Shown here one piece after another: positions 1-64,000 of a stretch of DNA of 64,000 nt. The position numbers and the translations under genes were made by a program. The DNA is taken from NCBI GenBank assembly GCA_015478775.1, contig JADMKP010000010.1, forward strand, positions 422,593 to 486,592, written 5' to 3'. The DNA is from Fermentimonas sp. (GTDB taxonomy: Bacteria > Bacteroidota > Bacteroidia > Bacteroidales > Dysgonomonadaceae). How positions within the stretch are numbered: position 1 is the stretch's first letter; each line of letters opens with the position of its first letter. A model generated the notes under the pieces. It was not told the origin of the DNA and did not search any database. It was given only the letters and a program-made list of their open reading frames with translations.

Positions 1-72
1 CTCACTAATAAAAGGACTTTTATCGGTTGGAAAATGTCTCCTGTATTCATTTTGTGATACTTCGAAAAGCAT
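1..72 (-). CDS. Partial protein start, unknown; possibly acyltransferase-like
   Basis: An ATG on the minus strand at 72 opens a frame without stop to the left edge (24 codons, beginning MLFEVSQNEYRRHFP). It lies 21 bases downstream of the stop of the next glycosyltransferase gene, so it is probably the following gene of the polysaccharide operon. The short stretch resembles the opening of GNAT or FemAB-like proteins (an xxYxxxFP pattern), but this is only an impression; too little is visible to name it. Confidence 0.45.
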   Translation of the reverse strand, partial: MLFEVSQNEYRRHFPTDKSPFISE

Positions 73-93
73 ATTTTTTTAAATATTAAAAAG

Positions 94-1206
94 TTAATTA
101 TTAATTAATTCTGATAATATATTGTGTAATCTCTGTTCAAAGATTGGCAGAGTATATTGATGTTCGTACTTTTTTCTTCCATTTATTCCCATCCCTTCTC
201 TTTGTGATGGATTAACTATAAAGTACTCGATTTTATTGGCAAGAGCCATTGCATCGTCATATGGTGATATTAAGAAACCTGTTTTTCCATCTTCAACCAT
301 ATCTGGTATACCTCCTTCTGTAGTTGTGATAACGGGAAGACAATGCTGCATTGCTTCTATGATAGTTAATGGAAAGCAATCGCAACGTGATGGAAGAACA
401 AAAACATCAGCGTGCTCGAAAGTCATATCTTTAAGTTTACCAAAACGTTTACCTAAATATTTTACTTGTTTATCGAGTCCTTTATTTTCTATAAACTCAG
501 TAAGTTGTTTTGCACTGATATCTCCTTCCCCTCCTACAAAATCACACTCAAATGTATAACCTTTGTTATTTAATATAGTACAAGCTTCTATTAGTACAAA
601 AACGCCTTTTTCTCTCATTAGATTAGAAAAGAAGAGAATTCTGAATGATTCATTTAATTGCGGATTTAAAAAAGAAGTTTTGGGTAGATAATCCTTAATA
701 CCGTTAGGGCAGTTATAAACTCTATTCTTTGAAACATAAGGCTCAATATCATAATAGAGATGTTTAGATAGAATGATTACACTACTGTTTTTAAAAACAA
801 ACCTATAGAGTAAATCATTTATCTTCTTTTTCTTTGCAATTAAGACACCCTTATTATGTAAATGGTAAACTATTTTTACACGAAAAAGACGTAATAACGC
901 AACTAATAATACATCCTTCCGAAAACCACTTCCAGTAGTTGTAAGTGCATAGTAGCATAAGTTAGGTTTACGATGTATAAGATTACCTAATAAATTAAAC
1001 CAAGTAATAGTAAAACGAAATAGCTTTTTAACATTTGTTTTACCGCTTTCATGTACTTCTCGTGAAAGTATAAGATTGATATACCTCCCTTCAAAGGAGT
1101 CATTAATTATATTGCTCTCTTTTACAAGTTCTCCTACTAAAGATGAGCCATGAACTGGGGGTGGTAGGTGAAGCATAAATAAAATATTTTTACATGGCTT
1201 ACTCAT
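94..1206 (-). CDS. Glycosyltransferase, family 4-like (GT-B)
   Basis: This is a 370-residue protein of usual GT4 length. The N-terminus has the LPPPVHGSS loop often seen in GT4 donor-binding folds. The C-terminal half holds the GT-B signature: a nucleotide-sugar region with ADVFVLPSRCDCFPLTIIEAM and a following GGIPDMVEDGKTG segment. The family moves a sugar from an NDP-sugar to a lipid-linked acceptor at the inner face of the cytoplasmic membrane. Its start overlaps the stop of the upstream glycosyltransferase gene by 4 bases (ATGA), a sign of translational coupling in the capsule/O-antigen operon. Donor and acceptor cannot be told from sequence. Confidence 0.9.
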   Translation of the reverse strand: MSKPCKNILFMLHLPPPVHGSSLVGELVKESNIINDSFEGRYINLILSREVHESGKTNVKKLFRFTITWFNLLGNLIHRKPNLCYYALTTTGSGFRKDVLLVALLRLFRVKIVYHLHNKGVLIAKKKKINDLLYRFVFKNSSVIILSKHLYYDIEPYVSKNRVYNCPNGIKDYLPKTSFLNPQLNESFRILFFSNLMREKGVFVLIEACTILNNKGYTFECDFVGGEGDISAKQLTEFIENKGLDKQVKYLGKRFGKLKDMTFEHADVFVLPSRCDCFPLTIIEAMQHCLPVITTTEGGIPDMVEDGKTGFLISPYDDAMALANKIEYFIVNPSQREGMGINGRKKYEHQYTLPIFEQRLHNILSELINN

Positions 1207-2309
1207 AGCATTTTATTGTATAATTTATTATATGAGTTAATCATTTTCTCTAATGAAAATCTCTCATTTACATAATCATATGCCATTTTTTTAATGGCTT
1301 CTTTATCTAGACTGTTACTATTTATTTTATCAAAAATATCGTATAATTCTTTGTCATTATTTAAATGAAACTTTAGTGGCCATTTTTCAGGAAGAGTTTC
1401 TTCTAATCCTGGAGCAAATGATGCAATAACTGGAACTCCTGAGAATGAAGCTTCAATTGATGTTAATGCCAAACCCTCGAAATGTGAAGGAAAGAATAGA
1501 TAGTCGAATTCGTGAAACATGGTGGAAACATTTGGTATAGGCTCGTAAAGAAACATATGAGATTGCTCACGAGAAAGTTGTTCTAATTGTTTTCTATAAG
1601 TTCCACTACCAATAACATGAAAAGTAAATTTTCCAGGATATCTACGTTCAACTTCAATCACAACAGGTATGAGTGTATCCATTCCTTTATAATCTTCGAA
1701 CCGCCCACAAAATGCAATATTGATTTTTTCCTTATCAAGAGGAAAAGGATAAGCTAGTTTCTGTGGAGTTTTGCGTCCATTATTTATGATTTGTTTATAT
1801 TTAGATACCTTCAATCCATATTTTTTACGTAGTTTCTCATAAGCTAACATTGAATAGTAAGAGACAGAGACAATTCGGTCATCTTTATAAACAGATTCTG
1901 TAATTTTCCCCATCCAGTAGTGGTTACGCCATAATTGAGTATTATGAATTGTACGAATAATATTAGGCATTTTTAGTTTTGATAATCGAGAAAAACGTAT
2001 TACTAATCCCAAAACCAAATCTGGAAGATCGGAGTGAGAATGTATGATAGAGGGTTTTTCTTTCCATATATAATAAAACAGTTTAAAGGGAGCAAAAATA
2101 AGGCTCATTCGTTTTGGACCATTGTGTAAAGTTTTAAAACGGATGTTTTTTGAATAGAGTTCTTCCTTTTTGGCAAGGGCATATTCAGTACTTGTACTAT
2201 ATAATTCAAATAATGTATGATTATTGTTACAATTTTCTGCTAGATCGAATGCAACCATTTCAGCTCCCCCAAGCTGAATAGATGATATCAATTGAAAAAT
2301 TTTACTCAT
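1203..2309 (-). CDS. Glycosyltransferase, family 4-like (GT-B)
   Basis: This is a GT-B glycosyltransferase. The N-terminus has SSIQLGGAEMVAFDLA, the glycine-rich acceptor/donor loop typical of GT4. The C-terminal domain shows an INIAFCGRFEDYKGMDTLI start and a FDYLFFPSHFEGLALTSIEA segment with the conserved EGLALTSIEA glutamates. I chose the ATG at 2309 (MSKIFQLISS), because the frame can open 16 codons earlier at 2357 but those residues precede the fold. It belongs to the minus-strand polysaccharide operon. The acceptor is unknown. Confidence 0.9.
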   Translation of the reverse strand: MSKIFQLISSIQLGGAEMVAFDLAENCNNNHTLFELYSTSTEYALAKKEELYSKNIRFKTLHNGPKRMSLIFAPFKLFYYIWKEKPSIIHSHSDLPDLVLGLVIRFSRLSKLKMPNIIRTIHNTQLWRNHYWMGKITESVYKDDRIVSVSYYSMLAYEKLRKKYGLKVSKYKQIINNGRKTPQKLAYPFPLDKEKINIAFCGRFEDYKGMDTLIPVVIEVERRYPGKFTFHVIGSGTYRKQLEQLSREQSHMFLYEPIPNVSTMFHEFDYLFFPSHFEGLALTSIEASFSGVPVIASFAPGLEETLPEKWPLKFHLNNDKELYDIFDKINSNSLDKEAIKKMAYDYVNERFSLEKMINSYNKLYNKML

Positions 2310-2375
2310 TACTATAATATTTATTTCGTTAATTCTACATATTTTTAATAAATACAATCTAGAGTTTTATAATTA

Positions 2376-3242
2376 CTATAACTTATATCTTTCCCATAAA
2401 AACGGAAACAATGTCTTCATCCACAACATTATAAAAGAATAGGGCAAAAAAAACGGAAAATGTTTACCTATATAATACATATACTCTTTATAAGCCAATC
2501 CTTTTGGACTCTTTAAAAAATCGATCCTTTCTCTAAGTGAATATGCGTTATTTCTCCAGTTTTCCCTGTGATCATGAACACATACACCACAAACTCCAGG
2601 TGTTAAAAGAACAGGTATGTTTCTTTTTCTTGCTTTTATTGAATAATCGTAATCTGCAATCCCGTGAGTATATTTAGTATCAAAAACACCAATTGTATTT
2701 ACGACTTCTTTGTCTACCCAAAGTATATTGGAATTAGTAATATCACATTTTTGGGGCTTATTTGTTGGTTCAATACGATAAGATTTAACAACGAACAAGA
2801 AATTCTTAATTCTACTTGCTCCATATGTTACTTTATTACTTTCCATATCTATAGTGGATCCAGAATATATTCCTTGCATACCGAATTCTTTTAAAGCATA
2901 ATTAGCCGTTTCTTGAAAGTTATCAAAGAAATCGGACCTTAAAACAACATCATCATTTAAAAGAAGATATATATCATAAGGTTTATTTTTCATTGCAGTT
3001 ACCCAAGTAAGTCTCATTCCGCCAGCCCAATATAAATTCCCATCTCCCTTAATCAATTTTATCAATGGGAACATCTCAGAAATAGCCTCGGAAGTACCAT
3101 CTATTGACCCATCATCGGTTAAATATACATCCACATCGAAATTTGAAGGTATATTTGCATTGTAAAAAGATTGGAGACAGGCTATAGTCTTATTTTTCCT
3201 GTTGTGACAGGTCAGCAAGACTGCCAAATTTTCTTTTTTCAT
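2376..3242 (-). CDS. Glycosyltransferase family 2 (GT-A)
   Basis: The protein opens with LAVLLTCHNRKNKTIACLQS, the classic GT2 nucleotide-binding start, followed by DVYLTDDGSIDGTSEAI and the metal-binding LLNDDVVL (DxD-like). A later TKYTHGIADYDYSIKARKRN matches the ED/DYD acceptor-site region. These features resemble rhamnosyl or galactofuranosyl GT2 enzymes of O-antigen clusters. The chosen start at 3242 begins directly before the conserved fold. A longer frame to 3302 exists but lies inside the upstream polymerase gene. Even with this start it overlaps that gene by about 53 bases. Confidence 0.88.
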   Translation of the reverse strand: MKKENLAVLLTCHNRKNKTIACLQSFYNANIPSNFDVDVYLTDDGSIDGTSEAISEMFPLIKLIKGDGNLYWAGGMRLTWVTAMKNKPYDIYLLLNDDVVLRSDFFDNFQETANYALKEFGMQGIYSGSTIDMESNKVTYGASRIKNFLFVVKSYRIEPTNKPQKCDITNSNILWVDKEVVNTIGVFDTKYTHGIADYDYSIKARKRNIPVLLTPGVCGVCVHDHRENWRNNAYSLRERIDFLKSPKGLAYKEYMYYIGKHFPFFLPYSFIMLWMKTLFPFLWERYKL

Positions 3243-4548
3243 TTCTTTCTTTTTTAAATAAGTATTGTTGTAAACGTAGATATCGCACATCAAAAATCCC
3301 ACGTACCCAAATAATAAGCTCTCTATCAGTCATATTCCGGAAGGAGTAGGAAAAACTAATTCCTAACAAAACCATAAGCATAAAATAGTTGAGTGTAAAA
3401 TTATTTACATCTTCAATCCATGAATAAAGCCATCTAAAGGCAACATAAATACCTATCATTTTTATATAAATATTTTTTGATTTTTTGACTGCCAAATAGG
3501 ATGCTTTAAAAAATATTAAAAAGTAGAAAACAACTCCAACAAGTCCGGTCCAAGTAAACACATTAGCTAAACCTATTTCGTTTGACAGACGCTCATCCCT
3601 TCCAGTAAGTTCGGCTTCAAGTAATCCAAATGTATTTGAATCATTGCCCCTTGCTGGTGTACGTCCTAGTAACCAATAATTATTATTAACAGCAGATTGT
3701 AGAATCTCCTCATAAAGAAAAGTACGAGTATCAACAATTACATTTTGTTCAACCCTATTACCTTCTCCATCTACACCCATTGATGTAACATCTTTTTTTA
3801 TGTAATCATTCATATTAAAAACATTGAACACACCTGTTACACCAAGTATAAAAAAGAAAACTGGGATAATAAAAAGAGTAATACGTATATACTCAATAAA
3901 CTTAATAGTTAGTGCTTTTCGGAAATAGTATATAAGAAGAATTCCAAATGGAACACCAAACTTAATTACATTGCTTCTGGCTCCTAAATCACTCGTAAGC
4001 ACTATAAGTGTGATTGTAATCACTAAAATTTTTTGACGCACTGTTAATATTGGTATAAAAAACAATAGAACACTTATAGGAATCAAATAAAATCCAAAAG
4101 CATCGGTACGTGTAATTATACCAAAGATTAGAAACAAAGGTATTGCATACTTAATATATTTTACAAATAGTGACTGCACCAAAGTTTTGTTGGTTAGAGA
4201 GAATACAGCTATTGGCATCATGAGTGCTAAAGTATTTCCAGTTAATCCTTTCCAGTCCCAATATAATTCTGCAACGAACATCCCCCTTATAATACACATT
4301 GTATTCCACAATAAATAAATCCACATAACAAGCATGTTTTCCTCATTTCGTTTATCAAAGAAATACTTTTTTGATAAAAAGAAACCTAGAAGGATGAGTG
4401 TAGATATTACCCATCTTACTGTTGTATTATTAAGTAATGATACAAAAGTAAACTCTGGTCTTAAATAAGGTAAGACCGAATACACTGCTAAGATTAGTGC
4501 TGAGAAAGGAACCAGTTGACTTACAATTTGTTTATTTACTGAATTCAT
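3190..4548 (-). CDS. wzy: O-antigen polymerase/ligase-like integral membrane protein (Wzy-like)
   Basis: The 452 residues are mostly hydrophobic, with about ten to twelve predicted membrane segments and one large soluble loop (about residues 245-325, rich in charged residues and containing VDTRTFLYEE and LLGRTPARGNDSN). This topology is that of Wzy polymerases and WaaL ligases, which join lipid-linked repeat units on the periplasmic side. Position among flippase and glycosyltransferase genes favours Wzy. Sequence conservation in this family is poor, so the call rests on topology and context, and a ligase cannot be excluded. Confidence 0.75.
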   Translation of the reverse strand: MNSVNKQIVSQLVPFSALILAVYSVLPYLRPEFTFVSLLNNTTVRWVISTLILLGFFLSKKYFFDKRNEENMLVMWIYLLWNTMCIIRGMFVAELYWDWKGLTGNTLALMMPIAVFSLTNKTLVQSLFVKYIKYAIPLFLIFGIITRTDAFGFYLIPISVLLFFIPILTVRQKILVITITLIVLTSDLGARSNVIKFGVPFGILLIYYFRKALTIKFIEYIRITLFIIPVFFFILGVTGVFNVFNMNDYIKKDVTSMGVDGEGNRVEQNVIVDTRTFLYEEILQSAVNNNYWLLGRTPARGNDSNTFGLLEAELTGRDERLSNEIGLANVFTWTGLVGVVFYFLIFFKASYLAVKKSKNIYIKMIGIYVAFRWLYSWIEDVNNFTLNYFMLMVLLGISFSYSFRNMTDRELIIWVRGIFDVRYLRLQQYLFKKERNEKRKFGSLADLSQQEK

Positions 4549-4597
4549 ATTATACGTTTTTTCTCTTTGTATTAATCATACTTATATAGTTTTAAAA

Positions 4598-5515
4598 TCA
4601 GTATGTTTTTACACCGTTTAATCTCATAAACCAATAATAGAAACTGAATTTTCTTAAGATAGAAACTCCCTTATAACCAAATAATCCTTTGTATTTAAAT
4701 CTTAACCAACTTTCATAATAAACTGAAACATCAAATGGATTAAAAAAATTAAGATGCTTTAATCTATATTTCTGAAATATTTTATAAGCTTCAATTTCTC
4801 TCTTATTATTCATTTTCTCATTGCGAGAAATTGAATTTAAGTGAATTCTATAAGCCACTGTAGGCTTTTTCATATAATAAGGTTTTACTCCTTTTTCTAA
4901 TAATCTAATAACCATTGTTGTATCTTCATAAATCCAAAAGTTCTCATCACAATAACCTATATTTTGGACTATTTCTTTTTTGCAGAAAAAACTAGGCACA
5001 TTCAAAAATATAGGCCATCTGATGTAAGCTTTAAGTTGATTTTTAACTGAAGAGATATTTGCAAAATAGATTAAACCTTCATTAACAGCTTTCTCGGTAA
5101 TTATATCACTATTTTCATCAATTTGGTTGAGATCTGAAACGATAAATGATGCATCAGGAAATTTTCGGGAAAATTCGATATTATCTGAAAGGCAATTTTC
5201 TAGTAATATATCATCACCTGAAATTGTTTTCAACCATTCACCTTTGGCTGCCCTTAATCCTCTATTACAATTAGATGGGATTCCAGTATTTTCTGGAACA
5301 GATATTAATTGAGTTCTATTAAAACACGAACTGTTATTTGTTAACCAATTTGAACATATTTCTAAAGTTTGGTCAGTTGACCCATCATCACTCACTATTA
5401 ACTCAATATTATTCCAAGTTTGATTTTTAACACTTTCTAATGTTTCTAGTACATACTTAGAGCTATTATAAGTAATAAGTACTACTGAAACTAGGGGATT
5501 TTCTATATTATTCAT
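4598..5515 (-). CDS. Glycosyltransferase family 2 (GT-A)
   Basis: This 305-residue protein begins PLVSVVLITYNSSKYVLETLES and continues with ELIVSDDGSTDQTLEIC, the hallmark of GT2. An EWLKTISGDDILL stretch supplies the DxD-like metal ligand, and YEDTTMVIRLLEKG supplies the ED motif of the catalytic base region. It would add a sugar to the undecaprenyl-linked repeat unit on the cytoplasmic face. The gene sits between polymerase and flippase, 6 bases after the flippase stop. The donor sugar is unknown. Confidence 0.92.
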   Translation of the reverse strand: MNNIENPLVSVVLITYNSSKYVLETLESVKNQTWNNIELIVSDDGSTDQTLEICSNWLTNNSSCFNRTQLISVPENTGIPSNCNRGLRAAKGEWLKTISGDDILLENCLSDNIEFSRKFPDASFIVSDLNQIDENSDIITEKAVNEGLIYFANISSVKNQLKAYIRWPIFLNVPSFFCKKEIVQNIGYCDENFWIYEDTTMVIRLLEKGVKPYYMKKPTVAYRIHLNSISRNEKMNNKREIEAYKIFQKYRLKHLNFFNPFDVSVYYESWLRFKYKGLFGYKGVSILRKFSFYYWFMRLNGVKTY

Positions 5516-5521
5516 AAATTT

Positions 5522-7009
5522 TTATTTCATTTTAAATTTTTGTATACTCCTTTGAATAATTTCTTTTAATCCAATTCTTTTTTCAAGTTCTTTGTAGGAA
5601 TACCATCCTGAAAAAGCAATAAGTAAAATTCCTATGAGATAAAAATATGGTTGTTTAACTAGAATTACTACCGCAAAACATATAACAGCAAGTAAAAATT
5701 GAATTAAAAATATTGTAAGTAGTGAGGAGTTAAAGGAGAATTCGAACTTAACTTTTGCTATAACAAATACCTGTATAAAATAGAGCATATAACTTGCTAA
5801 AAAAGAAATTCCGAGTCCGGTAAGTCCGGCTAAGTGATAACCAAGTATACTAAACCCGAAACCGTGTAAACTACCAAATAGCTCATTCCAAAAAAACAAT
5901 TTGCTTGCTCCTTTAGCAAGGAATACAAATGCTATAGCCCAGCTTAGTGCTTTAAAGAAAATGCCCAAAGTTGCCCAATATACCATATGCGTGATAGACA
6001 GGAACTGGCTTGAGTATAAAATAATTATTGCCCAATTTAGAAAAACTAAGAAAGTTATTAGTATTGGTGCAAGAATTAGCAAGGCAATTTCTGATTGCTG
6101 ATTGATTTGTTCCTTACACTGTGTATTATCGGATGCAACAAGCGATAAACGCGGATAATAATCAGTTCCCATAGCAGTGAATACCATTCCTACGTATGTA
6201 TTAATTATTGTGAACCCTGCACTATAAAAACCAACATCTGCAACATCTCCAGTGCGATTTATAAATATTCGAATCATATATGCAACCATTAAAGATATGA
6301 GCCCACTCATGCTTATCATAAAGCCCATTACAAGCATATTTTTACCTTCTAATACAGTAGTTGAACGTGAAACTCTTTTTGTTGTAGTATCAATATTGCG
6401 TGTAAAAAGCCAGGTAAAAAACAATGTTGATGAAGCAGTTATTATGATTACTGGTACAATTCCTTCAACTCCAAATTTATAATAGAGTGGTATACTTATT
6501 ACTAATCCTGCTAAACTACCATAAACATTAGCTTTTGCTAGCTGTTGTAGCTTACGCAATCCTTGTAGTAAAACTAGTTCTCCTGTGCTTAATTGATTTA
6601 ATAAGAGTGTAATTGATATCCAAATAAAAGCTATAGTATAATCTTTGTTACCAAAAGTAAACTGACTTAACCATGGGGAAGCAATTAACGTAACTAAAGA
6701 TCCTAATAAGCCCGTTAACCAAACTAAACGTCTTACAACTGCTATTATGGTAGAAATTCTATCATGATTATCTGTCGCATTAGCTTCAGAAATATTCTTT
6801 ACGGCACTTGTTCCTAGTCCAAAGTTAGTAAGCCCTGCTACCAATCCTGTAGTAGCTGTTAATAAACCTACAACTCCCATACCGGCAGGTCCTAATAATA
6901 TAGCAACGAATTTTGAACGTATTACTGATATTATTATTTGGAAAAACTGTACACCTCCAAAAAGAGATGTTGCTTTAACAATTTGACGATATGAACTTTT
7001 TTGCTCCAT
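5522..7009 (-). CDS. wzx: Polysaccharide flippase (Wzx/MATE-like)
   Basis: This is a 495-residue polytopic membrane protein with about fourteen hydrophobic segments. It starts KATSLFGGVQFFQIIISVIRSKFVAILLGPAGMG, the pattern of the polysaccharide-biosynthesis/MVF superfamily (Wzx, RfbX). Such proteins flip undecaprenyl-diphosphate-linked repeat units to the periplasm. The gene is flanked by a GT2 and the sugar aminotransferase, as expected for a Wzx/Wzy cluster, and is spaced 17 bases from the aminotransferase stop. Confidence 0.9.
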   Translation of the reverse strand: MEQKSSYRQIVKATSLFGGVQFFQIIISVIRSKFVAILLGPAGMGVVGLLTATTGLVAGLTNFGLGTSAVKNISEANATDNHDRISTIIAVVRRLVWLTGLLGSLVTLIASPWLSQFTFGNKDYTIAFIWISITLLLNQLSTGELVLLQGLRKLQQLAKANVYGSLAGLVISIPLYYKFGVEGIVPVIIITASSTLFFTWLFTRNIDTTTKRVSRSTTVLEGKNMLVMGFMISMSGLISLMVAYMIRIFINRTGDVADVGFYSAGFTIINTYVGMVFTAMGTDYYPRLSLVASDNTQCKEQINQQSEIALLILAPILITFLVFLNWAIIILYSSQFLSITHMVYWATLGIFFKALSWAIAFVFLAKGASKLFFWNELFGSLHGFGFSILGYHLAGLTGLGISFLASYMLYFIQVFVIAKVKFEFSFNSSLLTIFLIQFLLAVICFAVVILVKQPYFYLIGILLIAFSGWYSYKELEKRIGLKEIIQRSIQKFKMK

Positions 7010-7026
7010 TATAAATTTCTTTGCAA

Positions 7027-8133
7027 TCAGTTTTTTGAGAATTTATTTATTACCTCAACTACAATTGATGCCTCTTCATTTGATATTACTTGACTAATTG
7101 GCAAGCTAATTACTTCATTATGTATCTTTTCTGTAATAGGATAAACCATATTGTTCATGTAAATATATGCCTTCTGTTTGTGTGGGGGAACAGGGTAGTG
7201 AATTAGAGCCTGAACTCCATTTTCTGTTAAGTGCTTTAATAATATATCTCGGCGCGAAGACCTTATTATAAATAGATGAAACACGTGTGCATCCCAATCA
7301 TTTACATTAGGCAATATTACCTCAGGATGAGTTATATTATTTATATAAAACTTTGCAACCTCTTTTCTCCGCTCATTATCTTTATTAAGTCCCTTAAGTT
7401 TCACTCTTAGAAAGGCAGCTTGAATTTCATCAAGCCTACTGTTATATCCTTGATATTCAAAATTATATTTCACTTTTGACCCATAATTAGCAAGGGTTCT
7501 CACTGTTTTTGCTAATGAAGTATCGTTTGTTGTTATAGCACCTCCATCACCTAAAGCTCCTAAATTCTTTCCGGGATAAAAACTATGACCGGCTGCATCA
7601 CCAATAGAACCTGTAACTTGATTGTTAAACCTACATCCAACCGCTTGTGCATTATCTTCAATTAGCTTTAGATTATGTTTCTTGCATATTTGTCCAATAT
7701 TTTCTGTATATGCACACTGACCATAGAGATGAACTATCATAACTCCCTTTGTTTTGGAAGTTAATGCAGCTTCTATTTTCTTATCATCTATCTGAAATGT
7801 ATAGATATCAGGCTCCACGAATACTGGTACTAACCTATTATCTGTAATTGCAATAATTGATGCGATAAATGTGTTTGCAGGAACTATAATTTCATCACCT
7901 TCATTCATTACACCTAACTCAATATAAGAACGTAGTATTATACGAAGGGCGTCGAGACCATTAGCAACACCAACACAATGACTAGCTCCTATGTAATTTG
8001 CATACTCTTCCTCAAATGCACTCACCTCATCTCCCAGAAGATACCAGCCCGAATCTATTACACGAGAAGCAGCACTACGTATTTCAGAACTATATAATTC
8101 AGTTATTTTCTGAATATCAAGAAATTTTATCAT
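7027..8133 (-). CDS. DegT/DnrJ/EryC1/StrS sugar aminotransferase (FdtB/QdtB-like)
   Basis: This PLP-dependent aminotransferase has 368 residues, the usual family length. Visible markers are [15 protein letters not shown] (PLP phosphate-binding region), EDNAQAVG (the Asp that contacts the pyridine nitrogen) and [17 protein letters not shown] with the Schiff-base lysine in PGKN. Near the end, HYPVPPHKQ is typical of 3-keto-sugar aminotransferases. With two FdtA-like isomerases and an acyltransferase next to it, it most likely makes dTDP-3-amino-3,6-dideoxyhexose (Fuc3N or Qui3N). Its first codons overlap the acyltransferase end by 17 bases. Confidence 0.9.
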
Positions 8134-8665
8134 TATGTCTGTCGAGGTTTAAATCGTGAAACACACCAAACTTATCTTTCATTGTCATATCTAAAATCAA
8201 TCCCTCGTTAGTAATATATCCTTTTTGTTTAGCAGGGTTTCCATAATACAAAGCATTTGATGGAACATCTGTTGTTACAACACTACCTGCACCTATAAAA
8301 GCATATTCTCCGATGGTAATTTCTGGGAGTATTGTAGCATTGGCTCCTATTGTAGCACCTTTTTTTATCACCGAATTTTTTATATTTTCTAAATTATGGT
8401 TTTTAGATCGTGGTATTAGCTCATTTGTGAACGTTGCATTTGGTCCAATAAAAACATCATCTTCAATTGTGATTCCATCCCAAATTTGGACACCGTTTTT
8501 TATAGTTACATTATCACCAATTACAACATTATTTTCCACAAATACATGTGCACACAAATTACAATTACGTCCAATTATTGCTCCAGGTAATACCACACAA
8601 AATTGCCATATTAATGTATCTTCTCCTATATTTTTACTCAAAACATCTGATCTGGGATGTATCAT
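8117..8665 (-). CDS. Left-handed beta-helix sugar N-acyltransferase (FdtC/QdtC-like)
   Basis: The 182 residues are dominated by hexapeptide repeats ([LIV]GxxxxI pattern, for example [25 protein letters not shown]). This is the left-handed beta-helix fold of CoA-dependent acyltransferases. The order isomerase, acyltransferase, aminotransferase matches dTDP-Fuc3NAc and dTDP-Qui3NAc pathways, so it probably acetylates the 3-amino group made by the neighbouring DegT enzyme. The start overlaps the isomerase stop by 4 bases. Whether it uses acetyl-CoA or another acyl donor is not visible. Confidence 0.88.
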
Positions 8666-9078
8666 AGCAATTTATATTCTTTAAACTCATTATAATCTCT
8701 TATATAGTCATCAGCCGAATATTTTGTTGAAGCTAATACTAGGCAAACAGATCCTGAAGAAAAGTTGTCGAGTTCTCTCCATATTCCTGGAACAATTAAT
8801 AGACCTCTATATGGCCGGTTTATTGTAAATGTTCTTTTTAATTGTCCATCATCAATTGTAACATCAAAGCTACCATTTGCAGCAACAATAAATTGTTGTA
8901 AATCCTTGTGAGCATGCCCTCCACGAGATTCTCCTCCTGGAACATCATACAGATAATAAACACGTTTTATATCAAATGGTATTGTCTTACCGTTTTCAAC
9001 CACACTAATATTTCCTTTTTCGTTGTGATGCTTATCAATTTCGAGCATCGTACAATCGTAAATATTTGTCTTCTTCAT
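8662..9078 (-). CDS. fdtA: dTDP-4-keto-6-deoxy-hexose 3,4-ketoisomerase (FdtA/QdtA-like cupin)
   Basis: This is a 138-residue single-domain cupin of the WxcM/FdtA family. The core reads [22 protein letters not shown] and contains both histidines of the RGGHAH motif, which line the active site in FdtA-type enzymes. The enzyme shifts the keto group of dTDP-4-keto-6-deoxyglucose from C4 to C3, preparing it for the DegT aminotransferase two genes downstream. FdtA and QdtA differ in product stereochemistry, which I cannot assign here. It follows a second paralog with an altered motif. Confidence 0.87.
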
Positions 9079-9117
9079 ATATGTATATTTAACCTAGATA
9101 ATTAAATAATTTTTAAT

Positions 9118-9549
9118 TCACATCTTCCCGTTTGACAGTTCTTTAAAATGCTCATAATCGTATATATAATCACCGGGATCAAAAGGTATAGATGACATAA
9201 TGAGAGCTAAAGAATTAGTAGAGAAATTCACCATTTGCCTCCACACTCCTTTTGGTACATATAAACCGTAATATGATCTGTTTAGTGAATATGTCGTTCG
9301 CAAAACTCCATTATCCAGAATCACATCAAAACTACCAGAAAGTGCAATAATAAATTCTTCGTTTTGACGGTATGCATGCCCCCCTCTTACTTCCCCACCC
9401 GGAACGTCATAGATCCAGTAAGTTCGCTTTATCTCGAATGGAATATTCGTGATCTCTTCTACAACAGAAAGGCTCCCTCTTCTATCATAATTTTTGGGAA
9501 GTTGAATAATGTTAGATCCGTTGAGTTCCATTTTTAAGTAATTAAACAT
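9118..9549 (-). CDS. FdtA-like cupin paralog with altered active-site histidine
   Basis: This 143-residue protein is clearly paralogous to the next gene: it shares FEIKRTYWIYDVPGGEVRGG, GSFDV, the WR(Q/E) region and the DYIYDYEHFKE tail. In its motif the second histidine is replaced by tyrosine (RGGHAY rather than RGGHAH). It may have changed stereospecificity, act in a heteromer, or have lost catalysis. An internal ATG six codons in (MELNGSN, 9531) is an equally good start. It is separated by 39 bases from its paralog and lies directly after wzc in the operon. Confidence 0.82.
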   Translation of the reverse strand: MFNYLKMELNGSNIIQLPKNYDRRGSLSVVEEITNIPFEIKRTYWIYDVPGGEVRGGHAYRQNEEFIIALSGSFDVILDNGVLRTTYSLNRSYYGLYVPKGVWRQMVNFSTNSLALIMSSIPFDPGDYIYDYEHFKELSNGKM

Positions 9550-9566
9550 TTTAACTTCAATAATTT

Positions 9567-11951
9567 TTAATAACCATAACCATACTTTTTACCTAAAGCA
9601 TATCGATAATCAGTACCGTTGAGGTCTACATAATTAAGTATGAAATACATATTATTTAATTTATTATCTTGAAAATATTTATTGGCATCTTCAATATATT
9701 TTTTAGGAGTATAACCTGAACGTGTTACATAAAGACTTACATCAGCTAAACGGTTAAGCAAAAAACTATCTGAAACCAATCCAATAGGCGGTGTATCAAT
9801 AAATATATAATCATACTCTCCTCTTAATTTTTTTATTAGATCATCGAGAACAGATTTTGCTAATAATTCATTTGGATTTGGTGGTATAGCACCTGCGGTT
9901 ATTATTGAAAGATTAGGATGAATTCCTGAAGGTTTTATTAATTCACTCATTTCGAGAAATCCTGATAAATAAAGTGTAATTCCTTGTTTGTTTTCTAATG
10001 TAAGTTCTTTAGCAAGTTTTGGTTTTCTAATATCAAGCTCTACAACAATTACTTTTTTATCGAGCAATGCCAGACTTAATGCAAGATTTAGTGAAATAAA
10101 TGATTTTCCTTCTCCGCTAATACTGGATAGCATATTGACAACTTTCTTCTCCTTACCATCGATTACGAAAAGTAGATTTGCTCTTAAAAGACGAATCATT
10201 TCATTAAAACTATCGTTACTGTTTTCTTTTACTGCAACACCATGTATCTTTTCGCTTTTGGGTATTTCTCCTAGAACAGGAATAGAAGAAATATCTTCAA
10301 GATCATCTTTTGTATCAATTTGATAACGAAGTAAATCTTTTATTTTTATTGCAATTATTGGTAAAACAACACCCACAAAAAGTGCAATTAAAAGTATTAG
10401 TTTAATACTAGGCCAAACCACACCCATTACACTAATATTATCTATTATTTTAGAGTTTGGTTCTACACTCGTCATATTCATAAATCTCTCTTCCTTTTTT
10501 TGAAGTAGATAGAGAAACAACTCCTCTTTTATGTCTTGTTGTCTCATTAAATCTGAGAAAACTCTTTCTTGTTGCGGAATTGCTCTAACTTTTGCATTAT
10601 TTCTAGAGTATTCGGTATTTATATCTCTTAGTTGAATTTCCAGATTGTTTTTTTCGTTGCGTAAACCCGCAACAACTGAACTATAAGTGGTTTGTAACTG
10701 GTTATTGAGGTCGATCATCGATAGGTTACTGCTAGAAGCAATACGAGATAGTCGGTTTCTCTCAATAACTAAATTATTATATGTACTTATTTGACTGTTA
10801 AGTATAGGACTATTTATACCTGAATTTGCAGGTATCTGTTGATTTACACCGTTGAGTTCTACAAAATTAAGCACATCTGAAATAATACTGTATTGAGATT
10901 CAATATTCATCCTCCTCTGACCTATATTGGCTAACTGAGAGTTATATAATTCACCTTGAGCAGAGATATTTGTAAGTCCTTGTGATTGTCTGAAATTTTG
11001 TGTTTCGTCTTCAACTTGGGAAAGTTCTGCACTTAAGTTTGAAATATGTTTTTCGATCATTTGAGAAGTTTCACTAGCAAGTTTTTGCTGATCTTTAATA
11101 CCTTTTTCATTATAGGTAATAATATATTCTGATAAAAAATCTTTTCCAAGTTCTATATTTTCTGCTTGAAGAGTTATATTAGCTACAGAGGATGTTTTTG
11201 ATGTTAACTCAATTTCAATTTTACCAAGATAACTATTTGCAACAGTAAGAGGATTAGAAATATATAATTTCATTCTCATATTTTCAACGACGGTAGCTTT
11301 GTTCTTTATTATTTCTAATTTTCCAAAAGGTAAACTTACTGTGTGATCATTCTGTGAAACTATTATATTGAATCTTTCTTTCTCGTATTTACCTGAAAAA
11401 GTAAACAATCCTTTTTCATTTATGAATAAATCTATTTCTATAGGACTATGTAGACTCTTTAGTGTATTCTCGGAAAGAATAATTTTTAGAGGACTTTCAT
11501 CACCATATAACACTGCCGATTTATGATAAAGTAAGTTAAAGATAAGGTTGTCTCCATTACCAATTTCAAAGGGTAAAATTGGTTCCATTTCATAATATGT
11601 TACATATAGACCTAATTTTCTGATAACATCTTCAACAATAAGCGATTTTTTTAATATTTCTACTTCGTTATCTACATTGCTCCTACGAGTAACAACTCCC
11701 ATCTCTTTAAACACATTAAGCTCAGTAACTCCTCCACGCTGATCATCATTGAAGACTATAGAAGTCGCAATTTCATATTTTGGTAAAGTGAAGAATATAT
11801 AACTAAAAGCAAGTGCTAATGTGAGAAAAACACATAAGACAAACCATTTCCAATAGGAAAGGTATTTAAGTAGAATGGCTAATATATTTATAGGTTTTTC
11901 AGCCATTAGTACAAACTCTTCTTCAACATTCGATATTTTATTCAATGTCAT
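9567..11951 (-). CDS. wzc: Wzc-like polysaccharide co-polymerase with BY-kinase domain
   Basis: This 794-residue protein has a Wzz-like N-terminal half with membrane segments near residues 35-55 and 510-535. Between them is a periplasmic region with long coiled coils (about 270-480). The C-terminal cytoplasmic kinase carries the Walker A motif SISGEGKSFISL, Walker A' VVVELDIRKPKL and a Walker B-type DYIFIDTPP. The last residues are a tyrosine cluster (DYRYALGKKYGYGY), the autophosphorylation site of bacterial tyrosine kinases. It controls chain length and export together with Wza, encoded just upstream, at the inner membrane. Confidence 0.95.
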   Translation of the reverse strand: MTLNKISNVEEEFVLMAEKPINILAILLKYLSYWKWFVLCVFLTLALAFSYIFFTLPKYEIATSIVFNDDQRGGVTELNVFKEMGVVTRRSNVDNEVEILKKSLIVEDVIRKLGLYVTYYEMEPILPFEIGNGDNLIFNLLYHKSAVLYGDESPLKIILSENTLKSLHSPIEIDLFINEKGLFTFSGKYEKERFNIIVSQNDHTVSLPFGKLEIIKNKATVVENMRMKLYISNPLTVANSYLGKIEIELTSKTSSVANITLQAENIELGKDFLSEYIITYNEKGIKDQQKLASETSQMIEKHISNLSAELSQVEDETQNFRQSQGLTNISAQGELYNSQLANIGQRRMNIESQYSIISDVLNFVELNGVNQQIPANSGINSPILNSQISTYNNLVIERNRLSRIASSSNLSMIDLNNQLQTTYSSVVAGLRNEKNNLEIQLRDINTEYSRNNAKVRAIPQQERVFSDLMRQQDIKEELFLYLLQKKEERFMNMTSVEPNSKIIDNISVMGVVWPSIKLILLIALFVGVVLPIIAIKIKDLLRYQIDTKDDLEDISSIPVLGEIPKSEKIHGVAVKENSNDSFNEMIRLLRANLLFVIDGKEKKVVNMLSSISGEGKSFISLNLALSLALLDKKVIVVELDIRKPKLAKELTLENKQGITLYLSGFLEMSELIKPSGIHPNLSIITAGAIPPNPNELLAKSVLDDLIKKLRGEYDYIFIDTPPIGLVSDSFLLNRLADVSLYVTRSGYTPKKYIEDANKYFQDNKLNNMYFILNYVDLNGTDYRYALGKKYGYGY

Positions 11952-11977
11952 ATATATGAATTTTATCGTATTTGTAA

Positions 11978-12778
11978 TTAGCGTGTCAAACCGAAAATAG
12001 TAGTTGCCAATGTAGCTAGTGATATCAATACACCTAGAGTTGATATTCTAAATGACTCAGCTGCTCCAAATTTAGATGAATTAGCTTTTGCTTGATTTGG
12101 TTCTACATAAATCACGTCATTTTGCTCCAAGAAAAAAGCAGGTGAAGTAAATACATTTTTATCATTGAGATTGACTGTATATATCAATCTTTCACCATTT
12201 ATTTCTTCTCTTATGACTTTTATATTATCACGACGACCATATATTGTTAAATCACCGGCCATAGACAAGCCCTCCAGTATAGTCATTCTTTCATTTTCTG
12301 TTCTAAATTGTCCTGGACGATTTACCTCACCCAAAACATTTACTGAATAATTCACTATCCTAATTGTAATTATAGGCAGTTCTTCAATAAAATAAGGAGT
12401 TAATTTTTCTTCAATCAATTCTTTTAATTCTTTGGTGCTTAGCCCCATGACTTGGATAGTTCCAAGAGAAGGGAAATTGATATTACCATCCTCATCTACT
12501 AAATAATTCTGTAGCATTGGTTGTGATTGTATATAACCAATGTTGGTATTAAGTTGAGGAGCTATGAGGTTGTACCTTCTAGATGCTTCTGGTTCGCTAC
12601 TTACAACACTTATTATAAGAAGATCGTTAGGTTTAATTTGAGCATCGTAATCAACAGGTATTATCCGTGTTGGCTGAGTACTAACTTGTTGGAAATAGGC
12701 AATATTTTTCACTGGAGTACACGAAAAAATAATGAACGTAAAAACCCATAAGTAAAATGCTTTCTTCATTTTTAACAT
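11978..12778 (-). CDS. wza: Wza-like polysaccharide export lipoprotein
   Basis: This is an outer membrane polysaccharide export protein of the Poly_export/SLBB type. A lipoprotein signal (MLKMKKAFYLW...IIFSC) ends in a cysteine, followed by YDAQIKPNDLLIISV, the Poly_export opening. An SLBB repeat region follows (INVLGEVNRPGQFRTE-like, residues about 165-230), and the C-terminus has one hydrophobic helix. I chose 12778 (12769 is also possible); the frame extends to 12847 but those residues precede the signal peptide. It is the first gene of the capsule operon. Its promoter lies about 150 bases upstream. Confidence 0.92.
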   Translation of the reverse strand: MLKMKKAFYLWVFTFIIFSCTPVKNIAYFQQVSTQPTRIIPVDYDAQIKPNDLLIISVVSSEPEASRRYNLIAPQLNTNIGYIQSQPMLQNYLVDEDGNINFPSLGTIQVMGLSTKELKELIEEKLTPYFIEELPIITIRIVNYSVNVLGEVNRPGQFRTENERMTILEGLSMAGDLTIYGRRDNIKVIREEINGERLIYTVNLNDKNVFTSPAFFLEQNDVIYVEPNQAKANSSKFGAAESFRISTLGVLISLATLATTIFGLTR

Positions 12779-12903
12779 ATTTTTAATATCCAAGTATATA
12801 GATGACATTTTAATTTCATATATGATATATAAACTCATAATACGCACTTATCTAAAATACAGTATGAAAAATGCAAAATAAAATTCTGCGACACCTTAAT
12901 AAT

Positions 12904-12922
12904 CTTAACTAATTTAGTTAAG
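12904..12922. repeat. Palindrome at predicted start of capsule transcript
   Basis: CTTAACTAATTTAGTTAAG is a 9+1+9 inverted repeat. It lies 5 bases beyond the minus-strand TAnnTTTG box, so it would overlap or immediately follow the transcription start. A near copy occupies the same place in the second operon promoter (17076-17092). It could be an operator, or a hairpin at the 5' end of the leader RNA. Confidence 0.6.
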
Positions 12923-12927
12923 TGCAG

Positions 12928-12984
12928 CAAATATATGCAGCTCCACACATATTTCAAGAATATTTTTGCTTACATAATATTACA
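12928..12984 (-). promoter_or_regulatory. Capsule operon promoter with TGTAA direct repeat
   Basis: On the minus strand there is a TATATTTG -7 box (12928-12935), a TTG at 12955-12957 with a 19-base spacer, and 12 bases further upstream a direct repeat TGTAA-N5-TGTAA (12970-12984). The -7 box matches the Bacteroidetes consensus TAnnTTTG exactly. The repeat centre is about 55 bases before the predicted start, a good place for an activator. The same arrangement recurs at 14656, 17099 and 18054. Confidence 0.72.
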
Positions 12985-13371
12985 TTCTTGTTTAGTATTT
13001 GTTTATGATTGTTTGCAAGCAATGGTTTGAACTAAACACATTTTTAAAACTGTTCTAAATAGTGAATTTATCATAGTTAACTCAATATAATTCTTTATAA
13101 TTTGAACAAAATAGAAGCTATTTAATTGTTCTTTAGAGTGATATTGTAAATTAAATGTAGTATTTTTATAAAACAATCAATAATTGAACAAGCTACATTG
13201 AAAGGATTTACTTCTCATCCGAATTTAAATTATTCAAAATTTCATCGACCACTCAGGATTAATTCAAATCAATATAGCTACATAATAACATTTTTAATAA
13301 CGTCTTGTTTCAATTCATTTTATGATTTGTAATGAGACACAAATAAACAAACTACAATACATTTTTAAATT

Positions 13372-13821
13372 ATGAAACAGTTAATATTTTTATTAGGGTT
13401 CATTGCCCTAGGAGTTTTTGCGTCTTGCGAGAGAGATTCAACAAGTCTTGAACTTCCCAATACAGTTAAAGTTGATGGTTTATGGGAAGTAATTGCTTAC
13501 AACGATTCTATGGCAATTTCAACACCATTTTCTATTCAAACATTGACTAGGGAAAATTCAATGGGGAGAGACTCTTTAGTAATTAAAGATTCACAGAATG
13601 AATTTTGGAACTTTCAAGTTAGTTCAGCTGTGAACAAAAAACTGGGTGCGTTTGAAACTGAATTATCTTCATGTGAAGTCTGTGAAGAACAAATAGGTAT
13701 AATTGTATCTAATGGAAAAATTATCAATAATGATAGTATTCATTTCGAAATAAAATTTGAGGACGACGAAACTCCTTTTGCAAACAATTACATAATAAAA
13801 GGTCGTCGTGTAAAAGGATAA
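13372..13821 (+). CDS. Small lipoprotein of unknown function
   Basis: This 149-residue protein opens MKQLIFLLGFIALGVFASC, a lipoprotein signal with cysteine at residue 19. The mature part has a lipocalin-like feel (VDGLWEVIAYND, later a KNEFWNFQV-type strand and NYIIKGRRVKG end), but I do not recognise a family. It is the only plus-strand gene among the polysaccharide genes and is convergent with the first PAS-LuxR regulator gene, 30 bases away. A pair of cysteines (CEVCEE) could bind metal or form a disulfide. Confidence 0.75.
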   Translation: MKQLIFLLGFIALGVFASCERDSTSLELPNTVKVDGLWEVIAYNDSMAISTPFSIQTLTRENSMGRDSLVIKDSQNEFWNFQVSSAVNKKLGAFETELSSCEVCEEQIGIIVSNGKIINNDSIHFEIKFEDDETPFANNYIIKGRRVKG

Positions 13822-13823
13822 TT

Positions 13824-13843
13824 AAAATAAATCATTTTATTTT
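13824..13843. terminator. Possible bidirectional AT hairpin
   Basis: An 8-base inverted repeat, AAAATAAA / TTTATTTT, with loop TCAT sits exactly between the convergent lipoprotein and regulator genes. It has A and T runs on both sides. The stem is all A-T and therefore weak, so its role as terminator is plausible but unsure. Confidence 0.35.
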
Positions 13844-13851
13844 CACTTTAA

Positions 13852-14631
13852 CTATTTAACTAACTTACTGACGACTAAATCTTTTAGTGTGTCAACTAAT
13901 TGTTTTTTATTAAGTATATCAAGTTTTCTATTAATGCGATGAATTGTTACAAAAACAGAATCTAAAGTTCTGTTAGTAATTGAAGCTATATCCTTACTAT
14001 CCATATCATTTACAAGTAATCCACAAAGTATTACTTCACGATTGGATAGTAATGGAAATGCTTTTTGAATAATTTTTAACTCTTTCTCATAATAAACCAA
14101 GTCATCCAAGGTTAACTGCTGATTGCTCTCTTCTCTAAAATATTTCTTCATAACATTATCTAACATTGTCTTTCCAAAACTATTAAGATATGGCTTGAGT
14201 TTTGCGACTTCATCTCTTATTAAATATAGTGATGATATTGAAGCTACTAAATATTTTTCAGATGCTTTTGAGAAATGGATTAAGAATATCATTCCCAATT
14301 TTAGATTATGTATTCGAGACAATGAAAAATTAATGATTTCGTGTTTACCATTGAAAAGAACAATGTGTACTTTATTATCAATAACAATATCTTTTTCTAT
14401 TTTTTTAATTATATCATCTATGTAGGGATTAATTTGCTTCCATCGAACCAAATTAAAAACCTCACCTTCTTTCATTTCTAAAATTTCATATGCTTTATTA
14501 TTTAAAATGACTTCTAAACTATTTGAAAAGAATAGTGCAGTTGCGAAAGGAATTTCGTTAATATTGACTACGATATTCTCATCGGATTGATATTTCTTAT
14601 CAACTCCAATCTGAATTCTTTGGGTACGCAT
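13852..14631 (-). CDS. PAS-LuxR family transcriptional regulator 1
   Basis: This 259-residue protein has an N-terminal PAS-like domain (about 20-130; EIPFATALFFSN, VILNNKAYEILEM, GKHEIINFSLSRI), a linking helical region, and a C-terminal LuxR-type helix-turn-helix (about 190-250; LSNREVILCGLLV, SKDIASITNRTLDSVFVTIHRINRKL). It has no receiver domain, so it should sense a ligand or partner through PAS. A paralog lies at 17235-18026; over a 62-residue stretch of the DNA-binding domain about 44 residues are identical. Both genes have a promoter with a TGTAA direct repeat, the same box as the polysaccharide operons, which suggests self-control and control of the neighbours. Confidence 0.85.
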   Translation of the reverse strand: MRTQRIQIGVDKKYQSDENIVVNINEIPFATALFFSNSLEVILNNKAYEILEMKEGEVFNLVRWKQINPYIDDIIKKIEKDIVIDNKVHIVLFNGKHEIINFSLSRIHNLKLGMIFLIHFSKASEKYLVASISSLYLIRDEVAKLKPYLNSFGKTMLDNVMKKYFREESNQQLTLDDLVYYEKELKIIQKAFPLLSNREVILCGLLVNDMDSKDIASITNRTLDSVFVTIHRINRKLDILNKKQLVDTLKDLVVSKLVK

Positions 14632-14655
14632 TGTTTTAATTTTTAAAATGTGTCA

Positions 14656-14721
14656 CAAATATATAATAAATGAAGATATATAAATGATAGTAAAGTAATA
14701 GTATGCTTACAAAATCTTACA
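14656..14721 (-). promoter_or_regulatory. Promoter of regulator 1 with TGTAA direct repeat
   Basis: The minus strand has TATATTTG at 14656-14663 and a TGTAA-N5-TGTAA repeat at 14707-14721. The start codon is only about 18 bases after the predicted transcript start. There is no good -33 box, as expected for an activator-dependent promoter. The repeat is 51 bases from the -7 box, ten (one helical turn) more than in the operon promoters. The regulator 2 promoter has the same distance and an identical TGTCACAAATATATA context (plus strand: TCACAAATATATA). Confidence 0.65.
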
Positions 14722-14913
14722 CTATTTTGACTTCATTCATTCTGATTTACTAAAAATAATGCAAAATAAAGATCTCAAATTTCATTTAAGAGAAACTTTA
14801 TTTTATTTACACTTAAACTACTTTGTACTGTATTACAAACAAATAATTCTAAATCATATTCGTTACAATTCTTACAAAATATTGTTCTTAACAAAAAATA
14901 GTACTTTATAATT

Positions 14914-15534
14914 TTATTTGGTACTCCTTATATAATGAGCTGGATTTCCAGCCCAAATTTCATTTTCAGGAATACTTCTAGTAACAACAGAACACGCTCC
15001 TATTATTGAGTTGTTGCCTACACTTACCCCTTTTAATATAGTGGTATGTGCTCCAATAAAGACATTGTTTCCTATTATAACAGGCTTACGCATAGTATTT
15101 GTTGAATCGAACTCTTTTAATTTTCTAATTTCAGGATTTAATGAGTGAAAGTCAGTATCATAAATACATACCCCACCTCCAATTTTTACATTATTACCAA
15201 TTTTTATACTTATGGCAGAAAAAAGTGTAGTTGAACTTATTCCTACATTATCTCCAATTATTAGTTTAGCATTATTATCAACAAATAAAATACATCTTTG
15301 TACTCTTCCAATAGGATTACCTCGAAGGTTATTATTCATCGAAAAATTATTACCTATTATACACTTTCCTTTTGGTGCTACAGACACAAAGGGTACTCCA
15401 TTGGTATTTATCTTTTTAAAATCGACATTATTACCTTTAAGTATAATAATAGAAAGTATAAAGTTAATTTTACTTTTAAAATATCTATTGATATATCTAA
15501 CTGATTTAAAAACTATAGGGAAATAATATTTCAT
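14914..15534 (-). CDS. Left-handed beta-helix O-acetyltransferase
   Basis: This 206-residue protein has hexapeptide repeats in its second half: LIIGDNVGISS, IKIGNNVKIGGGVCIYDTDFHSL, VIIGNNVFIGAHTTILKGVSVGNNSIIGACSVVT and the closing ENEIWAGNPAHYI. The D-x-H (TDFHSL) and GNPA motifs are typical of the NodL/LacA/CysE acetyltransferase group that moves acetyl from acetyl-CoA to a sugar hydroxyl. It overlaps the upstream glycosyltransferase by 4 bases, so the two are one unit. A probable job is acetylating the polysaccharide or its precursor. Confidence 0.88.
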   Translation of the reverse strand: MKYYFPIVFKSVRYINRYFKSKINFILSIIILKGNNVDFKKINTNGVPFVSVAPKGKCIIGNNFSMNNNLRGNPIGRVQRCILFVDNNAKLIIGDNVGISSTTLFSAISIKIGNNVKIGGGVCIYDTDFHSLNPEIRKLKEFDSTNTMRKPVIIGNNVFIGAHTTILKGVSVGNNSIIGACSVVTRSIPENEIWAGNPAHYIRSTK

Positions 15535-16790
15535 CTTTTGCGAATAATGTTACTGTAAATATCTAATTGAGTTTTAAGAACTTTATTCTGATCATTTCTT
15601 TTAAATGCCTTTTTCCTAGCCTCTAAAGATAAAATATCTGCCAATTCAGGATTTGTAATGATCTTTTCAATATTTCTTGCACAGTCCCAATGATCTCCTG
15701 ATGGGAAATAAAGTGCCGATATACCATGTTCAGCTAATTGAGGCATAGCACCAGAAAATGAAGCTACCGTAGGAACACCCACCATCATAGACTCTGCCAT
15801 AAATAAACAATAAGTTTCAATATAAGAAGGAACCACAACAACTGATGATTTATGCATTTCTTTAATAATCTCATCAGAATTCAACATACCAAGCCATGTA
15901 ATTGAATCGGTCACACCTAGATTTTTTGCTTTTTTTAATAGCCAACCGGTATAACCGTCTCTTATAATTCCATACTTCCTATTAATTTGAATACCTCCTC
16001 CAATTTTCAGTTTTATATTGGGATATTTTTTTTTCAGGATTGCCAATGCTTCTATAACAACATGCAATCCTTTATAAGGTATTGCACCCGAGCATGATGT
16101 AAAAACACTCATTTGATTGTTATTTCCTGATCTTTTCCATGCAGATGTTTCACTAAATTCCCTTCGTAACATTATTCCAGTTTGAAAAATAGAACTTGAA
16201 TTATTTACACTTTTTATGATAGAATGTACCCAATCTGACTGAACAGATATATTTTCAACTTCACGTAGTAATCTCAATTCATGTTTCCCTCTTTTTTTAT
16301 ATCTTCTTCTAATAAAATAAGGATGATATTTAGGTTTTAGAATTTCCTTTAAATCAATGCATTTAATTAAATCCATAAAGTTTAGGCCACCATAATAAAA
16401 TTTCACATAAGCAAATAAGAGACCTTGAATATCTAATAACACAGGAGTTTCAAGTTTTGCTTCACTTACTACAAATGCAAACCCATTTTCAGTACCCCAT
16501 ATATGAATTAAATCGGGCTGAATTTCATTGTTAATTTTTTTTACGAAAGATAGAAGGTTTTTAGAACCCCTATGGTATATTTTACGTTCTTTATGGGGTA
16601 TGATCCATTGAGTTATATTTTTAGAGTTTTTTTTTGTTATAGATTTTACATTTCCATAAGTCACATTATATAGCTCAATGTTTTCCATTTCTGCTAAAGC
16701 ATTTCCCATAGATATCAACCAGGTTCCTGTAGTTTTAATTTTTTCGTCTGAAAACAGAGCTGAACAAAACCAAATTATTTTTTTCTTCAT
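15531..16790 (-). CDS. Glycosyltransferase, family 4-like (GT-B)
   Basis: This is a 419-residue GT-B enzyme. The opening KKKIIWFCSALFSDEK and the LIHIWGTENGFAFV stretch belong to the acceptor domain. The C-terminal donor domain shows SGAIPYKGLHVVIEALAIL, LKIGGGIQINRKYGI and SSVVVVPSYIETYCLFMAESMMVGVPTVAS, the EX7E region of GT4. It heads a two-gene unit with the O-acetyltransferase. Its promoter lies about 300 bases upstream with a long leader. The substrate is unknown. Confidence 0.9.
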   Translation of the reverse strand: MKKKIIWFCSALFSDEKIKTTGTWLISMGNALAEMENIELYNVTYGNVKSITKKNSKNITQWIIPHKERKIYHRGSKNLLSFVKKINNEIQPDLIHIWGTENGFAFVVSEAKLETPVLLDIQGLLFAYVKFYYGGLNFMDLIKCIDLKEILKPKYHPYFIRRRYKKRGKHELRLLREVENISVQSDWVHSIIKSVNNSSSIFQTGIMLRREFSETSAWKRSGNNNQMSVFTSCSGAIPYKGLHVVIEALAILKKKYPNIKLKIGGGIQINRKYGIIRDGYTGWLLKKAKNLGVTDSITWLGMLNSDEIIKEMHKSSVVVVPSYIETYCLFMAESMMVGVPTVASFSGAMPQLAEHGISALYFPSGDHWDCARNIEKIITNPELADILSLEARKKAFKRNDQNKVLKTQLDIYSNIIRKR

Positions 16791-17075
16791 ATTATAATGA
16801 CTTTGTTATTTTTAGTTTACTCAAGATAAGCGTGAGTTTACAACCTACACCATTTGAAAGCTACCCCTTTAAGGAAAATCTTTGATTAGACTGCTAAATT
16901 AGTTATTTATGACAAATTGGGAGGGCTATACAAGTAGGGAAGGCTACAATTCATGTTCATATAAATTAAATTGATAAATATATAAGGACGCCTAAGAAAA
17001 TGCACATAAAAGACAATGAAATTAATATAAACATCTATTTAAAAAATATTTTGACTATCCCGCAACTCAATATTA

Positions 17076-17092
17076 TTAACTAGATTAGTTAA
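17076..17092. repeat. Palindrome at predicted start of second polysaccharide transcript
   Basis: TTAACTAGATTAGTTAA is a 7+3+7 inverted repeat. It sits 6 bases beyond the -7 box, just as the related palindrome at 12904-12922 does in the capsule promoter. It is absent from the two regulator promoters. Confidence 0.6.
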
Positions 17093-17098
17093 GGATAG

Positions 17099-17154
17099 CA
17101 AATATAGAATTCAATAACTGAAGACAATAATTATTTTGCTTACATAATATTACA
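17099..17154 (-). promoter_or_regulatory. Promoter of second polysaccharide unit with TGTAA direct repeat
   Basis: The minus strand shows TATATTTG (17099-17106), TTG at 17125-17127 (18-base spacer) and a TGTAA-N5-TGTAA repeat at 17140-17154. The 18-base string GCTTACATAATATTACAT is identical to the one in the capsule promoter, and the distance from TTG to repeat is the same. The flanking sequences differ, so the shared parts look functionally kept. Confidence 0.72.
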
Positions 17155-17234
17155 TTGGAAAATAAAATGATGTTTTTTAGAAGATAAAACTATTTATGAA
17201 ACTCAATTAGAATAAAATCTTTTCATAAAATTAT

Positions 17235-18026
17235 TCAATATTTTTTTTGTTCAATGACATTAGAATTAAAAATAACTTCTTTAAGGGTTTCAGTAAGTTT
17301 TTTTTTATTATTTAAATTTAGTTTTTTGTTAATCCTATGTATAGAAACAAAAACAGAATCAATCGTTCTATTTGTTATCGAGGCTATATCTTTAGTTTCC
17401 ATATTATTTATAAGTAAACCGCATAATATAACTTCTCTGTGAGATAAAGCAGGAAAAGCTCTTTGAATTTCACGTAATTCCTTTTTATAGTAAACAATAT
17501 CATCGAGCGTAAGTTGCTGGTTATCATCTCTAAAGTATTTCTTCATCAAAGATTCAACCATATTTCTCCCTGTTCTATTAAGATAAGGTTTTAGCTTAGA
17601 AATTTCATCCTTGATATTATAAAGTGATGAAATAGAAGCAGTTGAATATTTTTCAATTGATTTAGTGAAATTAAGAATATAGATATTATTTAAATACGTA
17701 TTTTTTATATGAGCCATTGAGAAATTTATTATCTCGTGTTTTCCATTTGGCAAAACAATGTGTTCTTTCTGATTCGAAATAATATCTTCTTTCCCATTAA
17801 TGATTATATCAGTGAAATTATTGTTATTCCTCTTCCATGATTCAATATCAAATGGTTCACCTACTTTTAATCCCAAACATTCGTAGGCACGGTCATTTAA
17901 AATTACTCTTTTAGATTCTAGAAAAAAAATAGCAGTTGGAAAGGGAATTTCCTCAATACCTACTATTATTTTTTCTTGCAAATGAACAAACTTGTCCAAT
18001 TGAATTTCAACATTTTGAGAATTCAT
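17235..18026 (-). CDS. PAS-LuxR family transcriptional regulator 2
   Basis: This 263-residue paralog of the regulator at 13852-14631 has the same plan: a PAS-like N-terminus (EEIPFPTAIFFLESKRVILNDRAYECLGL, GKHEIINFSMAHI), a helical linker (about 140-190; LKPYLNRTGRNMVESLMKKYFRD) and a LuxR-type helix-turn-helix (LSHREVILCGLLI, TKDIASITNRTIDSVFVSIHRINKKL). It lies just upstream of the glycosyltransferase/acetyltransferase unit, in the same orientation. The DNA-binding helices of the two paralogs are nearly the same while the PAS parts differ more. This suggests that both read one box but answer to different signals. Confidence 0.85.
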   Translation of the reverse strand: MNSQNVEIQLDKFVHLQEKIIVGIEEIPFPTAIFFLESKRVILNDRAYECLGLKVGEPFDIESWKRNNNNFTDIIINGKEDIISNQKEHIVLPNGKHEIINFSMAHIKNTYLNNIYILNFTKSIEKYSTASISSLYNIKDEISKLKPYLNRTGRNMVESLMKKYFRDDNQQLTLDDIVYYKKELREIQRAFPALSHREVILCGLLINNMETKDIASITNRTIDSVFVSIHRINKKLNLNNKKKLTETLKEVIFNSNVIEQKKY

Positions 18027-18053
18027 CTTACGCAGTGATTTTAGAATTTGTCA

Positions 18054-18119
18054 CAAATATATAAATTCTTGTTTATTTTACTACAATTTTATTTATAATA
18101 AAACTTACAAAACCTTACA
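18054..18119 (-). promoter_or_regulatory. Promoter of regulator 2 with TGTAA direct repeat
   Basis: The minus strand has TATATTTG at 18054-18061 and TGTAA-N5-TGTAA at 18105-18119, 51 bases apart exactly as for regulator 1. The predicted leader is about 20 bases. No strong -33 box is seen. Confidence 0.65.
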
Positions 18120-18326
18120 AATAATTTCACTTAGTCCGCTAACTAGTTAGTTATGAGGCATAAGACTAGAATCAATTTTATTCACTAAATTTAATATGGT
18201 TACTTAAAATTACAGAAAATAATCCAATACTACTTATAATAGTTTCAATTATCAAAAGTCGTTAAATGTAGATAAAATGTTATTTATAGAGGAGGTGATT
18301 AAATTGTATTAGTGATTATGTAAAAA

Positions 18327-18358
18327 ATCCGATAGGAAGCTTAGAACTCCTATCGGAT
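18327..18358 (-). terminator. Rho-independent terminator of rpsP
   Basis: A perfect 11-base stem (ATCCGATAGGA / TCCTATCGGAT) with a 10-base loop is followed on the minus strand by six T. It lies about 70 bases after the rpsP stop. Confidence 0.88.
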
Positions 18359-18425
18359 ATAAAATATTTGTCTATTAAACCTTTAAAGGTTTTTGAGAAT
18401 CGGACTATTTTAGTCTAATTAAAAA

Positions 18426-19040
18426 TTATTCCTTATCTCCCTCTGTAACTGTTTCTTCAGAAGAATTATCAGTAACATCAGTCTCTTCTTTCTCAACAGA
18501 AATCTCTTCAGCTTCTGTTGTCACTTCAGTAGAGATTTCTTCTTCAACAACTTCAACCACTGGTGCATTTGCAGCTTCTTCTTCAGCTTTCTTTTTAGCC
18601 AGAGCTGCGGCTCTTGCTTTATTTACTTCTTTCTCTGCATCTAAACTAGCTTTTTCGTCAGCACGTCTTTTTTCTTCGTCGCGTGTAACTTCAGATCTTT
18701 CTTCCTGTAGTTTATTACTTTTCCATGCATCGAATCTCTTTTCAGCTTCTGCTTCATCAAACGCACCTTTTGCAACACCTCCTAAAAGATGTTTTTTCAT
18801 CAATACACCCTCGCTTGAAAGTATATTTCTAACAGTATCTGTTGGTTGAGCACCTGTTTGCAGCCAATACAAAGCTTTTTCGAAATCTAAAGTGATTGTA
18901 GCAGGATTTGTGTTCGGATTATAAGATCCTATCCTCTCAATATACTTTCCATCTCGTGGAGCTCTGCTATCTGCAACAATAATCTGGTAGAAGGGATAAT
19001 TTTTGCGTCCTCTTCTCTGTAAACGTAATTTTGTTGCCAT
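18426..19040 (-). CDS. rpsP: 30S ribosomal protein S16 with long C-terminal tail
   Basis: The first 85 residues are a standard S16 ([42 protein letters not shown]-type start, then [30 protein letters not shown]). The full protein has 204 residues against about 80-90 in most bacteria. The extra part is a charged helix rich in Lys, Glu and Ala (about 110-160) and an acidic Glu/Val/Thr tail. Such tails are common in Bacteroidota S16. The gene stands alone with its own promoter (TTTG-N20-TATCTTTG) and a strong terminator. Confidence 0.97.
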
Positions 19041-19085
19041 TTAGTAGTTCTTTTTTTAATGAATATTATTTTGTATTTGCGGGTA

Positions 19086-19117
19086 CAAAGATAATAATAA
19101 TTGTGTTTTAAAACAAA
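19086..19117 (-). promoter_or_regulatory. rpsP promoter
   Basis: The minus strand reads TTTG (19114-19117), a 20-base spacer, then TATCTTTG (19086-19093), an excellent match to the Bacteroidetes promoter, ending about 45 bases before the rpsP start. Confidence 0.7.
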
Positions 19118-19223
19118 CGCTATTCCAAATTAAGAAATTTCATCATATTTTTAATTGATAACAACTAGATTATGTACTTTTGAATAATATGCCTCTCAAA
19201 ATCAAGAAATACATCTTATAAAA

Positions 19224-20318
19224 ATGAAAAGAGTGAGTTTAATAATCGTAATCATTTTATTGTCTATCCTCACATTAGCATTAATTGGATTCATTGTTTT
19301 ATTTATAAACAGCCCAGGGAAGTTGGATCCTTTGAAGGATAAAGACGGAAATGTGATAGCAGGATCAATAGCTGAGAAAAACTTTACTGAGATTGGTGGA
19401 ATGCAGCAAGGATTTTTTATTCGTACCGAAAACCCCGATAACCCAGTTATTTTATTCTTGCATGGTGGCCCTGGGAGCCCCGAGCTGCCCATGTTTTACC
19501 CTTTTGAAACACCCGAACGATTAGAGAAGTACTTTACTGTTTGTTACTGGGACCAGCGTGGTGCCGGTATGAGCTACAAAAGCTCTTTAGACCCTAATAC
19601 TATGACACTTGAGCAAATGGTTGAAGATACACGCCAAATGACAGATTACCTCAAACGCCGGTTTAATAAAGAACAAATATATCTTATGGGCCATTCATGG
19701 GGTTCATTTCTTGGCGTTAAAACCGTTCAGAAGTATCCCGATAACTACTTGGCATTTATTGGCGTAGGGCAAGTTAGCCATCAAATGGAATCTGAGAGGA
19801 TAGCATATAACTATATGTTGCAACATGCAACTGAAATAAACGATAAGGGGGCAATAAAAAAACTACAAAGTTTTGATGTCAACGCACCCGATTTTCCATC
19901 TCTAAAATATTTATTATCGGCACGCTCTTTATTAATGAATAAATATAAAATTGGAATAATGCATACCGATAAATTCTCGGTTATTGGATTAATAAAAAAC
20001 ATGCTAACCTTCAAAGGGTACACTGTGTCAGAAAAACTAAGGTATTTTAGAGGATCTTTGTTCTCACTCAAAAATGTATGGCATTACGTTGAAGATGACA
20101 ATTTGAATGAATCAACCATCAATTTTGAAGTACCGGTTTATATAACCCATGGTAAATATGATTATCAGGTATCTTACACATTGTCTTGCAAGTATTTCGA
20201 TAAGATAGAGGCACCCGATAAAGCATTTTATACATTCGAGAACTCGGCTCATTCTCCAAATGCAGAGGAACCCGAAAGATTTGTTAGTGTTGTTAGGCAG
20301 ATTGATTCAAAAAATTAA
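19224..20318 (+). CDS. Alpha/beta hydrolase, proline iminopeptidase-like (S33)
   Basis: This 364-residue protein has an N-terminal hydrophobic anchor (residues 4-29). The hydrolase domain shows the oxyanion motif LHGGPGSPELP, then CYWDQRGAGMS, typical of prolyl aminopeptidase relatives, and the nucleophile elbow GHSWGS. A late Asp (HGKYDYQV) and the histidine in ENSAHSPNAEEPERF complete the triad. The family removes N-terminal proline or hydrolyses small esters and amides. The anchor puts it in the periplasm. A TACTTTTG box lies at 19175-19182. The natural substrate is unknown. Confidence 0.88.
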   Translation: MKRVSLIIVIILLSILTLALIGFIVLFINSPGKLDPLKDKDGNVIAGSIAEKNFTEIGGMQQGFFIRTENPDNPVILFLHGGPGSPELPMFYPFETPERLEKYFTVCYWDQRGAGMSYKSSLDPNTMTLEQMVEDTRQMTDYLKRRFNKEQIYLMGHSWGSFLGVKTVQKYPDNYLAFIGVGQVSHQMESERIAYNYMLQHATEINDKGAIKKLQSFDVNAPDFPSLKYLLSARSLLMNKYKIGIMHTDKFSVIGLIKNMLTFKGYTVSEKLRYFRGSLFSLKNVWHYVEDDNLNESTINFEVPVYITHGKYDYQVSYTLSCKYFDKIEAPDKAFYTFENSAHSPNAEEPERFVSVVRQIDSKN

Positions 20319-20413
20319 TTCTCATCTGTTTCCAATAGTATTGAATGAGTACATGCATCAACACAAGTAATTCCAAATAATATACTGTGTGAGGCCAGAC
20401 GCACACGAACTAC

Positions 20414-20674
20414 TTACATAGCACGATTTTTAATAGACAAGACAATAAATAAAACAACTACAAGGCAAACCAATATATACCTCATGCTAGAATTATAAAC
20501 AGGTTCTGTTTCAACACTTTTGTTTTTATCCACCATCTTTTCAACCTTAAAATCAATGTTACTACTATATGAAGATGCAATTATTTTCTCTATTGAATCT
20601 TCCTTTATAAGAACCTCTTGATCCTTCCGCGATTTCTCAAATGTTATAATGTTAGTTGAAACTATTTCACTCAA
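20414..20674 (-). CDS. Small hypothetical protein with C-terminal membrane helix
   Basis: This 86-codon frame starts with TTG, overlapping the stop of a GH19-like remnant (ATTGA). The first 60 residues are charged, and one hydrophobic helix (about residues 64-82) ends the protein. I do not recognise it. The position behind a lysozyme-like remnant recalls phage lysis modules, but no other phage gene is near. It may itself be a relic. Confidence 0.4.
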   Translation of the reverse strand: MSEIVSTNIITFEKSRKDQEVLIKEDSIEKIIASSYSSNIDFKVEKMVDKNKSVETEPVYNSSMRYILVCLVVVLFIVLSIKNRAM

Positions 20675-20861
20675 TACTGAGTATTTACCCTATTCGACTT
20701 GCCACGAGTCATTCCTTCAATCATAATTCTTGCCGATACAAATGGATTCAAAGCCAGTTCGGGTTCATTCAAGAGCGGTATATTAAGCAACTTTCTCATA
20801 AACTCGTAGTTCTCAAACCAAGTTAGTTGAATGTATCGTCCTGCATTTAGTTTACATTTAC
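20671..20861 (-). pseudogene. Fragment of GH19/lysozyme-like protein
   Basis: On the minus strand a frame reads GRYIQLTWFENYEFMRKLL and continues with a NEPELALNP stretch, then stops at 20671. This matches the core of GH19-type chitinase/lysozymes (GRGxxQLTxxxNYxxxxxxL, then NPxLALxP). There is an in-frame stop just upstream and no start, so only the C-terminal part of the gene is left. Confidence 0.5.
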
Positions 20862-20868
20862 TGTAAAC
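20850..20868. repeat. Inverted repeat
   Basis: GTTTACA-N5-TGTAAAC is a 7-base inverted repeat at the truncated end of the GH19-like remnant. It may mark a deletion or an operator; nothing else supports either. Confidence 0.4.
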
Positions 20869-20928
20869 TTATTTCAGGATGTGACTGGATAAGACATTGA
20901 AATTATTATCTAACACCATACCAATTTC

Positions 20929-20995
20929 TTACCAACTACCTACCAACTCCTAACCAACTCCTAATATACCTTATATATATTGGGTGTTGGTTAGG
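20929..20995. repeat. Short iterated ACCAACT repeats and a 10-base hairpin
   Basis: Three ACCAAC-centred units follow each other about every 10-11 bases (20931-20960). The last forms an inverted repeat CCTAACCAAC / GTTGGTTAGG (20949-20958 with 20986-20995) around an AT-rich loop. The element lies about 115 bases upstream of the DUF6266 gene and could be its operator or a leftover of a mobile element. Confidence 0.45.
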
Positions 20996-21046
20996 GCTTT
21001 GTTAGTATTTACTACGGCTGTCAAAAGGGATAAACTTTGCTCTAAT

Positions 21047-21078
21047 CTTGCTTTTTAAGAAAAAAAATGTTAACTTGC
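21047..21078 (+). promoter_or_regulatory. Possible promoter of the DUF6266 gene
   Basis: TTG at about 21047 is followed 20 bases later by TAACTTGC, close to TAnnTTTG, roughly 35 bases before the start codon. One mismatch in the -7 box makes it tentative. Confidence 0.35.
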
Positions 21079-21109
21079 AAGAACAGTTTTAATGTAAACA
21101 AACGTAAAA

Positions 21110-21745
21110 ATGGGAAGATTAAAAGAGGGTATTTTTGGAGGTTTCTCCGGAAAAGTAGGCAATGTTATCGGGTCGTCGTGCCGTGGTGTTGAATATATTA
21201 AGAGCGCACCGGCTAAAATGACTAACCCTAGAACAAAAAGTCAAACTAAACAGCGTAGCAGTTTTATTATTACTCAGAATTTCCTTAGAACTATGATACC
21301 AATCATAAGAATTGGGTTTAAAGATTATGCTATTGATGGGAAAAGTGCTTTTAATGCTGCTATGTCTTACAATATGATTAATGGTATAAAAAAAGTGTTC
21401 GACAGCAATGAGTTGGATTTTGCTAATATACTAATTTCAAGAGGTTCGCTTAGCACTTCACCTGTCATAAATGCTATAGTGACAGATGACTTATTGCAAT
21501 TTGAATGGGACCCTATTCTTAATGAAAATGCAAAATCAACCGATCAGGTAATGGTGATTGCACATAATGCAGCTAAGGGAGAATCGGTTTTTGATGTAAA
21601 TGCTGGTAAACGGAGAAATGCATCTACATACCTAAATATGCTTTCTCATTGGAAAGGTGATGCTATTGAAACTTATTTAGCTTTTAAGGATGAATCAGGA
21701 ACGCTGGTTTCTGATAGTTGTTATACAGGTCAATTTACTATATAA
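21110..21745 (+). CDS. DUF6266 family protein
   Basis: This 211-residue protein opens MGRLKEGIFGGFSGKVGNVIG, the highly conserved start of a Bacteroidota family of unknown function (DUF6266). The N-terminal 60 residues are basic and glycine-rich (RTKSQTKQRSSF). The rest looks like beta strands, ending SGTLVSDSCYTGQFTI. No signal peptide or membrane segment is seen. It is a single gene flanked by remnants and repeats, which fits the patchy spread of the family. Its function is unknown. Confidence 0.8.
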   Translation: MGRLKEGIFGGFSGKVGNVIGSSCRGVEYIKSAPAKMTNPRTKSQTKQRSSFIITQNFLRTMIPIIRIGFKDYAIDGKSAFNAAMSYNMINGIKKVFDSNELDFANILISRGSLSTSPVINAIVTDDLLQFEWDPILNENAKSTDQVMVIAHNAAKGESVFDVNAGKRRNASTYLNMLSHWKGDAIETYLAFKDESGTLVSDSCYTGQFTI

Positions 21746-21754
21746 AGCAAATCA

Positions 21755-21928
21755 TTATTTCGCTTTAAAATTATAAATTGGTTTTATCACTTCTAGCACA
21801 TCTGCTGTATCTTCAATAGCATTAACAATCTCGCTCATTGGCTTATAGGTAAAAATTCCGCTTCCGAAAAGATCATTCTTAATCTTTCTGAAAGCGGAAT
21901 ATATTAAACAATAAGGGTAGATATTGGA
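21755..21928 (-). pseudogene. C-terminal fragment, possibly of an RtcB-like RNA ligase
   Basis: A minus-strand frame without start contains FTYKPMSEIVNAIEDTADV followed by LEVIKPIYNFKAK and a stop. It reads like real protein, and the end resembles the C-terminus of RtcB-family RNA ligases as I remember them. It opens after an in-frame stop at 21929-21931 and is only 57 residues long. The family call is weak, and part of the frame overlaps a terminator-like hairpin. Confidence 0.35.
21855..21900 (-). terminator. Hairpin, possible terminator of the mut operon
   Basis: ATTCCGCTT and AAGCGGAAT (9 bases, perfect) flank a partly paired interior. On the minus strand the hairpin is followed by TTTTTACC. 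It lies about 110 bases past the mutB stop. It also overlaps the RtcB-like fragment, so its origin is unclear. Confidence 0.45.
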
Positions 21929-21952
21929 TTACATTTAATCTGTTACAAGCCC

Positions 21953-21993
21953 ATTAATAGTCAATCTATAGATTATTAATAGACAATCTATAG
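21953..21993. repeat. Two 19-base direct repeats, 22-base period
   Basis: ATTAATAGTCAATCTATAG and ATTAATAGACAATCTATAG (one mismatch) follow each other with a 3-base gap, just after the mutB stop. CCCATTAA strings border both ends. Inside is CTATAGATT / AATCTATAG, able to form a 9-base stem. Confidence 0.6.
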
Positions 21994-22011
21994 CCCATTA
22001 ACTGACCACTA

Positions 22012-24156
22012 TCAATCCATTAATACATGCAGAATATCGCATGCCGACTTAGTAACTTTTGAACCTGGTCCAAAGATAGCTGCCACTCCTGCCTTGTAAA
22101 GGAAGTCGTAGTCTTGTGCTGGGATAACGCCTCCAACAATTACGGCGATATCGGGACGACCCAATTTCTTAAGTTCTTCAATTACCTGAGGCACCAGCGT
22201 TTTGTGACCGGCTGCAAGTGATGATACTCCCAATACGTGAACGTCGTTCTCTACTGCCTGACGAGCTGCCTCGGCGGGTGTTTGAAACAATGGACCCATA
22301 TCAACATCAAAACCGCAATCGGCATATCCGGTGGCTACTACTTTGGCGCCGCGGTCATGACCGTCTTGTCCCATCTTAGCAACCATAATTCGGGGGCGGC
22401 GACCTTCTTCTTTTGCAAATTTATCTGCGAGGGCACGCGCTTCACTAAGCGTTGCATCTCCTTTTGATTCTGATGAATACACTCCTGATATTGTTCTGAT
22501 TACTGCGTTATATCTACCTACTACTTTCTCGCAAGCATCTGATATTTCTCCTAAAGAAGCACGTAAGCGTGCCGCCTCTACTGTAAGCTCAAGAAGGTTT
22601 CCTTCTTTTGTTTCAACGCACTTGGTTATTGCATCTAGTGCTTTCTGAACAGCCTCGTTATCGCGCTCTGCCTTTAATTTGGCCAATCGCTCTACTTGCT
22701 GATTTCTTACCTCTGTATTATCAATATCGAGAATATCGATAGGATCTTCCTGCTCGAGACGATATTTATTAACACCAATAATAGTCTGCACACCCGAGTC
22801 GATACGTGCCTGTGTGCGCGCTGCTGCCTCTTCGATACGCATTTTTGGAAGGCCTGTTTCAATAGCCTTAGCCATTCCTCCAAGCTTCTCTACTTCCTGA
22901 ATTAAATCCCATGCTTTATCGGCAATTTCTTGTGTTAGTGATTCTACATAATATGAACCTGCCCATGGATCTACATGCTTGGTTATTTGAGTTTCCTCTT
23001 GTAGATAAATCTGAGTGTTTCTAGCAATACGAGCCGAGAAGTCGGTTGGCAACGCAATAGCTTCGTCAAGTGCGTTGGTGTGCAACGATTGGGTGTGTCC
23101 CAATGCAGCAGCCATAGCCTCAATTGCTGTTCGTCCGATATTATTAAATGGGTCTTGCTCTGTTAGCGACCAGCCTGAGGTTTGTGAGTGAGTTCTCAAA
23201 GCCATAGATTTAGGATTCTCTGCTCCAAAGCTTTTCAGAATCTTTGCCCACAACAGACGTGCTGCTCTCATCTTGGCAATTTCCATGAAGTGGTTCATTC
23301 CAATACCCCAGAAGAATGAAAGACGTGGTGCAAATTTATCAACAGGGATACCTGCATCTATACCTGCACGAAGATACTCAATACCATCGGCAAGTGTGTA
23401 TGCTAGTTCAATATCTGCAGTTGCCCCTGCTTCTTGCATATGATATCCAGAAATGGAGATTGAGTTGAACTTAGGCATCTTTTGAGATGTAAATTCAAAT
23501 ATATCTGCAATTATCTGCATTGAGAATTTTGGTGGATAGATGTAAGTATTACGCACCATAAACTCTTTAAGAATGTCGTTTTGGATTGTACCAGTCATCT
23601 CTTCAAGGCTTGCACCTTGTTCTTGTGCTGCAACAATATAAAATGCCAAAATGGGAAGTACGGCACCGTTCATTGTCATAGAAACAGACATTTTATTTAA
23701 TGGTATACCATCAAATAAAATCTTCATATCTTCAACAGAAGAGATTGATACACCTGCTTTTCCAACATCTCCCACTACCCTATCGTTGTCGGCATCATAA
23801 CCACGGTGAGTTGGTAAGTCGAATGCAACAGAAAGCCCCTTTTGCCCCGATGCCAGGTTGCGACGATAGAATGCATTAGACTCTTCGGCTGTTGAAAAAC
23901 CAGCATATTGTCTAATTGTCCATGGCCTCATTACATACATAGTTGAGTATGGTCCGCGTAAAAATGGAGGAAGTCCGGCAGCATAATTAAGATGCTCCAT
24001 TCCCTCCAGGTCTTGTTTTGTATAAACTGGCTTCACAGGAATCTGCTCAGATGTAAGCCACTCAGATTTGTTTTCGTTTTTATTGTTCCACTCATCAACA
24101 TTTGTGGGAGTAAAACCATCTGATTGAATATTTATTTCCTTAAAATTAGGTTTCAT
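22012..24156 (-). CDS. mutB: Methylmalonyl-CoA mutase, large (catalytic) subunit
   Basis: This 714-residue protein matches the usual length. The N-terminal TIM barrel carries the CoA- and substrate-binding stretch ([25 protein letters not shown]-type, with the active-site tyrosine in that segment) and [16 protein letters not shown]. The C-terminal B12 domain has the DxHxxG cobalt-ligand motif in [15 protein letters not shown] (about residue 595) and [15 protein letters not shown]. It interconverts methylmalonyl-CoA and succinyl-CoA in the propionate pathway using adenosylcobalamin. It is the last gene of a minus-strand set mutA, a prenyltransferase gene, mutB. Confidence 0.97.
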
Positions 24157-24182
24157 ATTATTTAGAGTAATATTTTTTGTTT

Positions 24183-25097
24183 TTAAAAATAGGGTGCAAT
24201 GACATTTGCAATTGCAAGTAACAGACTAAACATAAGCGACAACATGGCTGTGCGTGCATCTAAAAAAGCAATTGAACTAAGATCTCTCTCAGTAGCAATT
24301 TTCATCTTTTTGATGTTGCTCTTTGCCAACGGAAAACTTATCAATACCGCGAACGATAAAGGATGCAACAAATTCATAGTAACCACTATCGCTATTAGCA
24401 AATATGCTACCAGCACAAGTGTTTGATATACAATCTGTGAGCCCTCCAGACCAAGCTTCATTGACCGTGTTTGGATATTGGCTGCTTTATCTTGATTAAC
24501 ATCGCGCGTGTTGTTGGCATGCAAAATACCCACTACCAGCAAGCCGGTTGGGGCAGCCACTAAAAGGGTAGTCCATATTAGTTGACCTGTTATTACAAAC
24601 GCTATACCCATGGGTACTGCCATTGCATAACAAATATAAATAAGAAGTTCGCCCAGTGCTACATACTTAAACTTATAATAGAAAACAACACTTATAATTC
24701 CAATAAGGCCGAATATTAATATTGGCCAACCGGTTTTAAAGAACAGGTATGCGCCAATTAATATGCCTATAGAAAGCATTACAATTGCGTAATAGAGTAT
24801 TGTATTGGGTTTAAAAACACCTTGCACTATTAGACGTGGGGGACCGGTTTTTTCTTTTACATCAACTCCATTTATATAGTCTTGGTACTCACTCATGAGA
24901 TTACCTGACAAATGAAATATAAGCATACCTATAAAGCCAATTGCACCGTTTATCCAGTTTACCTCGCCACTATATCCTCCAGTTTTAAACAGGAAATATA
25001 TAAATGAAAAGGCAACTATTGCCGGTGATATAGATGCGCTCCATGCCCACGGGTGTGCTACAATTATCCAGTTTTTTAACTTTCCTCCTCCATCCAT
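24183..25097 (-). CDS. UbiA-family prenyltransferase (MenA-like)
   Basis: This 304-residue membrane protein has about eight to nine helices. The first prenyl-diphosphate motif reads [18 protein letters not shown], with Glu at the place of the usual first Asp of NDxxD; the second reads [16 protein letters not shown]. The mix resembles MenA (1,4-dihydroxy-2-naphthoate prenyltransferase), with the GPPRLIVQG segment between helices, but other UbiA enzymes are possible. It lies between mutA and mutB in the same orientation with gaps of 59 and 26 bases, an unexpected place for a quinone gene. Confidence 0.82.
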
Positions 25098-25156
25098 TAT
25101 TTAAGTAGTTGTTGGGCTAATCCTCTATTAAGATTTCAATTCTTAACTTTATATTA

Positions 25157-27055
25157 TTACTTCAACAATTTCTCGTTAAACGATTTAAGCGTTTCAAGAA
25201 CATTGCTTCTAACATTAATAAAGTATTCAATTCCCTGTGCTTTAAGATCGTCCATACAAGCTGGTGCTCCTGCAACTACAAGAATTTCATTTCCATTTTT
25301 AAGCATATTGTATGCTTCGGGTGCAAATACTGGATATTCATCGTCGCTTGAACAAAGAACTAAAACATCAGCTCCTTTTTCGCGAGCTGCTTTAACACCT
25401 TCTTCAACTGAGTTGAACCCTAGGTTATCAATTAATTCATATCCGGCAGTTCCGAAAAAGTTGCTTGAGAATTGTGATCTTGCCAAACGCATATTAAGAT
25501 TCCCAATTGTTAACATAAACACTTTTGGCCTTTTGCCACCTTTTTCTGTATTTAGGCGTAGCTCATTAAACTGATTAGCTAATCTATTTTTATTAAGGCT
25601 CTTAAGCGGAGACTGTGAAGTTCCACAACCGCATCCACAGCCATGTGCTTCTTCATTTTCTAACTTACTAAGCATGCCTTCGTTGAAGTTAGGATACTGA
25701 TTAGTACCTAGCATGATCTCACGGCGATTTGCAAGTGCATTAAAACGATCGTCGGCCGATGCATTTATTGCATCCTGCACTGTTCCTGACTGAAGAGCAT
25801 TATAAAATCCAGTTTCTTCTGTTTCGAGAAAAAGATTCCATGCCTGCTGTGCCAATGAAGAAGTAAGTGTTTCTATGTAATATGAACCAGCAGATGGGTC
25901 GGTCACTTTATCTAAATGAGCTTCTTCTTTAAGTAGAAGTTGCTGATTTACAGCAATTCTTTCTGCAAACTCAGTTGGAGTTTCAAATGCTTCGTCGAAT
26001 GGACGTACAGTAAGAGAATCTACCGAGCCTAATGCTGCAGACATTGCTTCTGTCTGTGTACGGAGCAAATTAACATATGGATCGTAAAGAGATTGGTTGA
26101 ATTTTGATGTTGTGGCATGTATATTCATTTTTGCTGCACATCTACATGTGCCATCATCTGCTTTATTATCGCATTCGTGATGACATGGCGCTTTGTATGC
26201 ACCAACGATATTGGCCCATAACCAACGTGCGGCTCTAAATTTTGCAATTTCCATAAAGTAGTTGGAACCTACACCAAATTCAAACTTAATTTTCTTTGCT
26301 GCTGTTGATGGGTCTACACCGTTTTCTATTAGTGCCGACAAGACCTGATTTCCGTATGAAAGAGCATATCCAAGTTCCTGATAGCTATACGCACCTGCAT
26401 CATTTATCATGTTGCCTGTCACAGAAATTGATCTGTAGCGTGGTAATGGTGCGGTGATGTTAACAATCTCAACCGATTTTTCAATCCATTTTGGTTCGTC
26501 CATTCCTTTTTTTAGAATCTTTCTGAAAGGATCGAATTCAATTGAGCCAAAGCACTCAAGCGGATTGAGATTCTGGGCTTTTACGTAATCTACAACCAAC
26601 TTTGCAAGATCGATTGTGCGCGAAATGCATGTTCTGAAGTTTAACTCTACCTTGTCTGGCGCGATACCATTTAAAAGTATTGCCACATTCTCGGCAGTCA
26701 GTTGGTTCTTTGGCAACTGAAAACCAAATGATGTTACTCCTTTTGTTAATAACGTGAGTGCTTTTTTGTTTGCATCAGTAAAGTCTTCTACTTCAATTTC
26801 ATGTCTTACATACCACAAGTTGTCTTTTCTTGTGCTGCGAACATAGGGGAACTCACCGGGTAGATTTTCGGCAGAGGCGAAACCCTCTATATCCTCTGCT
26901 CTGTAAAATGGATTTACATTAAACCCTTCTTTTGTTTTCCATACCAGCCTTTTTTGGAAATCGGCACCTTTAAGGTCCTTTGTAACTACTTCCATCCACT
27001 CATTTGTGGAAACAGGAGGAAAATCAGTGAAAAGCTTCTCTCTCTGATTACTCAT
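25157..27055 (-). CDS. mutA: Methylmalonyl-CoA mutase, small subunit
   Basis: This 632-residue protein is the non-catalytic partner of MutB. It keeps the barrel (SISVTGNMINDAGAYSYQELGYALS, KFEFGVGSNYFMEIAKFRAARWLWANIV, DPSAGSYYIETLT) but has no DxHxxG motif in its B12-like C-terminus, as usual for this subunit. Two cysteine-rich inserts stand out: one near residues 284-303 (CHHECDNKADDGTCRCAAKM) and one near 471-480 (HGCGCGCG). They could bind metal. A TATTTTTG promoter box (27084-27091) lies just upstream, so this gene probably starts the operon. Confidence 0.95.
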   Translation of the reverse strand: MSNQREKLFTDFPPVSTNEWMEVVTKDLKGADFQKRLVWKTKEGFNVNPFYRAEDIEGFASAENLPGEFPYVRSTRKDNLWYVRHEIEVEDFTDANKKALTLLTKGVTSFGFQLPKNQLTAENVAILLNGIAPDKVELNFRTCISRTIDLAKLVVDYVKAQNLNPLECFGSIEFDPFRKILKKGMDEPKWIEKSVEIVNITAPLPRYRSISVTGNMINDAGAYSYQELGYALSYGNQVLSALIENGVDPSTAAKKIKFEFGVGSNYFMEIAKFRAARWLWANIVGAYKAPCHHECDNKADDGTCRCAAKMNIHATTSKFNQSLYDPYVNLLRTQTEAMSAALGSVDSLTVRPFDEAFETPTEFAERIAVNQQLLLKEEAHLDKVTDPSAGSYYIETLTSSLAQQAWNLFLETEETGFYNALQSGTVQDAINASADDRFNALANRREIMLGTNQYPNFNEGMLSKLENEEAHGCGCGCGTSQSPLKSLNKNRLANQFNELRLNTEKGGKRPKVFMLTIGNLNMRLARSQFSSNFFGTAGYELIDNLGFNSVEEGVKAAREKGADVLVLCSSDDEYPVFAPEAYNMLKNGNEILVVAGAPACMDDLKAQGIEYFINVRSNVLETLKSFNEKLLK

Positions 27056-27083
27056 ATTTTATTATTTATTATTTAAGAAGAGA

Positions 27084-27091
27084 CAAAAATA
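27084..27091 (-). promoter_or_regulatory. -7 box of the mut operon
   Basis: TATTTTTG on the minus strand matches TAnnTTTG and lies about 30 bases before the mutA start. I see no clear -33 partner. Confidence 0.4.
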
Positions 27092-27158
27092 CATTATTTT
27101 GCTCTCATTTAAAAGTGTTTAGAATTATATGTAATTTATTTTGAAGCGATATTTATTG

Positions 27159-27911
27159 CTATGCATTATTAAGATCGACCAGCAGTTTGGTAATTTTTTC
27201 TACTGCCGCTGATGCAAATAGTTTTCCCTTAGCGGCAGTTGATTTTTTGGGGTTGCCAATTCCAGTATCTTCCGATACTATATCCCAATGACGGGGTGTC
27301 CAGCCTATCTTTTGGTTTAATGCATCAATTTTAACGGGCTTTACGGCACCATCGCCTGCACTCTGCATGTTTACCAGCTCGGGGTGATAATGAAGCATTA
27401 CAGAGGTTTCTAACTCACCAGCATGCTCATCGGGTTTTTCTTCAAAAAAGTCGTCAGAAGGGACAACTGTCCACCAATCGACCACAATAATTTGAAAGTC
27501 GGTAAACGTTACCTGCAAATCTCTTACATATGATTTGAAAGTGTTGCCGCCGTGACCGTTTACAATAACCAGCTTTTTAATGCCCTGTATATTTAATGAT
27601 GTAACTATGTCAACAAGAATGGCTTTCTGAGTTTCAGTTCTTGTATGAACACAAAAGGGTTTATTCCATTGCCCCATATTTTGAGAACCAAAATAAACGG
27701 GAGACATAACCATGTTAACCACTCCCTGTTTGTATGCCATTTCGGCTGCATCACTAGCTATCTCGTATGTAAGGATACAATCGGTAAGATATGGAAGATG
27801 ATAATTATGAGGCTCTACGGCACCCCATGGCAGAATTGCTATACTATAATTTTGTTTTGATACCTCACCCCAATTGGTTAGGGGGATATGAAGGAAGGTT
27901 ATTTTTGCCAT
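27159..27911 (-). CDS. Creatininase-family amidohydrolase
   Basis: This 250-residue protein shows the metal ligands of the creatininase fold: WGAVEPHNYHLPYLTD (Glu, His, Asp), the central NGHGGN, and DEHAGELETS, whose Glu binds metal. The family cleaves cyclic amides or peptide bonds (creatinine amidohydrolase, formamide hydrolases, MftE). No mycofactocin or creatine genes are near, so the substrate is open. The gene follows the RIC-LuxR regulator with a gap of 20 bases and may be transcribed with it. Confidence 0.88.
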   Translation of the reverse strand: MAKITFLHIPLTNWGEVSKQNYSIAILPWGAVEPHNYHLPYLTDCILTYEIASDAAEMAYKQGVVNMVMSPVYFGSQNMGQWNKPFCVHTRTETQKAILVDIVTSLNIQGIKKLVIVNGHGGNTFKSYVRDLQVTFTDFQIIVVDWWTVVPSDDFFEEKPDEHAGELETSVMLHYHPELVNMQSAGDGAVKPVKIDALNQKIGWTPRHWDIVSEDTGIGNPKKSTAAKGKLFASAAVEKITKLLVDLNNA

Positions 27912-27931
27912 CTATATAAAAAATTAAAAGA

Positions 27932-28846
27932 TTACATAGTTAATAGTCCGTTTCTTAAACAGTAGAATGTGAGCCCCGATACTGTTTTGACACCCGTCTT
28001 GCGAATTATATTTTTGCGGTGTGTGAGAACTGTATTGAGACTGATATTTAGCATATCTGCAATTTCTTTATTGATATATCCCTTAACAATTATCTTAAGA
28101 ATCTCTGTTTCTCTGTTAGTTAAGTGATTATTATCGTCGTCATGCTTATGAGGATGATCACTTATGATTGAGTGCTGCAACTGTTTTATATCTGTTGAGT
28201 TAAGCTGGTTGAGCTTGGGACTAAGCACCCTGTTTCGCAATCTGTTATGTGCAGCAAGATCTTTCTGAAACGAATGAACAGAAAATATTACTGCATAGCA
28301 AAGATTTTGATTGAAGTCGGAAGAAAGATGCTTTATAAGTATGTTTTTTAAATCATGAAGTAGCTCATCGGGGAAATCACCTTCGTAATTCATTAAATTG
28401 TTGAGCTTCTCAGACATTCTCTCTTTAAATTTTAAAAAGAGAATATTAAGCATGTTTAGCTCTTGGTTTTGCGAATCTTTTGTTGGCTTCTTTGCTGAGG
28501 CATTATTAGTATCTTGCTCGGAACCACTTATGGCTATAAATGCATTTAAATGCTTTTCGATATTTGGCATCAAATCACAATTGTAGTTTTCAACTGTATT
28601 ATGAAAGTAGTCTACTAACTCTTCAGCACCAATATCGCCAATATCATCGGGATAGAAATTTTCGTCGATATAAACATTCAGAACAGCAAGTACAAGGGCT
28701 GGATTTAGGTTGTATGATGTGCACAGCGACTCGATAGTATTTTCTCCAACACCTAATTTAATACCAAAGCGATTTAGTACGGGTATTAACTCATTGTACT
28801 CACTGAGCACATTGGCCATTACTGTATTTCTGTTCAATAAGTGCAC
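27932..28846 (-). CDS. RIC/ScdA-like domain fused to a LuxR-type regulator
   Basis: This 304-residue protein has an N-terminal stretch (VLSEYNELIPVLNRFGIKLG, about 13-55) resembling the ScdA_N/DUF542 domain of RIC iron-sulfur repair proteins, though the usual CCGG is replaced by LGVGEN. A helical, hemerythrin-like middle (about 60-220) follows, with a few His and Glu residues. The C-terminus is a clear LuxR helix-turn-helix (LTNRETEILKIIVKGYINKEIADMLNISLNTVLTHRKNIIRKTG). The neighbour upstream is a YgbA-type nitrosative-stress protein, which fits a sensor of NO or oxygen damage. The start may also be 28819. Confidence 0.8.
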   Translation of the reverse strand: MHLLNRNTVMANVLSEYNELIPVLNRFGIKLGVGENTIESLCTSYNLNPALVLAVLNVYIDENFYPDDIGDIGAEELVDYFHNTVENYNCDLMPNIEKHLNAFIAISGSEQDTNNASAKKPTKDSQNQELNMLNILFLKFKERMSEKLNNLMNYEGDFPDELLHDLKNILIKHLSSDFNQNLCYAVIFSVHSFQKDLAAHNRLRNRVLSPKLNQLNSTDIKQLQHSIISDHPHKHDDDNNHLTNRETEILKIIVKGYINKEIADMLNISLNTVLTHRKNIIRKTGVKTVSGLTFYCLRNGLLTM

Positions 28847-28907
28847 TTATAGGTCTGTTTGATTAATTGCCAGATTGCCCCCTGTTAATTGAAAGAGAAC
28901 CCTCTGT

Positions 28908-29228
28908 TTAGTTTGCAGAAAACTCTCTTTTTAGCTTGCGCTCTCTAATCATATGTTTGATTGTAACTATGGGATGGATAAAAAACAAGCGGGGTCCGGC
29001 ATATCGCATAACTATTTTTATCTTTTCCCTCATATCTTTTTTATAGCAATGTATTGTACACGATCCGCAGGTTGGTTTTTCTTCTCCAAACTGACATCGC
29101 TCTAATCTTTGCAGTGCATATGTATCTAAAACTTCGCACTCGTTGCATAACTGATTACCCGACTTATGTTTAGAGCGACAATATATAGTGATCATCTTTG
29201 TGACGACGTCTTTTTCTTTTTCGTTCAT
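28908..29228 (-). CDS. Nitrous oxide-stimulated promoter family protein (YgbA-like)
   Basis: This 106-residue cysteine-rich protein has the pattern of E. coli YgbA: ITIYCRSKHKSGNQLCNEC, then LERCQFGEEKPTCGSCTIHCYKKDMREKI and VMRYAGPRLFFIHPIVTIKHM. In enterobacteria the gene belongs to the NsrR regulon and is linked to recovery from nitrosative stress. At least six conserved cysteines suggest metal or Fe-S binding. A good AGGAGG ribosome site precedes the start. It precedes the RIC-LuxR regulator gene by 61 bases. Confidence 0.9.
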   Translation of the reverse strand: MNEKEKDVVTKMITIYCRSKHKSGNQLCNECEVLDTYALQRLERCQFGEEKPTCGSCTIHCYKKDMREKIKIVMRYAGPRLFFIHPIVTIKHMIRERKLKREFSAN

Positions 29229-29271
29229 CTCTCCTCCTGAGATTTTAATTCAGCAATATCGAAATTGAACC

Positions 29272-29303
29272 CAAAATTAGCGATTTTCTTGTTTCTAACC
29301 AAA
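29272..29303 (-). promoter_or_regulatory. Promoter of the ygbA-like gene
   Basis: The minus strand has TTTG (29300-29303), a 20-base spacer and TAATTTTG (29272-29279), with the start codon about 40 bases downstream. I see no recognisable NO-regulator site. Confidence 0.6.
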
Positions 29304-29344
29304 GTATAATGATAATCTAGTGTTCAGAAAATCAATAATTCATC

Positions 29345-29455
29345 TTAAAAAATCTCGTTTTTACTCCTTTTTTACTCCTTTTATATTCCCTTGCTAATTC
29401 TTTACTTTACTTTTACTTTCCATTTACTAATCTTTTATTTCACTTTACTATTCCT
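29345..29455. repeat. Pyrimidine-rich tract with TTTACT iterations
   Basis: The strand is almost all T and C with A, and TTTACT or TTACTCC occurs about nine times. It follows the stop of the HExxH gene on the minus strand, where it reads as AGTAAA repeats. It may be slippage-prone filler or part of the termination region. Confidence 0.5.
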
Positions 29456-30749
29456 TAATTAAAAGAAAATCCCCTTCTTCGTTTTCTTCAATTACGTATC
29501 CCTTGTTAAGCTCAATAACCCATCCAGCGCCTTTTATTATGTTTTCTGTAATCTCTGTTGGTACGGAAACTATTACCCAGCGCCAATCTGATCGTAGCAG
29601 TGCTCCGCCTTTGGTTACGGTTAGTACTCCCCAATTATCGGTAAGTACAATTGTTGGATAAACTGTTCCTTCGTCTTCGTCGAGTGGGATTAGGCTATTG
29701 GGGTTGAATGACATATTCATATCTTCGAGCCTAATTTCGAGATGGGGCTCATATAAAAACCTTGTTCGGTATTCATCGAGCGTGAGGCTGTGTGTTGATA
29801 GTCGCGCCGACTCCTCTTCCGTAATTCTTTTTACATCATATTCGTCTGCAAACTGACGCACATATGTTTGTAGTAGTATTCGGGTGTCGAGCTCAAAAGC
29901 CTCGGAGAAGAAATCGGTAAGATCGGTTTCGTTATCAATTTTTTTATTCCAGTAGTAATCTTTTTGATGAAGGAAAAAGCCGTATACGGGGATAGTTTCG
30001 TATGCGAAAGAACGCACAAAGCTGGGTGATTCTTCAAACTGCTGAATTCTTTTTATAAGATATTCGCGCCACTGCCATTTGTCGCGACCGCTCATTATTT
30101 GTCCTGTATACGTGGCAATGCCTTCAAGCATTTCGAGACTGTTTTCGGTAACCTGGGACCCGCGATAAAGTATATGACGGTATTTCCTGAAGATTAGAGC
30201 ATTTCGTAAGTGCTCTTCTGATTTATTTAACCTGGGTGCTTTTAGAGCCGCCTCAAGGGCAGCCAGCTCTAGTCGAAGGTAAAATCTGCCATCTTTTTGA
30301 TCGAGATGGTTGTTTTCTTCTCTTCTTATATTAAACCCAAGCGAAGGCTGTGCTCTATGAAATAATTCGTGTGTAGTTAAGTCAAGCTTATCTAGTATAT
30401 GTGGAGGCAAAGGGAGCATGAGCATTGCCCAGTGTGTGCCGTTCCACATGATGTCGGTATTAGAAACAGGTACAGATTTGGGTAGCCTACCTACATATAT
30501 TTTATCTTGAAGTTTTAATTCGCCCTCTTCATCTTGTTGGTTTGCAAAGACTTCTCTGGTAATAGAATCTACTAATAAAATTGGTGCATATATATCTTTA
30601 TTCCATAATAAAATATACCTCTCGGTTTTTACCTTAACCTGCTCAAAATAATTAAAAATTTCGTCAGTTGAATAGTTTGATTTTTGAGCAAAAGTTACTA
30701 CCGAAAGCAGACTTAATGAACATATAACTATGAGTTGTTTCATACGCAC
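29448..30749 (-). CDS. Secreted protein with HExxH motif, putative metallopeptidase
   Basis: This 433-residue protein starts with a Sec signal (MRMKQLIVICSLSLLSVVTFA). The motif HELFH at residues 127-131 (context LTTHELFHRAQPSLGF) is a classic zinc site, and EAALKAPRL and YTGQIMSG regions follow. A third ligand may be the Glu in SLEMLEGIATYTG, an ExxA pattern about 85 residues on. The C-terminal 130 residues are beta-rich (WGVLTVTKGGALLRSDWRWVIV). I do not recognise a named family. It follows an SDR gene by 25 bases. Confidence 0.72.
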   Translation of the reverse strand: MRMKQLIVICSLSLLSVVTFAQKSNYSTDEIFNYFEQVKVKTERYILLWNKDIYAPILLVDSITREVFANQQDEEGELKLQDKIYVGRLPKSVPVSNTDIMWNGTHWAMLMLPLPPHILDKLDLTTHELFHRAQPSLGFNIRREENNHLDQKDGRFYLRLELAALEAALKAPRLNKSEEHLRNALIFRKYRHILYRGSQVTENSLEMLEGIATYTGQIMSGRDKWQWREYLIKRIQQFEESPSFVRSFAYETIPVYGFFLHQKDYYWNKKIDNETDLTDFFSEAFELDTRILLQTYVRQFADEYDVKRITEEESARLSTHSLTLDEYRTRFLYEPHLEIRLEDMNMSFNPNSLIPLDEDEGTVYPTIVLTDNWGVLTVTKGGALLRSDWRWVIVSVPTEITENIIKGAGWVIELNKGYVIEENEEGDFLLIKE

Positions 30750-30774
30750 TACATAGTAAGTTATTTAATCAGTA

Positions 30775-31554
30775 TTATGAACGCCGCATAACTCTCTCCG
30801 AAAGTTTTGTTACCCATTTACGAGGCATAAACCGAACAGCAAAAGGAGCCACTTTGTTGATGGAACCATGAATTACTGTTGTTTTGCCCTTCATCATTGA
30901 TACATAACCAAGTGTTGCTACATCCTTGGCAGTGGCAATTTTTACGTTTTTAACAACATCTGAAGCGTTCATCTTCGACTCCTCGCCAAAGCTTGTATGC
31001 GTTGGTCCGGGGCAGAGTGTTGTTATAGTGATATTATCATTTTTGAGTTCTTGATCCAGCGCTTCCGATAGGTTAAGCACGAATGCTTTTGTGGCAAAAT
31101 AAACCGCCATCATTGGTCCCGGTTGAAACGCAGCAGTAGATGCAATATTTAGAATTCGTCCTGGTTTCCGTCCCTTCCAATCTGTAATAAACAAATGTGA
31201 TAAATGCGTGAGAGTGGTAACGTTAAGTGAGATCATTTTCTCATATCTTTCCCATGAGGTATCGGCAAATGTGCCATAATCTCCAAAACCAGCATTGTTT
31301 ATCAGGTAATCAATTTCGATATGATTATCTTTAATTTCACTAAATAGTTCTTCAGCCGAGCTTGCTGTGCATAAATCTTTTACAACAACCAAAACAGATA
31401 TAGAGTAATTTGTTTCGAGATGTTCTTTAAATTCTGAGAGAATTTCACGGCTTCTTGCCACTAAAACCAAGTTGATATTGTTTTGAGCAAAAATTAGTGC
31501 TAACTCTTTCCCAATTCCTTTAGAGGCACCAGTAATTAAAGCTGTTTTCTTCAT
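30775..31554 (-). CDS. Short-chain dehydrogenase/reductase
   Basis: This 259-residue SDR has the cofactor motif TGASKGIG (residues 8-15), the NNAG motif in YLINNAGFGDYG, and catalytic Ser and YxxxK in IASTAAFQPGPMMAVYFATKAF. The loop after the first strand (LVLVARSREIL) has an Arg, which suggests NADPH. The C-terminal NKVAPFAVRFMPRKWVTKLSERVM is typical of the YqjQ/DltE-like group. The substrate is unknown. Confidence 0.92.
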   Translation of the reverse strand: MKKTALITGASKGIGKELALIFAQNNINLVLVARSREILSEFKEHLETNYSISVLVVVKDLCTASSAEELFSEIKDNHIEIDYLINNAGFGDYGTFADTSWERYEKMISLNVTTLTHLSHLFITDWKGRKPGRILNIASTAAFQPGPMMAVYFATKAFVLNLSEALDQELKNDNITITTLCPGPTHTSFGEESKMNASDVVKNVKIATAKDVATLGYVSMMKGKTTVIHGSINKVAPFAVRFMPRKWVTKLSERVMRRS

Positions 31555-31645
31555 AATTTTGTTTCTAATTTTAGATTACTATCTCGTTAAGCAATAGCGA
31601 CAAATAGTCTAACCTTAGAGAACAAATTTAATCTAAATTTAAACG

Positions 31646-33106
31646 CTATGTACGTTTTCTCGATTTATCTATCCTCAAAAATATAAAAAGTAATATTGTA
31701 AAGCCCCAAAGTGATGATCCGCCGTAGCTAAAAAATGGCAATGGGATGCCGATTACGGGCATAATGCCTATAACCATGCCTATATTAACAAGCAAATGGA
31801 AGAAGAATACACTTACTACGCCATATCCATAGACCCTTCCAAAAGAGGATGTTTGTCGCTCGGCCAGTTTTAGTAATCGAAGGGTGAAGAATGTAAACAG
31901 GATAAGAACAATTGTTGATCCGATGAAACCATGCTCTTCTCCAATTGTACAGAAAATAAAATCTGTATCCTGCTCGGGCACATACTTAAGTTTGGTTTGT
32001 GTGCCATTTAAATAACCTTTTCCGGTTAACCCGCCTGAGCCAATTGCTATTTTAGACTGCCCCACATGGTATCCTGCACCACTTAAATCTTGCTCCATGC
32101 CCAGGGTAACCTTTATTCTCATTTGCTGGTGAGGCTGAAGCACATCGTTAAATACATATTCGGCAGATTCAAGAAATGCGAAAGAGCCCACTAGAAATAA
32201 TAAGATATACAAATAGGTTGTTATTCTGTATCTAAAGAAAAGAAAAATGAGATATAATGCAGTAACGGCGAGGGCAATAAGAGCTATCAAGCCCCAGTCG
32301 ACCTGAACATTAAACAAGGAAATTATATATGCAACAAAAGCTATAATCGCTGAAAAGAGGATTATATAAAAACTACTCTCTTTGCGTTTGAGATAACTCC
32401 ATACAAGTCCTGAAGAGAAAATTATGATTAGCGCCGTTGAGATAATCTCTCCGGTTGAAAGTGAACCAATTTGTGTGTCTGAAAACCTTATACCGAGTAT
32501 GAAATACGCAATAGCAGCAATTCCCATAAACAGCACACCACCGGGTAAGCCCTCTCTATACATTACTAAAATAAAGCTAAGGTAAACAAGCGCGGTGCCT
32601 GTTTCGCTCTGGAAGATAACGAGTATAACCGGTAAAAGAATAATTGCAATTACTAGCAGCAGATTCTTCCTTTCCATCAGTTTAAAATCGTATACATAAA
32701 ACACTTTAGCCAATGAAAGAGCAATTATGAACTTCATGAACTCGGCAGGTTGAAGTCGCACCGGCCCCAATATCAACCAAGATCTGGATCCATTTATATC
32801 TTTTGCAAAAATGAGAGTGATAATTAGAAGTACAATTCCTAATAAGTAAAACAGGAAGGCGTATGTTTCGTAAAAGCTAACTTCTATTTTTATGAGTGCA
32901 AATGCAAGCAAGAGTGAGGTACCAATCCATATTAACTGTGAACCGGCACGTGATGACAGGTCGAACATCCCCGTTGCATTCTCAATATCGTAGCTTGCGG
33001 CATAAATATTAAACCACCCTATTAATACAAATACAAGATAAAGGATTAATGCCGGTCTATCCACCCTACCCTTTTCTATTAATTCGTTATTTGTATTACT
33101 AACCAT
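31646..33106 (-). CDS. rodA: Rod-shape glycosyltransferase RodA (SEDS)
   Basis: This 486-residue membrane protein carries SEDS hallmarks: LIWIGTSLLLAF, then RLQPAEFMKFIIALSLAK, QSETGTALVYL, and late on GGLTGKGYLNGTQTKLKYVPEQDTDFIFCTIGEEHGF and the PFFSYGGSSLW end. RodA polymerises lipid II glycan strands in the elongasome together with PBP2, encoded just upstream. It is longer than E. coli RodA because of an inserted membrane region in the middle, as is usual in Bacteroidota. Confidence 0.95.
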   Translation of the reverse strand: MVSNTNNELIEKGRVDRPALILYLVFVLIGWFNIYAASYDIENATGMFDLSSRAGSQLIWIGTSLLLAFALIKIEVSFYETYAFLFYLLGIVLLIITLIFAKDINGSRSWLILGPVRLQPAEFMKFIIALSLAKVFYVYDFKLMERKNLLLVIAIILLPVILVIFQSETGTALVYLSFILVMYREGLPGGVLFMGIAAIAYFILGIRFSDTQIGSLSTGEIISTALIIIFSSGLVWSYLKRKESSFYIILFSAIIAFVAYIISLFNVQVDWGLIALIALAVTALYLIFLFFRYRITTYLYILLFLVGSFAFLESAEYVFNDVLQPHQQMRIKVTLGMEQDLSGAGYHVGQSKIAIGSGGLTGKGYLNGTQTKLKYVPEQDTDFIFCTIGEEHGFIGSTIVLILFTFFTLRLLKLAERQTSSFGRVYGYGVVSVFFFHLLVNIGMVIGIMPVIGIPLPFFSYGGSSLWGFTILLFIFLRIDKSRKRT

Positions 33107-33129
33107 ATAAATAATCTTATATATAATTA

Positions 33130-35010
33130 TTATAAACTACCTGTTGGTATATTTCTGGTATATACGTAAGGAAGTATTTCGCGAGTCATAATTGTTTGCT
33201 CAAGCCATTTATCGCTTTCGGGAATTTCACCTCTGAAGAATTTTTGAAGCATTAATCTGGCAATAGGCACTGCATTGGTTGCACCAAATCTTCCGTTCTC
33301 TACCACAACGGCAATTGCTACTTGTGGGTTATCTTTTGGCGCAAAACCCATAAACATTGAGTGGTCATCTCCATGAGGGTTTTCGGATGTACCCGTTTTA
33401 CCGCAAACCTGCACCAAGGGCTCTAAATTTATACCTCTACAAGTACCAATGGTAACTGCATCGGCCATACCTGCTACTGTAAGTTCGAAGTAAGAACGAT
33501 CTATGCCTGTTTCACGTCTGGTTGTTAAATCCGGATCTAAACTACCATTTTTAATTTCGCTAACAACATGCGGTGTGTAAAAGTAGCCCCTGTTAGCTAT
33601 TGTTGCTCCCAAATTGGCAATTTGAAGTGGGGTTGTTAAAATTTCACCCTGACCAATGGAAATTGAAATGATATTGTGAGCATGCCATCTTTCGGTGTTG
33701 AAAACGGTGGAATAAAATTTACTATTAGGTATAAAGCCTCTTTTTTCTGAAGGGAGATCAATGCCAAGCCTATAACCGAATCCCATATTTACCATATGAT
33801 CTCGCCAAACATCAAAAGCGTCTCTGGTGTTTGCATATTTGGTACGGTTATTCAGCATATAATTTAAGCCATAGCTAAAGAAAGAGTTGCAGGATGTGGC
33901 CAGTGCATATTGAATTGAGAGAGGTGAGTAGTGACCATGACATCTTGGTCGACCGCCCAGAGGCGGATAACCGCCATAACATGAAAACAATGTTTGGGGA
34001 GTAATAATTTCTTCCTCAAGAAATACCAGTCCCTGTGCTGCTTTAAAAGTAGATCCTGGAGGGTATGTTCCTGCAATAGATCTGTTTATTAATGGCTTGT
34101 ATGGATTATTTTCGAGTGTTTGATAATTACTCCCAAAATCTTTACCAGTAAGCAGTGCCGGATCGTAAGTGGGTGCAGAAATCATAGCTAGTATTTCACC
34201 TGTTGAAGGTTCAATCATTACTATACTACCTACCTTATTCTGCATTAACAATTCGCCATAGGCCTGCAATTCTATATCTATGCCCAGTGTGAGGTCCTTG
34301 CCAGAAGAGGGACCTTTATCTTGGTTTCCATCATCATAACGCCCCTGCACTCTGCCATGAGCATCACGCAAGAGTATCTCTACACCTTTCTCTCCCCTTA
34401 AATCGGATTCATGCGATAATTCAATTCCTGACTTCCCAACATAATCCCCTCTAACATAATATGGGTCGGCAGCCATTTTATTTTTATCAACCTCTGCTAC
34501 GTAGCCCAAAATTAGTCCCATATTAGGGAAATTATATTGACGTTCCGTTCTGCTTTGGATATATATTCCCGGGAATTTATAAAGTTTTTCTTGTAACAGT
34601 CCGTACTCCTCAACATCAAGCTGAGTCATAAAAAGTTGTGGTGTATATGAAGAGTAGCCCGGGTTTCTTCTTCTGTCTTTCATCTCACTATCGAGCATAT
34701 GAAATCTGTCGATATCGATATTCAGAGTTTTGCAGAAGTCGAGTGTATCAAACTTAGTCATCTCTCTTACTACCATCATTACATCGTAAGTGGGTCTGTT
34801 ATAGACAAGAAGCTCACCATTTCTATCGTATATGGCACCTCGGGCCGGATAAAGTGTTCTCCTTAAAAAAGCATTACTATCGGCATAGTCTCTGTACTGA
34901 GGACTTAATATCTGCAGATTAAACAATTGCCCGATGTATATAACACCTATTATTACCACAATTGCGGCAATTATATATTGTCTGTTTGCTAAATTCTTAG
35001 GATTGTTCAC
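33130..35010 (-). CDS. mrdA: Penicillin-binding protein 2 (transpeptidase)
   Basis: This 626-residue class B PBP has an N-terminal membrane anchor (residues 12-32), then the dimerisation domain with RRTLYPARGAIYDRNGELL. The transpeptidase domain has the active-site SxxK in YPPGSTFKAA, SxN in TSCNSFF, and KTG in VCGKTGTSEN. It crosslinks peptidoglycan in the rod complex with RodA. It overlaps mreD by 14 bases and is followed by rodA after 23 bases. Confidence 0.96.
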   Translation of the reverse strand: MNNPKNLANRQYIIAAIVVIIGVIYIGQLFNLQILSPQYRDYADSNAFLRRTLYPARGAIYDRNGELLVYNRPTYDVMMVVREMTKFDTLDFCKTLNIDIDRFHMLDSEMKDRRRNPGYSSYTPQLFMTQLDVEEYGLLQEKLYKFPGIYIQSRTERQYNFPNMGLILGYVAEVDKNKMAADPYYVRGDYVGKSGIELSHESDLRGEKGVEILLRDAHGRVQGRYDDGNQDKGPSSGKDLTLGIDIELQAYGELLMQNKVGSIVMIEPSTGEILAMISAPTYDPALLTGKDFGSNYQTLENNPYKPLINRSIAGTYPPGSTFKAAQGLVFLEEEIITPQTLFSCYGGYPPLGGRPRCHGHYSPLSIQYALATSCNSFFSYGLNYMLNNRTKYANTRDAFDVWRDHMVNMGFGYRLGIDLPSEKRGFIPNSKFYSTVFNTERWHAHNIISISIGQGEILTTPLQIANLGATIANRGYFYTPHVVSEIKNGSLDPDLTTRRETGIDRSYFELTVAGMADAVTIGTCRGINLEPLVQVCGKTGTSENPHGDDHSMFMGFAPKDNPQVAIAVVVENGRFGATNAVPIARLMLQKFFRGEIPESDKWLEQTIMTREILPYVYTRNIPTGSL

Positions 35011-35515
35011 CAGTTCTTTTCCTATAAATTAATACATCTAACGAAATGATAATGAGAATTGAGACCAAAGATGATGCAATTATTCTTATAATAGTACTAA
35101 CTGCATTAAACATAGTAAAGGACTCAATAAAAAACAGTAGAGTTAAATGTAGTAATACTACAAACACAGTTAGTTTTACAAATTGAGAGGTTCCGGTATT
35201 TATACCAGGTACGAAATCATCAAAAATCTCTCTGTCGTAGAACAGATTAAGTATTGGTTTTCTGAACGTGGCCACTATAGTAGTGGCTGCTGCATTCATG
35301 CCCGGTGTATTAAGAAAAATATCAATAATTAGGCCCAATACAAAACCCGAAATTATAACATAGAAAGGATTTCTGCCAAATGGCAGTTTTAGAAGAAAAT
35401 ATATATATAAAACGGGAGTTGCAAAGCCAAATACATTTATCCTGTTGAGCAGAATAGCTTGTAACAATATAAGAAATATAAATAGTAAAAACTCCTGTAT
35501 ATATCTTACCTTCAT
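34997..35515 (-). CDS. mreD: Rod shape-determining protein MreD
   Basis: This 172-residue protein has about five membrane helices. VFGFATPVLYIYFLLKLPFG near the start and the GLIIDIFLNTPGMNAAATT segment are the conserved MreD features. It lies between mreC and mrdA as expected. It joins the elongasome at the inner membrane. Confidence 0.92.
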   Translation of the reverse strand: MKVRYIQEFLLFIFLILLQAILLNRINVFGFATPVLYIYFLLKLPFGRNPFYVIISGFVLGLIIDIFLNTPGMNAAATTIVATFRKPILNLFYDREIFDDFVPGINTGTSQFVKLTVFVVLLHLTLLFFIESFTMFNAVSTIIRIIASSLVSILIIISLDVLIYRKRTGEQS

Positions 35516-35543
35516 ACTATATAAATCGTTTTTTATTGAGAAT

Positions 35544-36392
35544 TTATCTTTCGGCTGCCTTCTCCAACTCTTTTTGCTCTTCGTAATACATATCGCTTAT
35601 AATCAAAACATTTTGAAGAGAATGGAAGTTTGTTGCAAGTTCAACCGTAAAGGTATTAAAATTATCATCCTTAGATTCACCTACACTTCTTACATACCCG
35701 ATGATGAGTTGTTTTGGAAATATACGAGAGAAGCTGGTTACTACTGTATCACCTTCATTATAAACCTCGTGTTTGGGCAATTCGCTTAACTGAGCCTCTT
35801 TTGTATTATTTCCATTCCATGAGAGTGATCCATAATTCTCGGAGTTATTGAGTTTGGCACTTAACCTGAACATGGGGTTTATTATTGGAATTACTAAAGA
35901 GAAGTTGTCGGTGGCAGTAGAAACAACGCCCACTACTCCCGTTTGCGATATAACACCCATATCGGGCTTTACTCCATCTTTTAGCCCTTTGTTGATAGTG
36001 ATAAAATTATTACTTCCAGAGTAACTTAGGTTTACCACCTCGGCAGGGATAAAATAAAATTGAGGTTGAATTACAGAATCAGTAACAAAAGCATGATGAA
36101 CTGTTGAGTCTGCGTTTGCATGTTTGCTTATCTGAGATTTTAAATGATAAAGCTGGCTCTCTAATAGTGCATTTTGCTCTAATAAGAGTTGATTATTTTT
36201 TTTTAAATGTATAAAAGAAATAGCATTGTTAGAGACATTATATACCCATCCCATTACACTATTTGCAGAAGTAAGATAAACACTTCTTTGATATGAGTTG
36301 TGTGCAAAAATGAGATAGAAACTGAATGCTATTAGTAATACTGCAAGCATCCAGTGACTATTTCTTATAATGAAGTTGAATAAATTGCGCAT
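35544..36392 (-). CDS. mreC: Rod shape-determining protein MreC
   Basis: This 282-residue protein has one N-terminal membrane helix (about 14-32), a short coiled coil (65-95) and two beta domains with FYFIPAEVVNLSYSGSNNFITINKGLKDG and GVVGVVSTATDNFSLVIPIINP, the MreC core. Its start codon overlaps the mreB stop (TAATG). It bridges cytoplasmic MreB and periplasmic PBP2. Confidence 0.94.
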   Translation of the reverse strand: MRNLFNFIIRNSHWMLAVLLIAFSFYLIFAHNSYQRSVYLTSANSVMGWVYNVSNNAISFIHLKKNNQLLLEQNALLESQLYHLKSQISKHANADSTVHHAFVTDSVIQPQFYFIPAEVVNLSYSGSNNFITINKGLKDGVKPDMGVISQTGVVGVVSTATDNFSLVIPIINPMFRLSAKLNNSENYGSLSWNGNNTKEAQLSELPKHEVYNEGDTVVTSFSRIFPKQLIIGYVRSVGESKDDNFNTFTVELATNFHSLQNVLIISDMYYEEQKELEKAAER

Positions 36393-37417
36393 TAACGCAT
36401 TAAAAAGGTGAATTTATTAATATTTCTCAAAGCAACACCTGTTCCTTTAGCAACTATATGCAAAGGATCATCCACCACTCTGAAGGGAATACCTATTTTA
36501 TCGGTTAGTCTCTTATCGAGACCTCTTAACAATGCTCCACCACCTGTAAGATAAATGCCATTGCGCACAATATCAGCATACAATTCTGGTGGTGTTTGCT
36601 CAAGGGCACTGAGTACTGCTGAATCAACTTTAGATACTGATTTTTCAATGCAGTGTGCCACCTCTTGGTATGAAACCGGAACGTCCATAGGAAGTGATGT
36701 CATGCGGTTGGGACCGTGAACAACATAATCTTCGGGTGGATTATCTAGCTCGGTGAGAACTGATCCAACATTTATCTTTATTTGCTCGGCAGTGCGATCG
36801 CCAACTTTGATGTTGTGTTGACGACCCATATAGTCTTGTATATCCTCGGTGAAATCATCTCCTGCTATTTTTATCGACTTGTTTGAAACGATTCCTCCAA
36901 GTGATATAACAGCAATTTCTGTTGTTCCACCACCTATATCAACAATCATATTACCTTCGGGTGCTTCAACATCAAGTCCGATACCCAATGCAGCTGCCAT
37001 TGGTTCAAATATCATATATACGTCTCGCCCGCCTGCATGCTCGGCAGAGTCGCGCACAGCTCTTATTTCGACTTCCGTGCTTCCAGAAGGAATACATATT
37101 ACAACTCGCAGCGATGGAGAAAATAATCCCCTCTTGTGCTTAGTTGCCATTTTAATCATTTCGCGGATCATCTGCTCCGCAGCATTAAAATCGGCAATAA
37201 CACCATCTCTTAGCGGTCTTACAGTTCGGATGTTCTCATGAGTTTTACCATGCATCTGTCTCGCTTTTTCACCAAGTGCAATCATTTTCTCGGTTTTGCG
37301 ATCTAGTGCAACTATTGAGGGTTCGTCAAGTAGTATTTTACCCGCGCTGTTCACTATTATAGAATTGGCGGTACCAAGGTCCATTGCCAACTCTTGTGTA
37401 AATGAGAATAAGCCCAT
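36392..37417 (-). CDS. mreB: Rod shape-determining protein MreB
   Basis: This 341-residue actin homolog has the phosphate loops (MDLGTANSIIV at residues 13-23; VDIGGGTTEIAVISLGG; TGGGALLRGLDKRL) and the connecting motif EPMAAALGIG. It forms membrane filaments that guide cell-wall growth. It begins the mreBCD-mrdA-rodA set and follows purH by 14 bases, so the cluster may be read from the purH promoter. Confidence 0.98.
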   Translation of the reverse strand: MGLFSFTQELAMDLGTANSIIVNSAGKILLDEPSIVALDRKTEKMIALGEKARQMHGKTHENIRTVRPLRDGVIADFNAAEQMIREMIKMATKHKRGLFSPSLRVVICIPSGSTEVEIRAVRDSAEHAGGRDVYMIFEPMAAALGIGLDVEAPEGNMIVDIGGGTTEIAVISLGGIVSNKSIKIAGDDFTEDIQDYMGRQHNIKVGDRTAEQIKINVGSVLTELDNPPEDYVVHGPNRMTSLPMDVPVSYQEVAHCIEKSVSKVDSAVLSALEQTPPELYADIVRNGIYLTGGGALLRGLDKRLTDKIGIPFRVVDDPLHIVAKGTGVALRNINKFTFLMR

Positions 37418-37431
37418 AGTTAAGTTAGTTA

Positions 37432-38955
37432 TCAGTGTTTAAAATGTCTTGTTCCAGTTACGACCATAGACATTTTGTTATTATTACAATAATTTATAGA
37501 ATCGGTATCTCTTATTGAGCCGCCCGGCTGTATAACAGAAGTAATGCCGGCATCATGCGCTATTTCTACACAATCGGGGAAAGGAAAAAATGCGTCGCTT
37601 GCCATTACAGCCCCATTAAGATCAAAATTAAATGCACCTGCCTTTTCAATGGCCTGTTTAAGTGCATCCACCCTTGACGTTTGTCCGGTTCCGCTTGCAA
37701 TTAGTTGTTTGTTTTTCACTAAAACAATTGCGTTTGATTTAGTATGTTTCACTAGTTTATTTGCAAATAGAAGATCGTCAATTTCACCTTCAGTAGGAGC
37801 AGCATCTGTTACAACTTTAATTTCTTTTCTGTGCTGTATGTTGTCATTAGCATCCTGCACGAGAGTACCATTTAATACAGATCGGTATTGAAGTTTTTGT
37901 TTGGCTTTATCTACCGACTTAAGTATCAAAATTACACGATTTTTCTTTTGAAACAATATATCCAATGCTTCTTTATCGTAGCTTGGGGCAATAATAACCT
38001 CAAAGAAAATTTCGTTGATTGCTATTGCCGCTTCTTTATCAACATTTTTGTTAGTTATTACAACTCCCCCGAAGGCAGAAACCGGGTCGGCAGACAATGC
38101 TGCATCCCATGCCTCTTTAACAGTTGGACGGCAAGCCATGCCACAAGCATTGTTGTGCTTAAGAATTGCTAAGGAAGTTTCATCAAAATCTGATATCAAT
38201 GAAACAGCAGCATCAATATCCAGCAAGTTATTATATGATATTTCCTTGCCATGTATTTGTTCAAATACTTCATCAAAATTGCCATAAAAAGAACCATTTT
38301 GATGTGGGTTTTCTCCATATCGAAGTTGTTTTGGATTGTTTAAAGATACGCGTAAAGCAGAACCTTTATTATCATCAAAATAATTGAATATTGCTGAGTC
38401 ATATCCCGAAGAAACTTTAAAAGCCTCTGACGCAAAATATCGTCTGTCATCAATTGAAGAAGAGCCTTTCTTTTCTTGTAGTAGAGTTAACAATGGTGCG
38501 TATTGCTCTTTTGATGCTACCACTATCACATCCTTATAGTTTTTTGCGGCTCCGCGTATAAGTGATATTCCGCCAATATCTATTTTCTCAATTATCTCCT
38601 GCTCTGTGCCACCTTCTGCAACAGTTTCTTCGAATGGGTATAAATCTACTATTACCAAATCAATTGATGGTATATCGTATGATTTCACCTGTTTTTTATC
38701 CGCTTCGTTTTCTCTTCTATAAAGTATTCCACCAAATATTTTTGGGTGGAGTGTTTTAACCCTTCCTCCTAATATTGAAGGATAACCACTAACATCCTCT
38801 ACGGTGTCACATTCGTATCCAAGTGAGTTAATAAAATCTTTTGTGCCCCCTGTAGATATAAATTTTATCTGCAAGTGATTTAATTCATTTAGAATATCTT
38901 CTAATCCGTCTTTGTGATAAACAGAAATGAGTGCTGTTTGAATCTTTCGTGACAT
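37432..38955 (-). CDS. purH: AICAR transformylase / IMP cyclohydrolase
   Basis: This 507-residue bifunctional protein has an N-terminal MGS-like cyclohydrolase domain (KIQTALISVYHKDGLEDIL, ISTGGTKDFINSLG, RVKTLHPKIFGGILYRR). A C-terminal transformylase domain has LRYGENPHQNGSFYG, LKHNNACGMA and SDAFFPFPD. It performs the last two steps of purine synthesis. The synteny purH then mreBCD is common in Bacteroidota. A TACCTTTG box at 38993-39000 is its likely promoter. Confidence 0.97.
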   Translation of the reverse strand: MSRKIQTALISVYHKDGLEDILNELNHLQIKFISTGGTKDFINSLGYECDTVEDVSGYPSILGGRVKTLHPKIFGGILYRRENEADKKQVKSYDIPSIDLVIVDLYPFEETVAEGGTEQEIIEKIDIGGISLIRGAAKNYKDVIVVASKEQYAPLLTLLQEKKGSSSIDDRRYFASEAFKVSSGYDSAIFNYFDDNKGSALRVSLNNPKQLRYGENPHQNGSFYGNFDEVFEQIHGKEISYNNLLDIDAAVSLISDFDETSLAILKHNNACGMACRPTVKEAWDAALSADPVSAFGGVVITNKNVDKEAAIAINEIFFEVIIAPSYDKEALDILFQKKNRVILILKSVDKAKQKLQYRSVLNGTLVQDANDNIQHRKEIKVVTDAAPTEGEIDDLLFANKLVKHTKSNAIVLVKNKQLIASGTGQTSRVDALKQAIEKAGAFNFDLNGAVMASDAFFPFPDCVEIAHDAGITSVIQPGGSIRDTDSINYCNNNKMSMVVTGTRHFKH

Positions 38956-38992
38956 TATACAACTATTTTAATCCTGTTATTTTTGAAGTCTA

Positions 38993-39000
38993 CAAAGGTA
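38993..39000 (-). promoter_or_regulatory. -7 box of purH
   Basis: TACCTTTG on the minus strand matches TAnnTTTG about 38 bases before the purH start. A -33 box is unclear. A TTACA-N5-TTACA pair occurs upstream (39062-39076), but at a different distance from the box than in the polysaccharide promoters. Confidence 0.5.
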
Positions 39001-39135
39001 TAAAATCTATCGATAAGATAAAGGTAAATATTTCTTTAGTTTTCGAAAATAAATAAACAGGTTACAATCAGTTACAGGTTGAAATTTTGGGTTATAAAAA
39101 ATAAGTTGACCCATAAATTATTGAGTGCATAAAAA

Positions 39136-39167
39136 ACGAGGATGTAGTTTTAAAACAACATCCTCGT
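39136..39167 (-). terminator. Rho-independent terminator of the ROK kinase gene
   Basis: A 10-base perfect stem, ACGAGGATGT / ACATCCTCGT, is followed on the minus strand by six T, about 30 bases past the gene's stop. Confidence 0.85.
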
Positions 39168-39195
39168 AATATTTTGGCTAGAAGTAATTTTTTGT

Positions 39196-40158
39196 TTATC
39201 TAACTTCCCATCCTAATGCACTTGCACCTAATACAGCAGCATCACTTTCTTTTAATTCAGAGAATAAAAGTTTTACTTTATTCTGAAAAATTGGCAGTAA
39301 ACTTTCTTCCATACTTTTACGAATAGGATCCATAATTAAGTCACCTGCTTTGGAAAGTCCTCCGAAAAGTATGATTGCTTCGGGGCTTGAGAAAGAAACA
39401 AAGTCTGCAAATGATTCACCCAATATTTTACCGGTAAACGCAAAAATCTCTTTTGCTATCTCATCACCTTCCATAGCTGCATCAAATACATCTTTTGATG
39501 TTATTTCTGCAAGAGGAGTATTTCTTAGCAATGATTTAGCATCGGGTCTGTTCTCAAGTATCACTTTAGCAGTGCGCACCATACCGGTAGCTGATGCATA
39601 AGCTTCGAGACAACCTTTTCTGCCACATCCGCATAAACGTCCGTTTTCACGTCTGACAATTGTGTGACCTAGTTCGCCGGCAAATCCATCGTTACCATAC
39701 ACTAACTGACCATTTACTACTATTCCACTTCCCACTCCTGTGCCTAATGTTATAACAATAAAGTCTTTCATCCCACGAGCTGCTCCATAAGTCATTTCGC
39801 CTATTGCTGCTGCATTTGCATCGTTGGTAAGTGCAACCGGAATTCCTGTGCGGTCTTCGAGTAACTGTGCAAATGGTATTACACCTTTCCATGGTAAATT
39901 GGGGGCAAACTCAATACTTCCAGTGAAATAGTTGCCATTTGGTGTGCCGGCCCCAATTCCTTTAATTTGATCTTTTGTTGTAATTTTTCCTATAAGCTCT
40001 TCTATAAGGTCGGTAAGCTCGTCAAGATACTCCTCAACTTCAGCATGCTTTGCTGTTTTAATACTTCCATCTACTAAAATTTGACCTCTTTTGTCAACAA
40101 TACCAACTACAGTATTTGTACCGCCAACATCTACTCCTATTGCATAAGGTTTATCCAT
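39196..40158 (-). CDS. ROK-family glucokinase
   Basis: This ROK sugar kinase has the ATP-binding motif GVDVGGTNTVVGIVD near the N-terminus, LTNDANAAAIGE with the catalytic Asp, and the zinc-binding cysteine motif CGCGRKGCLEAYAS with the preceding GHTIV histidine. The family phosphorylates glucose, or other hexoses such as mannose and N-acetylmannosamine; glucokinase is most likely from the TLGTGVGSGI and EFAPNLPW context. The start at 40158 (MDKPYAIG) is preferred to an ATG nine codons earlier. It is a single-gene unit with a strong terminator. Confidence 0.9.
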   Translation of the reverse strand: MDKPYAIGVDVGGTNTVVGIVDKRGQILVDGSIKTAKHAEVEEYLDELTDLIEELIGKITTKDQIKGIGAGTPNGNYFTGSIEFAPNLPWKGVIPFAQLLEDRTGIPVALTNDANAAAIGEMTYGAARGMKDFIVITLGTGVGSGIVVNGQLVYGNDGFAGELGHTIVRRENGRLCGCGRKGCLEAYASATGMVRTAKVILENRPDAKSLLRNTPLAEITSKDVFDAAMEGDEIAKEIFAFTGKILGESFADFVSFSSPEAIILFGGLSKAGDLIMDPIRKSMEESLLPIFQNKVKLLFSELKESDAAVLGASALGWEVR

Positions 40159-40185
40159 GATTTGGTTTTTATAAATATTTATCAA

Positions 40186-40520
40186 TGATGATTATTTGAG
40201 TTTATATCCGCAAATATATGAATTTTCTATTATCAAGTACCCACTCGATTACTATTATTTTAAAATTGATTTAAACTAAACACCAAATTCTTACAATATA
40301 TTAATGAGTAATATTGCTAAGATAATTGAGCAAAAGTGGAGCATGCTTTAAGAAAATTTGTTATATATTTGCACAATATTTTTCCAATTGTAGAATAATA
40401 ATCAAATATCAATTACATATTTCAACAATTAGGAGCAAACTACAATCAATTTAACTTTTTTCTTGTATCGAAAAAATGCAAATTATTATATAACACAATA
40501 ACAGAATTGAGATTACAATC
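40186..40520. other. Divergent intergenic region
   Basis: This 335-base gap holds a minus-strand TATATTTG box for the kinase (40211-40218) and a plus-strand one for tryptophanase (40364-40371). About 140 bases remain between the latter and the tryptophanase start. I see no leader peptide comparable to TnaC. Confidence 0.45.
40364..40371 (+). promoter_or_regulatory. -7 box of the tryptophanase gene
   Basis: TATATTTG (then C) fits TAnnTTTG exactly; the -33 partner is weak (CTTTAAG at about 40346). The predicted leader is about 140 bases long. Confidence 0.5.
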
Positions 40521-41969
40521 ATGGATGAAATTAAATTTTATTACGGGGAAAACATTCCTCTTGAGCTTCACAAAGTGAGAGTTGTACAAAAGCTGCATTT
40601 AGTGCCTATTGAAAGAAGACTTGCGGCTTTGGAAGAAGGTGGCTATAACACATTTAGATTATCTACTAACGATGTATTTCTTGATATGCTCACAGACAGT
40701 GGCACTAATGCTATGAGCGACAATCAACTTGCGGCAATGATGCAGGCTGATGATGCATATGCGGGATCGCAAAGTTTTGCGCGATTACAAAAAGCTGTAG
40801 AAGACGTGTTGGGTAAGAAGTACTATTTACCTGTACATCAAGGACGTGCTGCTGAAAACATTTTATCAAATGCATATATAAAAAAAGGTAGTTTGATTCC
40901 AATGAACTATCATTTTACTACCACAATGGCTCATATTACACAGTATGGGGGTAAGATTGCAGAATTACTATATGACGAAGGATATGTAATTGAATCTACA
41001 CACCCTTTTAAAGGGAATATGAATATTGATAAGTTAGAGGAGATTATTAAAATACATGGTGCTAAAAATATTCCTTTTATTAGAATGGAGGCTTCTACTA
41101 ATTTAATTGGGGGACAGCCATTTTCTATTCAAAACCTAAGGGATGTAAGAACTGTTGCGGATAAATATAAAATTAGACTTGTGCTTGATGCCAGTCTGCT
41201 TGGAGAGAATGCTTATCTGGTTCATTTAAGAGAAGAGGAGTTTAAAGAGACTTCTTTGGGTGATATTATTAAGATAATGACAGATTTGTCTGATATAGTT
41301 TATTTCTCTGCACGTAAACTCAGCTCTTCACGTGGTGGAGGTATATGCACAAACGATTTGGATATATACAGGGAGATGGAAGCATTGGTGCCTCTGTTTG
41401 AAGGGTACTTAACTTATGGTGGTATTTCGGTTAGAGAAATTGAGTCGATGGCAGTAGGATTATACGAGACGCTTGATGAAACAATGATACGCCAGAGTCC
41501 CGATTTTATTGCTTATCTGGTAGACTCATTATTAAATCACAATGTACCGATGGTAACTCCTGCAGGGGTGCTTGGTGCTCACGTTAACGCAATGAAGGTT
41601 TGTGAACATATTCCTCAAAATCAATATCCTGCAGGCGCTCTTGCTGCTGCACTGTTTTTAATATCAGGAGTTAGAGGTATGGAAAGAGGTACTGTTTCTA
41701 ATCAGAGAGATGAGTATGGCAATGAAACTTTAGCCGATATGGAGTTGGTAAGACTTGCTGTTCCTCGTCGTGTTTTCACTCTTTCGCAAATTAAATATGT
41801 TGCCGACCGTATGGCATGGTTGTATGAAAACCGTAAACTGATTGGTGGTTTACGTTTTGTATATGAACCACCTGTACTCAGATTTTTTATGGGAGGGTTG
41901 GAGCCTGTGAGCGACTGGCCACAGAAGCTTATAGCTAAATTTAAAGAGGATTTTGGAGAAAGTTTGTAG
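40521..41969 (+). CDS. tnaA: Tryptophanase / tyrosine phenol-lyase family enzyme
   Basis: This 482-residue PLP enzyme of the beta-eliminating lyase family has LTDSGTNAMSDNQLAAMMQADDAYAGS, HQGRAAENILS (phosphate-binding loop) and MEASTNLIGGQPFS. The PLP-binding lysine is in YFSARKLSSSRGGG (K266). Tryptophanase makes indole, pyruvate and ammonia from tryptophan; the family also includes tyrosine phenol-lyase, which cannot be fully excluded. It is a monocistronic gene with a clear terminator. No tryptophan permease gene is adjacent. Confidence 0.9.
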   Translation: MDEIKFYYGENIPLELHKVRVVQKLHLVPIERRLAALEEGGYNTFRLSTNDVFLDMLTDSGTNAMSDNQLAAMMQADDAYAGSQSFARLQKAVEDVLGKKYYLPVHQGRAAENILSNAYIKKGSLIPMNYHFTTTMAHITQYGGKIAELLYDEGYVIESTHPFKGNMNIDKLEEIIKIHGAKNIPFIRMEASTNLIGGQPFSIQNLRDVRTVADKYKIRLVLDASLLGENAYLVHLREEEFKETSLGDIIKIMTDLSDIVYFSARKLSSSRGGGICTNDLDIYREMEALVPLFEGYLTYGGISVREIESMAVGLYETLDETMIRQSPDFIAYLVDSLLNHNVPMVTPAGVLGAHVNAMKVCEHIPQNQYPAGALAAALFLISGVRGMERGTVSNQRDEYGNETLADMELVRLAVPRRVFTLSQIKYVADRMAWLYENRKLIGGLRFVYEPPVLRFFMGGLEPVSDWPQKLIAKFKEDFGESL

Positions 41970-42000
41970 TTACTATCCTTAATGATAAATATTTTTGTTC

Positions 42001-42031
42001 AAAACCCCGACTGTTAGTGTTGGGGTTTTTT
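42001..42031 (+). terminator. Rho-independent terminator of tnaA
   Basis: AACCCCGAC and GTTGGGGTT form a stem with one G-T pair and a 7-base loop, followed by a run of T (42026-42031). Confidence 0.85.
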
Positions 42032-42180
42032 GTATATATATTCACTTTTGTAATAAAAACTGATAGATAAATATCACATTATCTTATTATTTCATCGGTA
42101 CCTTACTTTTTAATATAATTTTAAATAATTACAATATTAATACCATAGTTTTTATTTTTTTAATTGATAACTTAAAAAAC

Positions 42181-42211
42181 TTGCATAATTTGCATTACAT
42201 TTATATATTTG
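42181..42211 (+). promoter_or_regulatory. Promoter of the SusC/SusD unit
   Basis: TTG (42181-42183), a 20-base spacer and TATATTTG (42204-42211) match the Bacteroidetes promoter. The leader to the SusC start is about 88 bases. Confidence 0.6.
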
Positions 42212-42305
42212 CATACTTTTTCTAATAAAAACGAATATTTAAACATTTATTTGTATTTATAAAGAATAGTTTATAAAGCAAATTATTAATCACAAACCAA
42301 AAAGA

Positions 42306-45300
42306 ATGAAAAGAAAAAATGTCTTTTATTTTAAAGGGATTTTCACGCTTTTACTAAGTGTGTTGTCATTTTCGTTATCTGCTCAGAATATTACCGTGAG
42401 CGGAACAGTTACAGATAACAGCAACGAGCCGGTTATAGGAGCAACTATTATAGTTGCAGGCAATGCCGCTCAGGGAACTGTAACCGATATTGACGGTAAC
42501 TATAGGTTAACCGGTATTCCTAGTGATGGAGCTTTAGAGTTTCGTTATGTAGGTTTTATGACGCAGACAGTTCAGATTAACGGACGCACAACCATAAACG
42601 TTGTAATGTCTGAAGATTCTGAAATGTTGCAAGAAGTTGTAGTTACTGCATTAGGTATAACCAAACAAGGAAGAGCTGTAGGTTACGCAACTGCTAGTGT
42701 ATCTACTACTGAAATTGAACGTGTAAACACAATTAACCCAATAAATGCATTGCAAGGTAAGGTAGCGGGGTTGGATATTAATACTACAGGTGCATCGGGA
42801 GTAACATCAAGTTCTTCAATCACTATCCGTGGTGCTAAGTCAATTGATAAGAACAACTCGCCAATTTTTGTTGTTGATGGAATGGTAATTCAAGAACCTT
42901 TGCGTGGGGCTCTTGATGGAACCGACTGGGGCTCGCAGCTAAAGAATCTTAATCCATCTGATTATGAAAGTATTACAGTGCTTAAAGGTGCTGCTGCAAC
43001 TGCGCTATATGGTTCTCGTGGGGCTAACGGTGCTATTGTTATTAAATCTAAAGGGGGCAGATATGGAAAAGAAGGTTTAGGAATTGAAATTTCTCAGATT
43101 CTTGAAACTACAGATATCTACAAATCTCCAATAGAGCTACAAAACATTTATGGTGCTGGTTCTTCTCAGAATGGTTATGATGGAGGGTTTCTTGCTGATG
43201 GATCATTACAACGGTCACAATACAGCTTTGGCCCTAGAATGGATGGTTCTATGGTGAATCAATATTTGCCACATGGACAAGCCACTCCTTTTGTTCCTCA
43301 TCCTGATAACTGGAAATCGTTGTATCAAGCAGGTTTAAATAGTAACACAAACTTTGCTATTAGTGGTGGAAAAGATAATTCTTCTTTCCGTATTTCTTAT
43401 TCTTACACTGATAATAATGGTGTATTTAAAAGAAATAAATTTACTCGTCACGCTATTTCATTTAGAGGTATCACAGATTTGAATGATGTTTTCTCTCTTG
43501 AAACAGGTATAAATTATGCATTTTCTCGTGCACAAAATGGTGCCAATCAAGGTGGATGGAATTGGGGAGGCAACCTGGGTATGATAACAACTTATTATAC
43601 TCCACGTAATATGGATATGGCAGCATATGAAAGTTTGTATCGTGACCCTGTCACTAAAGCTGTTGAAACTGATTCTCCTTGGGGAACATTAAGAGGATAT
43701 CTTCACAACAGAGATATGAATCTTGATCAACGTTCGGAGAATTCAATGTTAAGTAATGTAACATTGAGAGCTAAAATAACTCCAAAATTAAATGCCAGCA
43801 TTCAGGGTAACTATAACTATTACGGAATTTCCACAATGTGGCAAAATTATGGACAGGGTGCTAATTATGGACCAACCGGGAGTGGTGGTTATGGCAGAGG
43901 AGGAAATAATTCTGGTTCATATAACTTCCTTGGTATGTTGCAAGCAATGAATAATGAACTGAATATTGGTAGTGAAACAATTGTTGTAGATGGTATTCTT
44001 GCTGCTGAGCTTTATGGTAACACTGAGTCTCACTCTTGGAATAAGAGTACTAATGGTGGGCTTGTTTCACCTGCTGTGTTTGCTTTTGCTAACTCTGTAA
44101 ATAGAATAACTCCAAACTTCGATTATACTCCACGAAATAATCAGGCATTTGGTTTATCGGCTATTTTAAATTTCGCATGGAAAGATCAGCTTTTTGTAGA
44201 AATAACTGGACGTAACGACTGGTTATCTACTCTTACATATCCTTCTTATATGAATACCGGTATGAATAATTATACTGTATTCTATCCATCAATTAATACA
44301 TCTTGGGTTTTCTCAGACACATTTGATACTCCGGATTGGTTATCTTTTGGTAAACTTAGAGCTTCTCTTTCACGTGTAGGTATGGGTACATCAGCTTATT
44401 CTACAACTCGTGGATTTGGTGTTTTCTCACAAAGCTCACAGTATGACCCAAACAGAGAAAGTGTATTAATTGCTAATCCTAACTTGGGTACTGCTTGGAA
44501 TAACGACTTAAAACCAGAAGTTCAGCAATCAGTAGAAATTGGTACAGATTTACGTTTCTTTAACGATGGATTGAACATTGACTTTGCATATTATAAAACC
44601 AACACTAAGAACCAGATCCTAACTGTAGCTGCTGTTACTGAAACAGGCGCAAGCAATCAGCTTATTAATGCTGGTAATATTCAAAACCAGGGTGTTGAGC
44701 TTATGATTGAAGGAACTCCACTTAGAACAGCTGATATGCGTTGGACAATTGGTACTAACTTCTCTCTTAACAGAGGTAAGATTATTGAATTGCATGAAAA
44801 CGTAAAAGAGTGGCAATTGATGGGTCAATATGACGGTGGACCAGAAATCTGGGCATTTGAAGGTGGAAAATTTGGTGTTATTACAACTCCATATAATAAT
44901 GGCTCGGGTGCTGCAATAGCACGTTATAACAACGAAAGTAATCCTAGTGATCCTAAGAACGGAAAACCACTTATTACATATTGGGGTAGAGCTGGAAGCC
45001 CAAACAGTATACCAATTTATGGTTATACAACAAACTATGATTTAGGTATTCCTGAAAGAGTAGAAATTGGTAAAGTTGAACCTGATTTCTTGTTGAGCTT
45101 TAACACATCATTCTCTTACAAGAACTTCGATTTCTATGCTCTTGTAGATGGACGTGTTGGAGGTAACTTCTTCTCAAATACTTATAAATATGCTTCTTCT
45201 ATAGGTTCTTTAAAGTCTTCACTTTATGGTCGTGACCAAGAACATGGAGGTTTAGCAAGAACTAATTACTTAGGGGAAACAGTTTATAATGCTTATCCTT

Positions 45301-45731
45301 TAGATGGTGTTTTTGAAGAAGGTGCTACAGCTCCTTTGGCTAGCGACCCAACGGGTGAGCAAATTGATGTTAGTGGTCTTACTTATCTTGAAGCTTTGGA
45401 ACGTGGTATTAATCCGATGCCTGCCGGTGCTTTCTATGCATATAACCTTGGATGGGGTATGCCTTCAGAATTAGGTCTTCAAGATAATACTTGGTTTGCC
45501 TTAAGAGAAGTTACAATAGGATACAGACTACCAGATAATATTCTTAATAAATTAGGTGCTAATTATTTTAGAATTGGATTAACAGCTCGTAACCTTGGTT
45601 ATCTTGTTAATAAGCTAACAGATGGATTAAACCCTGCGTCTATTTCTAACAATAACCCATTGACCCCAATGGATATTGGTGCAGTTCCATTTTCAAGAAC
45701 TTATTCTCTTAACTTCACTCTTAGATTCTAA
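42306..45731 (+). CDS. SusC-like TonB-dependent outer membrane transporter
   Basis: This 1141-residue protein has a signal peptide (LLLSVLSFSLSAQ), a carboxypeptidase-regulatory-like domain (30-110; VSGTVTDNSNEPVIGATI), a TonB-box/plug region (LQEVVVTALGI, then IRGAKSIDKNNSPIFVVDG and LKGAAATALYGSRGANGAI), and a 22-strand barrel ending in FSRTYSLNFTLRF with a terminal Phe. Together with the SusD-like lipoprotein 12 bases downstream it imports a glycan or peptide. The substrate is not clear. The nearby fucosidase gene suggests a fucose-containing glycan. Confidence 0.95.
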   Translation: MKRKNVFYFKGIFTLLLSVLSFSLSAQNITVSGTVTDNSNEPVIGATIIVAGNAAQGTVTDIDGNYRLTGIPSDGALEFRYVGFMTQTVQINGRTTINVVMSEDSEMLQEVVVTALGITKQGRAVGYATASVSTTEIERVNTINPINALQGKVAGLDINTTGASGVTSSSSITIRGAKSIDKNNSPIFVVDGMVIQEPLRGALDGTDWGSQLKNLNPSDYESITVLKGAAATALYGSRGANGAIVIKSKGGRYGKEGLGIEISQILETTDIYKSPIELQNIYGAGSSQNGYDGGFLADGSLQRSQYSFGPRMDGSMVNQYLPHGQATPFVPHPDNWKSLYQAGLNSNTNFAISGGKDNSSFRISYSYTDNNGVFKRNKFTRHAISFRGITDLNDVFSLETGINYAFSRAQNGANQGGWNWGGNLGMITTYYTPRNMDMAAYESLYRDPVTKAVETDSPWGTLRGYLHNRDMNLDQRSENSMLSNVTLRAKITPKLNASIQGNYNYYGISTMWQNYGQGANYGPTGSGGYGRGGNNSGSYNFLGMLQAMNNELNIGSETIVVDGILAAELYGNTESHSWNKSTNGGLVSPAVFAFANSVNRITPNFDYTPRNNQAFGLSAILNFAWKDQLFVEITGRNDWLSTLTYPSYMNTGMNNYTVFYPSINTSWVFSDTFDTPDWLSFGKLRASLSRVGMGTSAYSTTRGFGVFSQSSQYDPNRESVLIANPNLGTAWNNDLKPEVQQSVEIGTDLRFFNDGLNIDFAYYKTNTKNQILTVAAVTETGASNQLINAGNIQNQGVELMIEGTPLRTADMRWTIGTNFSLNRGKIIELHENVKEWQLMGQYDGGPEIWAFEGGKFGVITTPYNNGSGAAIARYNNESNPSDPKNGKPLITYWGRAGSPNSIPIYGYTTNYDLGIPERVEIGKVEPDFLLSFNTSFSYKNFDFYALVDGRVGGNFFSNTYKYASSIGSLKSSLYGRDQEHGGLARTNYLGETVYNAYPLDGVFEEGATAPLASDPTGEQIDVSGLTYLEALERGINPMPAGAFYAYNLGWGMPSELGLQDNTWFALREVTIGYRLPDNILNKLGANYFRIGLTARNLGYLVNKLTDGLNPASISNNNPLTPMDIGAVPFSRTYSLNFTLRF

Positions 45732-45743
45732 AAAATAACTAAA

Positions 45744-47591
45744 ATGAATAAAATTAAATACATCATATTAGGGTTTGCATCCTTAATCCTTTTTACAGGA
45801 TGCTTGGAGGATTACCAGGAATTGAATACAAATCCCGAGTTACTTGGAACAGTTGACCCACGCAGTGCATTTACAGGGGCAACTGAAAACTGGAACAATT
45901 CTCAACGTCACCATCTTACTGGCAAGTACAGTGGAGTTATGCAGATTATGCAATATATAGTTAATGGTGGAGGTGGTTCTGAGGGTACTTATGTAAACCC
46001 AAACAACAACTCACGTCCTTCGCCATACACACCTTATTATAGTGATTATTTTGGACAAATTGGACTTAGACTTCGCTATCTTGTGGAAGTTGTAATTCCT
46101 TTAAATCCAGAAGCAGAGCGCTACCAGGATGTAGCAGCAATATCAAATATTCTTGAAGCATATCAAGCTTGGTTAATGTTTGATGTTTACGGTGCTGCTC
46201 CTTATACAGAAGGTTTGAAACTGTCTAGTGAAGGTATTGCAACTCCACGCTACGACTTATATCAGAGTGATTTAAATGGTGACCCTATGTATAAAGTTTT
46301 TGATGCAAAGATTAAAGAGAACATTGCTATTCTACAAAACAGCAATGAAAACCAATATAATCTAGATAAAAACGACTTCTTCTATGGAGGTGATGTTACA
46401 AACTGGATTAGATTTGCAAATACTTTGAGAATAAAAATGGCACAACGTGTTGAAGAGGCAGACAATGCATTCTATAACTCTATTATTACAGAAGCATTAG
46501 CACATTCTGGAGGTATTATTTCAAATCTGGAACAGTCTGCAATTTATCATCATCCAAATGAGCACAACAATAATACAGACGATATGCAAGCATTAACAAC
46601 TGATTATGTTGCAACACGTGCATTGGTTAACTTTTTAAAAGAGTATGATGATCCAAGACTACCCATACTTGTAAGAAGAAATGGATTTGGATATGGCAAT
46701 AACAATACTACAAACGATGATACCTTTGGATTATTAGAAGAATATTATGATAATTATGAGATGGATTTCTCAAGATATCTAGATCGTTATATAGGCAATT
46801 CTGCTAATCCTGATAGCTCAAGCGTGATAGGTTATAATAATGCATATTATACTATTCCTTATGTTGATGATGAAGGTGTTGATCAAACTATGACAATTAG
46901 AAATAATAGTCAGATTGAGAGTAGATTCTTTGTAAAAAACGGAGGAAAAGTAAGTAACACACTTGGCGTACGTGAAAAAGAAGATCAAGATAAATATGAT
47001 GTGTCTCAAGAAGAAATCACACTTTTCACTCCATTAATTACTTATTCTGAAACATGCTTTATGATGGCTGAAATAGCATTAAAGCAAGGAAATGCAATGG
47101 GTGGTAAAGACGCTTTAACTTGGTTTAGGGATGGTATTCGTGCTTCTATGACACAATATCAGGAATGGGCTGAGAATATGGGTGTTCCTTCTGCTATGAA
47201 TCAAAACAGCGACAATTATGATCCAATCACTAATAATGATATCGATACATATCTTGCTCGCCAAGAATTTCAAACTGTAACGCTTGAGAAAATAATTTCT
47301 CAGCAATGGGTAAATCTTTTCATGCGACCCGAAGAAGCTTGGGCTACTTGGAAGCGTACCGGATTACCAGCATTTAAGCAAGTGCCCGAACCAGTTAATG
47401 GTGTAGCTTTCTTTGAAGAGATTAATTCTGGTGGTGACCAACTTTTCATTCCTCGTAGAAATGTGCTACCAACACCAAACACAGCAAATATTGATAACTA
47501 CAATGCAGCTGTTGATGCCCTAGTTGCAGATCCAAATTATGGCTCTGCAGTAAACAGGACAGAAGGAAGAATATGGTGGGATAAACCATAA
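45744..47591 (+). CDS. SusD/RagB-like outer membrane lipoprotein
   Basis: This 615-residue protein opens with a lipoprotein signal (ILGFASLILFTGC, cysteine at 20). The following LEDYQELNTNPELLGTVDPRSAF is typical of the SusD-like type 2 branch (as in RagB relatives), with TPR-like helices and an LDKNDFFYGGDVTNWIRFANTLRIKMAQRV core. The C-terminal RRNVLPTPNTANIDNYNAAV closes the domain. It caps the SusC transporter and binds substrate at the cell surface. A hairpin terminator follows, so SusC and SusD form a two-gene unit. Confidence 0.95.
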   Translation: MNKIKYIILGFASLILFTGCLEDYQELNTNPELLGTVDPRSAFTGATENWNNSQRHHLTGKYSGVMQIMQYIVNGGGGSEGTYVNPNNNSRPSPYTPYYSDYFGQIGLRLRYLVEVVIPLNPEAERYQDVAAISNILEAYQAWLMFDVYGAAPYTEGLKLSSEGIATPRYDLYQSDLNGDPMYKVFDAKIKENIAILQNSNENQYNLDKNDFFYGGDVTNWIRFANTLRIKMAQRVEEADNAFYNSIITEALAHSGGIISNLEQSAIYHHPNEHNNNTDDMQALTTDYVATRALVNFLKEYDDPRLPILVRRNGFGYGNNNTTNDDTFGLLEEYYDNYEMDFSRYLDRYIGNSANPDSSSVIGYNNAYYTIPYVDDEGVDQTMTIRNNSQIESRFFVKNGGKVSNTLGVREKEDQDKYDVSQEEITLFTPLITYSETCFMMAEIALKQGNAMGGKDALTWFRDGIRASMTQYQEWAENMGVPSAMNQNSDNYDPITNNDIDTYLARQEFQTVTLEKIISQQWVNLFMRPEEAWATWKRTGLPAFKQVPEPVNGVAFFEEINSGGDQLFIPRRNVLPTPNTANIDNYNAAVDALVADPNYGSAVNRTEGRIWWDKP

Positions 47592-47614
47592 GTAATATTA
47601 CATAAATAAATTCT

Positions 47615-47653
47615 AAAAAAGGGAGTAAAATCATAAGGTTTTCCTCCCTTTTT
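47615..47653 (+). terminator. Terminator of the SusC/SusD unit
   Basis: AAAAAGGGAG and CTCCCTTTTT form a 10-base stem, with an inner AAAA/TTTT extension, and the strand continues in T. The A/T arms make it able to work in both directions. Confidence 0.8.
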
Positions 47654-48031
47654 GATTCAAAATTATATTGATTGCATAATTGATTTTTTACCACAATTTT
47701 ATCTTTAACTGTATAGAACAGTATGTTTTTTCTCATCAATTGTTCGGAAGTTAACTAATCATCCTTTTTTTCTATAAACTCCTTAAATTCTGCCTGAGTT
47801 GATTCCAGAACATAATGCTGTTTAACTTTACAATTTATAAAATACAATTAAAGAAATATAGATACTAAAAAGCGAAGTCTATTTCTTTAAGTTTACTATT
47901 AGTTAAGTACATCAGAATATAATAATAATCAATGTCAACAACTTATATTTGATGAAATATAAGCATCATAATTTGATTTTCTTCACAAACAAAAACAAAT
48001 AAAACTCAGTTTGTTCTTAAAAGAGAGTTAA

Positions 48032-48139
48032 CTTTGGTATTCTGAAATGAATAGGGTTACTGAACCTGGAGAATTTACTGTAATGATAGGGAGCGCTTCT
48101 AATAATATTCATTTAAGAGGTCGTTTCACAATTGAATAG
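48032..48139 (+). pseudogene. C-terminal remnant of a GH3 glycoside hydrolase
   Basis: A plus-strand frame reads LWYSEMNRVTEPGEFTVMIG, then SASNNIHLRGRFTIE and a stop. This matches the end of the fibronectin-III-like domain of GH3 beta-glucosidases and xylosidases (EPGxFxVMIGxSSxDIxLxGxF). An in-frame stop lies directly upstream (48029-48031) and no start exists, so only about 35 codons of the gene remain. Confidence 0.6.
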
Positions 48140-48249
48140 ATGTAGTTCTGTATTTATCAAATATAGTTTCAAAATTAAACAGCCGTATTTTCACAAATAA
48201 AAATAAAGTATAACTTCAAAATAATCTAAACCCATTAAAACTGCGTAAC

Positions 48250-50337
48250 ATGAAGAAAAAAGTTTACCTCCTGCTTTTAGCTGTCACTCTCTCATTGACA
48301 TCAATTTTAGCACAATACGAAGCCAGCTGGGAGTCGCTTGACAACAGAGCAATTCCTGAGTGGTGGAGCGATGCTAAGTTTGGAATATTTATCCACTGGG
48401 GTTTATATTCAGTGCCAGCCTATGCACCGGTTAATGAAGTGGAAGGGATCTACGAAAAGTATGCAGAACATTACTACAACCGCCTTTTAAACGGAAATGA
48501 GTTATTTACTAATTTCCATAAAAAGAATTATGGCGATAATTTTAAGTATCCCGATTTTGCACACATGTTCAAGGCAGAGTATTTTAATCCTGGTGAATGG
48601 GCAGAGCTCTTCAAGGAAGCAGGTGCCAAATATGTTGTTTTAACATCAAAGCATCACGATGGCTTCTGTTTATGGCCAAGCACACAAACTCCTCATTTCA
48701 ATAGTGCAGTAATGGGGCCACATATCGATATTATAGACACACTCTCTGTTGCTATAAGGAATGAAGGCTTGCGTTTTGGATTGTATTATTCTTTACTCGA
48801 ATGGGCGCATCCACTATATTCACCCACAACAATGAATAAATGGGTTGATACACATATGATTCCTCAAATGAAGGAGTTGGTAAACAACTATAAGCCTGAA
48901 ATTATATTCTCTGATGGTGAGTGGAATTACGACAGCAAGACCCTTAAAAGTGAGCAATTTCTTGCGTGGCTGTTTAATGAGTCCCCTGTAAAAAACAGTG
49001 TAGTAGTAAACGACAGATGGGGAAAGGAAACCAGAAGTCTTCATGGCGATTATTATACAACTGAATACGACCTTGTGCATAACAACGAGGGCATAGGTGA
49101 TAAAAGCAATCATCCATGGGAAGAGAGTCGTGGCATTGGCACATCATATGGCTACAACCGCTTCGAAACCTCTGATCATTATCTCACATCAAAGCAACTC
49201 ATTCATATTCTTATTGATAAAGTATCAAATGGAGGCAACTTCCTACTCAATGTTGGTCCCGATGCAACCGGTATGATACCCGTTGTAATGCAAGAAAGAC
49301 TTCTTGACATAGGCAAATGGTTAAAGGTGAATGGAGAAGCAATTTATGGTTCTAGAACATGGAAGCTTGGAAAGAAAACTGAAAACGAAAAACTATCATT
49401 TACACAAAACAATGGAGCTCTTTATGTTATCCTTAAGGATTGGGAGAAAGAACCAATAGTTATTTCAAATATTAACAACGCCGTAAATGTACAACTCTTG
49501 GGTTACGATGGTTTAATTGAGACAAGTTTTAAAGAAGGGCAATTGATAATTACACCTCCACAACTATCAATAGATGAGCATCCGTCACAACATGCATGGG
49601 TATTTAAAATAGATAAATTTGTAGAACCACAAATTATTGCACACCGTGGTTATTGGAAAACCGAAGGATCTGCTCAAAACTCAATAGCCGCTTTGGTAAA
49701 AGCAGATGAGATTGGGTTGTATGGTTCTGAAGTAGATATTTGGCTTTCATCAGATGGGATACCAGTTGTAAATCATGATGCAGATGTTACACTAAATGGA
49801 GAGAAGCTTGTGGTTCAGGAAACTCCTTTTGCAACACTTAGAAAAGTAAAACTTGCAAACGGAGAACCGCTCCCAACTGTAGAAGAGTATCTGGATGCAT
49901 TTAAGAAGTGTGATAATATTAAACTTATAATGGAGTTTAAGACTCACAAAACAAAAGAGCGTGAAGATGAACTTGCGCTTAAAGTAATTGAAATGGTAAA
50001 AGAAAGAGACCTTCAAGATAAAGTTGAATATATCTCTTTTGGCATTAACTTTGTTGAACAATCTAAGCGCCTCCACCCCGAGGCACCGGTGTATTACCTA
50101 AACGGCGATCTCTCTCCTCAAATTATTAGTGAAATGGAATTGACTGGTTTTGATTATCACTTCAACGTTTTATATAAAAACAAAAACTGGGTATCAGAAG
50201 CTCATGACTTGGGATTAAAAGTTAATGTGTGGACAGTTAATAAAGAAGAAGATATACAAAATGTCATCAATCAAAATGTTGATTATATAACTACCGACGA
50301 GCCACTTTTAGTAAAAGAAATATTAAGTAAGCAATGA
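48250..50337 (+). CDS. Alpha-L-fucosidase (GH29) fused to glycerophosphodiester phosphodiesterase
   Basis: This 695-residue secreted protein has a signal peptide cut near residue 21 (SLTSILA). Residues about 28-355 are a GH29 barrel: WWSDAKFGIFIHWG, VLTSKHHDGFCLW, RFGLYYSLLEW and the nucleophile Asp in EIIFSDGEW. A small beta domain follows (360-455). Residues 461-695 are a complete GDPD domain: HRG at 465-467, ExD at 494-496 (EVDIWLSSDG) and the catalytic His in VVNHDA (H509), ending DYITTDEP. GH29 removes fucose; GDPD cleaves glycerophosphodiesters. One open frame without shift joins them. The last bases overlap the HD gene (ATGA). Confidence 0.92.
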   Translation: MKKKVYLLLLAVTLSLTSILAQYEASWESLDNRAIPEWWSDAKFGIFIHWGLYSVPAYAPVNEVEGIYEKYAEHYYNRLLNGNELFTNFHKKNYGDNFKYPDFAHMFKAEYFNPGEWAELFKEAGAKYVVLTSKHHDGFCLWPSTQTPHFNSAVMGPHIDIIDTLSVAIRNEGLRFGLYYSLLEWAHPLYSPTTMNKWVDTHMIPQMKELVNNYKPEIIFSDGEWNYDSKTLKSEQFLAWLFNESPVKNSVVVNDRWGKETRSLHGDYYTTEYDLVHNNEGIGDKSNHPWEESRGIGTSYGYNRFETSDHYLTSKQLIHILIDKVSNGGNFLLNVGPDATGMIPVVMQERLLDIGKWLKVNGEAIYGSRTWKLGKKTENEKLSFTQNNGALYVILKDWEKEPIVISNINNAVNVQLLGYDGLIETSFKEGQLIITPPQLSIDEHPSQHAWVFKIDKFVEPQIIAHRGYWKTEGSAQNSIAALVKADEIGLYGSEVDIWLSSDGIPVVNHDADVTLNGEKLVVQETPFATLRKVKLANGEPLPTVEEYLDAFKKCDNIKLIMEFKTHKTKEREDELALKVIEMVKERDLQDKVEYISFGINFVEQSKRLHPEAPVYYLNGDLSPQIISEMELTGFDYHFNVLYKNKNWVSEAHDLGLKVNVWTVNKEEDIQNVINQNVDYITTDEPLLVKEILSKQ

Positions 50338-50768
50338 ATCTAACAGAACAATTAAAACTTGCAATAGAAATTGCAATATCTGCTCATAACGGGCAGTTAG
50401 ATACACATAACGGTCGCCCATATATAGAACACCCGTTTCGTGTAATGAATGCCTGTCACACACTACAGGAAAAAATAGTGGGCGTATTGCATGATGTAGT
50501 TGAAGATACAGATTGGACACTTGATAAACTAAAAGCAGAAGGATTCACAAATGAAATTATTGATGGTGTAGATGCAGTTACCAGACGCGATAATGAATCT
50601 TATGATGATTATATTATCAGGGTTCAAACAAATCCGTTAGGTATAAGAGTTAAATTGAATGACTTGACAGACAATATGGATATCAGAAGATGGAAGGATG
50701 TTCAGTATCAAGATCTTGCACGTTTGCAAAAATATCTCACTGCATATAAACAACTTACAGAAAACTAA
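50334..50768 (+). CDS. Small HD-domain phosphohydrolase (SpoT/MESH1-like)
   Basis: This 144-residue protein contains the HD motifs of the RelA/SpoT hydrolase group: NGQLDTHNGRPYIEHPFRVMN, VGVLHDVVEDTDWTLDKL (the HD metal pair) and VKLNDLTDNMD. It has no synthetase or regulatory domain. Relatives hydrolyse (p)ppGpp or similar nucleotides. Its start overlaps the stop of the fucosidase-GDPD gene (ATGA), so the two are translationally coupled, which is odd for a cytoplasmic enzyme and a secreted one. Confidence 0.85.
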   Translation: MNLTEQLKLAIEIAISAHNGQLDTHNGRPYIEHPFRVMNACHTLQEKIVGVLHDVVEDTDWTLDKLKAEGFTNEIIDGVDAVTRRDNESYDDYIIRVQTNPLGIRVKLNDLTDNMDIRRWKDVQYQDLARLQKYLTAYKQLTEN

Positions 50769-50780
50769 AAATATTGGTTA

Positions 50781-50840
50781 TATATGGTGAGGACTGGCTA
50801 TATTTGGTGAAGATTAGTAATATTTGGAGAAGATTAATGA
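50781..50840. repeat. Three tandem 20-base repeats
   Basis: Units at 50781-50800, 50801-50820 and 50821-50840 share the frame TATxTGGxGAxGAxTxxxxA with a few changes each. They fill the gap between the HD gene and hemW. The junction of units 1 and 2 contains TATATTTG, so they may include or space the hemW promoter. Confidence 0.7.
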
Positions 50841-50919
50841 AATGTAATTGATAAGTATCGAAAGTAATTGCAAGAAAAATAAAGTTATTACTAATAAAAT
50901 AAGGAATCAAAGATTAAAA

Positions 50920-52077
50920 GTGAATATACAACATAATAACAATAGCGGTTCTGCAGGAATATATCTGCATATACCATTCTGCAAAACAAAATGTACATAT
51001 TGCGACTTTTATATGCTTACAAACGAAACTCAGATAGATAAGTTCGTTGAAGCGATATGTGCTGAAGCGGCTTTAAGAAAAGATGAAATTCAAGAGGATG
51101 AAGTTAAAACAATATATTTTGGAGGAGGAACACCTTCACGATTGAGCATTAACCAATTTGAAAAGATATTTGAAGCACTATACCTCAATTATAAAATAGA
51201 CTCAAAAGCAGAGATAACTGTTGAAGCAAACCCCGACGATCTCTCAGATGAGTATCTAAAAACTTTATCTCAACTACCAGTAAACCGTCTAAGTATAGGA
51301 ATACAAAGCTTTAATGATGAAGAGCTCAAATTCCTCAGTCGTCGCCACTCATCACAACAAGCAATCAGTTCTGTTATAACTGCACAATCACATGGCTTCA
51401 ACAATATCAGTGTAGACTTAATGTATGGACTTCCAGATCAAACTGAAGATATATGGAAGGATAACCTTGAGCAGATGACTAATCTTGGCGTACAGCACCT
51501 CTCTGCATATCATCTTATTTATGAAGAGAAAACAAGAATGTACAATATGTTGAAAGCAGGCAAGATAAAGCCTGTTGATGAGGAGCTAAGCACAAAAATG
51601 TTTTCTATATTAATAGACTGGATGAAGAGTCATAATTTTATCCAGTATGAGATCTCTGCGTTCGGGATAGAAGGTTACTTCTCTCAACACAATACCTCAT
51701 ACTGGAAAAACAGAAAATATCTTGGACTGGGTCCCGCCGCTCATTCTTACAATGGTTACGACCGCTCATGGAATATATCTTCTTTACATCAATATATAAA
51801 AGGTGTTGAATCGGGTAACCTAGAGCGAGAAACCGAACATCTCAGTATCAACGAGAAGTATAATGAGTTTATATTAACTGGCCTCCGAACCATGTGGGGT
51901 ATCGATTTATCTGATATGATAAATATGTTTGGTGAGGAAATATACAACTACTGCATAGAAAATGCACAACCATATATAAATACCGGCAAACTCATCACAC
52001 AAGATAACACACTTAAGCTAACACAAAAAGGTATATTTGTATCAGATGGAATTATGAGCGACTTAATGAGGGTTTAA
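50920..52077 (+). CDS. hemW: Radical SAM heme chaperone HemW (coproporphyrinogen III oxidase-like)
   Basis: The radical SAM motif CKTKCTYC follows GIYLHIPF, as in HemW. Further on are [41 protein letters not shown] and [10 protein letters not shown], and the C-terminal HemN-like region [16 protein letters not shown]. HemW binds heme and inserts it into target proteins; it lacks the HemN-specific cysteine pattern. Starts without ATG are needed: GTG at 50920 is likely, TTG at 50848 would add 24 residues. Its stop overlaps that of the convergent fhs gene. Confidence 0.92.
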
Positions 52078-52089
52078 CTTAAACCCTCA
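52067..52089. terminator. Palindrome shared by the ends of hemW and fhs
   Basis: TGAGGGTTTAA-C-TTAAACCCTCA is an 11-base perfect inverted repeat spanning both stop codons of two convergent genes. It may end transcription in both directions, although the loop is too short without opening the inner pairs and there is no T run. Confidence 0.4.
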
Positions 52090-53738
52090 ATATCGCCATT
52101 AATTATATCAATTCTTTTTGCCTGAGGATCGGCTGGTAAACCTGGCATTCGCATCATCTCTCCTGCAATTGCAACAATAAACTCAGAACCCTGATTTATT
52201 ACCAGATCGTTAATCTTAAAGCGAAAATCCTTTGCAACACCATACCATTTAGGGTCTGCTGAAAATGAGTATTGAGTCTTAGCAATGCACACAGGCATTT
52301 TCTCTAAATGAGTACCTTCAATCAATTTCAACTTTTTTAATGCCATCTCACTGAAAACTACATCGTGGGCACCATAAATATTGGTTGCTACCTTTGATAT
52401 CTTTGTTTCAATCGAATCATTATCACTATATGTGAATTTTAAATCACCCGATGGTCGTCTTTCAATTGCCTCCACAACTTTTTGTGCAAGCTCCACGGCA
52501 CCCTCCCCACCCTTTTCGAAGGACTCATTCACTGCAAACAAAACACCTCTTTCCTCACAGAAGTCACTTATAGCAACAATCTCTTCATTAGTATCAGTAG
52601 CATATTTATTGAATGCTACTACAACCGATTGTCCAAAAGATGCCAAATTATCAAGATGTTTGCGAAGATTGCCAAGGCCATTTTTCAAACCTTCCACATT
52701 AGGAAGTTTAATATCTTTTTCTGATACACCACCATGCATCTTAAGACCCTGAGCAGTGGCCACAATAACTGACAGTGTAGGGCGTAAACCACTTTTTCTG
52801 CATTTAATATTAAAAAACTTCTCAGCTCCCAAGTCAGCACCAAAGCCCGCTTCTGTAACTACATAATCTCCATAAGACATAGCCATCTTTGTTGCTAGCA
52901 CCGAGTTGCAACCATGTGCAATATTTGCAAAGGGTCCGCCATGTATAAATGCCGGCGTATTTTCGGTACTCTGCACAAGATTTGGATGAATAGCATCTTT
53001 CATTAAAACAGTTATAGCACCGGCAATACCCAAATCTTTAACAGTAAAAGCATCACCATTTCTTTTATAACCAAGTAAAATATTCTCAATCCTGCGTCTT
53101 AAATCATCCTCATCTTCCGACAAGCAAAGAATAGCCATCAACTCAGATGCGGCAGTAATATCAAACCCTGCCTCTTGAGGTATACCATTACCAGGGCCCA
53201 ACCCCGTTACAATATATCGCAGACTTCTATCATTTACATCCAATACTCTTTTCCAAAGAACCTCCTTTAAAGCATCGCCTGTACCCTGAACTCGCGAATT
53301 ATAGTTATCAAGCAACGCAGATATGGTATTATGAGCTGTTGTAACAGCATGAAAATCTCCGGTAAAGTGAAGATTGATATTCTCCATTGGCAGAACTTGT
53401 GAATAACCACCTCCAGCTGCACCACCCTTCATTCCAAAAACCGGTCCTAGTGACGGTTCACGAAGAGCTATTATGGCTTTCTTTCCAATCTTATTCAGCC
53501 CCAGTGCCAAACCAATTGATACTGTGGTTTTACCTATTCCCGCTTTTGTGGCTGTAATTGCTGTAACTAGTATAAGGTTACTCTTTTCAATTTTGCTATT
53601 ATCTATTAGGTCAACCGGTATTTTTGCCATATGCCTTCCAAAGCTAATAACTTCATCTCTCGGAATACCAATGCTTTCAGCTACATCTTTAATTTTCTTT
53701 AATGGTGTTTCTCTTGCAATTTGAATGTCTGATTTCAT
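52074..53738 (-). CDS. fhs: Formate-tetrahydrofolate ligase
   Basis: This 554-residue protein has the P-loop-like motif [20 protein letters not shown]. Further on are [52 protein letters not shown] and [20 protein letters not shown], all signature stretches of the enzyme. It forms 10-formyl-THF from formate, ATP and THF, feeding purine (purH) and one-carbon metabolism. The length is normal and it lies 13 bases after uvrB's stop on the same strand. Confidence 0.97.
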
Positions 53739-53751
53739 AAAAATATATTAA

Positions 53752-55761
53752 TTATAACTTTTCCTCAAGTAAAGCAAGCTGATCACGTAGCTGTGCTGCT
53801 TCTAAAAATTCAAGTTTCTTAGCAGCAGCAAGCATAGCCTTACGAGTTTGCTCAATCTTGGCTTTTAATTCATCTTTAGTTGCAAACTTCTCTATTGGCT
53901 CAGCAGCTAATGTTCTGTAGTCAGGCTCAATATATGCCCTAGCCATAGAGGATGTATACTCTTTACTCAGAGCCGATGACTGTGCTCTTATAATTTGTGT
54001 TGGAGTTATACCGTGCTCCTCATTATATTTCAACTGTTTCTCACGTCGTCTGTTGGTCTCATCTATTGTCAACCTCATACTATTGGTAATCTTGTCGGCA
54101 TAGAAAATCACTTTACCATTAATATTACGTGCAGCCCTACCTGCTGTCTGTGTAAGCGAACGATGAGAGCGAAGAAACCCCTCCTTATCAGCATCAAGTA
54201 TAGCAACTAGCGATACCTCGGGCAAGTCTAACCCCTCCCTCAATAGGTTAACGCCAATTAATACGTCAAAGACGCCTTGTCTCAAATCATCCATAATCTT
54301 TACCCTGTCTAAAGTCTCAACATCCGAGTGGATATAGTTACAACTAACTCCGTTTCCTGCCAGATAATCTGTAAGCTCTTCGGCCATCCTTTTAGTCAGA
54401 GTAGTAATCAATACTCGTTCGTTTAGTTCTGAACGTTGCTGAATTTCCTCCATCAAATCATCTATCTGATTCATGCTTGGACGCACATCAATAGGAGGAT
54501 CCAGTAATCCTGTTGGGCGAATTAGTTGGTCAACCACAATACCTTCAGACTTCTCTAATTCGTAATCTGCAGGAGTGGCACTTACAAATATAATATCCTG
54601 AGATAAAGCTTCAAACTCTTCAAATTTAAGTGGTCTGTTATCCAGAGCAGCCGGCAATCTAAACCCATACTCAACAAGGTTTGTCTTCCTCGAATGGTCT
54701 CCACCATACATAGCTCGTATTTGCGGAATAGTAACATGGCTTTCATCAATAACAGTAAGATAATCATCCGGAAAGAAATCCAGCAAGCAGAATGGTCTAG
54801 TACCCGGTGCACGACCGTCAAAATAACGAGAATAATTCTCTATGCCCGAGCAATACCCAATCTCCTTAATCATCTCCACATCATAAGTCACCCTTTCATA
54901 TATTCTCTTTGCTTCAAACGGTTTACCAATCTCATTAAAGAAATCAACCTGCTTACCAAGATCTATTAATATTTCGTCTACTGCTCTATTTATACGTTCT
55001 TGAGTAGTAACAAACAAGTTAGCAGGAAATATCCGGTACATATCTAACTTTTCTAAAGTTACACCCGTTAGCGGATCAACAGATTCAATACTTTCAATTT
55101 CATCACCCCAAAACATTATCCTCATAATGTAATCATGATAAGCCAAGAACACGTCAACAGTGTCTCCCTTTACTCTAAAGTTTCCTCTGTCGAAGTCCAC
55201 AGCCTCGTTTCTGGAATATAAGCTTGAAACCAAAAGGCGAAGAAGTACATCCCTATCTATTTTTTGACCAACTTTAATTTCTATTGTTGTTTTCTGAAAA
55301 TCTTCCGGATTACCAATACCATAAAGACAAGAAACCGAAGATACCACAATCACATCCTTCCTTCCCGAAAGCAAAGAAGAAGTAGTGGCTAATCGCAACT
55401 TCTCAAGTTCATCATTAATTGAAAGATCTTTTTCTATATAAGTATCTGAAGTAGGTAGGTAAGCCTCGGGTTGATAATAATCGTAGTACGACACGAAATA
55501 CTCGACAGCATTATTCGGAAAAAAATTCTTAAACTCACTGTATAGCTGAGCTGCAAGAGTTTTATTATGACTGAGTATTAATGTAGGTTTATTAATCTCC
55601 TTTATTACATTCGCAACAGTAAATGTCTTACCCGACCCAGTAACCCCTAATAGAGTTTGATAAGTTACTTTATGCTTAAGACCATCAACCAAAGCTACAA
55701 TAGCATCGGGCTGATCGCCTGTGGGCACAAATTCTGATGTAAGTTTAAATTCCATACTCAT
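53752..55761 (-). CDS. uvrB: Excinuclease ABC subunit B
   Basis: This 669-residue helicase-like protein has Walker A in LGVTGSGKTFTVANVI, the beta-hairpin region YYDYYQPEAYLPTSDTYIEKD, DESHVTIPQIRAMYGGD, and helicase motifs V-VI in GVNLLREGLDLPEVSLVAILDADKEG and QTAGRAARN. A UVR domain (ELKAKIEQTRKAMLAAAKKLEFLEAAQLRDQ) ends it. It verifies DNA damage and loads UvrC in nucleotide excision repair. Confidence 0.98.
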   Translation of the reverse strand: MSMEFKLTSEFVPTGDQPDAIVALVDGLKHKVTYQTLLGVTGSGKTFTVANVIKEINKPTLILSHNKTLAAQLYSEFKNFFPNNAVEYFVSYYDYYQPEAYLPTSDTYIEKDLSINDELEKLRLATTSSLLSGRKDVIVVSSVSCLYGIGNPEDFQKTTIEIKVGQKIDRDVLLRLLVSSLYSRNEAVDFDRGNFRVKGDTVDVFLAYHDYIMRIMFWGDEIESIESVDPLTGVTLEKLDMYRIFPANLFVTTQERINRAVDEILIDLGKQVDFFNEIGKPFEAKRIYERVTYDVEMIKEIGYCSGIENYSRYFDGRAPGTRPFCLLDFFPDDYLTVIDESHVTIPQIRAMYGGDHSRKTNLVEYGFRLPAALDNRPLKFEEFEALSQDIIFVSATPADYELEKSEGIVVDQLIRPTGLLDPPIDVRPSMNQIDDLMEEIQQRSELNERVLITTLTKRMAEELTDYLAGNGVSCNYIHSDVETLDRVKIMDDLRQGVFDVLIGVNLLREGLDLPEVSLVAILDADKEGFLRSHRSLTQTAGRAARNINGKVIFYADKITNSMRLTIDETNRRREKQLKYNEEHGITPTQIIRAQSSALSKEYTSSMARAYIEPDYRTLAAEPIEKFATKDELKAKIEQTRKAMLAAAKKLEFLEAAQLRDQLALLEEKL

Positions 55762-55770
55762 ATATATTAA

Positions 55771-56916
55771 TCAGGGTGCATCCGAATATGGTTTGGTTTC
55801 ATAAATACTATTAATTTCAAAAGCAGAATTAAGGGATATATGAGCAATATAACCGGGAATCAAAATATCTCTATTGCCTTCTGTGTATGATTTAACCAAA
55901 GGCACATTAGCTTCATAAAAACCATTTCCTGCGCTTTTATACTGTACACCCTCAAGAAAAGGTGCAAAACTTATCCTCATGTTATCGGTTTGTGCAGCTG
56001 TCATCATCAGTTCACCTGTAATTCTTTCTCTGGATGAGCCACCAGAATCAAAAAAACGAGTTACGTGAGGAGCTAAAAATCTATACATACCGCTATGATC
56101 TAGCGATGAAAGAGACGTATAAAAACCACTAACAGCAGTCCTAATTGAATCAAGTTCAAAATCTTCAACAGGTGTAGCCTGATAAAGCAAGTCATATCTC
56201 TTTTGAACTTCACCAATATAACCACCTTTAAGATCGCCATGACGAGAAAACTCTAAATACTCATAGTAAGACTCTGCAGAGTTAGTATTCAAAGCCACAA
56301 TCCATGATAATGAATCCAACCTAGCTTCAACAAGTGGCAGATATGGCGAAGTGGTATATTGAGCAATAAACCCTTTCAATTCGGATATACTTTCTGACTC
56401 CTTAAGGCTTTCCCATATTGAAGCCTCCTTACGTTTTAAATTCATTAAACCCTCTTGTGCTTCATCAAAATGAATACCCGAAGGGTGGCTTTCAATATAT
56501 GATAAGTATCCATCAACACTATTCTCTTTAACAGCTGTTTCCCATGCACTTCGCTCTAAATTCTTCTCTAAAACTACTTCATAGAAAACAAAGTAAGAAC
56601 CTACCAACACTAAAATCACCAGTGCTGTTCTTAATAATTTATTTCGTTTTTTATTTTTATTATCTGGATAGTCTTCACTCTTAACATAAACACTCTCTAC
56701 AATAGCTTCTTCTGATATGGATTTATTTATCTCAACATCAGGCTCAGTTATATAATCTATGCTTTCGGTCTTTGTCTTAATATTAATCTCAGTTGCATTA
56801 TCAACGCTTTCAGGAAGCATCACCTCGTAATCCGATTGCACCTTTTTAGTACAATCAACACAAAAAAGTGAATCTTGCCACCGTTCATTTCCACAAAGAG
56901 GACATTTATCAGACAT
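55771..56916 (-). CDS. Zinc-ribbon membrane protein of unknown function
   Basis: This 381-residue protein has a zinc ribbon at the N-terminus (CPLCGN...CVDC, residues 5-21), an acidic linker, one membrane helix (about 92-112), then repeated short helices with WE(S/T)xxE patterns (residues 128-215). It ends in a domain with an NTF2-like look (residues about 250-380; FYTSLSSLDHSGMYRFLAPHVTRFF). I do not know its role. It sits 9 bases upstream of uvrB on the same strand and shares a short divergent promoter region with the helicase gene. Confidence 0.78.
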   Translation of the reverse strand: MSDKCPLCGNERWQDSLFCVDCTKKVQSDYEVMLPESVDNATEINIKTKTESIDYITEPDVEINKSISEEAIVESVYVKSEDYPDNKNKKRNKLLRTALVILVLVGSYFVFYEVVLEKNLERSAWETAVKENSVDGYLSYIESHPSGIHFDEAQEGLMNLKRKEASIWESLKESESISELKGFIAQYTTSPYLPLVEARLDSLSWIVALNTNSAESYYEYLEFSRHGDLKGGYIGEVQKRYDLLYQATPVEDFELDSIRTAVSGFYTSLSSLDHSGMYRFLAPHVTRFFDSGGSSRERITGELMMTAAQTDNMRISFAPFLEGVQYKSAGNGFYEANVPLVKSYTEGNRDILIPGYIAHISLNSAFEINSIYETKPYSDAP

Positions 56917-56953
56917 ATATTTTGTCAGTTAAAGTAGAATTATATTCAACATA

Positions 56954-56961
56954 CAAATATA
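56954..56961 (-). promoter_or_regulatory. -7 box upstream of the zinc-ribbon gene
   Basis: TATATTTG on the minus strand lies about 38 bases before the zinc-ribbon gene start. It may drive zinc-ribbon gene, uvrB and fhs, which are closely spaced. No clear -33 box is seen. Confidence 0.45.
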
Positions 56962-56987
56962 AGAATGTTTTAAGTGAGAGTCTTCCT

Positions 56988-57018
56988 TTTGCGAAGATAA
57001 TCAAATTTTGTACTTTTG
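56988..57018 (+). promoter_or_regulatory. Promoter of the nuclease-helicase gene
   Basis: TTTG (56988-56991), a 19-base spacer and TACTTTTG (57011-57018) match the Bacteroidetes promoter well; the start codon is about 24 bases further. Confidence 0.65.
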
Positions 57019-57041
57019 AGATGAAATAAAAAAGCTAATCA

Positions 57042-60000
57042 ATGCCCCTTCCCGAAATAATTAAAGCAGAACTACTCAAAATTGATAATGATAAAAAGCT
57101 CCTTATATGTTATTCAGAAGATTATAAGGAAAAATCTTTAATTATAAGATATGGAGTAAGTCCCGAGAATAGTGAATTCAACAGCTCCATAGAGCAGTTT
57201 TGGGTAGGCGCTAAATTAAATATTATAGATTGCGCCATTGATGATGATGGTTACCTAGTACCAACCTATATAATATTAGAGCCCGACTACCTAATAGATG
57301 CTTCAGCTATTGCAGAATGTTTCCAGGTTTATCTAATCACCCCCCTGCATTATTTCCGAAACAAGTTAGAAACAATAGAGAACCGATCATACCTTCTCTT
57401 AGGTAACCTTGCAAACTACTTCCTCGATGAACTCATATTTTCTGACGATATTGATAAAGTTACATTCAACGAGGCATTCTTAAACTCCTTCAAGCAATCG
57501 CCATTCGAATATACTAGTTGCCAAGACATCCAGTCCGACTCCGATTTTCGTAAGTTTATGAACAATGCAAAGCAAAGGTTCGATAACATAAAAAGAGTAA
57601 TAAAAGACGATTTCCCTAAGCTTGGCATCAACATAGACAATTGCACCCTCGAGCCATCATTCTTTAGTGCCAAATATGGCTTCCAAGGAAGACTAGATAT
57701 GCTTTATACCCATCCCAATACTACAGATGCATCGATAATAGAATTAAAATCGGGACAAGTACCCTATCCTTCACACGACAAAACCAAAATAGGTCTCAAT
57801 CATAAAGTACAAACATACGTATATCGCTTAATGATTGATAGTGTATTTGGCAGAAGCAAACACAATGTAAATGCTTCTATCCTATATGCAGCAGCTAATA
57901 CCCCCGGAGAAAATATAAGAAAAGCAATATTAAACAGTGTCATAGAAAAATCTATTCTCAATCTACGCAATCAAATTATTATAAATGAATACAAAATCAT
58001 TCATGGTAAAACAGACTCCGTAGAAGAGTTGTTTCATACGATGTTTCAACAAACAAGGGTCAACCAAAGATTTCCGCAATTCTATATAAACAGAATAAAT
58101 AAAATTGAGTTGATTCTTTCAGAAAGCACTTATATTGAGAAAACATACTTCTATCGATATATAAAATTTATATCACGCGAGCTATATCACCAAAAAATAG
58201 GAGATATAGAATATGAGACACCAACAGGGGTAGCTTCATTGTGGAACAGCAAGTTTAGTGAAAGGGCCGAAACACTGGATGCAATATATAATCTGTCAAT
58301 AAGTAAAATTGTTGATTCCAACAGAGATATGGTTATCAACTTTAAACGAGAAGTTACCGGATTAGTAAACTTCAGAGAGGGCGATATCTGTATAGTATAT
58401 CCAAAAAACAATGTAACTGATACTGTTCTCACCACTCAAATATTGAAGGGAACCATAGTAGAAATCAGAGAAAATGAAGTTACGGTGCGTTTCAGATATA
58501 AGCAGAAAAACCACCATTATTTTAATGATAATCCATATTGGGCTATAGAGCACGATTCGCTCGACTCCTCCTACAATAACATGTATAAAACTCTTTATAA
58601 ATTTATTACATCATCCAAACCAACAAAAGATTTATTATTAGGAATAAGAGGTCCAGGCAACTCTGATGCAAGTAATCAAAATAACTCCGAGGATATTAAA
58701 CACAATAGTGATAATAACTCTAATTACATAAATTACAACATTAACAACTATCCCGAAAACATAATCACTCAAGCAATAAGTGCCGAAGATTATTTTCTTA
58801 TAGTGGGCCCACCCGGCACTGGAAAGACATCAATATTTGCACGTAGGCTTATTGAAGAATACTACAAAAGTCACGATATCAACATAATGGTTATAGCAAA
58901 TACCAACAGGGCAGTTGATGAGCTTTGCGATGCAATAAATGCTGCCTTTGGATATACTGATGGGTTATGCGAAAACTATATTCGTATAGGAACCGAACTT
59001 TCTTGTGCCGACAAGCATCGTCATAGACTTCTACAGAATGTTTCTGAGCAGTATATAGACAGAGAATCTCTTCGAGAAACAATTGACCAATGCAGAATAT
59101 GGGTATCCACACTTGCCTCAGTAACAAGCAAACCCGAACTATTCTCACTGAAAAAGTTTAATGTTGCAATCATTGATGAAGCATCGCAGATACTGGAACC
59201 TCAAATTATTGGACTACTTCCAGAGTTCGATAAATTTATTATGATTGGCGACCATAATCAGCTATCCACCATAGTAATGCAAGAGATTGTTGAATCAAAA
59301 ATTACAGAAACTCATTTAAATAATCTAGGAATAACAGATTGCAGAGATTCACTTTTCGAGAGATTATTGAGAAGATGCATCAATATGAACTGGAGCAATT
59401 CATATACACAGCTCACAAAACAGGGTCGCATGCATAACGACATAGCTGCATTTCCTGCAAATAATTTCTATACCGAAACCCTGCTTCCGGCACTCACTTG
59501 GCAAACTGCTAAATGGGAAATGAGCTATAATAATGACAACAGTTTTGATAAATATGTGGCTACAGGACGCAATTTTTTTATTTCTACAGATAATATAGAT
59601 TTATACACTCAACCACATAAAACGCCCACTCCATCACATAAGACAGCTATACCATCAAATAAAATAAATGAAAAAGAAGCCGATGTGGTAATCGATCTAC
59701 TTCACTCAATCTATAGAGTATACAATCAAAACAACAAACAAATCAACCACAACTCTATCGGAATAATTGCTCCTTACAGAAATCAAATTGCACTAATCAG
59801 AGACAAATTGATGAAATCATCACTACCAGATGCTCAAAACATAATGATAGATACCGTCGAGCGCTTTCAAGGCAGTCAGCGCAACATAATAATCATGTCG
59901 TTCTGCATAAATCAACCCTCACAACTCAAATTTCTTTGCAATATGAGCAACGATGGCAAGGTAGATAGGAAACTAAATGTATCTATTACCCGTGCCAGAG

Positions 60001-60098
60001 AGCAGATGTTTCTAATTGGTAACGCCAATATCATGAAACTGCAACCGGTCTACAAAAAGCTACTCGATTTTTATAAAGACAAAATGATTGAAAGCTAG
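57042..60098 (+). CDS. Dna2-like nuclease-helicase (PD-(D/E)XK plus superfamily 1B helicase)
   Basis: This 1018-residue protein has a RecB/Cas4-like nuclease region near 215-275 (GRLDMLY, then IIELKSG, then HKVQTYVYRLM: the D, ExK and QxxxY motifs). A UPF1/Dna2-type SF1B helicase follows, with Walker A GPPGTGKTS (about 589), ANTNRAVDELCDA, Walker B DEASQ (about 711), GDHNQLS, LTKQGRMHN, and the C-terminal GIIAPYRNQI, DTVERFQGSQ and NVSITRAREQ. Such proteins process DNA ends or stalled forks. I see no clear four-cysteine iron-sulfur set. It is a single gene; a defence or repair role is open. Confidence 0.85.
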   Translation: MPLPEIIKAELLKIDNDKKLLICYSEDYKEKSLIIRYGVSPENSEFNSSIEQFWVGAKLNIIDCAIDDDGYLVPTYIILEPDYLIDASAIAECFQVYLITPLHYFRNKLETIENRSYLLLGNLANYFLDELIFSDDIDKVTFNEAFLNSFKQSPFEYTSCQDIQSDSDFRKFMNNAKQRFDNIKRVIKDDFPKLGINIDNCTLEPSFFSAKYGFQGRLDMLYTHPNTTDASIIELKSGQVPYPSHDKTKIGLNHKVQTYVYRLMIDSVFGRSKHNVNASILYAAANTPGENIRKAILNSVIEKSILNLRNQIIINEYKIIHGKTDSVEELFHTMFQQTRVNQRFPQFYINRINKIELILSESTYIEKTYFYRYIKFISRELYHQKIGDIEYETPTGVASLWNSKFSERAETLDAIYNLSISKIVDSNRDMVINFKREVTGLVNFREGDICIVYPKNNVTDTVLTTQILKGTIVEIRENEVTVRFRYKQKNHHYFNDNPYWAIEHDSLDSSYNNMYKTLYKFITSSKPTKDLLLGIRGPGNSDASNQNNSEDIKHNSDNNSNYINYNINNYPENIITQAISAEDYFLIVGPPGTGKTSIFARRLIEEYYKSHDINIMVIANTNRAVDELCDAINAAFGYTDGLCENYIRIGTELSCADKHRHRLLQNVSEQYIDRESLRETIDQCRIWVSTLASVTSKPELFSLKKFNVAIIDEASQILEPQIIGLLPEFDKFIMIGDHNQLSTIVMQEIVESKITETHLNNLGITDCRDSLFERLLRRCINMNWSNSYTQLTKQGRMHNDIAAFPANNFYTETLLPALTWQTAKWEMSYNNDNSFDKYVATGRNFFISTDNIDLYTQPHKTPTPSHKTAIPSNKINEKEADVVIDLLHSIYRVYNQNNKQINHNSIGIIAPYRNQIALIRDKLMKSSLPDAQNIMIDTVERFQGSQRNIIIMSFCINQPSQLKFLCNMSNDGKVDRKLNVSITRAREQMFLIGNANIMKLQPVYKKLLDFYKDKMIES

Positions 60099-60338
60099 TT
60101 TACCACAAAAAGCATCAATGAAGTACCACAAAAAGAGTTTAAATTGAGAGGGAGAGAAATTGAAGAAGGTGCTAAACATTTGATTGAAATTAAAAGTTTA
60201 GTAAGTCAATTTAATAAATCTACAATGAACACAAAGCTGAGGGAACCAGATTTAATGATGGTAATAACAGGTGGTCCAATTGCTTATGCAAGACCAGATG
60301 GGGTTAAAGTGATTCCACTAGCCTGTCTTAGAGATTAA
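60099..60338 (+). pseudogene. C-terminal remnant of a DUF4143-type AAA ATPase
   Basis: A frame with no ATG start includes LRGREIEEGAKHLIEIKSLV and DLMMVITGGPIAYARPDG, then VKVIPLACLRD and a stop. This is the usual end of DUF4143/COG1373 ATPases, which finish with a VIPIGCL-type string. The frame is continuous with the helicase gene, from which only its TAG stop (60096-60098) divides it. TACCACAAAAAG occurs twice (60101-60112, 60124-60135) at the junction. Confidence 0.55.
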
Positions 60339-60348
60339 CTCCCTCATA

Positions 60349-60406
60349 TAGGCCTAATTTGAGGATTACGATCTAATATTTAGGCCTAAATTTAAGATTA
60401 CAGATC
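60349..60406. repeat. Two imperfect direct repeats with TAGGCCTA palindromes
   Basis: Copies at 60349-60373 and 60381-60406 share TAGGCCTAA, then TTT, AG, ATTAC and GATC. The period is 32 bases. Each copy begins with the palindrome TAGGCCTA, in the second extended to TTTAGGCCTAAA. They lie just upstream of the promoter of the restriction-modification gene. Confidence 0.65.
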
Positions 60407-60412
60407 ATTTAA

Positions 60413-60444
60413 TTGTAATGTATTAACATTTATGTATATATTTG
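60413..60444 (+). promoter_or_regulatory. Promoter of the restriction-modification gene
   Basis: TTG (60413-60415), a 21-base spacer and TATATTTG (60437-60444) precede the start codon by about 30 bases. Confidence 0.55.
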
Positions 60445-60474
60445 ATGTTGAAACTTACAATTTTACTATAAGCA

Positions 60475-63400
60475 ATGATTTTAAAGCAATTAAAACCAAG
60501 AAAAGCTCTCAACAAAGCCTATTTGAAACTAAAACCCGATAGAAAGAAGATAGATATTTTCAAAACTAACCTTATAGAGTTACTTGATACAATTAATGAA
60601 AGTGAATCTGAAGAGAATCAGAAAAACCTAATAAGCGACTTTCTAAAAAACACCTATTACAAAGACGATCACTTTATTAACACAAAAGAGAGAGCTGATC
60701 TTGTTATTCATAATGGTAAAAACAGGGCCAGCACAGTGGGAGTAATTATTGAAACAAAGCGCCCCTCCAACAGGTGGGAAATGATTACCCCAGACGAAAT
60801 CAATGCCAAAGCTTTTCACGAATTACTTCTTTACTATTTACGGGAACGAATTACCAACAGCAACTTAGAAATTCGCAACCTTATAATTACCAATATTTAC
60901 GAGTGGTATATATTTGACAGCAAAGTATTTGAACGAAACTTCGTACAAAATAAGGCACTTATTCGTCAATTCGAGGAGTTTGAGAAAAGCAAACAGCGCA
61001 CGGAGGTATTCTTTTCTGACATTGCTCACCCATATATCGAAAGCCTCAAAAGTGAAATAGAGTTTACTTATTTCGACATTCGCGATTATAATCAACCTTT
61101 GCGCAATGATAATGTCGATGATGATATTAAACTAATAGCGCTCTACAAACTACTCTCGCCCGAGCATCTACTAAACCTCCCCTTTGCCAACGATAGCAAC
61201 ACATTAGACAAAGGCTTCTATGGCGAACTCCTTCACATAATGGGCCTGAGTGAAAGCAAAGAAGGTGGGAAAAAGATAATAGGTCGCGAACAAGAAAACA
61301 AACGCAATATTGGTTCGCTTATAGAAAATGCCATTAACGAACTCGACAGTCTCGACAAAATAAGTCGACTCGACAAACCCAGTCAGTACGGTGCCAATAA
61401 GCAAGAACGCCTGTTTAATGTTGGCCTAGAGCTATCCATTACCTGGATGAATCGCATCCTGTTTATGAAACTGCTAGAAGCACAACTGATAAAATATCAT
61501 AAAGCCAACACACAATATGAGTTCCTCAACATAAAAAAGGTTCCGAGTTACGACGATCTCAATAGTCTTTTTTTTAAAGTACTTGCCCGAAAACTCTCCG
61601 ACCGAGGAGTAACCACCAAAGGAGCTTTCGATAAAGTGCCCTACCTCAACAGCTCACTCTTTGAACCAACCGAATTAGAGCACACCACCCTATTTGTGAG
61701 TAACTTGGGAGATAATCGTGAACTACCCATTTATAATGGAACAGTGCTAAAAGATATCAATGGCAAGCGCCGTACAGGCAAAATGAATCCATTAGAATAC
61801 CTCTTTGAATTTCTCGATGCTTATGATTTCACCAGCGAAGGGTCTGAAGCCATACAAGAAGACAACAAAACCCTCATCAATGCATCAGTGCTAGGGCTTA
61901 TCTTCGAAAAGATAAACGGATACAAAGATGGCTCATTCTTTACTCCGGGATTCATCACCATGTATATGTGCAGAGAAACCATTCGCAAAGCAGTATTGCA
62001 AAAGTTCAACGAAACAAAGCAATGGAACTGCAAAGATATTACCCAGCTCTATAACAGAATAGATGACATCAACGAAGCCAATGAAATTGTAAATAGCATA
62101 AAGATATGCGACCCCGCTGTGGGATCGGGACACTTCTTAGTATCGGCACTAAACGAGATTATAGCCATCAAAAACGATCTGCGCATCTTAAAAGACAGAA
62201 AAGGTCGCAGACTTAAAGAGTATCACGTGGTGGTAGAAAACGATGAGCTAATTATAACAGATGAAGATGGAGTAATATTTGAATATAACCCAACAAGCAA
62301 AGAAAGTCAACGAGTACAAGAAGCCCTCTTTCACGAGAAGCAAACCATTATAGAGAACTGTTTGTTTGGCGTAGACATCAACCCCAACTCAGTAAAGATA
62401 TGCCGTTTGCGCTTATGGATAGAGCTACTGAAGAATGCCTATTATAAGAATGAAACCGAACTAGAGACACTACCCAATATAGACATCAACATCAAATGTG
62501 GCAACTCACTAGTAAGTCGGTTTGCTTTAGATGCCAACCTTGGTCAAGCACTCAAAAAAAGCAAATGGACCATCGACAGCTATCGCCTGGCAGTTTCCAC
62601 CTATCGCAACGCACATAATAAAGAAGAGAAGCGCGATATGGAACAACTGATGATAAGCATCAAGAATGATTTCAGAAGCGAAATAGCAGACAACGACCCC
62701 AAAGTAAAACGTCTTGCCAAAATAAAAGGAGAACTTATTTTCCTTACCACTCAAACATCACTATTTGAGCAAACTAAGAAAGAGAAAAAAGAATGGGACA
62801 ACAAGGTAGATAAACTAACCAAAGAGATTAAAAAGCTAGAAACCGAAATAGAAGAAATAAAAGCAAACAAGATATACGAAAATGCTTTCGAGTGGCGCTT
62901 CGAGTTCCCCGAAGTATTGAACGATGAGGGCGACTTTGTGGGGTTTGATGTGGTGATTGGGAATCCGCCGTATTTTCAGATTCAATACAGTGATTACAGT
63001 AAAAATGAATATTTCAAATCTTATAACACATTTGAAAGAACAGGAGATATATACTCTTTGTTTTTTGAGAAATCTATCATGTTACTTAAAAAGTTAGGAA
63101 TATTGACGTTTATAACTTCAAATCGATTCTGTAATACAAATTATGGATTAAGTACAAGAAGATTTCTCACCAAATATAAACTTTTGGAGTTGATAAATTT
63201 TAACAATGTAGATATTTTTAATGAAGCAAATGTCGGAACTTTAATAACTTCTTTACAGAAAGAAAATGTCAATGTAGTAAATAAATTTAAATCTTTTCAA
63301 ATCAATGATTTGAGTACAGCACAAGAATTGAATAAGTATGCTTCAGGTATTGAAAAAGATGCAAATCAGAAATATTTTAATAAAGAACAATGGATATTTG

Positions 63401-64000
63401 CAGAAAACAAAATCCTCGATTTAAAATATAAAATCCAGAATAAATCTATTCTTTTATCAGAAGTAAGTGATTTAAAGATAAACAGAGGATTAACAACCGG
63501 TGCTAATAAAATATTTATTGTTACAAAAAAAATTGGAGATCAATTAATTTCAAAAAATCCATATAATGCAGATATAATAAAACCAGTATTGAAAGGAGCT
63601 GAAATTAAAAGATTCGAAGTCCAGAATTTTAACAACTATATTATTCTCACAAAAACAGGTGTTGATATTAGTACCTATCCTGATATCTATGAGTATTTAT
63701 TAGAATATAAAAATGAGCTTGAAAAAGTTTATGAAGCAAAAAAGGGTATGAAAAAATGGTATGAATTAAGAGCATGTTCTTATTACAATTCTTTTGAAGA
63801 TGAAAAACTTATTTGGACAAGACTATCATCAATAAATTCTTTCGCCATTAGCTCAGGAAAGGAATATTCCATTGATAGTACCTCATTTGCTACAGGTAAA
63901 AACCTAAAATATTATTGTGCAATATTAAATTCAAAACTCATCTATTTTTATTTTAAATTAGGATCTGTTATTTGGGGACGAGATGGTATAAAATGGTTTG
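60475..64000 (+). CDS. Type IIG restriction-modification enzyme (Eco57I/TaqI-like), partial
   Basis: An open frame of at least 1175 codons runs off the right edge. The N-terminus has a PD-(D/E)XK nuclease (D75 in RADLVIHN, E93 and K95 in VIIETKRP). A helical linker follows, then the adenine methylase: motif I DPAVGSGHF (546-554), the GVDINPNSVKICRLRLWIELL region and motif IV NPPYF (830-834). The rest (about 835 on) resembles a TaqI-like target-recognition domain (SNRFCNTNYGLSTRRFL, INRGLTTGANKIFIV, LKGAEIKRF, KLIWTRLSS). One polypeptide thus cuts and methylates. Base use changes sharply after NPPYF, to much more AT. The left boundary carries repeats and a gene remnant, as in an inserted island. 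Confidence 0.9.
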   Translation, partial: MILKQLKPRKALNKAYLKLKPDRKKIDIFKTNLIELLDTINESESEENQKNLISDFLKNTYYKDDHFINTKERADLVIHNGKNRASTVGVIIETKRPSNRWEMITPDEINAKAFHELLLYYLRERITNSNLEIRNLIITNIYEWYIFDSKVFERNFVQNKALIRQFEEFEKSKQRTEVFFSDIAHPYIESLKSEIEFTYFDIRDYNQPLRNDNVDDDIKLIALYKLLSPEHLLNLPFANDSNTLDKGFYGELLHIMGLSESKEGGKKIIGREQENKRNIGSLIENAINELDSLDKISRLDKPSQYGANKQERLFNVGLELSITWMNRILFMKLLEAQLIKYHKANTQYEFLNIKKVPSYDDLNSLFFKVLARKLSDRGVTTKGAFDKVPYLNSSLFEPTELEHTTLFVSNLGDNRELPIYNGTVLKDINGKRRTGKMNPLEYLFEFLDAYDFTSEGSEAIQEDNKTLINASVLGLIFEKINGYKDGSFFTPGFITMYMCRETIRKAVLQKFNETKQWNCKDITQLYNRIDDINEANEIVNSIKICDPAVGSGHFLVSALNEIIAIKNDLRILKDRKGRRLKEYHVVVENDELIITDEDGVIFEYNPTSKESQRVQEALFHEKQTIIENCLFGVDINPNSVKICRLRLWIELLKNAYYKNETELETLPNIDINIKCGNSLVSRFALDANLGQALKKSKWTIDSYRLAVSTYRNAHNKEEKRDMEQLMISIKNDFRSEIADNDPKVKRLAKIKGELIFLTTQTSLFEQTKKEKKEWDNKVDKLTKEIKKLETEIEEIKANKIYENAFEWRFEFPEVLNDEGDFVGFDVVIGNPPYFQIQYSDYSKNEYFKSYNTFERTGDIYSLFFEKSIMLLKKLGILTFITSNRFCNTNYGLSTRRFLTKYKLLELINFNNVDIFNEANVGTLITSLQKENVNVVNKFKSFQINDLSTAQELNKYASGIEKDANQKYFNKEQWIFAENKILDLKYKIQNKSILLSEVSDLKINRGLTTGANKIFIVTKKIGDQLISKNPYNADIIKPVLKGAEIKRFEVQNFNNYIILTKTGVDISTYPDIYEYLLEYKNELEKVYEAKKGMKKWYELRACSYYNSFEDEKLIWTRLSSINSFAISSGKEYSIDSTSFATGKNLKYYCAILNSKLIYFYFKLGSVIWGRDGIKWF

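What the first reader, a model, noticed from the sequence alone, without database searches (positions are those of the whole stretch)
12904..18119. Four promoters with one shared operator next to twin PAS-LuxR regulators
Every minus-strand unit between 12.8 and 18.1 kb (capsule operon, regulator 1, glycosyltransferase/acetyltransferase unit, regulator 2) has TATATTTG as -7 box and, upstream, a direct repeat TGTAA-N5-TGTAA. The repeat starts 41-42 bases from the -7 box in the two operons and 51 bases in both regulator genes, a difference of one DNA turn. The 18-base GCTTACATAATATTACAT is identical in the two operons although the flanks differ. The regulators have near-identical recognition helices. 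Inference: the PAS-LuxR proteins bind this box, activate the polysaccharide units and control themselves and each other. I know of no description of this box for polysaccharide control in Bacteroidota.
Basis: partly seen in the sequence, partly recalled or inferred. Interest (0 to 1): 0.85.

Follow-up and report, generated by a model that had tools for sequence, protein, structure and literature searches.

The report
Shared switch for surface polysaccharide genes
In the bacterial genus Proteiniphilum one short repeated DNA tag marks the promoters of surface-polysaccharide operons and of a small regulator family that probably reads it, and each of those operons carries a second, unreported palindrome where its RNA should begin.

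Summary
All four units carry TGTAA-N5-TGTAA upstream of TATATTTG; 0 of 200 shuffles of the window give box plus promoter. The one-turn difference is right. Comparison of 39 genomes of the genus (Proteiniphilum, by named matches) shows a regulon: 18 operon-type promoters in 13 genomes (48-49 nt) and 9 regulator promoters with exact boxes (58-59 nt). A third operon-type promoter lies 12 kb outside the window. Regulator and module co-occur (12 both, 25 neither, 1 each alone). Most likely the GerE-type regulators bind the box, autoregulate and activate the operons. Binding, sign and the palindrome's reader are inferred. Against exclusivity: three genomes without the regulator keep the box at a lipoprotein gene, five of 17 regulator genes lack it, and Pfam finds no PAS domain.

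The parts
12970..12984 (-). box TGTAATATTATGTAA of the wza (capsule) operon promoter
   Evidence: same design in 18 operon-type promoters
12928..12935 (-). -7 box TATATTTG of the wza operon, 49 nt from box start
12904..12922 (.). palindrome CTTAACTAAATTAGTTAAG at the presumed transcript start (core TTAACT begins 14 nt after the first base of the -7 box)
17140..17154 (-). box TGTAATATTATGTAA of the glycosyltransferase/acetyltransferase unit
17099..17106 (-). -7 box TATATTTG of that unit, 48 nt from box start
17076..17092 (.). palindrome TTAACTAATCTAGTTAA at the presumed transcript start
14707..14721 (-). box TGTAAGATTTTGTAA of regulator 1
14656..14663 (-). -7 box TATATTTG of regulator 1, 58 nt from box start
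18105..18119 (-). box TGTAAGGTTTTGTAA of regulator 2
18054..18061 (-). -7 box TATATTTG of regulator 2, 58 nt from box start
13852..14631 (-). regulator 1, GerE-like C-terminal HTH, 259 aa
   Evidence: pairs with G016b in the tree (100/97)
17235..18026 (-). regulator 2, GerE-like C-terminal HTH, 263 aa
   Evidence: pairs with G016a in the tree (100/99)
11978..12847 (-). wza-like polysaccharide export protein (Poly_export, SLBB); listed from a GTG, likely real start near 12769 (by eye)
9567..11951 (-). wzc-like chain-length determinant with ATPase domain (Wzz, AAA_31; GNVR below cut-off)
15531..16790 (-). glycosyltransferase group 1
14914..15534 (-). hexapeptide-repeat transferase, presumably an acetyltransferase
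13372..13821 (+). Lipid_bd (PF12888) lipoprotein, convergent with regulator 1; homologue in 13 of the 14 genomes compared

Best explanation
TGTAA-N5-TGTAA is the operator of a small, Proteiniphilum-centred family of GerE/LuxR-type regulators (two copies in this genome). Two HTH units would bind the two TGTAA half-sites head to tail, one helical turn apart, on one DNA face. The operator is centred about 55 bp upstream of the presumed start at the polysaccharide promoters and about 65 bp at the regulators' own promoters, one turn further and so in phase. There it would recruit polymerase to TAnnTTTG promoters without a conserved -33 TTTG. The regulators thus switch on wza and other polysaccharide operons together and control their own genes. 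A second site, the palindrome TTAACT-N5-AGTTAA over the start, adds a further control layer at the operons only. Shown: sequence conservation, fixed positions, co-occurrence, confinement to few genes.
For: Box + -7 in 4 of 4 units, 0 of 200 shuffles. Loose pattern in 39 genus genomes: 56 matches against 5 for the reversed control, of which 18 operon-type (offsets 48-49), 9 regulator-type (58-59), 5 lipoprotein (48, 49, 49, 59, 59), 24 sporadic over 45-61. Box + -7 + TTAACTA: 18 sites in 13 of 101 family genomes, all in this genus, reversed control 0. In the 18 operon promoters the ten columns before the box carry 0.0-0.3 bits and the TGTAA half-sites 1.9 (small-sample corrected); -7 and palindrome are near-invariant. 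A matrix trained on operon boxes alone has its top hit at 58-59 in 11 of 17 regulator promoters with at most 9 of 500 shuffles as good (for G038 the script measured to a wrong -7, it is 59). The one full-length relative in another genus (G083) has GGTAAGAAATTGTAAG, one mismatch in the half-sites, 57 nt from TATTTTTG; such a pair at 57-59 arose in 0 of 2000 shuffles. Module and regulator: 12 genomes both, G016 regulator only, G033 module only, 25 neither, Fisher p 4e-8. Both regulator subtypes carry the box. 12 of 18 modules precede wza and 3 other polysaccharide units.
Against: Five of 17 regulator genes have no recognisable box at the expected place (G001, G004, G014, G016b, G003b); G002's is too degenerate to stand alone (65 of 500 shuffles). 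G083's box scores low on the operon matrix (5.2; maximum 26.0) and its start codon lies 209 nt from the box start, much further than in the genus. G005, G008 and G032 have no member of the family yet keep box + TATATTTG before a lipoprotein gene, so something else may read the box, or it is a relic. G033 keeps module and operon but no regulator was detected (88% complete). Two modules precede collagen-like/OmpA-like genes. Co-occurrence is partly trivial: module and regulator usually share one locus and the genomes are related. Nothing here measures binding or expression or separates activator from repressor.
Confidence: 0.7

Rival explanations
1. The box is read by another factor; the regulators are merely members of its regulon and of the locus, and act elsewhere.
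For: Box + TATATTTG before a lipoprotein gene in G005, G008 and G032, where no member of the regulator family was found; 5 of 17 regulator genes without a box; module without regulator in G033.
Against: The operon-type module is absent from 25 of the 26 genus genomes that lack the regulator and from 62 genomes of other genera in the family. The one distant full-length regulator has a near-box at 57 nt in its own promoter.
Confidence: 0.15
2. The regulators bind the box as repressors, not activators: a silent locus relieved by a signal.
For: The sign cannot be read from sequence; a palindrome over the start site is a typical place for a repressor (inference, and it need not be the same protein).
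Against: The box sits upstream of the promoter, not over it, at two positions one turn apart, and no conserved TTTG -33 motif is seen, which fits activation (inference).
Confidence: 0.12
3. The shared stretches are recent copies of one promoter spread by recombination within the cluster, alike by descent rather than by function.
For: Within the own genome op1 and op2 share blocks of 32 nt (91%) and 44 nt (80%); the beta-helix gene that elsewhere neighbours the wza module lies beside op3 here, so pieces have moved.
Against: Across the genus box, -7 and palindrome persist at fixed distances while the flanks have diverged, also before unrelated genes.
Confidence: 0.03
4. Phase-variable capsule control as in Bacteroides fragilis: invertible promoters plus UpxY-type antitermination.
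For: Same order, capsule-type operons; a second NusG-type gene exists in many genomes of the genus. One short imperfect inverted pair (15 nt, 87%, 17659-17673 and 18122-18136) brackets the regulator 2 promoter, one arm inside its gene.
Against: No inverted pair within 1 kb brackets the op1, op2 or regulator 1 promoter (op3 not examined). wza, not a NusG homologue, is first after 12 of 18 modules. The own second NusG gene is some 370-400 kb away, and such genes occur with and without the module.
Confidence: 0.02

Closest known systems
PAS-LuxR regulators of Streptomyces (PimM/PteF type; review PMC9774167, passages seen)
   Same: Small local regulators with a C-terminal LuxR-type HTH that act on several promoters of one biosynthetic cluster.
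   Different: They bind a 16-bp palindrome CTVGGGAWWTCCCBAG in the -35 region; that site is not above chance in the window (1 match at 3 mismatches, far from this locus; shuffle mean 1.83). Here the box is a direct repeat further upstream, and Pfam finds no PAS family.
DegU, a GerE-type response regulator (PMC9263151, two passages seen)
   Same: GerE HTH; B. subtilis DegU is said to recognise inverted repeats when unphosphorylated and potentially direct repeats when phosphorylated, so both site types at one regulator have a precedent.
   Different: No receiver-domain family was hit here; phylum and targets differ.
Bacteroides CPS control by invertible promoters and UpxY/UpxZ (PMC12632263 and PMC3090145, passages seen)
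   Same: Bacteroidales, TAnnTTTG promoters, several polysaccharide operons under shared control.
   Different: No bracketing inverted repeats at the operon promoters examined, no NusG-type first gene; instead a shared operator and a local HTH regulator.
VpsT and CsgD, LuxR-type matrix regulators (recalled; only a search listing seen)
   Same: LuxR-type regulators that govern matrix production.
   Different: Different phylum, ligands and sites (recalled); no relation tested.

Membership tests
GerE/LuxR-type HTH regulators | GerE (PF00196) HTH domain | tested here: inconclusive
   17 of 17 members hit PF00196, best E 6e-5; the two window proteins score 19.7 and 19.4 bits against a cut-off of 23.5. 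Profile search of PDB sequences: best are a transcriptional regulator (7dwm, E 0.015) and GerE (1fse, E 0.24), both over the HTH only.
PAS-LuxR regulators | N-terminal PAS domain | tested here: not met
   0 of 17 members match a PAS family in Pfam at E<=1.
PAS-LuxR regulators | 16-bp palindromic site CTVGGGAWWTCCCBAG at target promoters | tested here: not met
   1 match at 3 mismatches, at 21273-21288, shuffle mean 1.83
Bacteroides phase-variable CPS loci | promoter bracketed by inverted repeats | tested here: not met
   17 pairs in 12400-18600; within 1 kb none brackets op1, op2 or regulator 1 promoters; one 15-nt 87% pair brackets that of regulator 2 with an arm inside the gene; op3 lies outside the tested stretch
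Bacteroides phase-variable CPS loci | upxY (NusG-like) as first gene | tested here: not met
   first genes are wza or other genes; the own second NusG-type gene is at C10:41537
Bacteroidota housekeeping promoters | -7 element TAnnTTTG | tested here: met
   TATATTTG in all four units; TAnnTTTG in 18 of 18 operon-type promoters
Bacteroidota housekeeping promoters | transcript start a few nt downstream of the -7 element | not testable with these tools
   needs transcript mapping; in B. thetaiotaomicron the motif is centred at -7 and -33 (PMC7366714, passages and one section seen)

The most novel reading that the evidence does not exclude
Each polysaccharide promoter carries a two-state switch read by one regulator family: the direct repeat upstream for activation, and the palindrome over the start for repression by the same GerE-type protein in its other dimer form, as reported for DegU (inverted against direct repeats). 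Regulator genes have only the direct repeat, so the regulator keeps making itself while the capsule is gated. Alternatively the palindrome is the dedicated target of a still unknown repressor whose sites are these promoters alone.
Probability: 0.15. Interest if true: 0.8.

Novelty: new variant of a known kind. Interest (0 to 1): 0.62.

Why it matters
Capsule and surface-polysaccharide control in Bacteroidales is known mainly from invertible promoters and UpxY/UpxZ. Here is a compact, genus-confined alternative: a regulator family with a defined candidate operator, a one-turn spacing code that separates the operons from the regulators' own genes, and a second element at the start site whose exact form was found at these promoters only in 39 genomes. 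It gives exact, cheap tests in a strain held in a culture collection (Proteiniphilum acetatigenes DSM 18083, named).

Tried and rejected
Set aside: the fifth repeat at 39062-39076 (76 nt from the -7-like box, no palindrome), and two more hits near relatives' loci without the design (one box without a -7, one 1-mismatch box with a -7 at 51). RNA reading of the palindrome: 8 pairs in 18 leaders, 0 with compensatory change, 2 with breaks, so the sequence rather than the hairpin seems kept, though the hairpin is predicted in most single folds. Rfam: 14 of the 16 palindrome loci given, no match over a gathering score, 3 weaker ones to microRNA and snoRNA families. Leader folding beyond the palindrome: tested on 8 of 18 leaders, chosen because they share AARTCAC; 22 pairs, 6 with double changes, covariation term -0.23, too weak to claim; 8 of 18 leaders of 60 nt fold with z below -2. 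NusG-type partner: occurs with and without the module. Invertible promoter. Partner gene for the palindrome: none seen by eye in the clusters printed; genes elsewhere were not compared. With up to 2 mismatches the palindrome is no rarer than chance (33 strand hits against 49 for the reversed control); only the exact form is distinctive. A scan of named genomes with one protein found nothing; with the alignment it gave 9 loci.

Literature: the listings of ten searches (open-licence full texts only) showed no paper on this box or palindrome; neither sequence itself was used as a search term, and subscription papers are not covered.
Full report
WHAT WAS CLAIMED AND WHAT IS THERE. The four minus-strand units at 12.8-18.1 kb (wza operon, regulator 1, glycosyltransferase/acetyltransferase unit, regulator 2) each carry TGTAA-N5-TGTAA upstream of TATATTTG. 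In 200 dinucleotide shuffles of the window no box with TAnnTTTG at 30-46 nt arose, against 4 observed. The identical 18-mer in the two operons is real.

GENOME-WIDE. The window is part of a 2.9-Mb genome. Seventeen exact TGTAA-N5-TGTAA occur against 11 for the reversed control, so the repeat alone is not special. With T...TTTG 30-46 nt downstream only 5 remain (reversed control 1), all on one strand in one 30-kb polysaccharide locus. The fifth lies about 12 kb beyond the window's left edge (L020:7807, minus strand) with box, 49-nt distance, TATATTTG and palindrome intact. It precedes a gene start resembling a nucleotide-sugar dehydrogenase that ends early (by eye), then a group-1 glycosyltransferase.

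THE MISSED ELEMENT. Downstream of TATATTTG both operon promoters of the window carry a palindrome. In the own genome the exact pattern TTAACTAANNTAGTTAA occurs at 3 places, the three operon-type promoters; with up to 2 mismatches it is no rarer than its reversed control (33 against 49 strand hits). In 39 genus genomes TTAACTANNNTAGTTAA occurs at 17 places in 13 genomes; the reversed control has 2 forward and 2 reverse hits, all in one genome. All 17 are at box promoters. An eighteenth module (G003a) has a variant; the core TTAACT-N5-AGTTAA is in 18 of 18 and begins 14 nt after the first base of the -7 box in each. That is where the transcript should begin (inference: in B. thetaiotaomicron the motif is centred at -7 and -33; PMC7366714, passages and one section seen). 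In the printed sequences of the 9 regulator promoters with exact boxes it is absent after the -7.

PHYLOGENETIC FOOTPRINT. The genus is taken to be Proteiniphilum from the names of matching records; two contigs with the same lengths as those of G001 and G014 are P. acetatigenes DSM 18083 and Proteiniphilum sp. X52. In 18 operon-type promoters the distance is 48 (4) or 49 (14); in 9 regulator promoters with exact boxes 58 (3) or 59 (6). In the operon set the ten columns before the box carry 0.0-0.3 bits, the TGTAA half-sites 1.9, and columns between box and -7 mostly below 1.0 with one at 1.6; -7 and palindrome are near-invariant. The last spacer position is A in 18 of 18 operon boxes and T in 8 of 9 regulator boxes. 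A matrix trained on operon boxes only was run on all 17 regulator upstream regions: 11 have their best hit at 58-59 with at most 9 of 500 shuffles as good (for G038 the script measured to a wrong -7; 59), G002 a weak one at 58 (65 of 500), and G001, G004, G014, G016b and G003b none at that place. The loose genus-wide pattern gave 56 matches: 18 operon, 9 regulator, 5 lipoprotein and 24 sporadic; the reversed control gave 5.

REGULATORS. Seventeen full-length members in 13 of 39 genus genomes, one full-length in another genus of the family (G083), two HTH-only matches in two more family genomes, and in a sample of 393 genomes of the order only the own genome at E<=1e-15. The tree pairs regulator 2 with G016a (100/99) and regulator 1 with G016b (100/97), so the two are older than the split of these genomes; 7 of 15 inner forks are unresolved. 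G083, distant in the tree, has GGTAAGAAATTGTAAG 57 nt from TATTTTTG. A half-site match that good arose in 125 of 2000 shuffles of 400 nt, but with TAnnTTTG at 57-59 in 0 of 2000; its matrix score is low (5.2) and the start codon is 209 nt from the box start. Autoregulation through this box may thus be ancestral. The HTH is GerE-like but weak: 17 of 17 hit PF00196, both window proteins below the cut-off. No PAS family is hit.

LINKAGE. Across the 39 genus genomes 12 have both module and regulator, G016 the regulator only (its contig ends about 1 kb after it), G033 the module only, 25 neither; Fisher p 4e-8, with the caveat that the two usually share a locus and the genomes are related. Homologues near the locus in 14 genomes compared: PF12888 lipoprotein 13, beta-helix protein 12, wza 12, wzc 11. 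The usual order is regulator, convergent lipoprotein, beta-helix gene, module, wza; the own genome departs from it, with the beta-helix gene beside the third promoter. Of 18 modules 12 precede wza, 3 precede other units of the cluster (op2, op3, G003a), 2 precede a collagen-like lipoprotein and an OmpA-like gene (labels by eye; Pfam found nothing in the one given), and 1 is cut by its contig end.

EXCEPTIONS. Five lipoprotein genes (G005, G008, G012, G032, G033) have box + TATATTTG without palindrome, at 48, 49, 49, 59 and 59; that homologous promoters differ by one turn supports phasing. But G005, G008 and G032 have no member of the regulator family: at E<=10 only partial matches to much larger proteins appear in G005 and G008 and nothing in G032 or G033. 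Either another protein reads the box, or these are relics. In G033 the gene is missing from the place beside the lipoprotein where most others have it.

MECHANISM. The half-sites start 10 bp apart in the same orientation: two HTHs head to tail on one face (inference). The operator would be centred about 55 bp upstream of the start in operons and 65 in regulators, and no TTTG is conserved in the -33 region: an activator's position (inference). The palindrome is kept as a sequence: of 8 pairs 0 show compensatory change and 2 show breaks, which favours a DNA-binding dimer over an RNA function (inference). GerE-type DegU is reported to use inverted and, potentially, direct repeats in two states (PMC9263151, two passages seen), so one protein reading both sites is possible but untested.

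VERDICT. A real, narrow regulon; ordinary in kind (local HTH regulator with a shared operator) and new in its parts: box, spacing code and start-site palindrome. The listings of ten searches of an open-licence library showed no description of it.

Noticed in passing
L020:7691-7807 (own genome, about 12 kb left of the window): Third complete promoter module before a gene start resembling a nucleotide-sugar dehydrogenase that ends early, then a glycosyltransferase; the divergent beta-helix gene beside it is the usual neighbour of the wza module in other genomes.
   Followed up: partly
window 18035-18054 and other regulator promoters: Dyad GTGA(C)..(G)TCAC directly after the -7 box in several regulator promoters (for example TATATTTGTGACAAATATTAAAAGTCACAG in G038).
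   Followed up: no
L058, L059, L061, L063, L065, L069, L070, L149 leaders: AARTCAC, mostly within AAAAATCACAG, 71-74 nt after the -7 box in 8 of 18 operon leaders; similar letters stand near the start codon of several regulators.
   Followed up: partly
L151:1327 onward (+), L149:7204 leftward (-): Box + -7 + palindrome before a collagen-like (GPKGDKGDKG) lipoprotein and an OmpA-like gene in G017 and G038: the regulon is not only polysaccharide (labels by eye).
   Followed up: partly
L144, L145, L146, L147, L148: A lipoprotein family with the box at 48/49 or 59 nt and no palindrome; in G008 a wza-wzc pair follows it on the same strand.
   Followed up: partly
window 18139-18150 and 18198-18214: Upstream of regulator 2: perfect palindrome CTAACTAGTTAG and a degenerate box TGTAATTTTAAGTAACC.
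   Followed up: no
G000:C10:41537-41821: A second NusG-type gene in the own genome and in many genus genomes, far from this locus.
   Followed up: no
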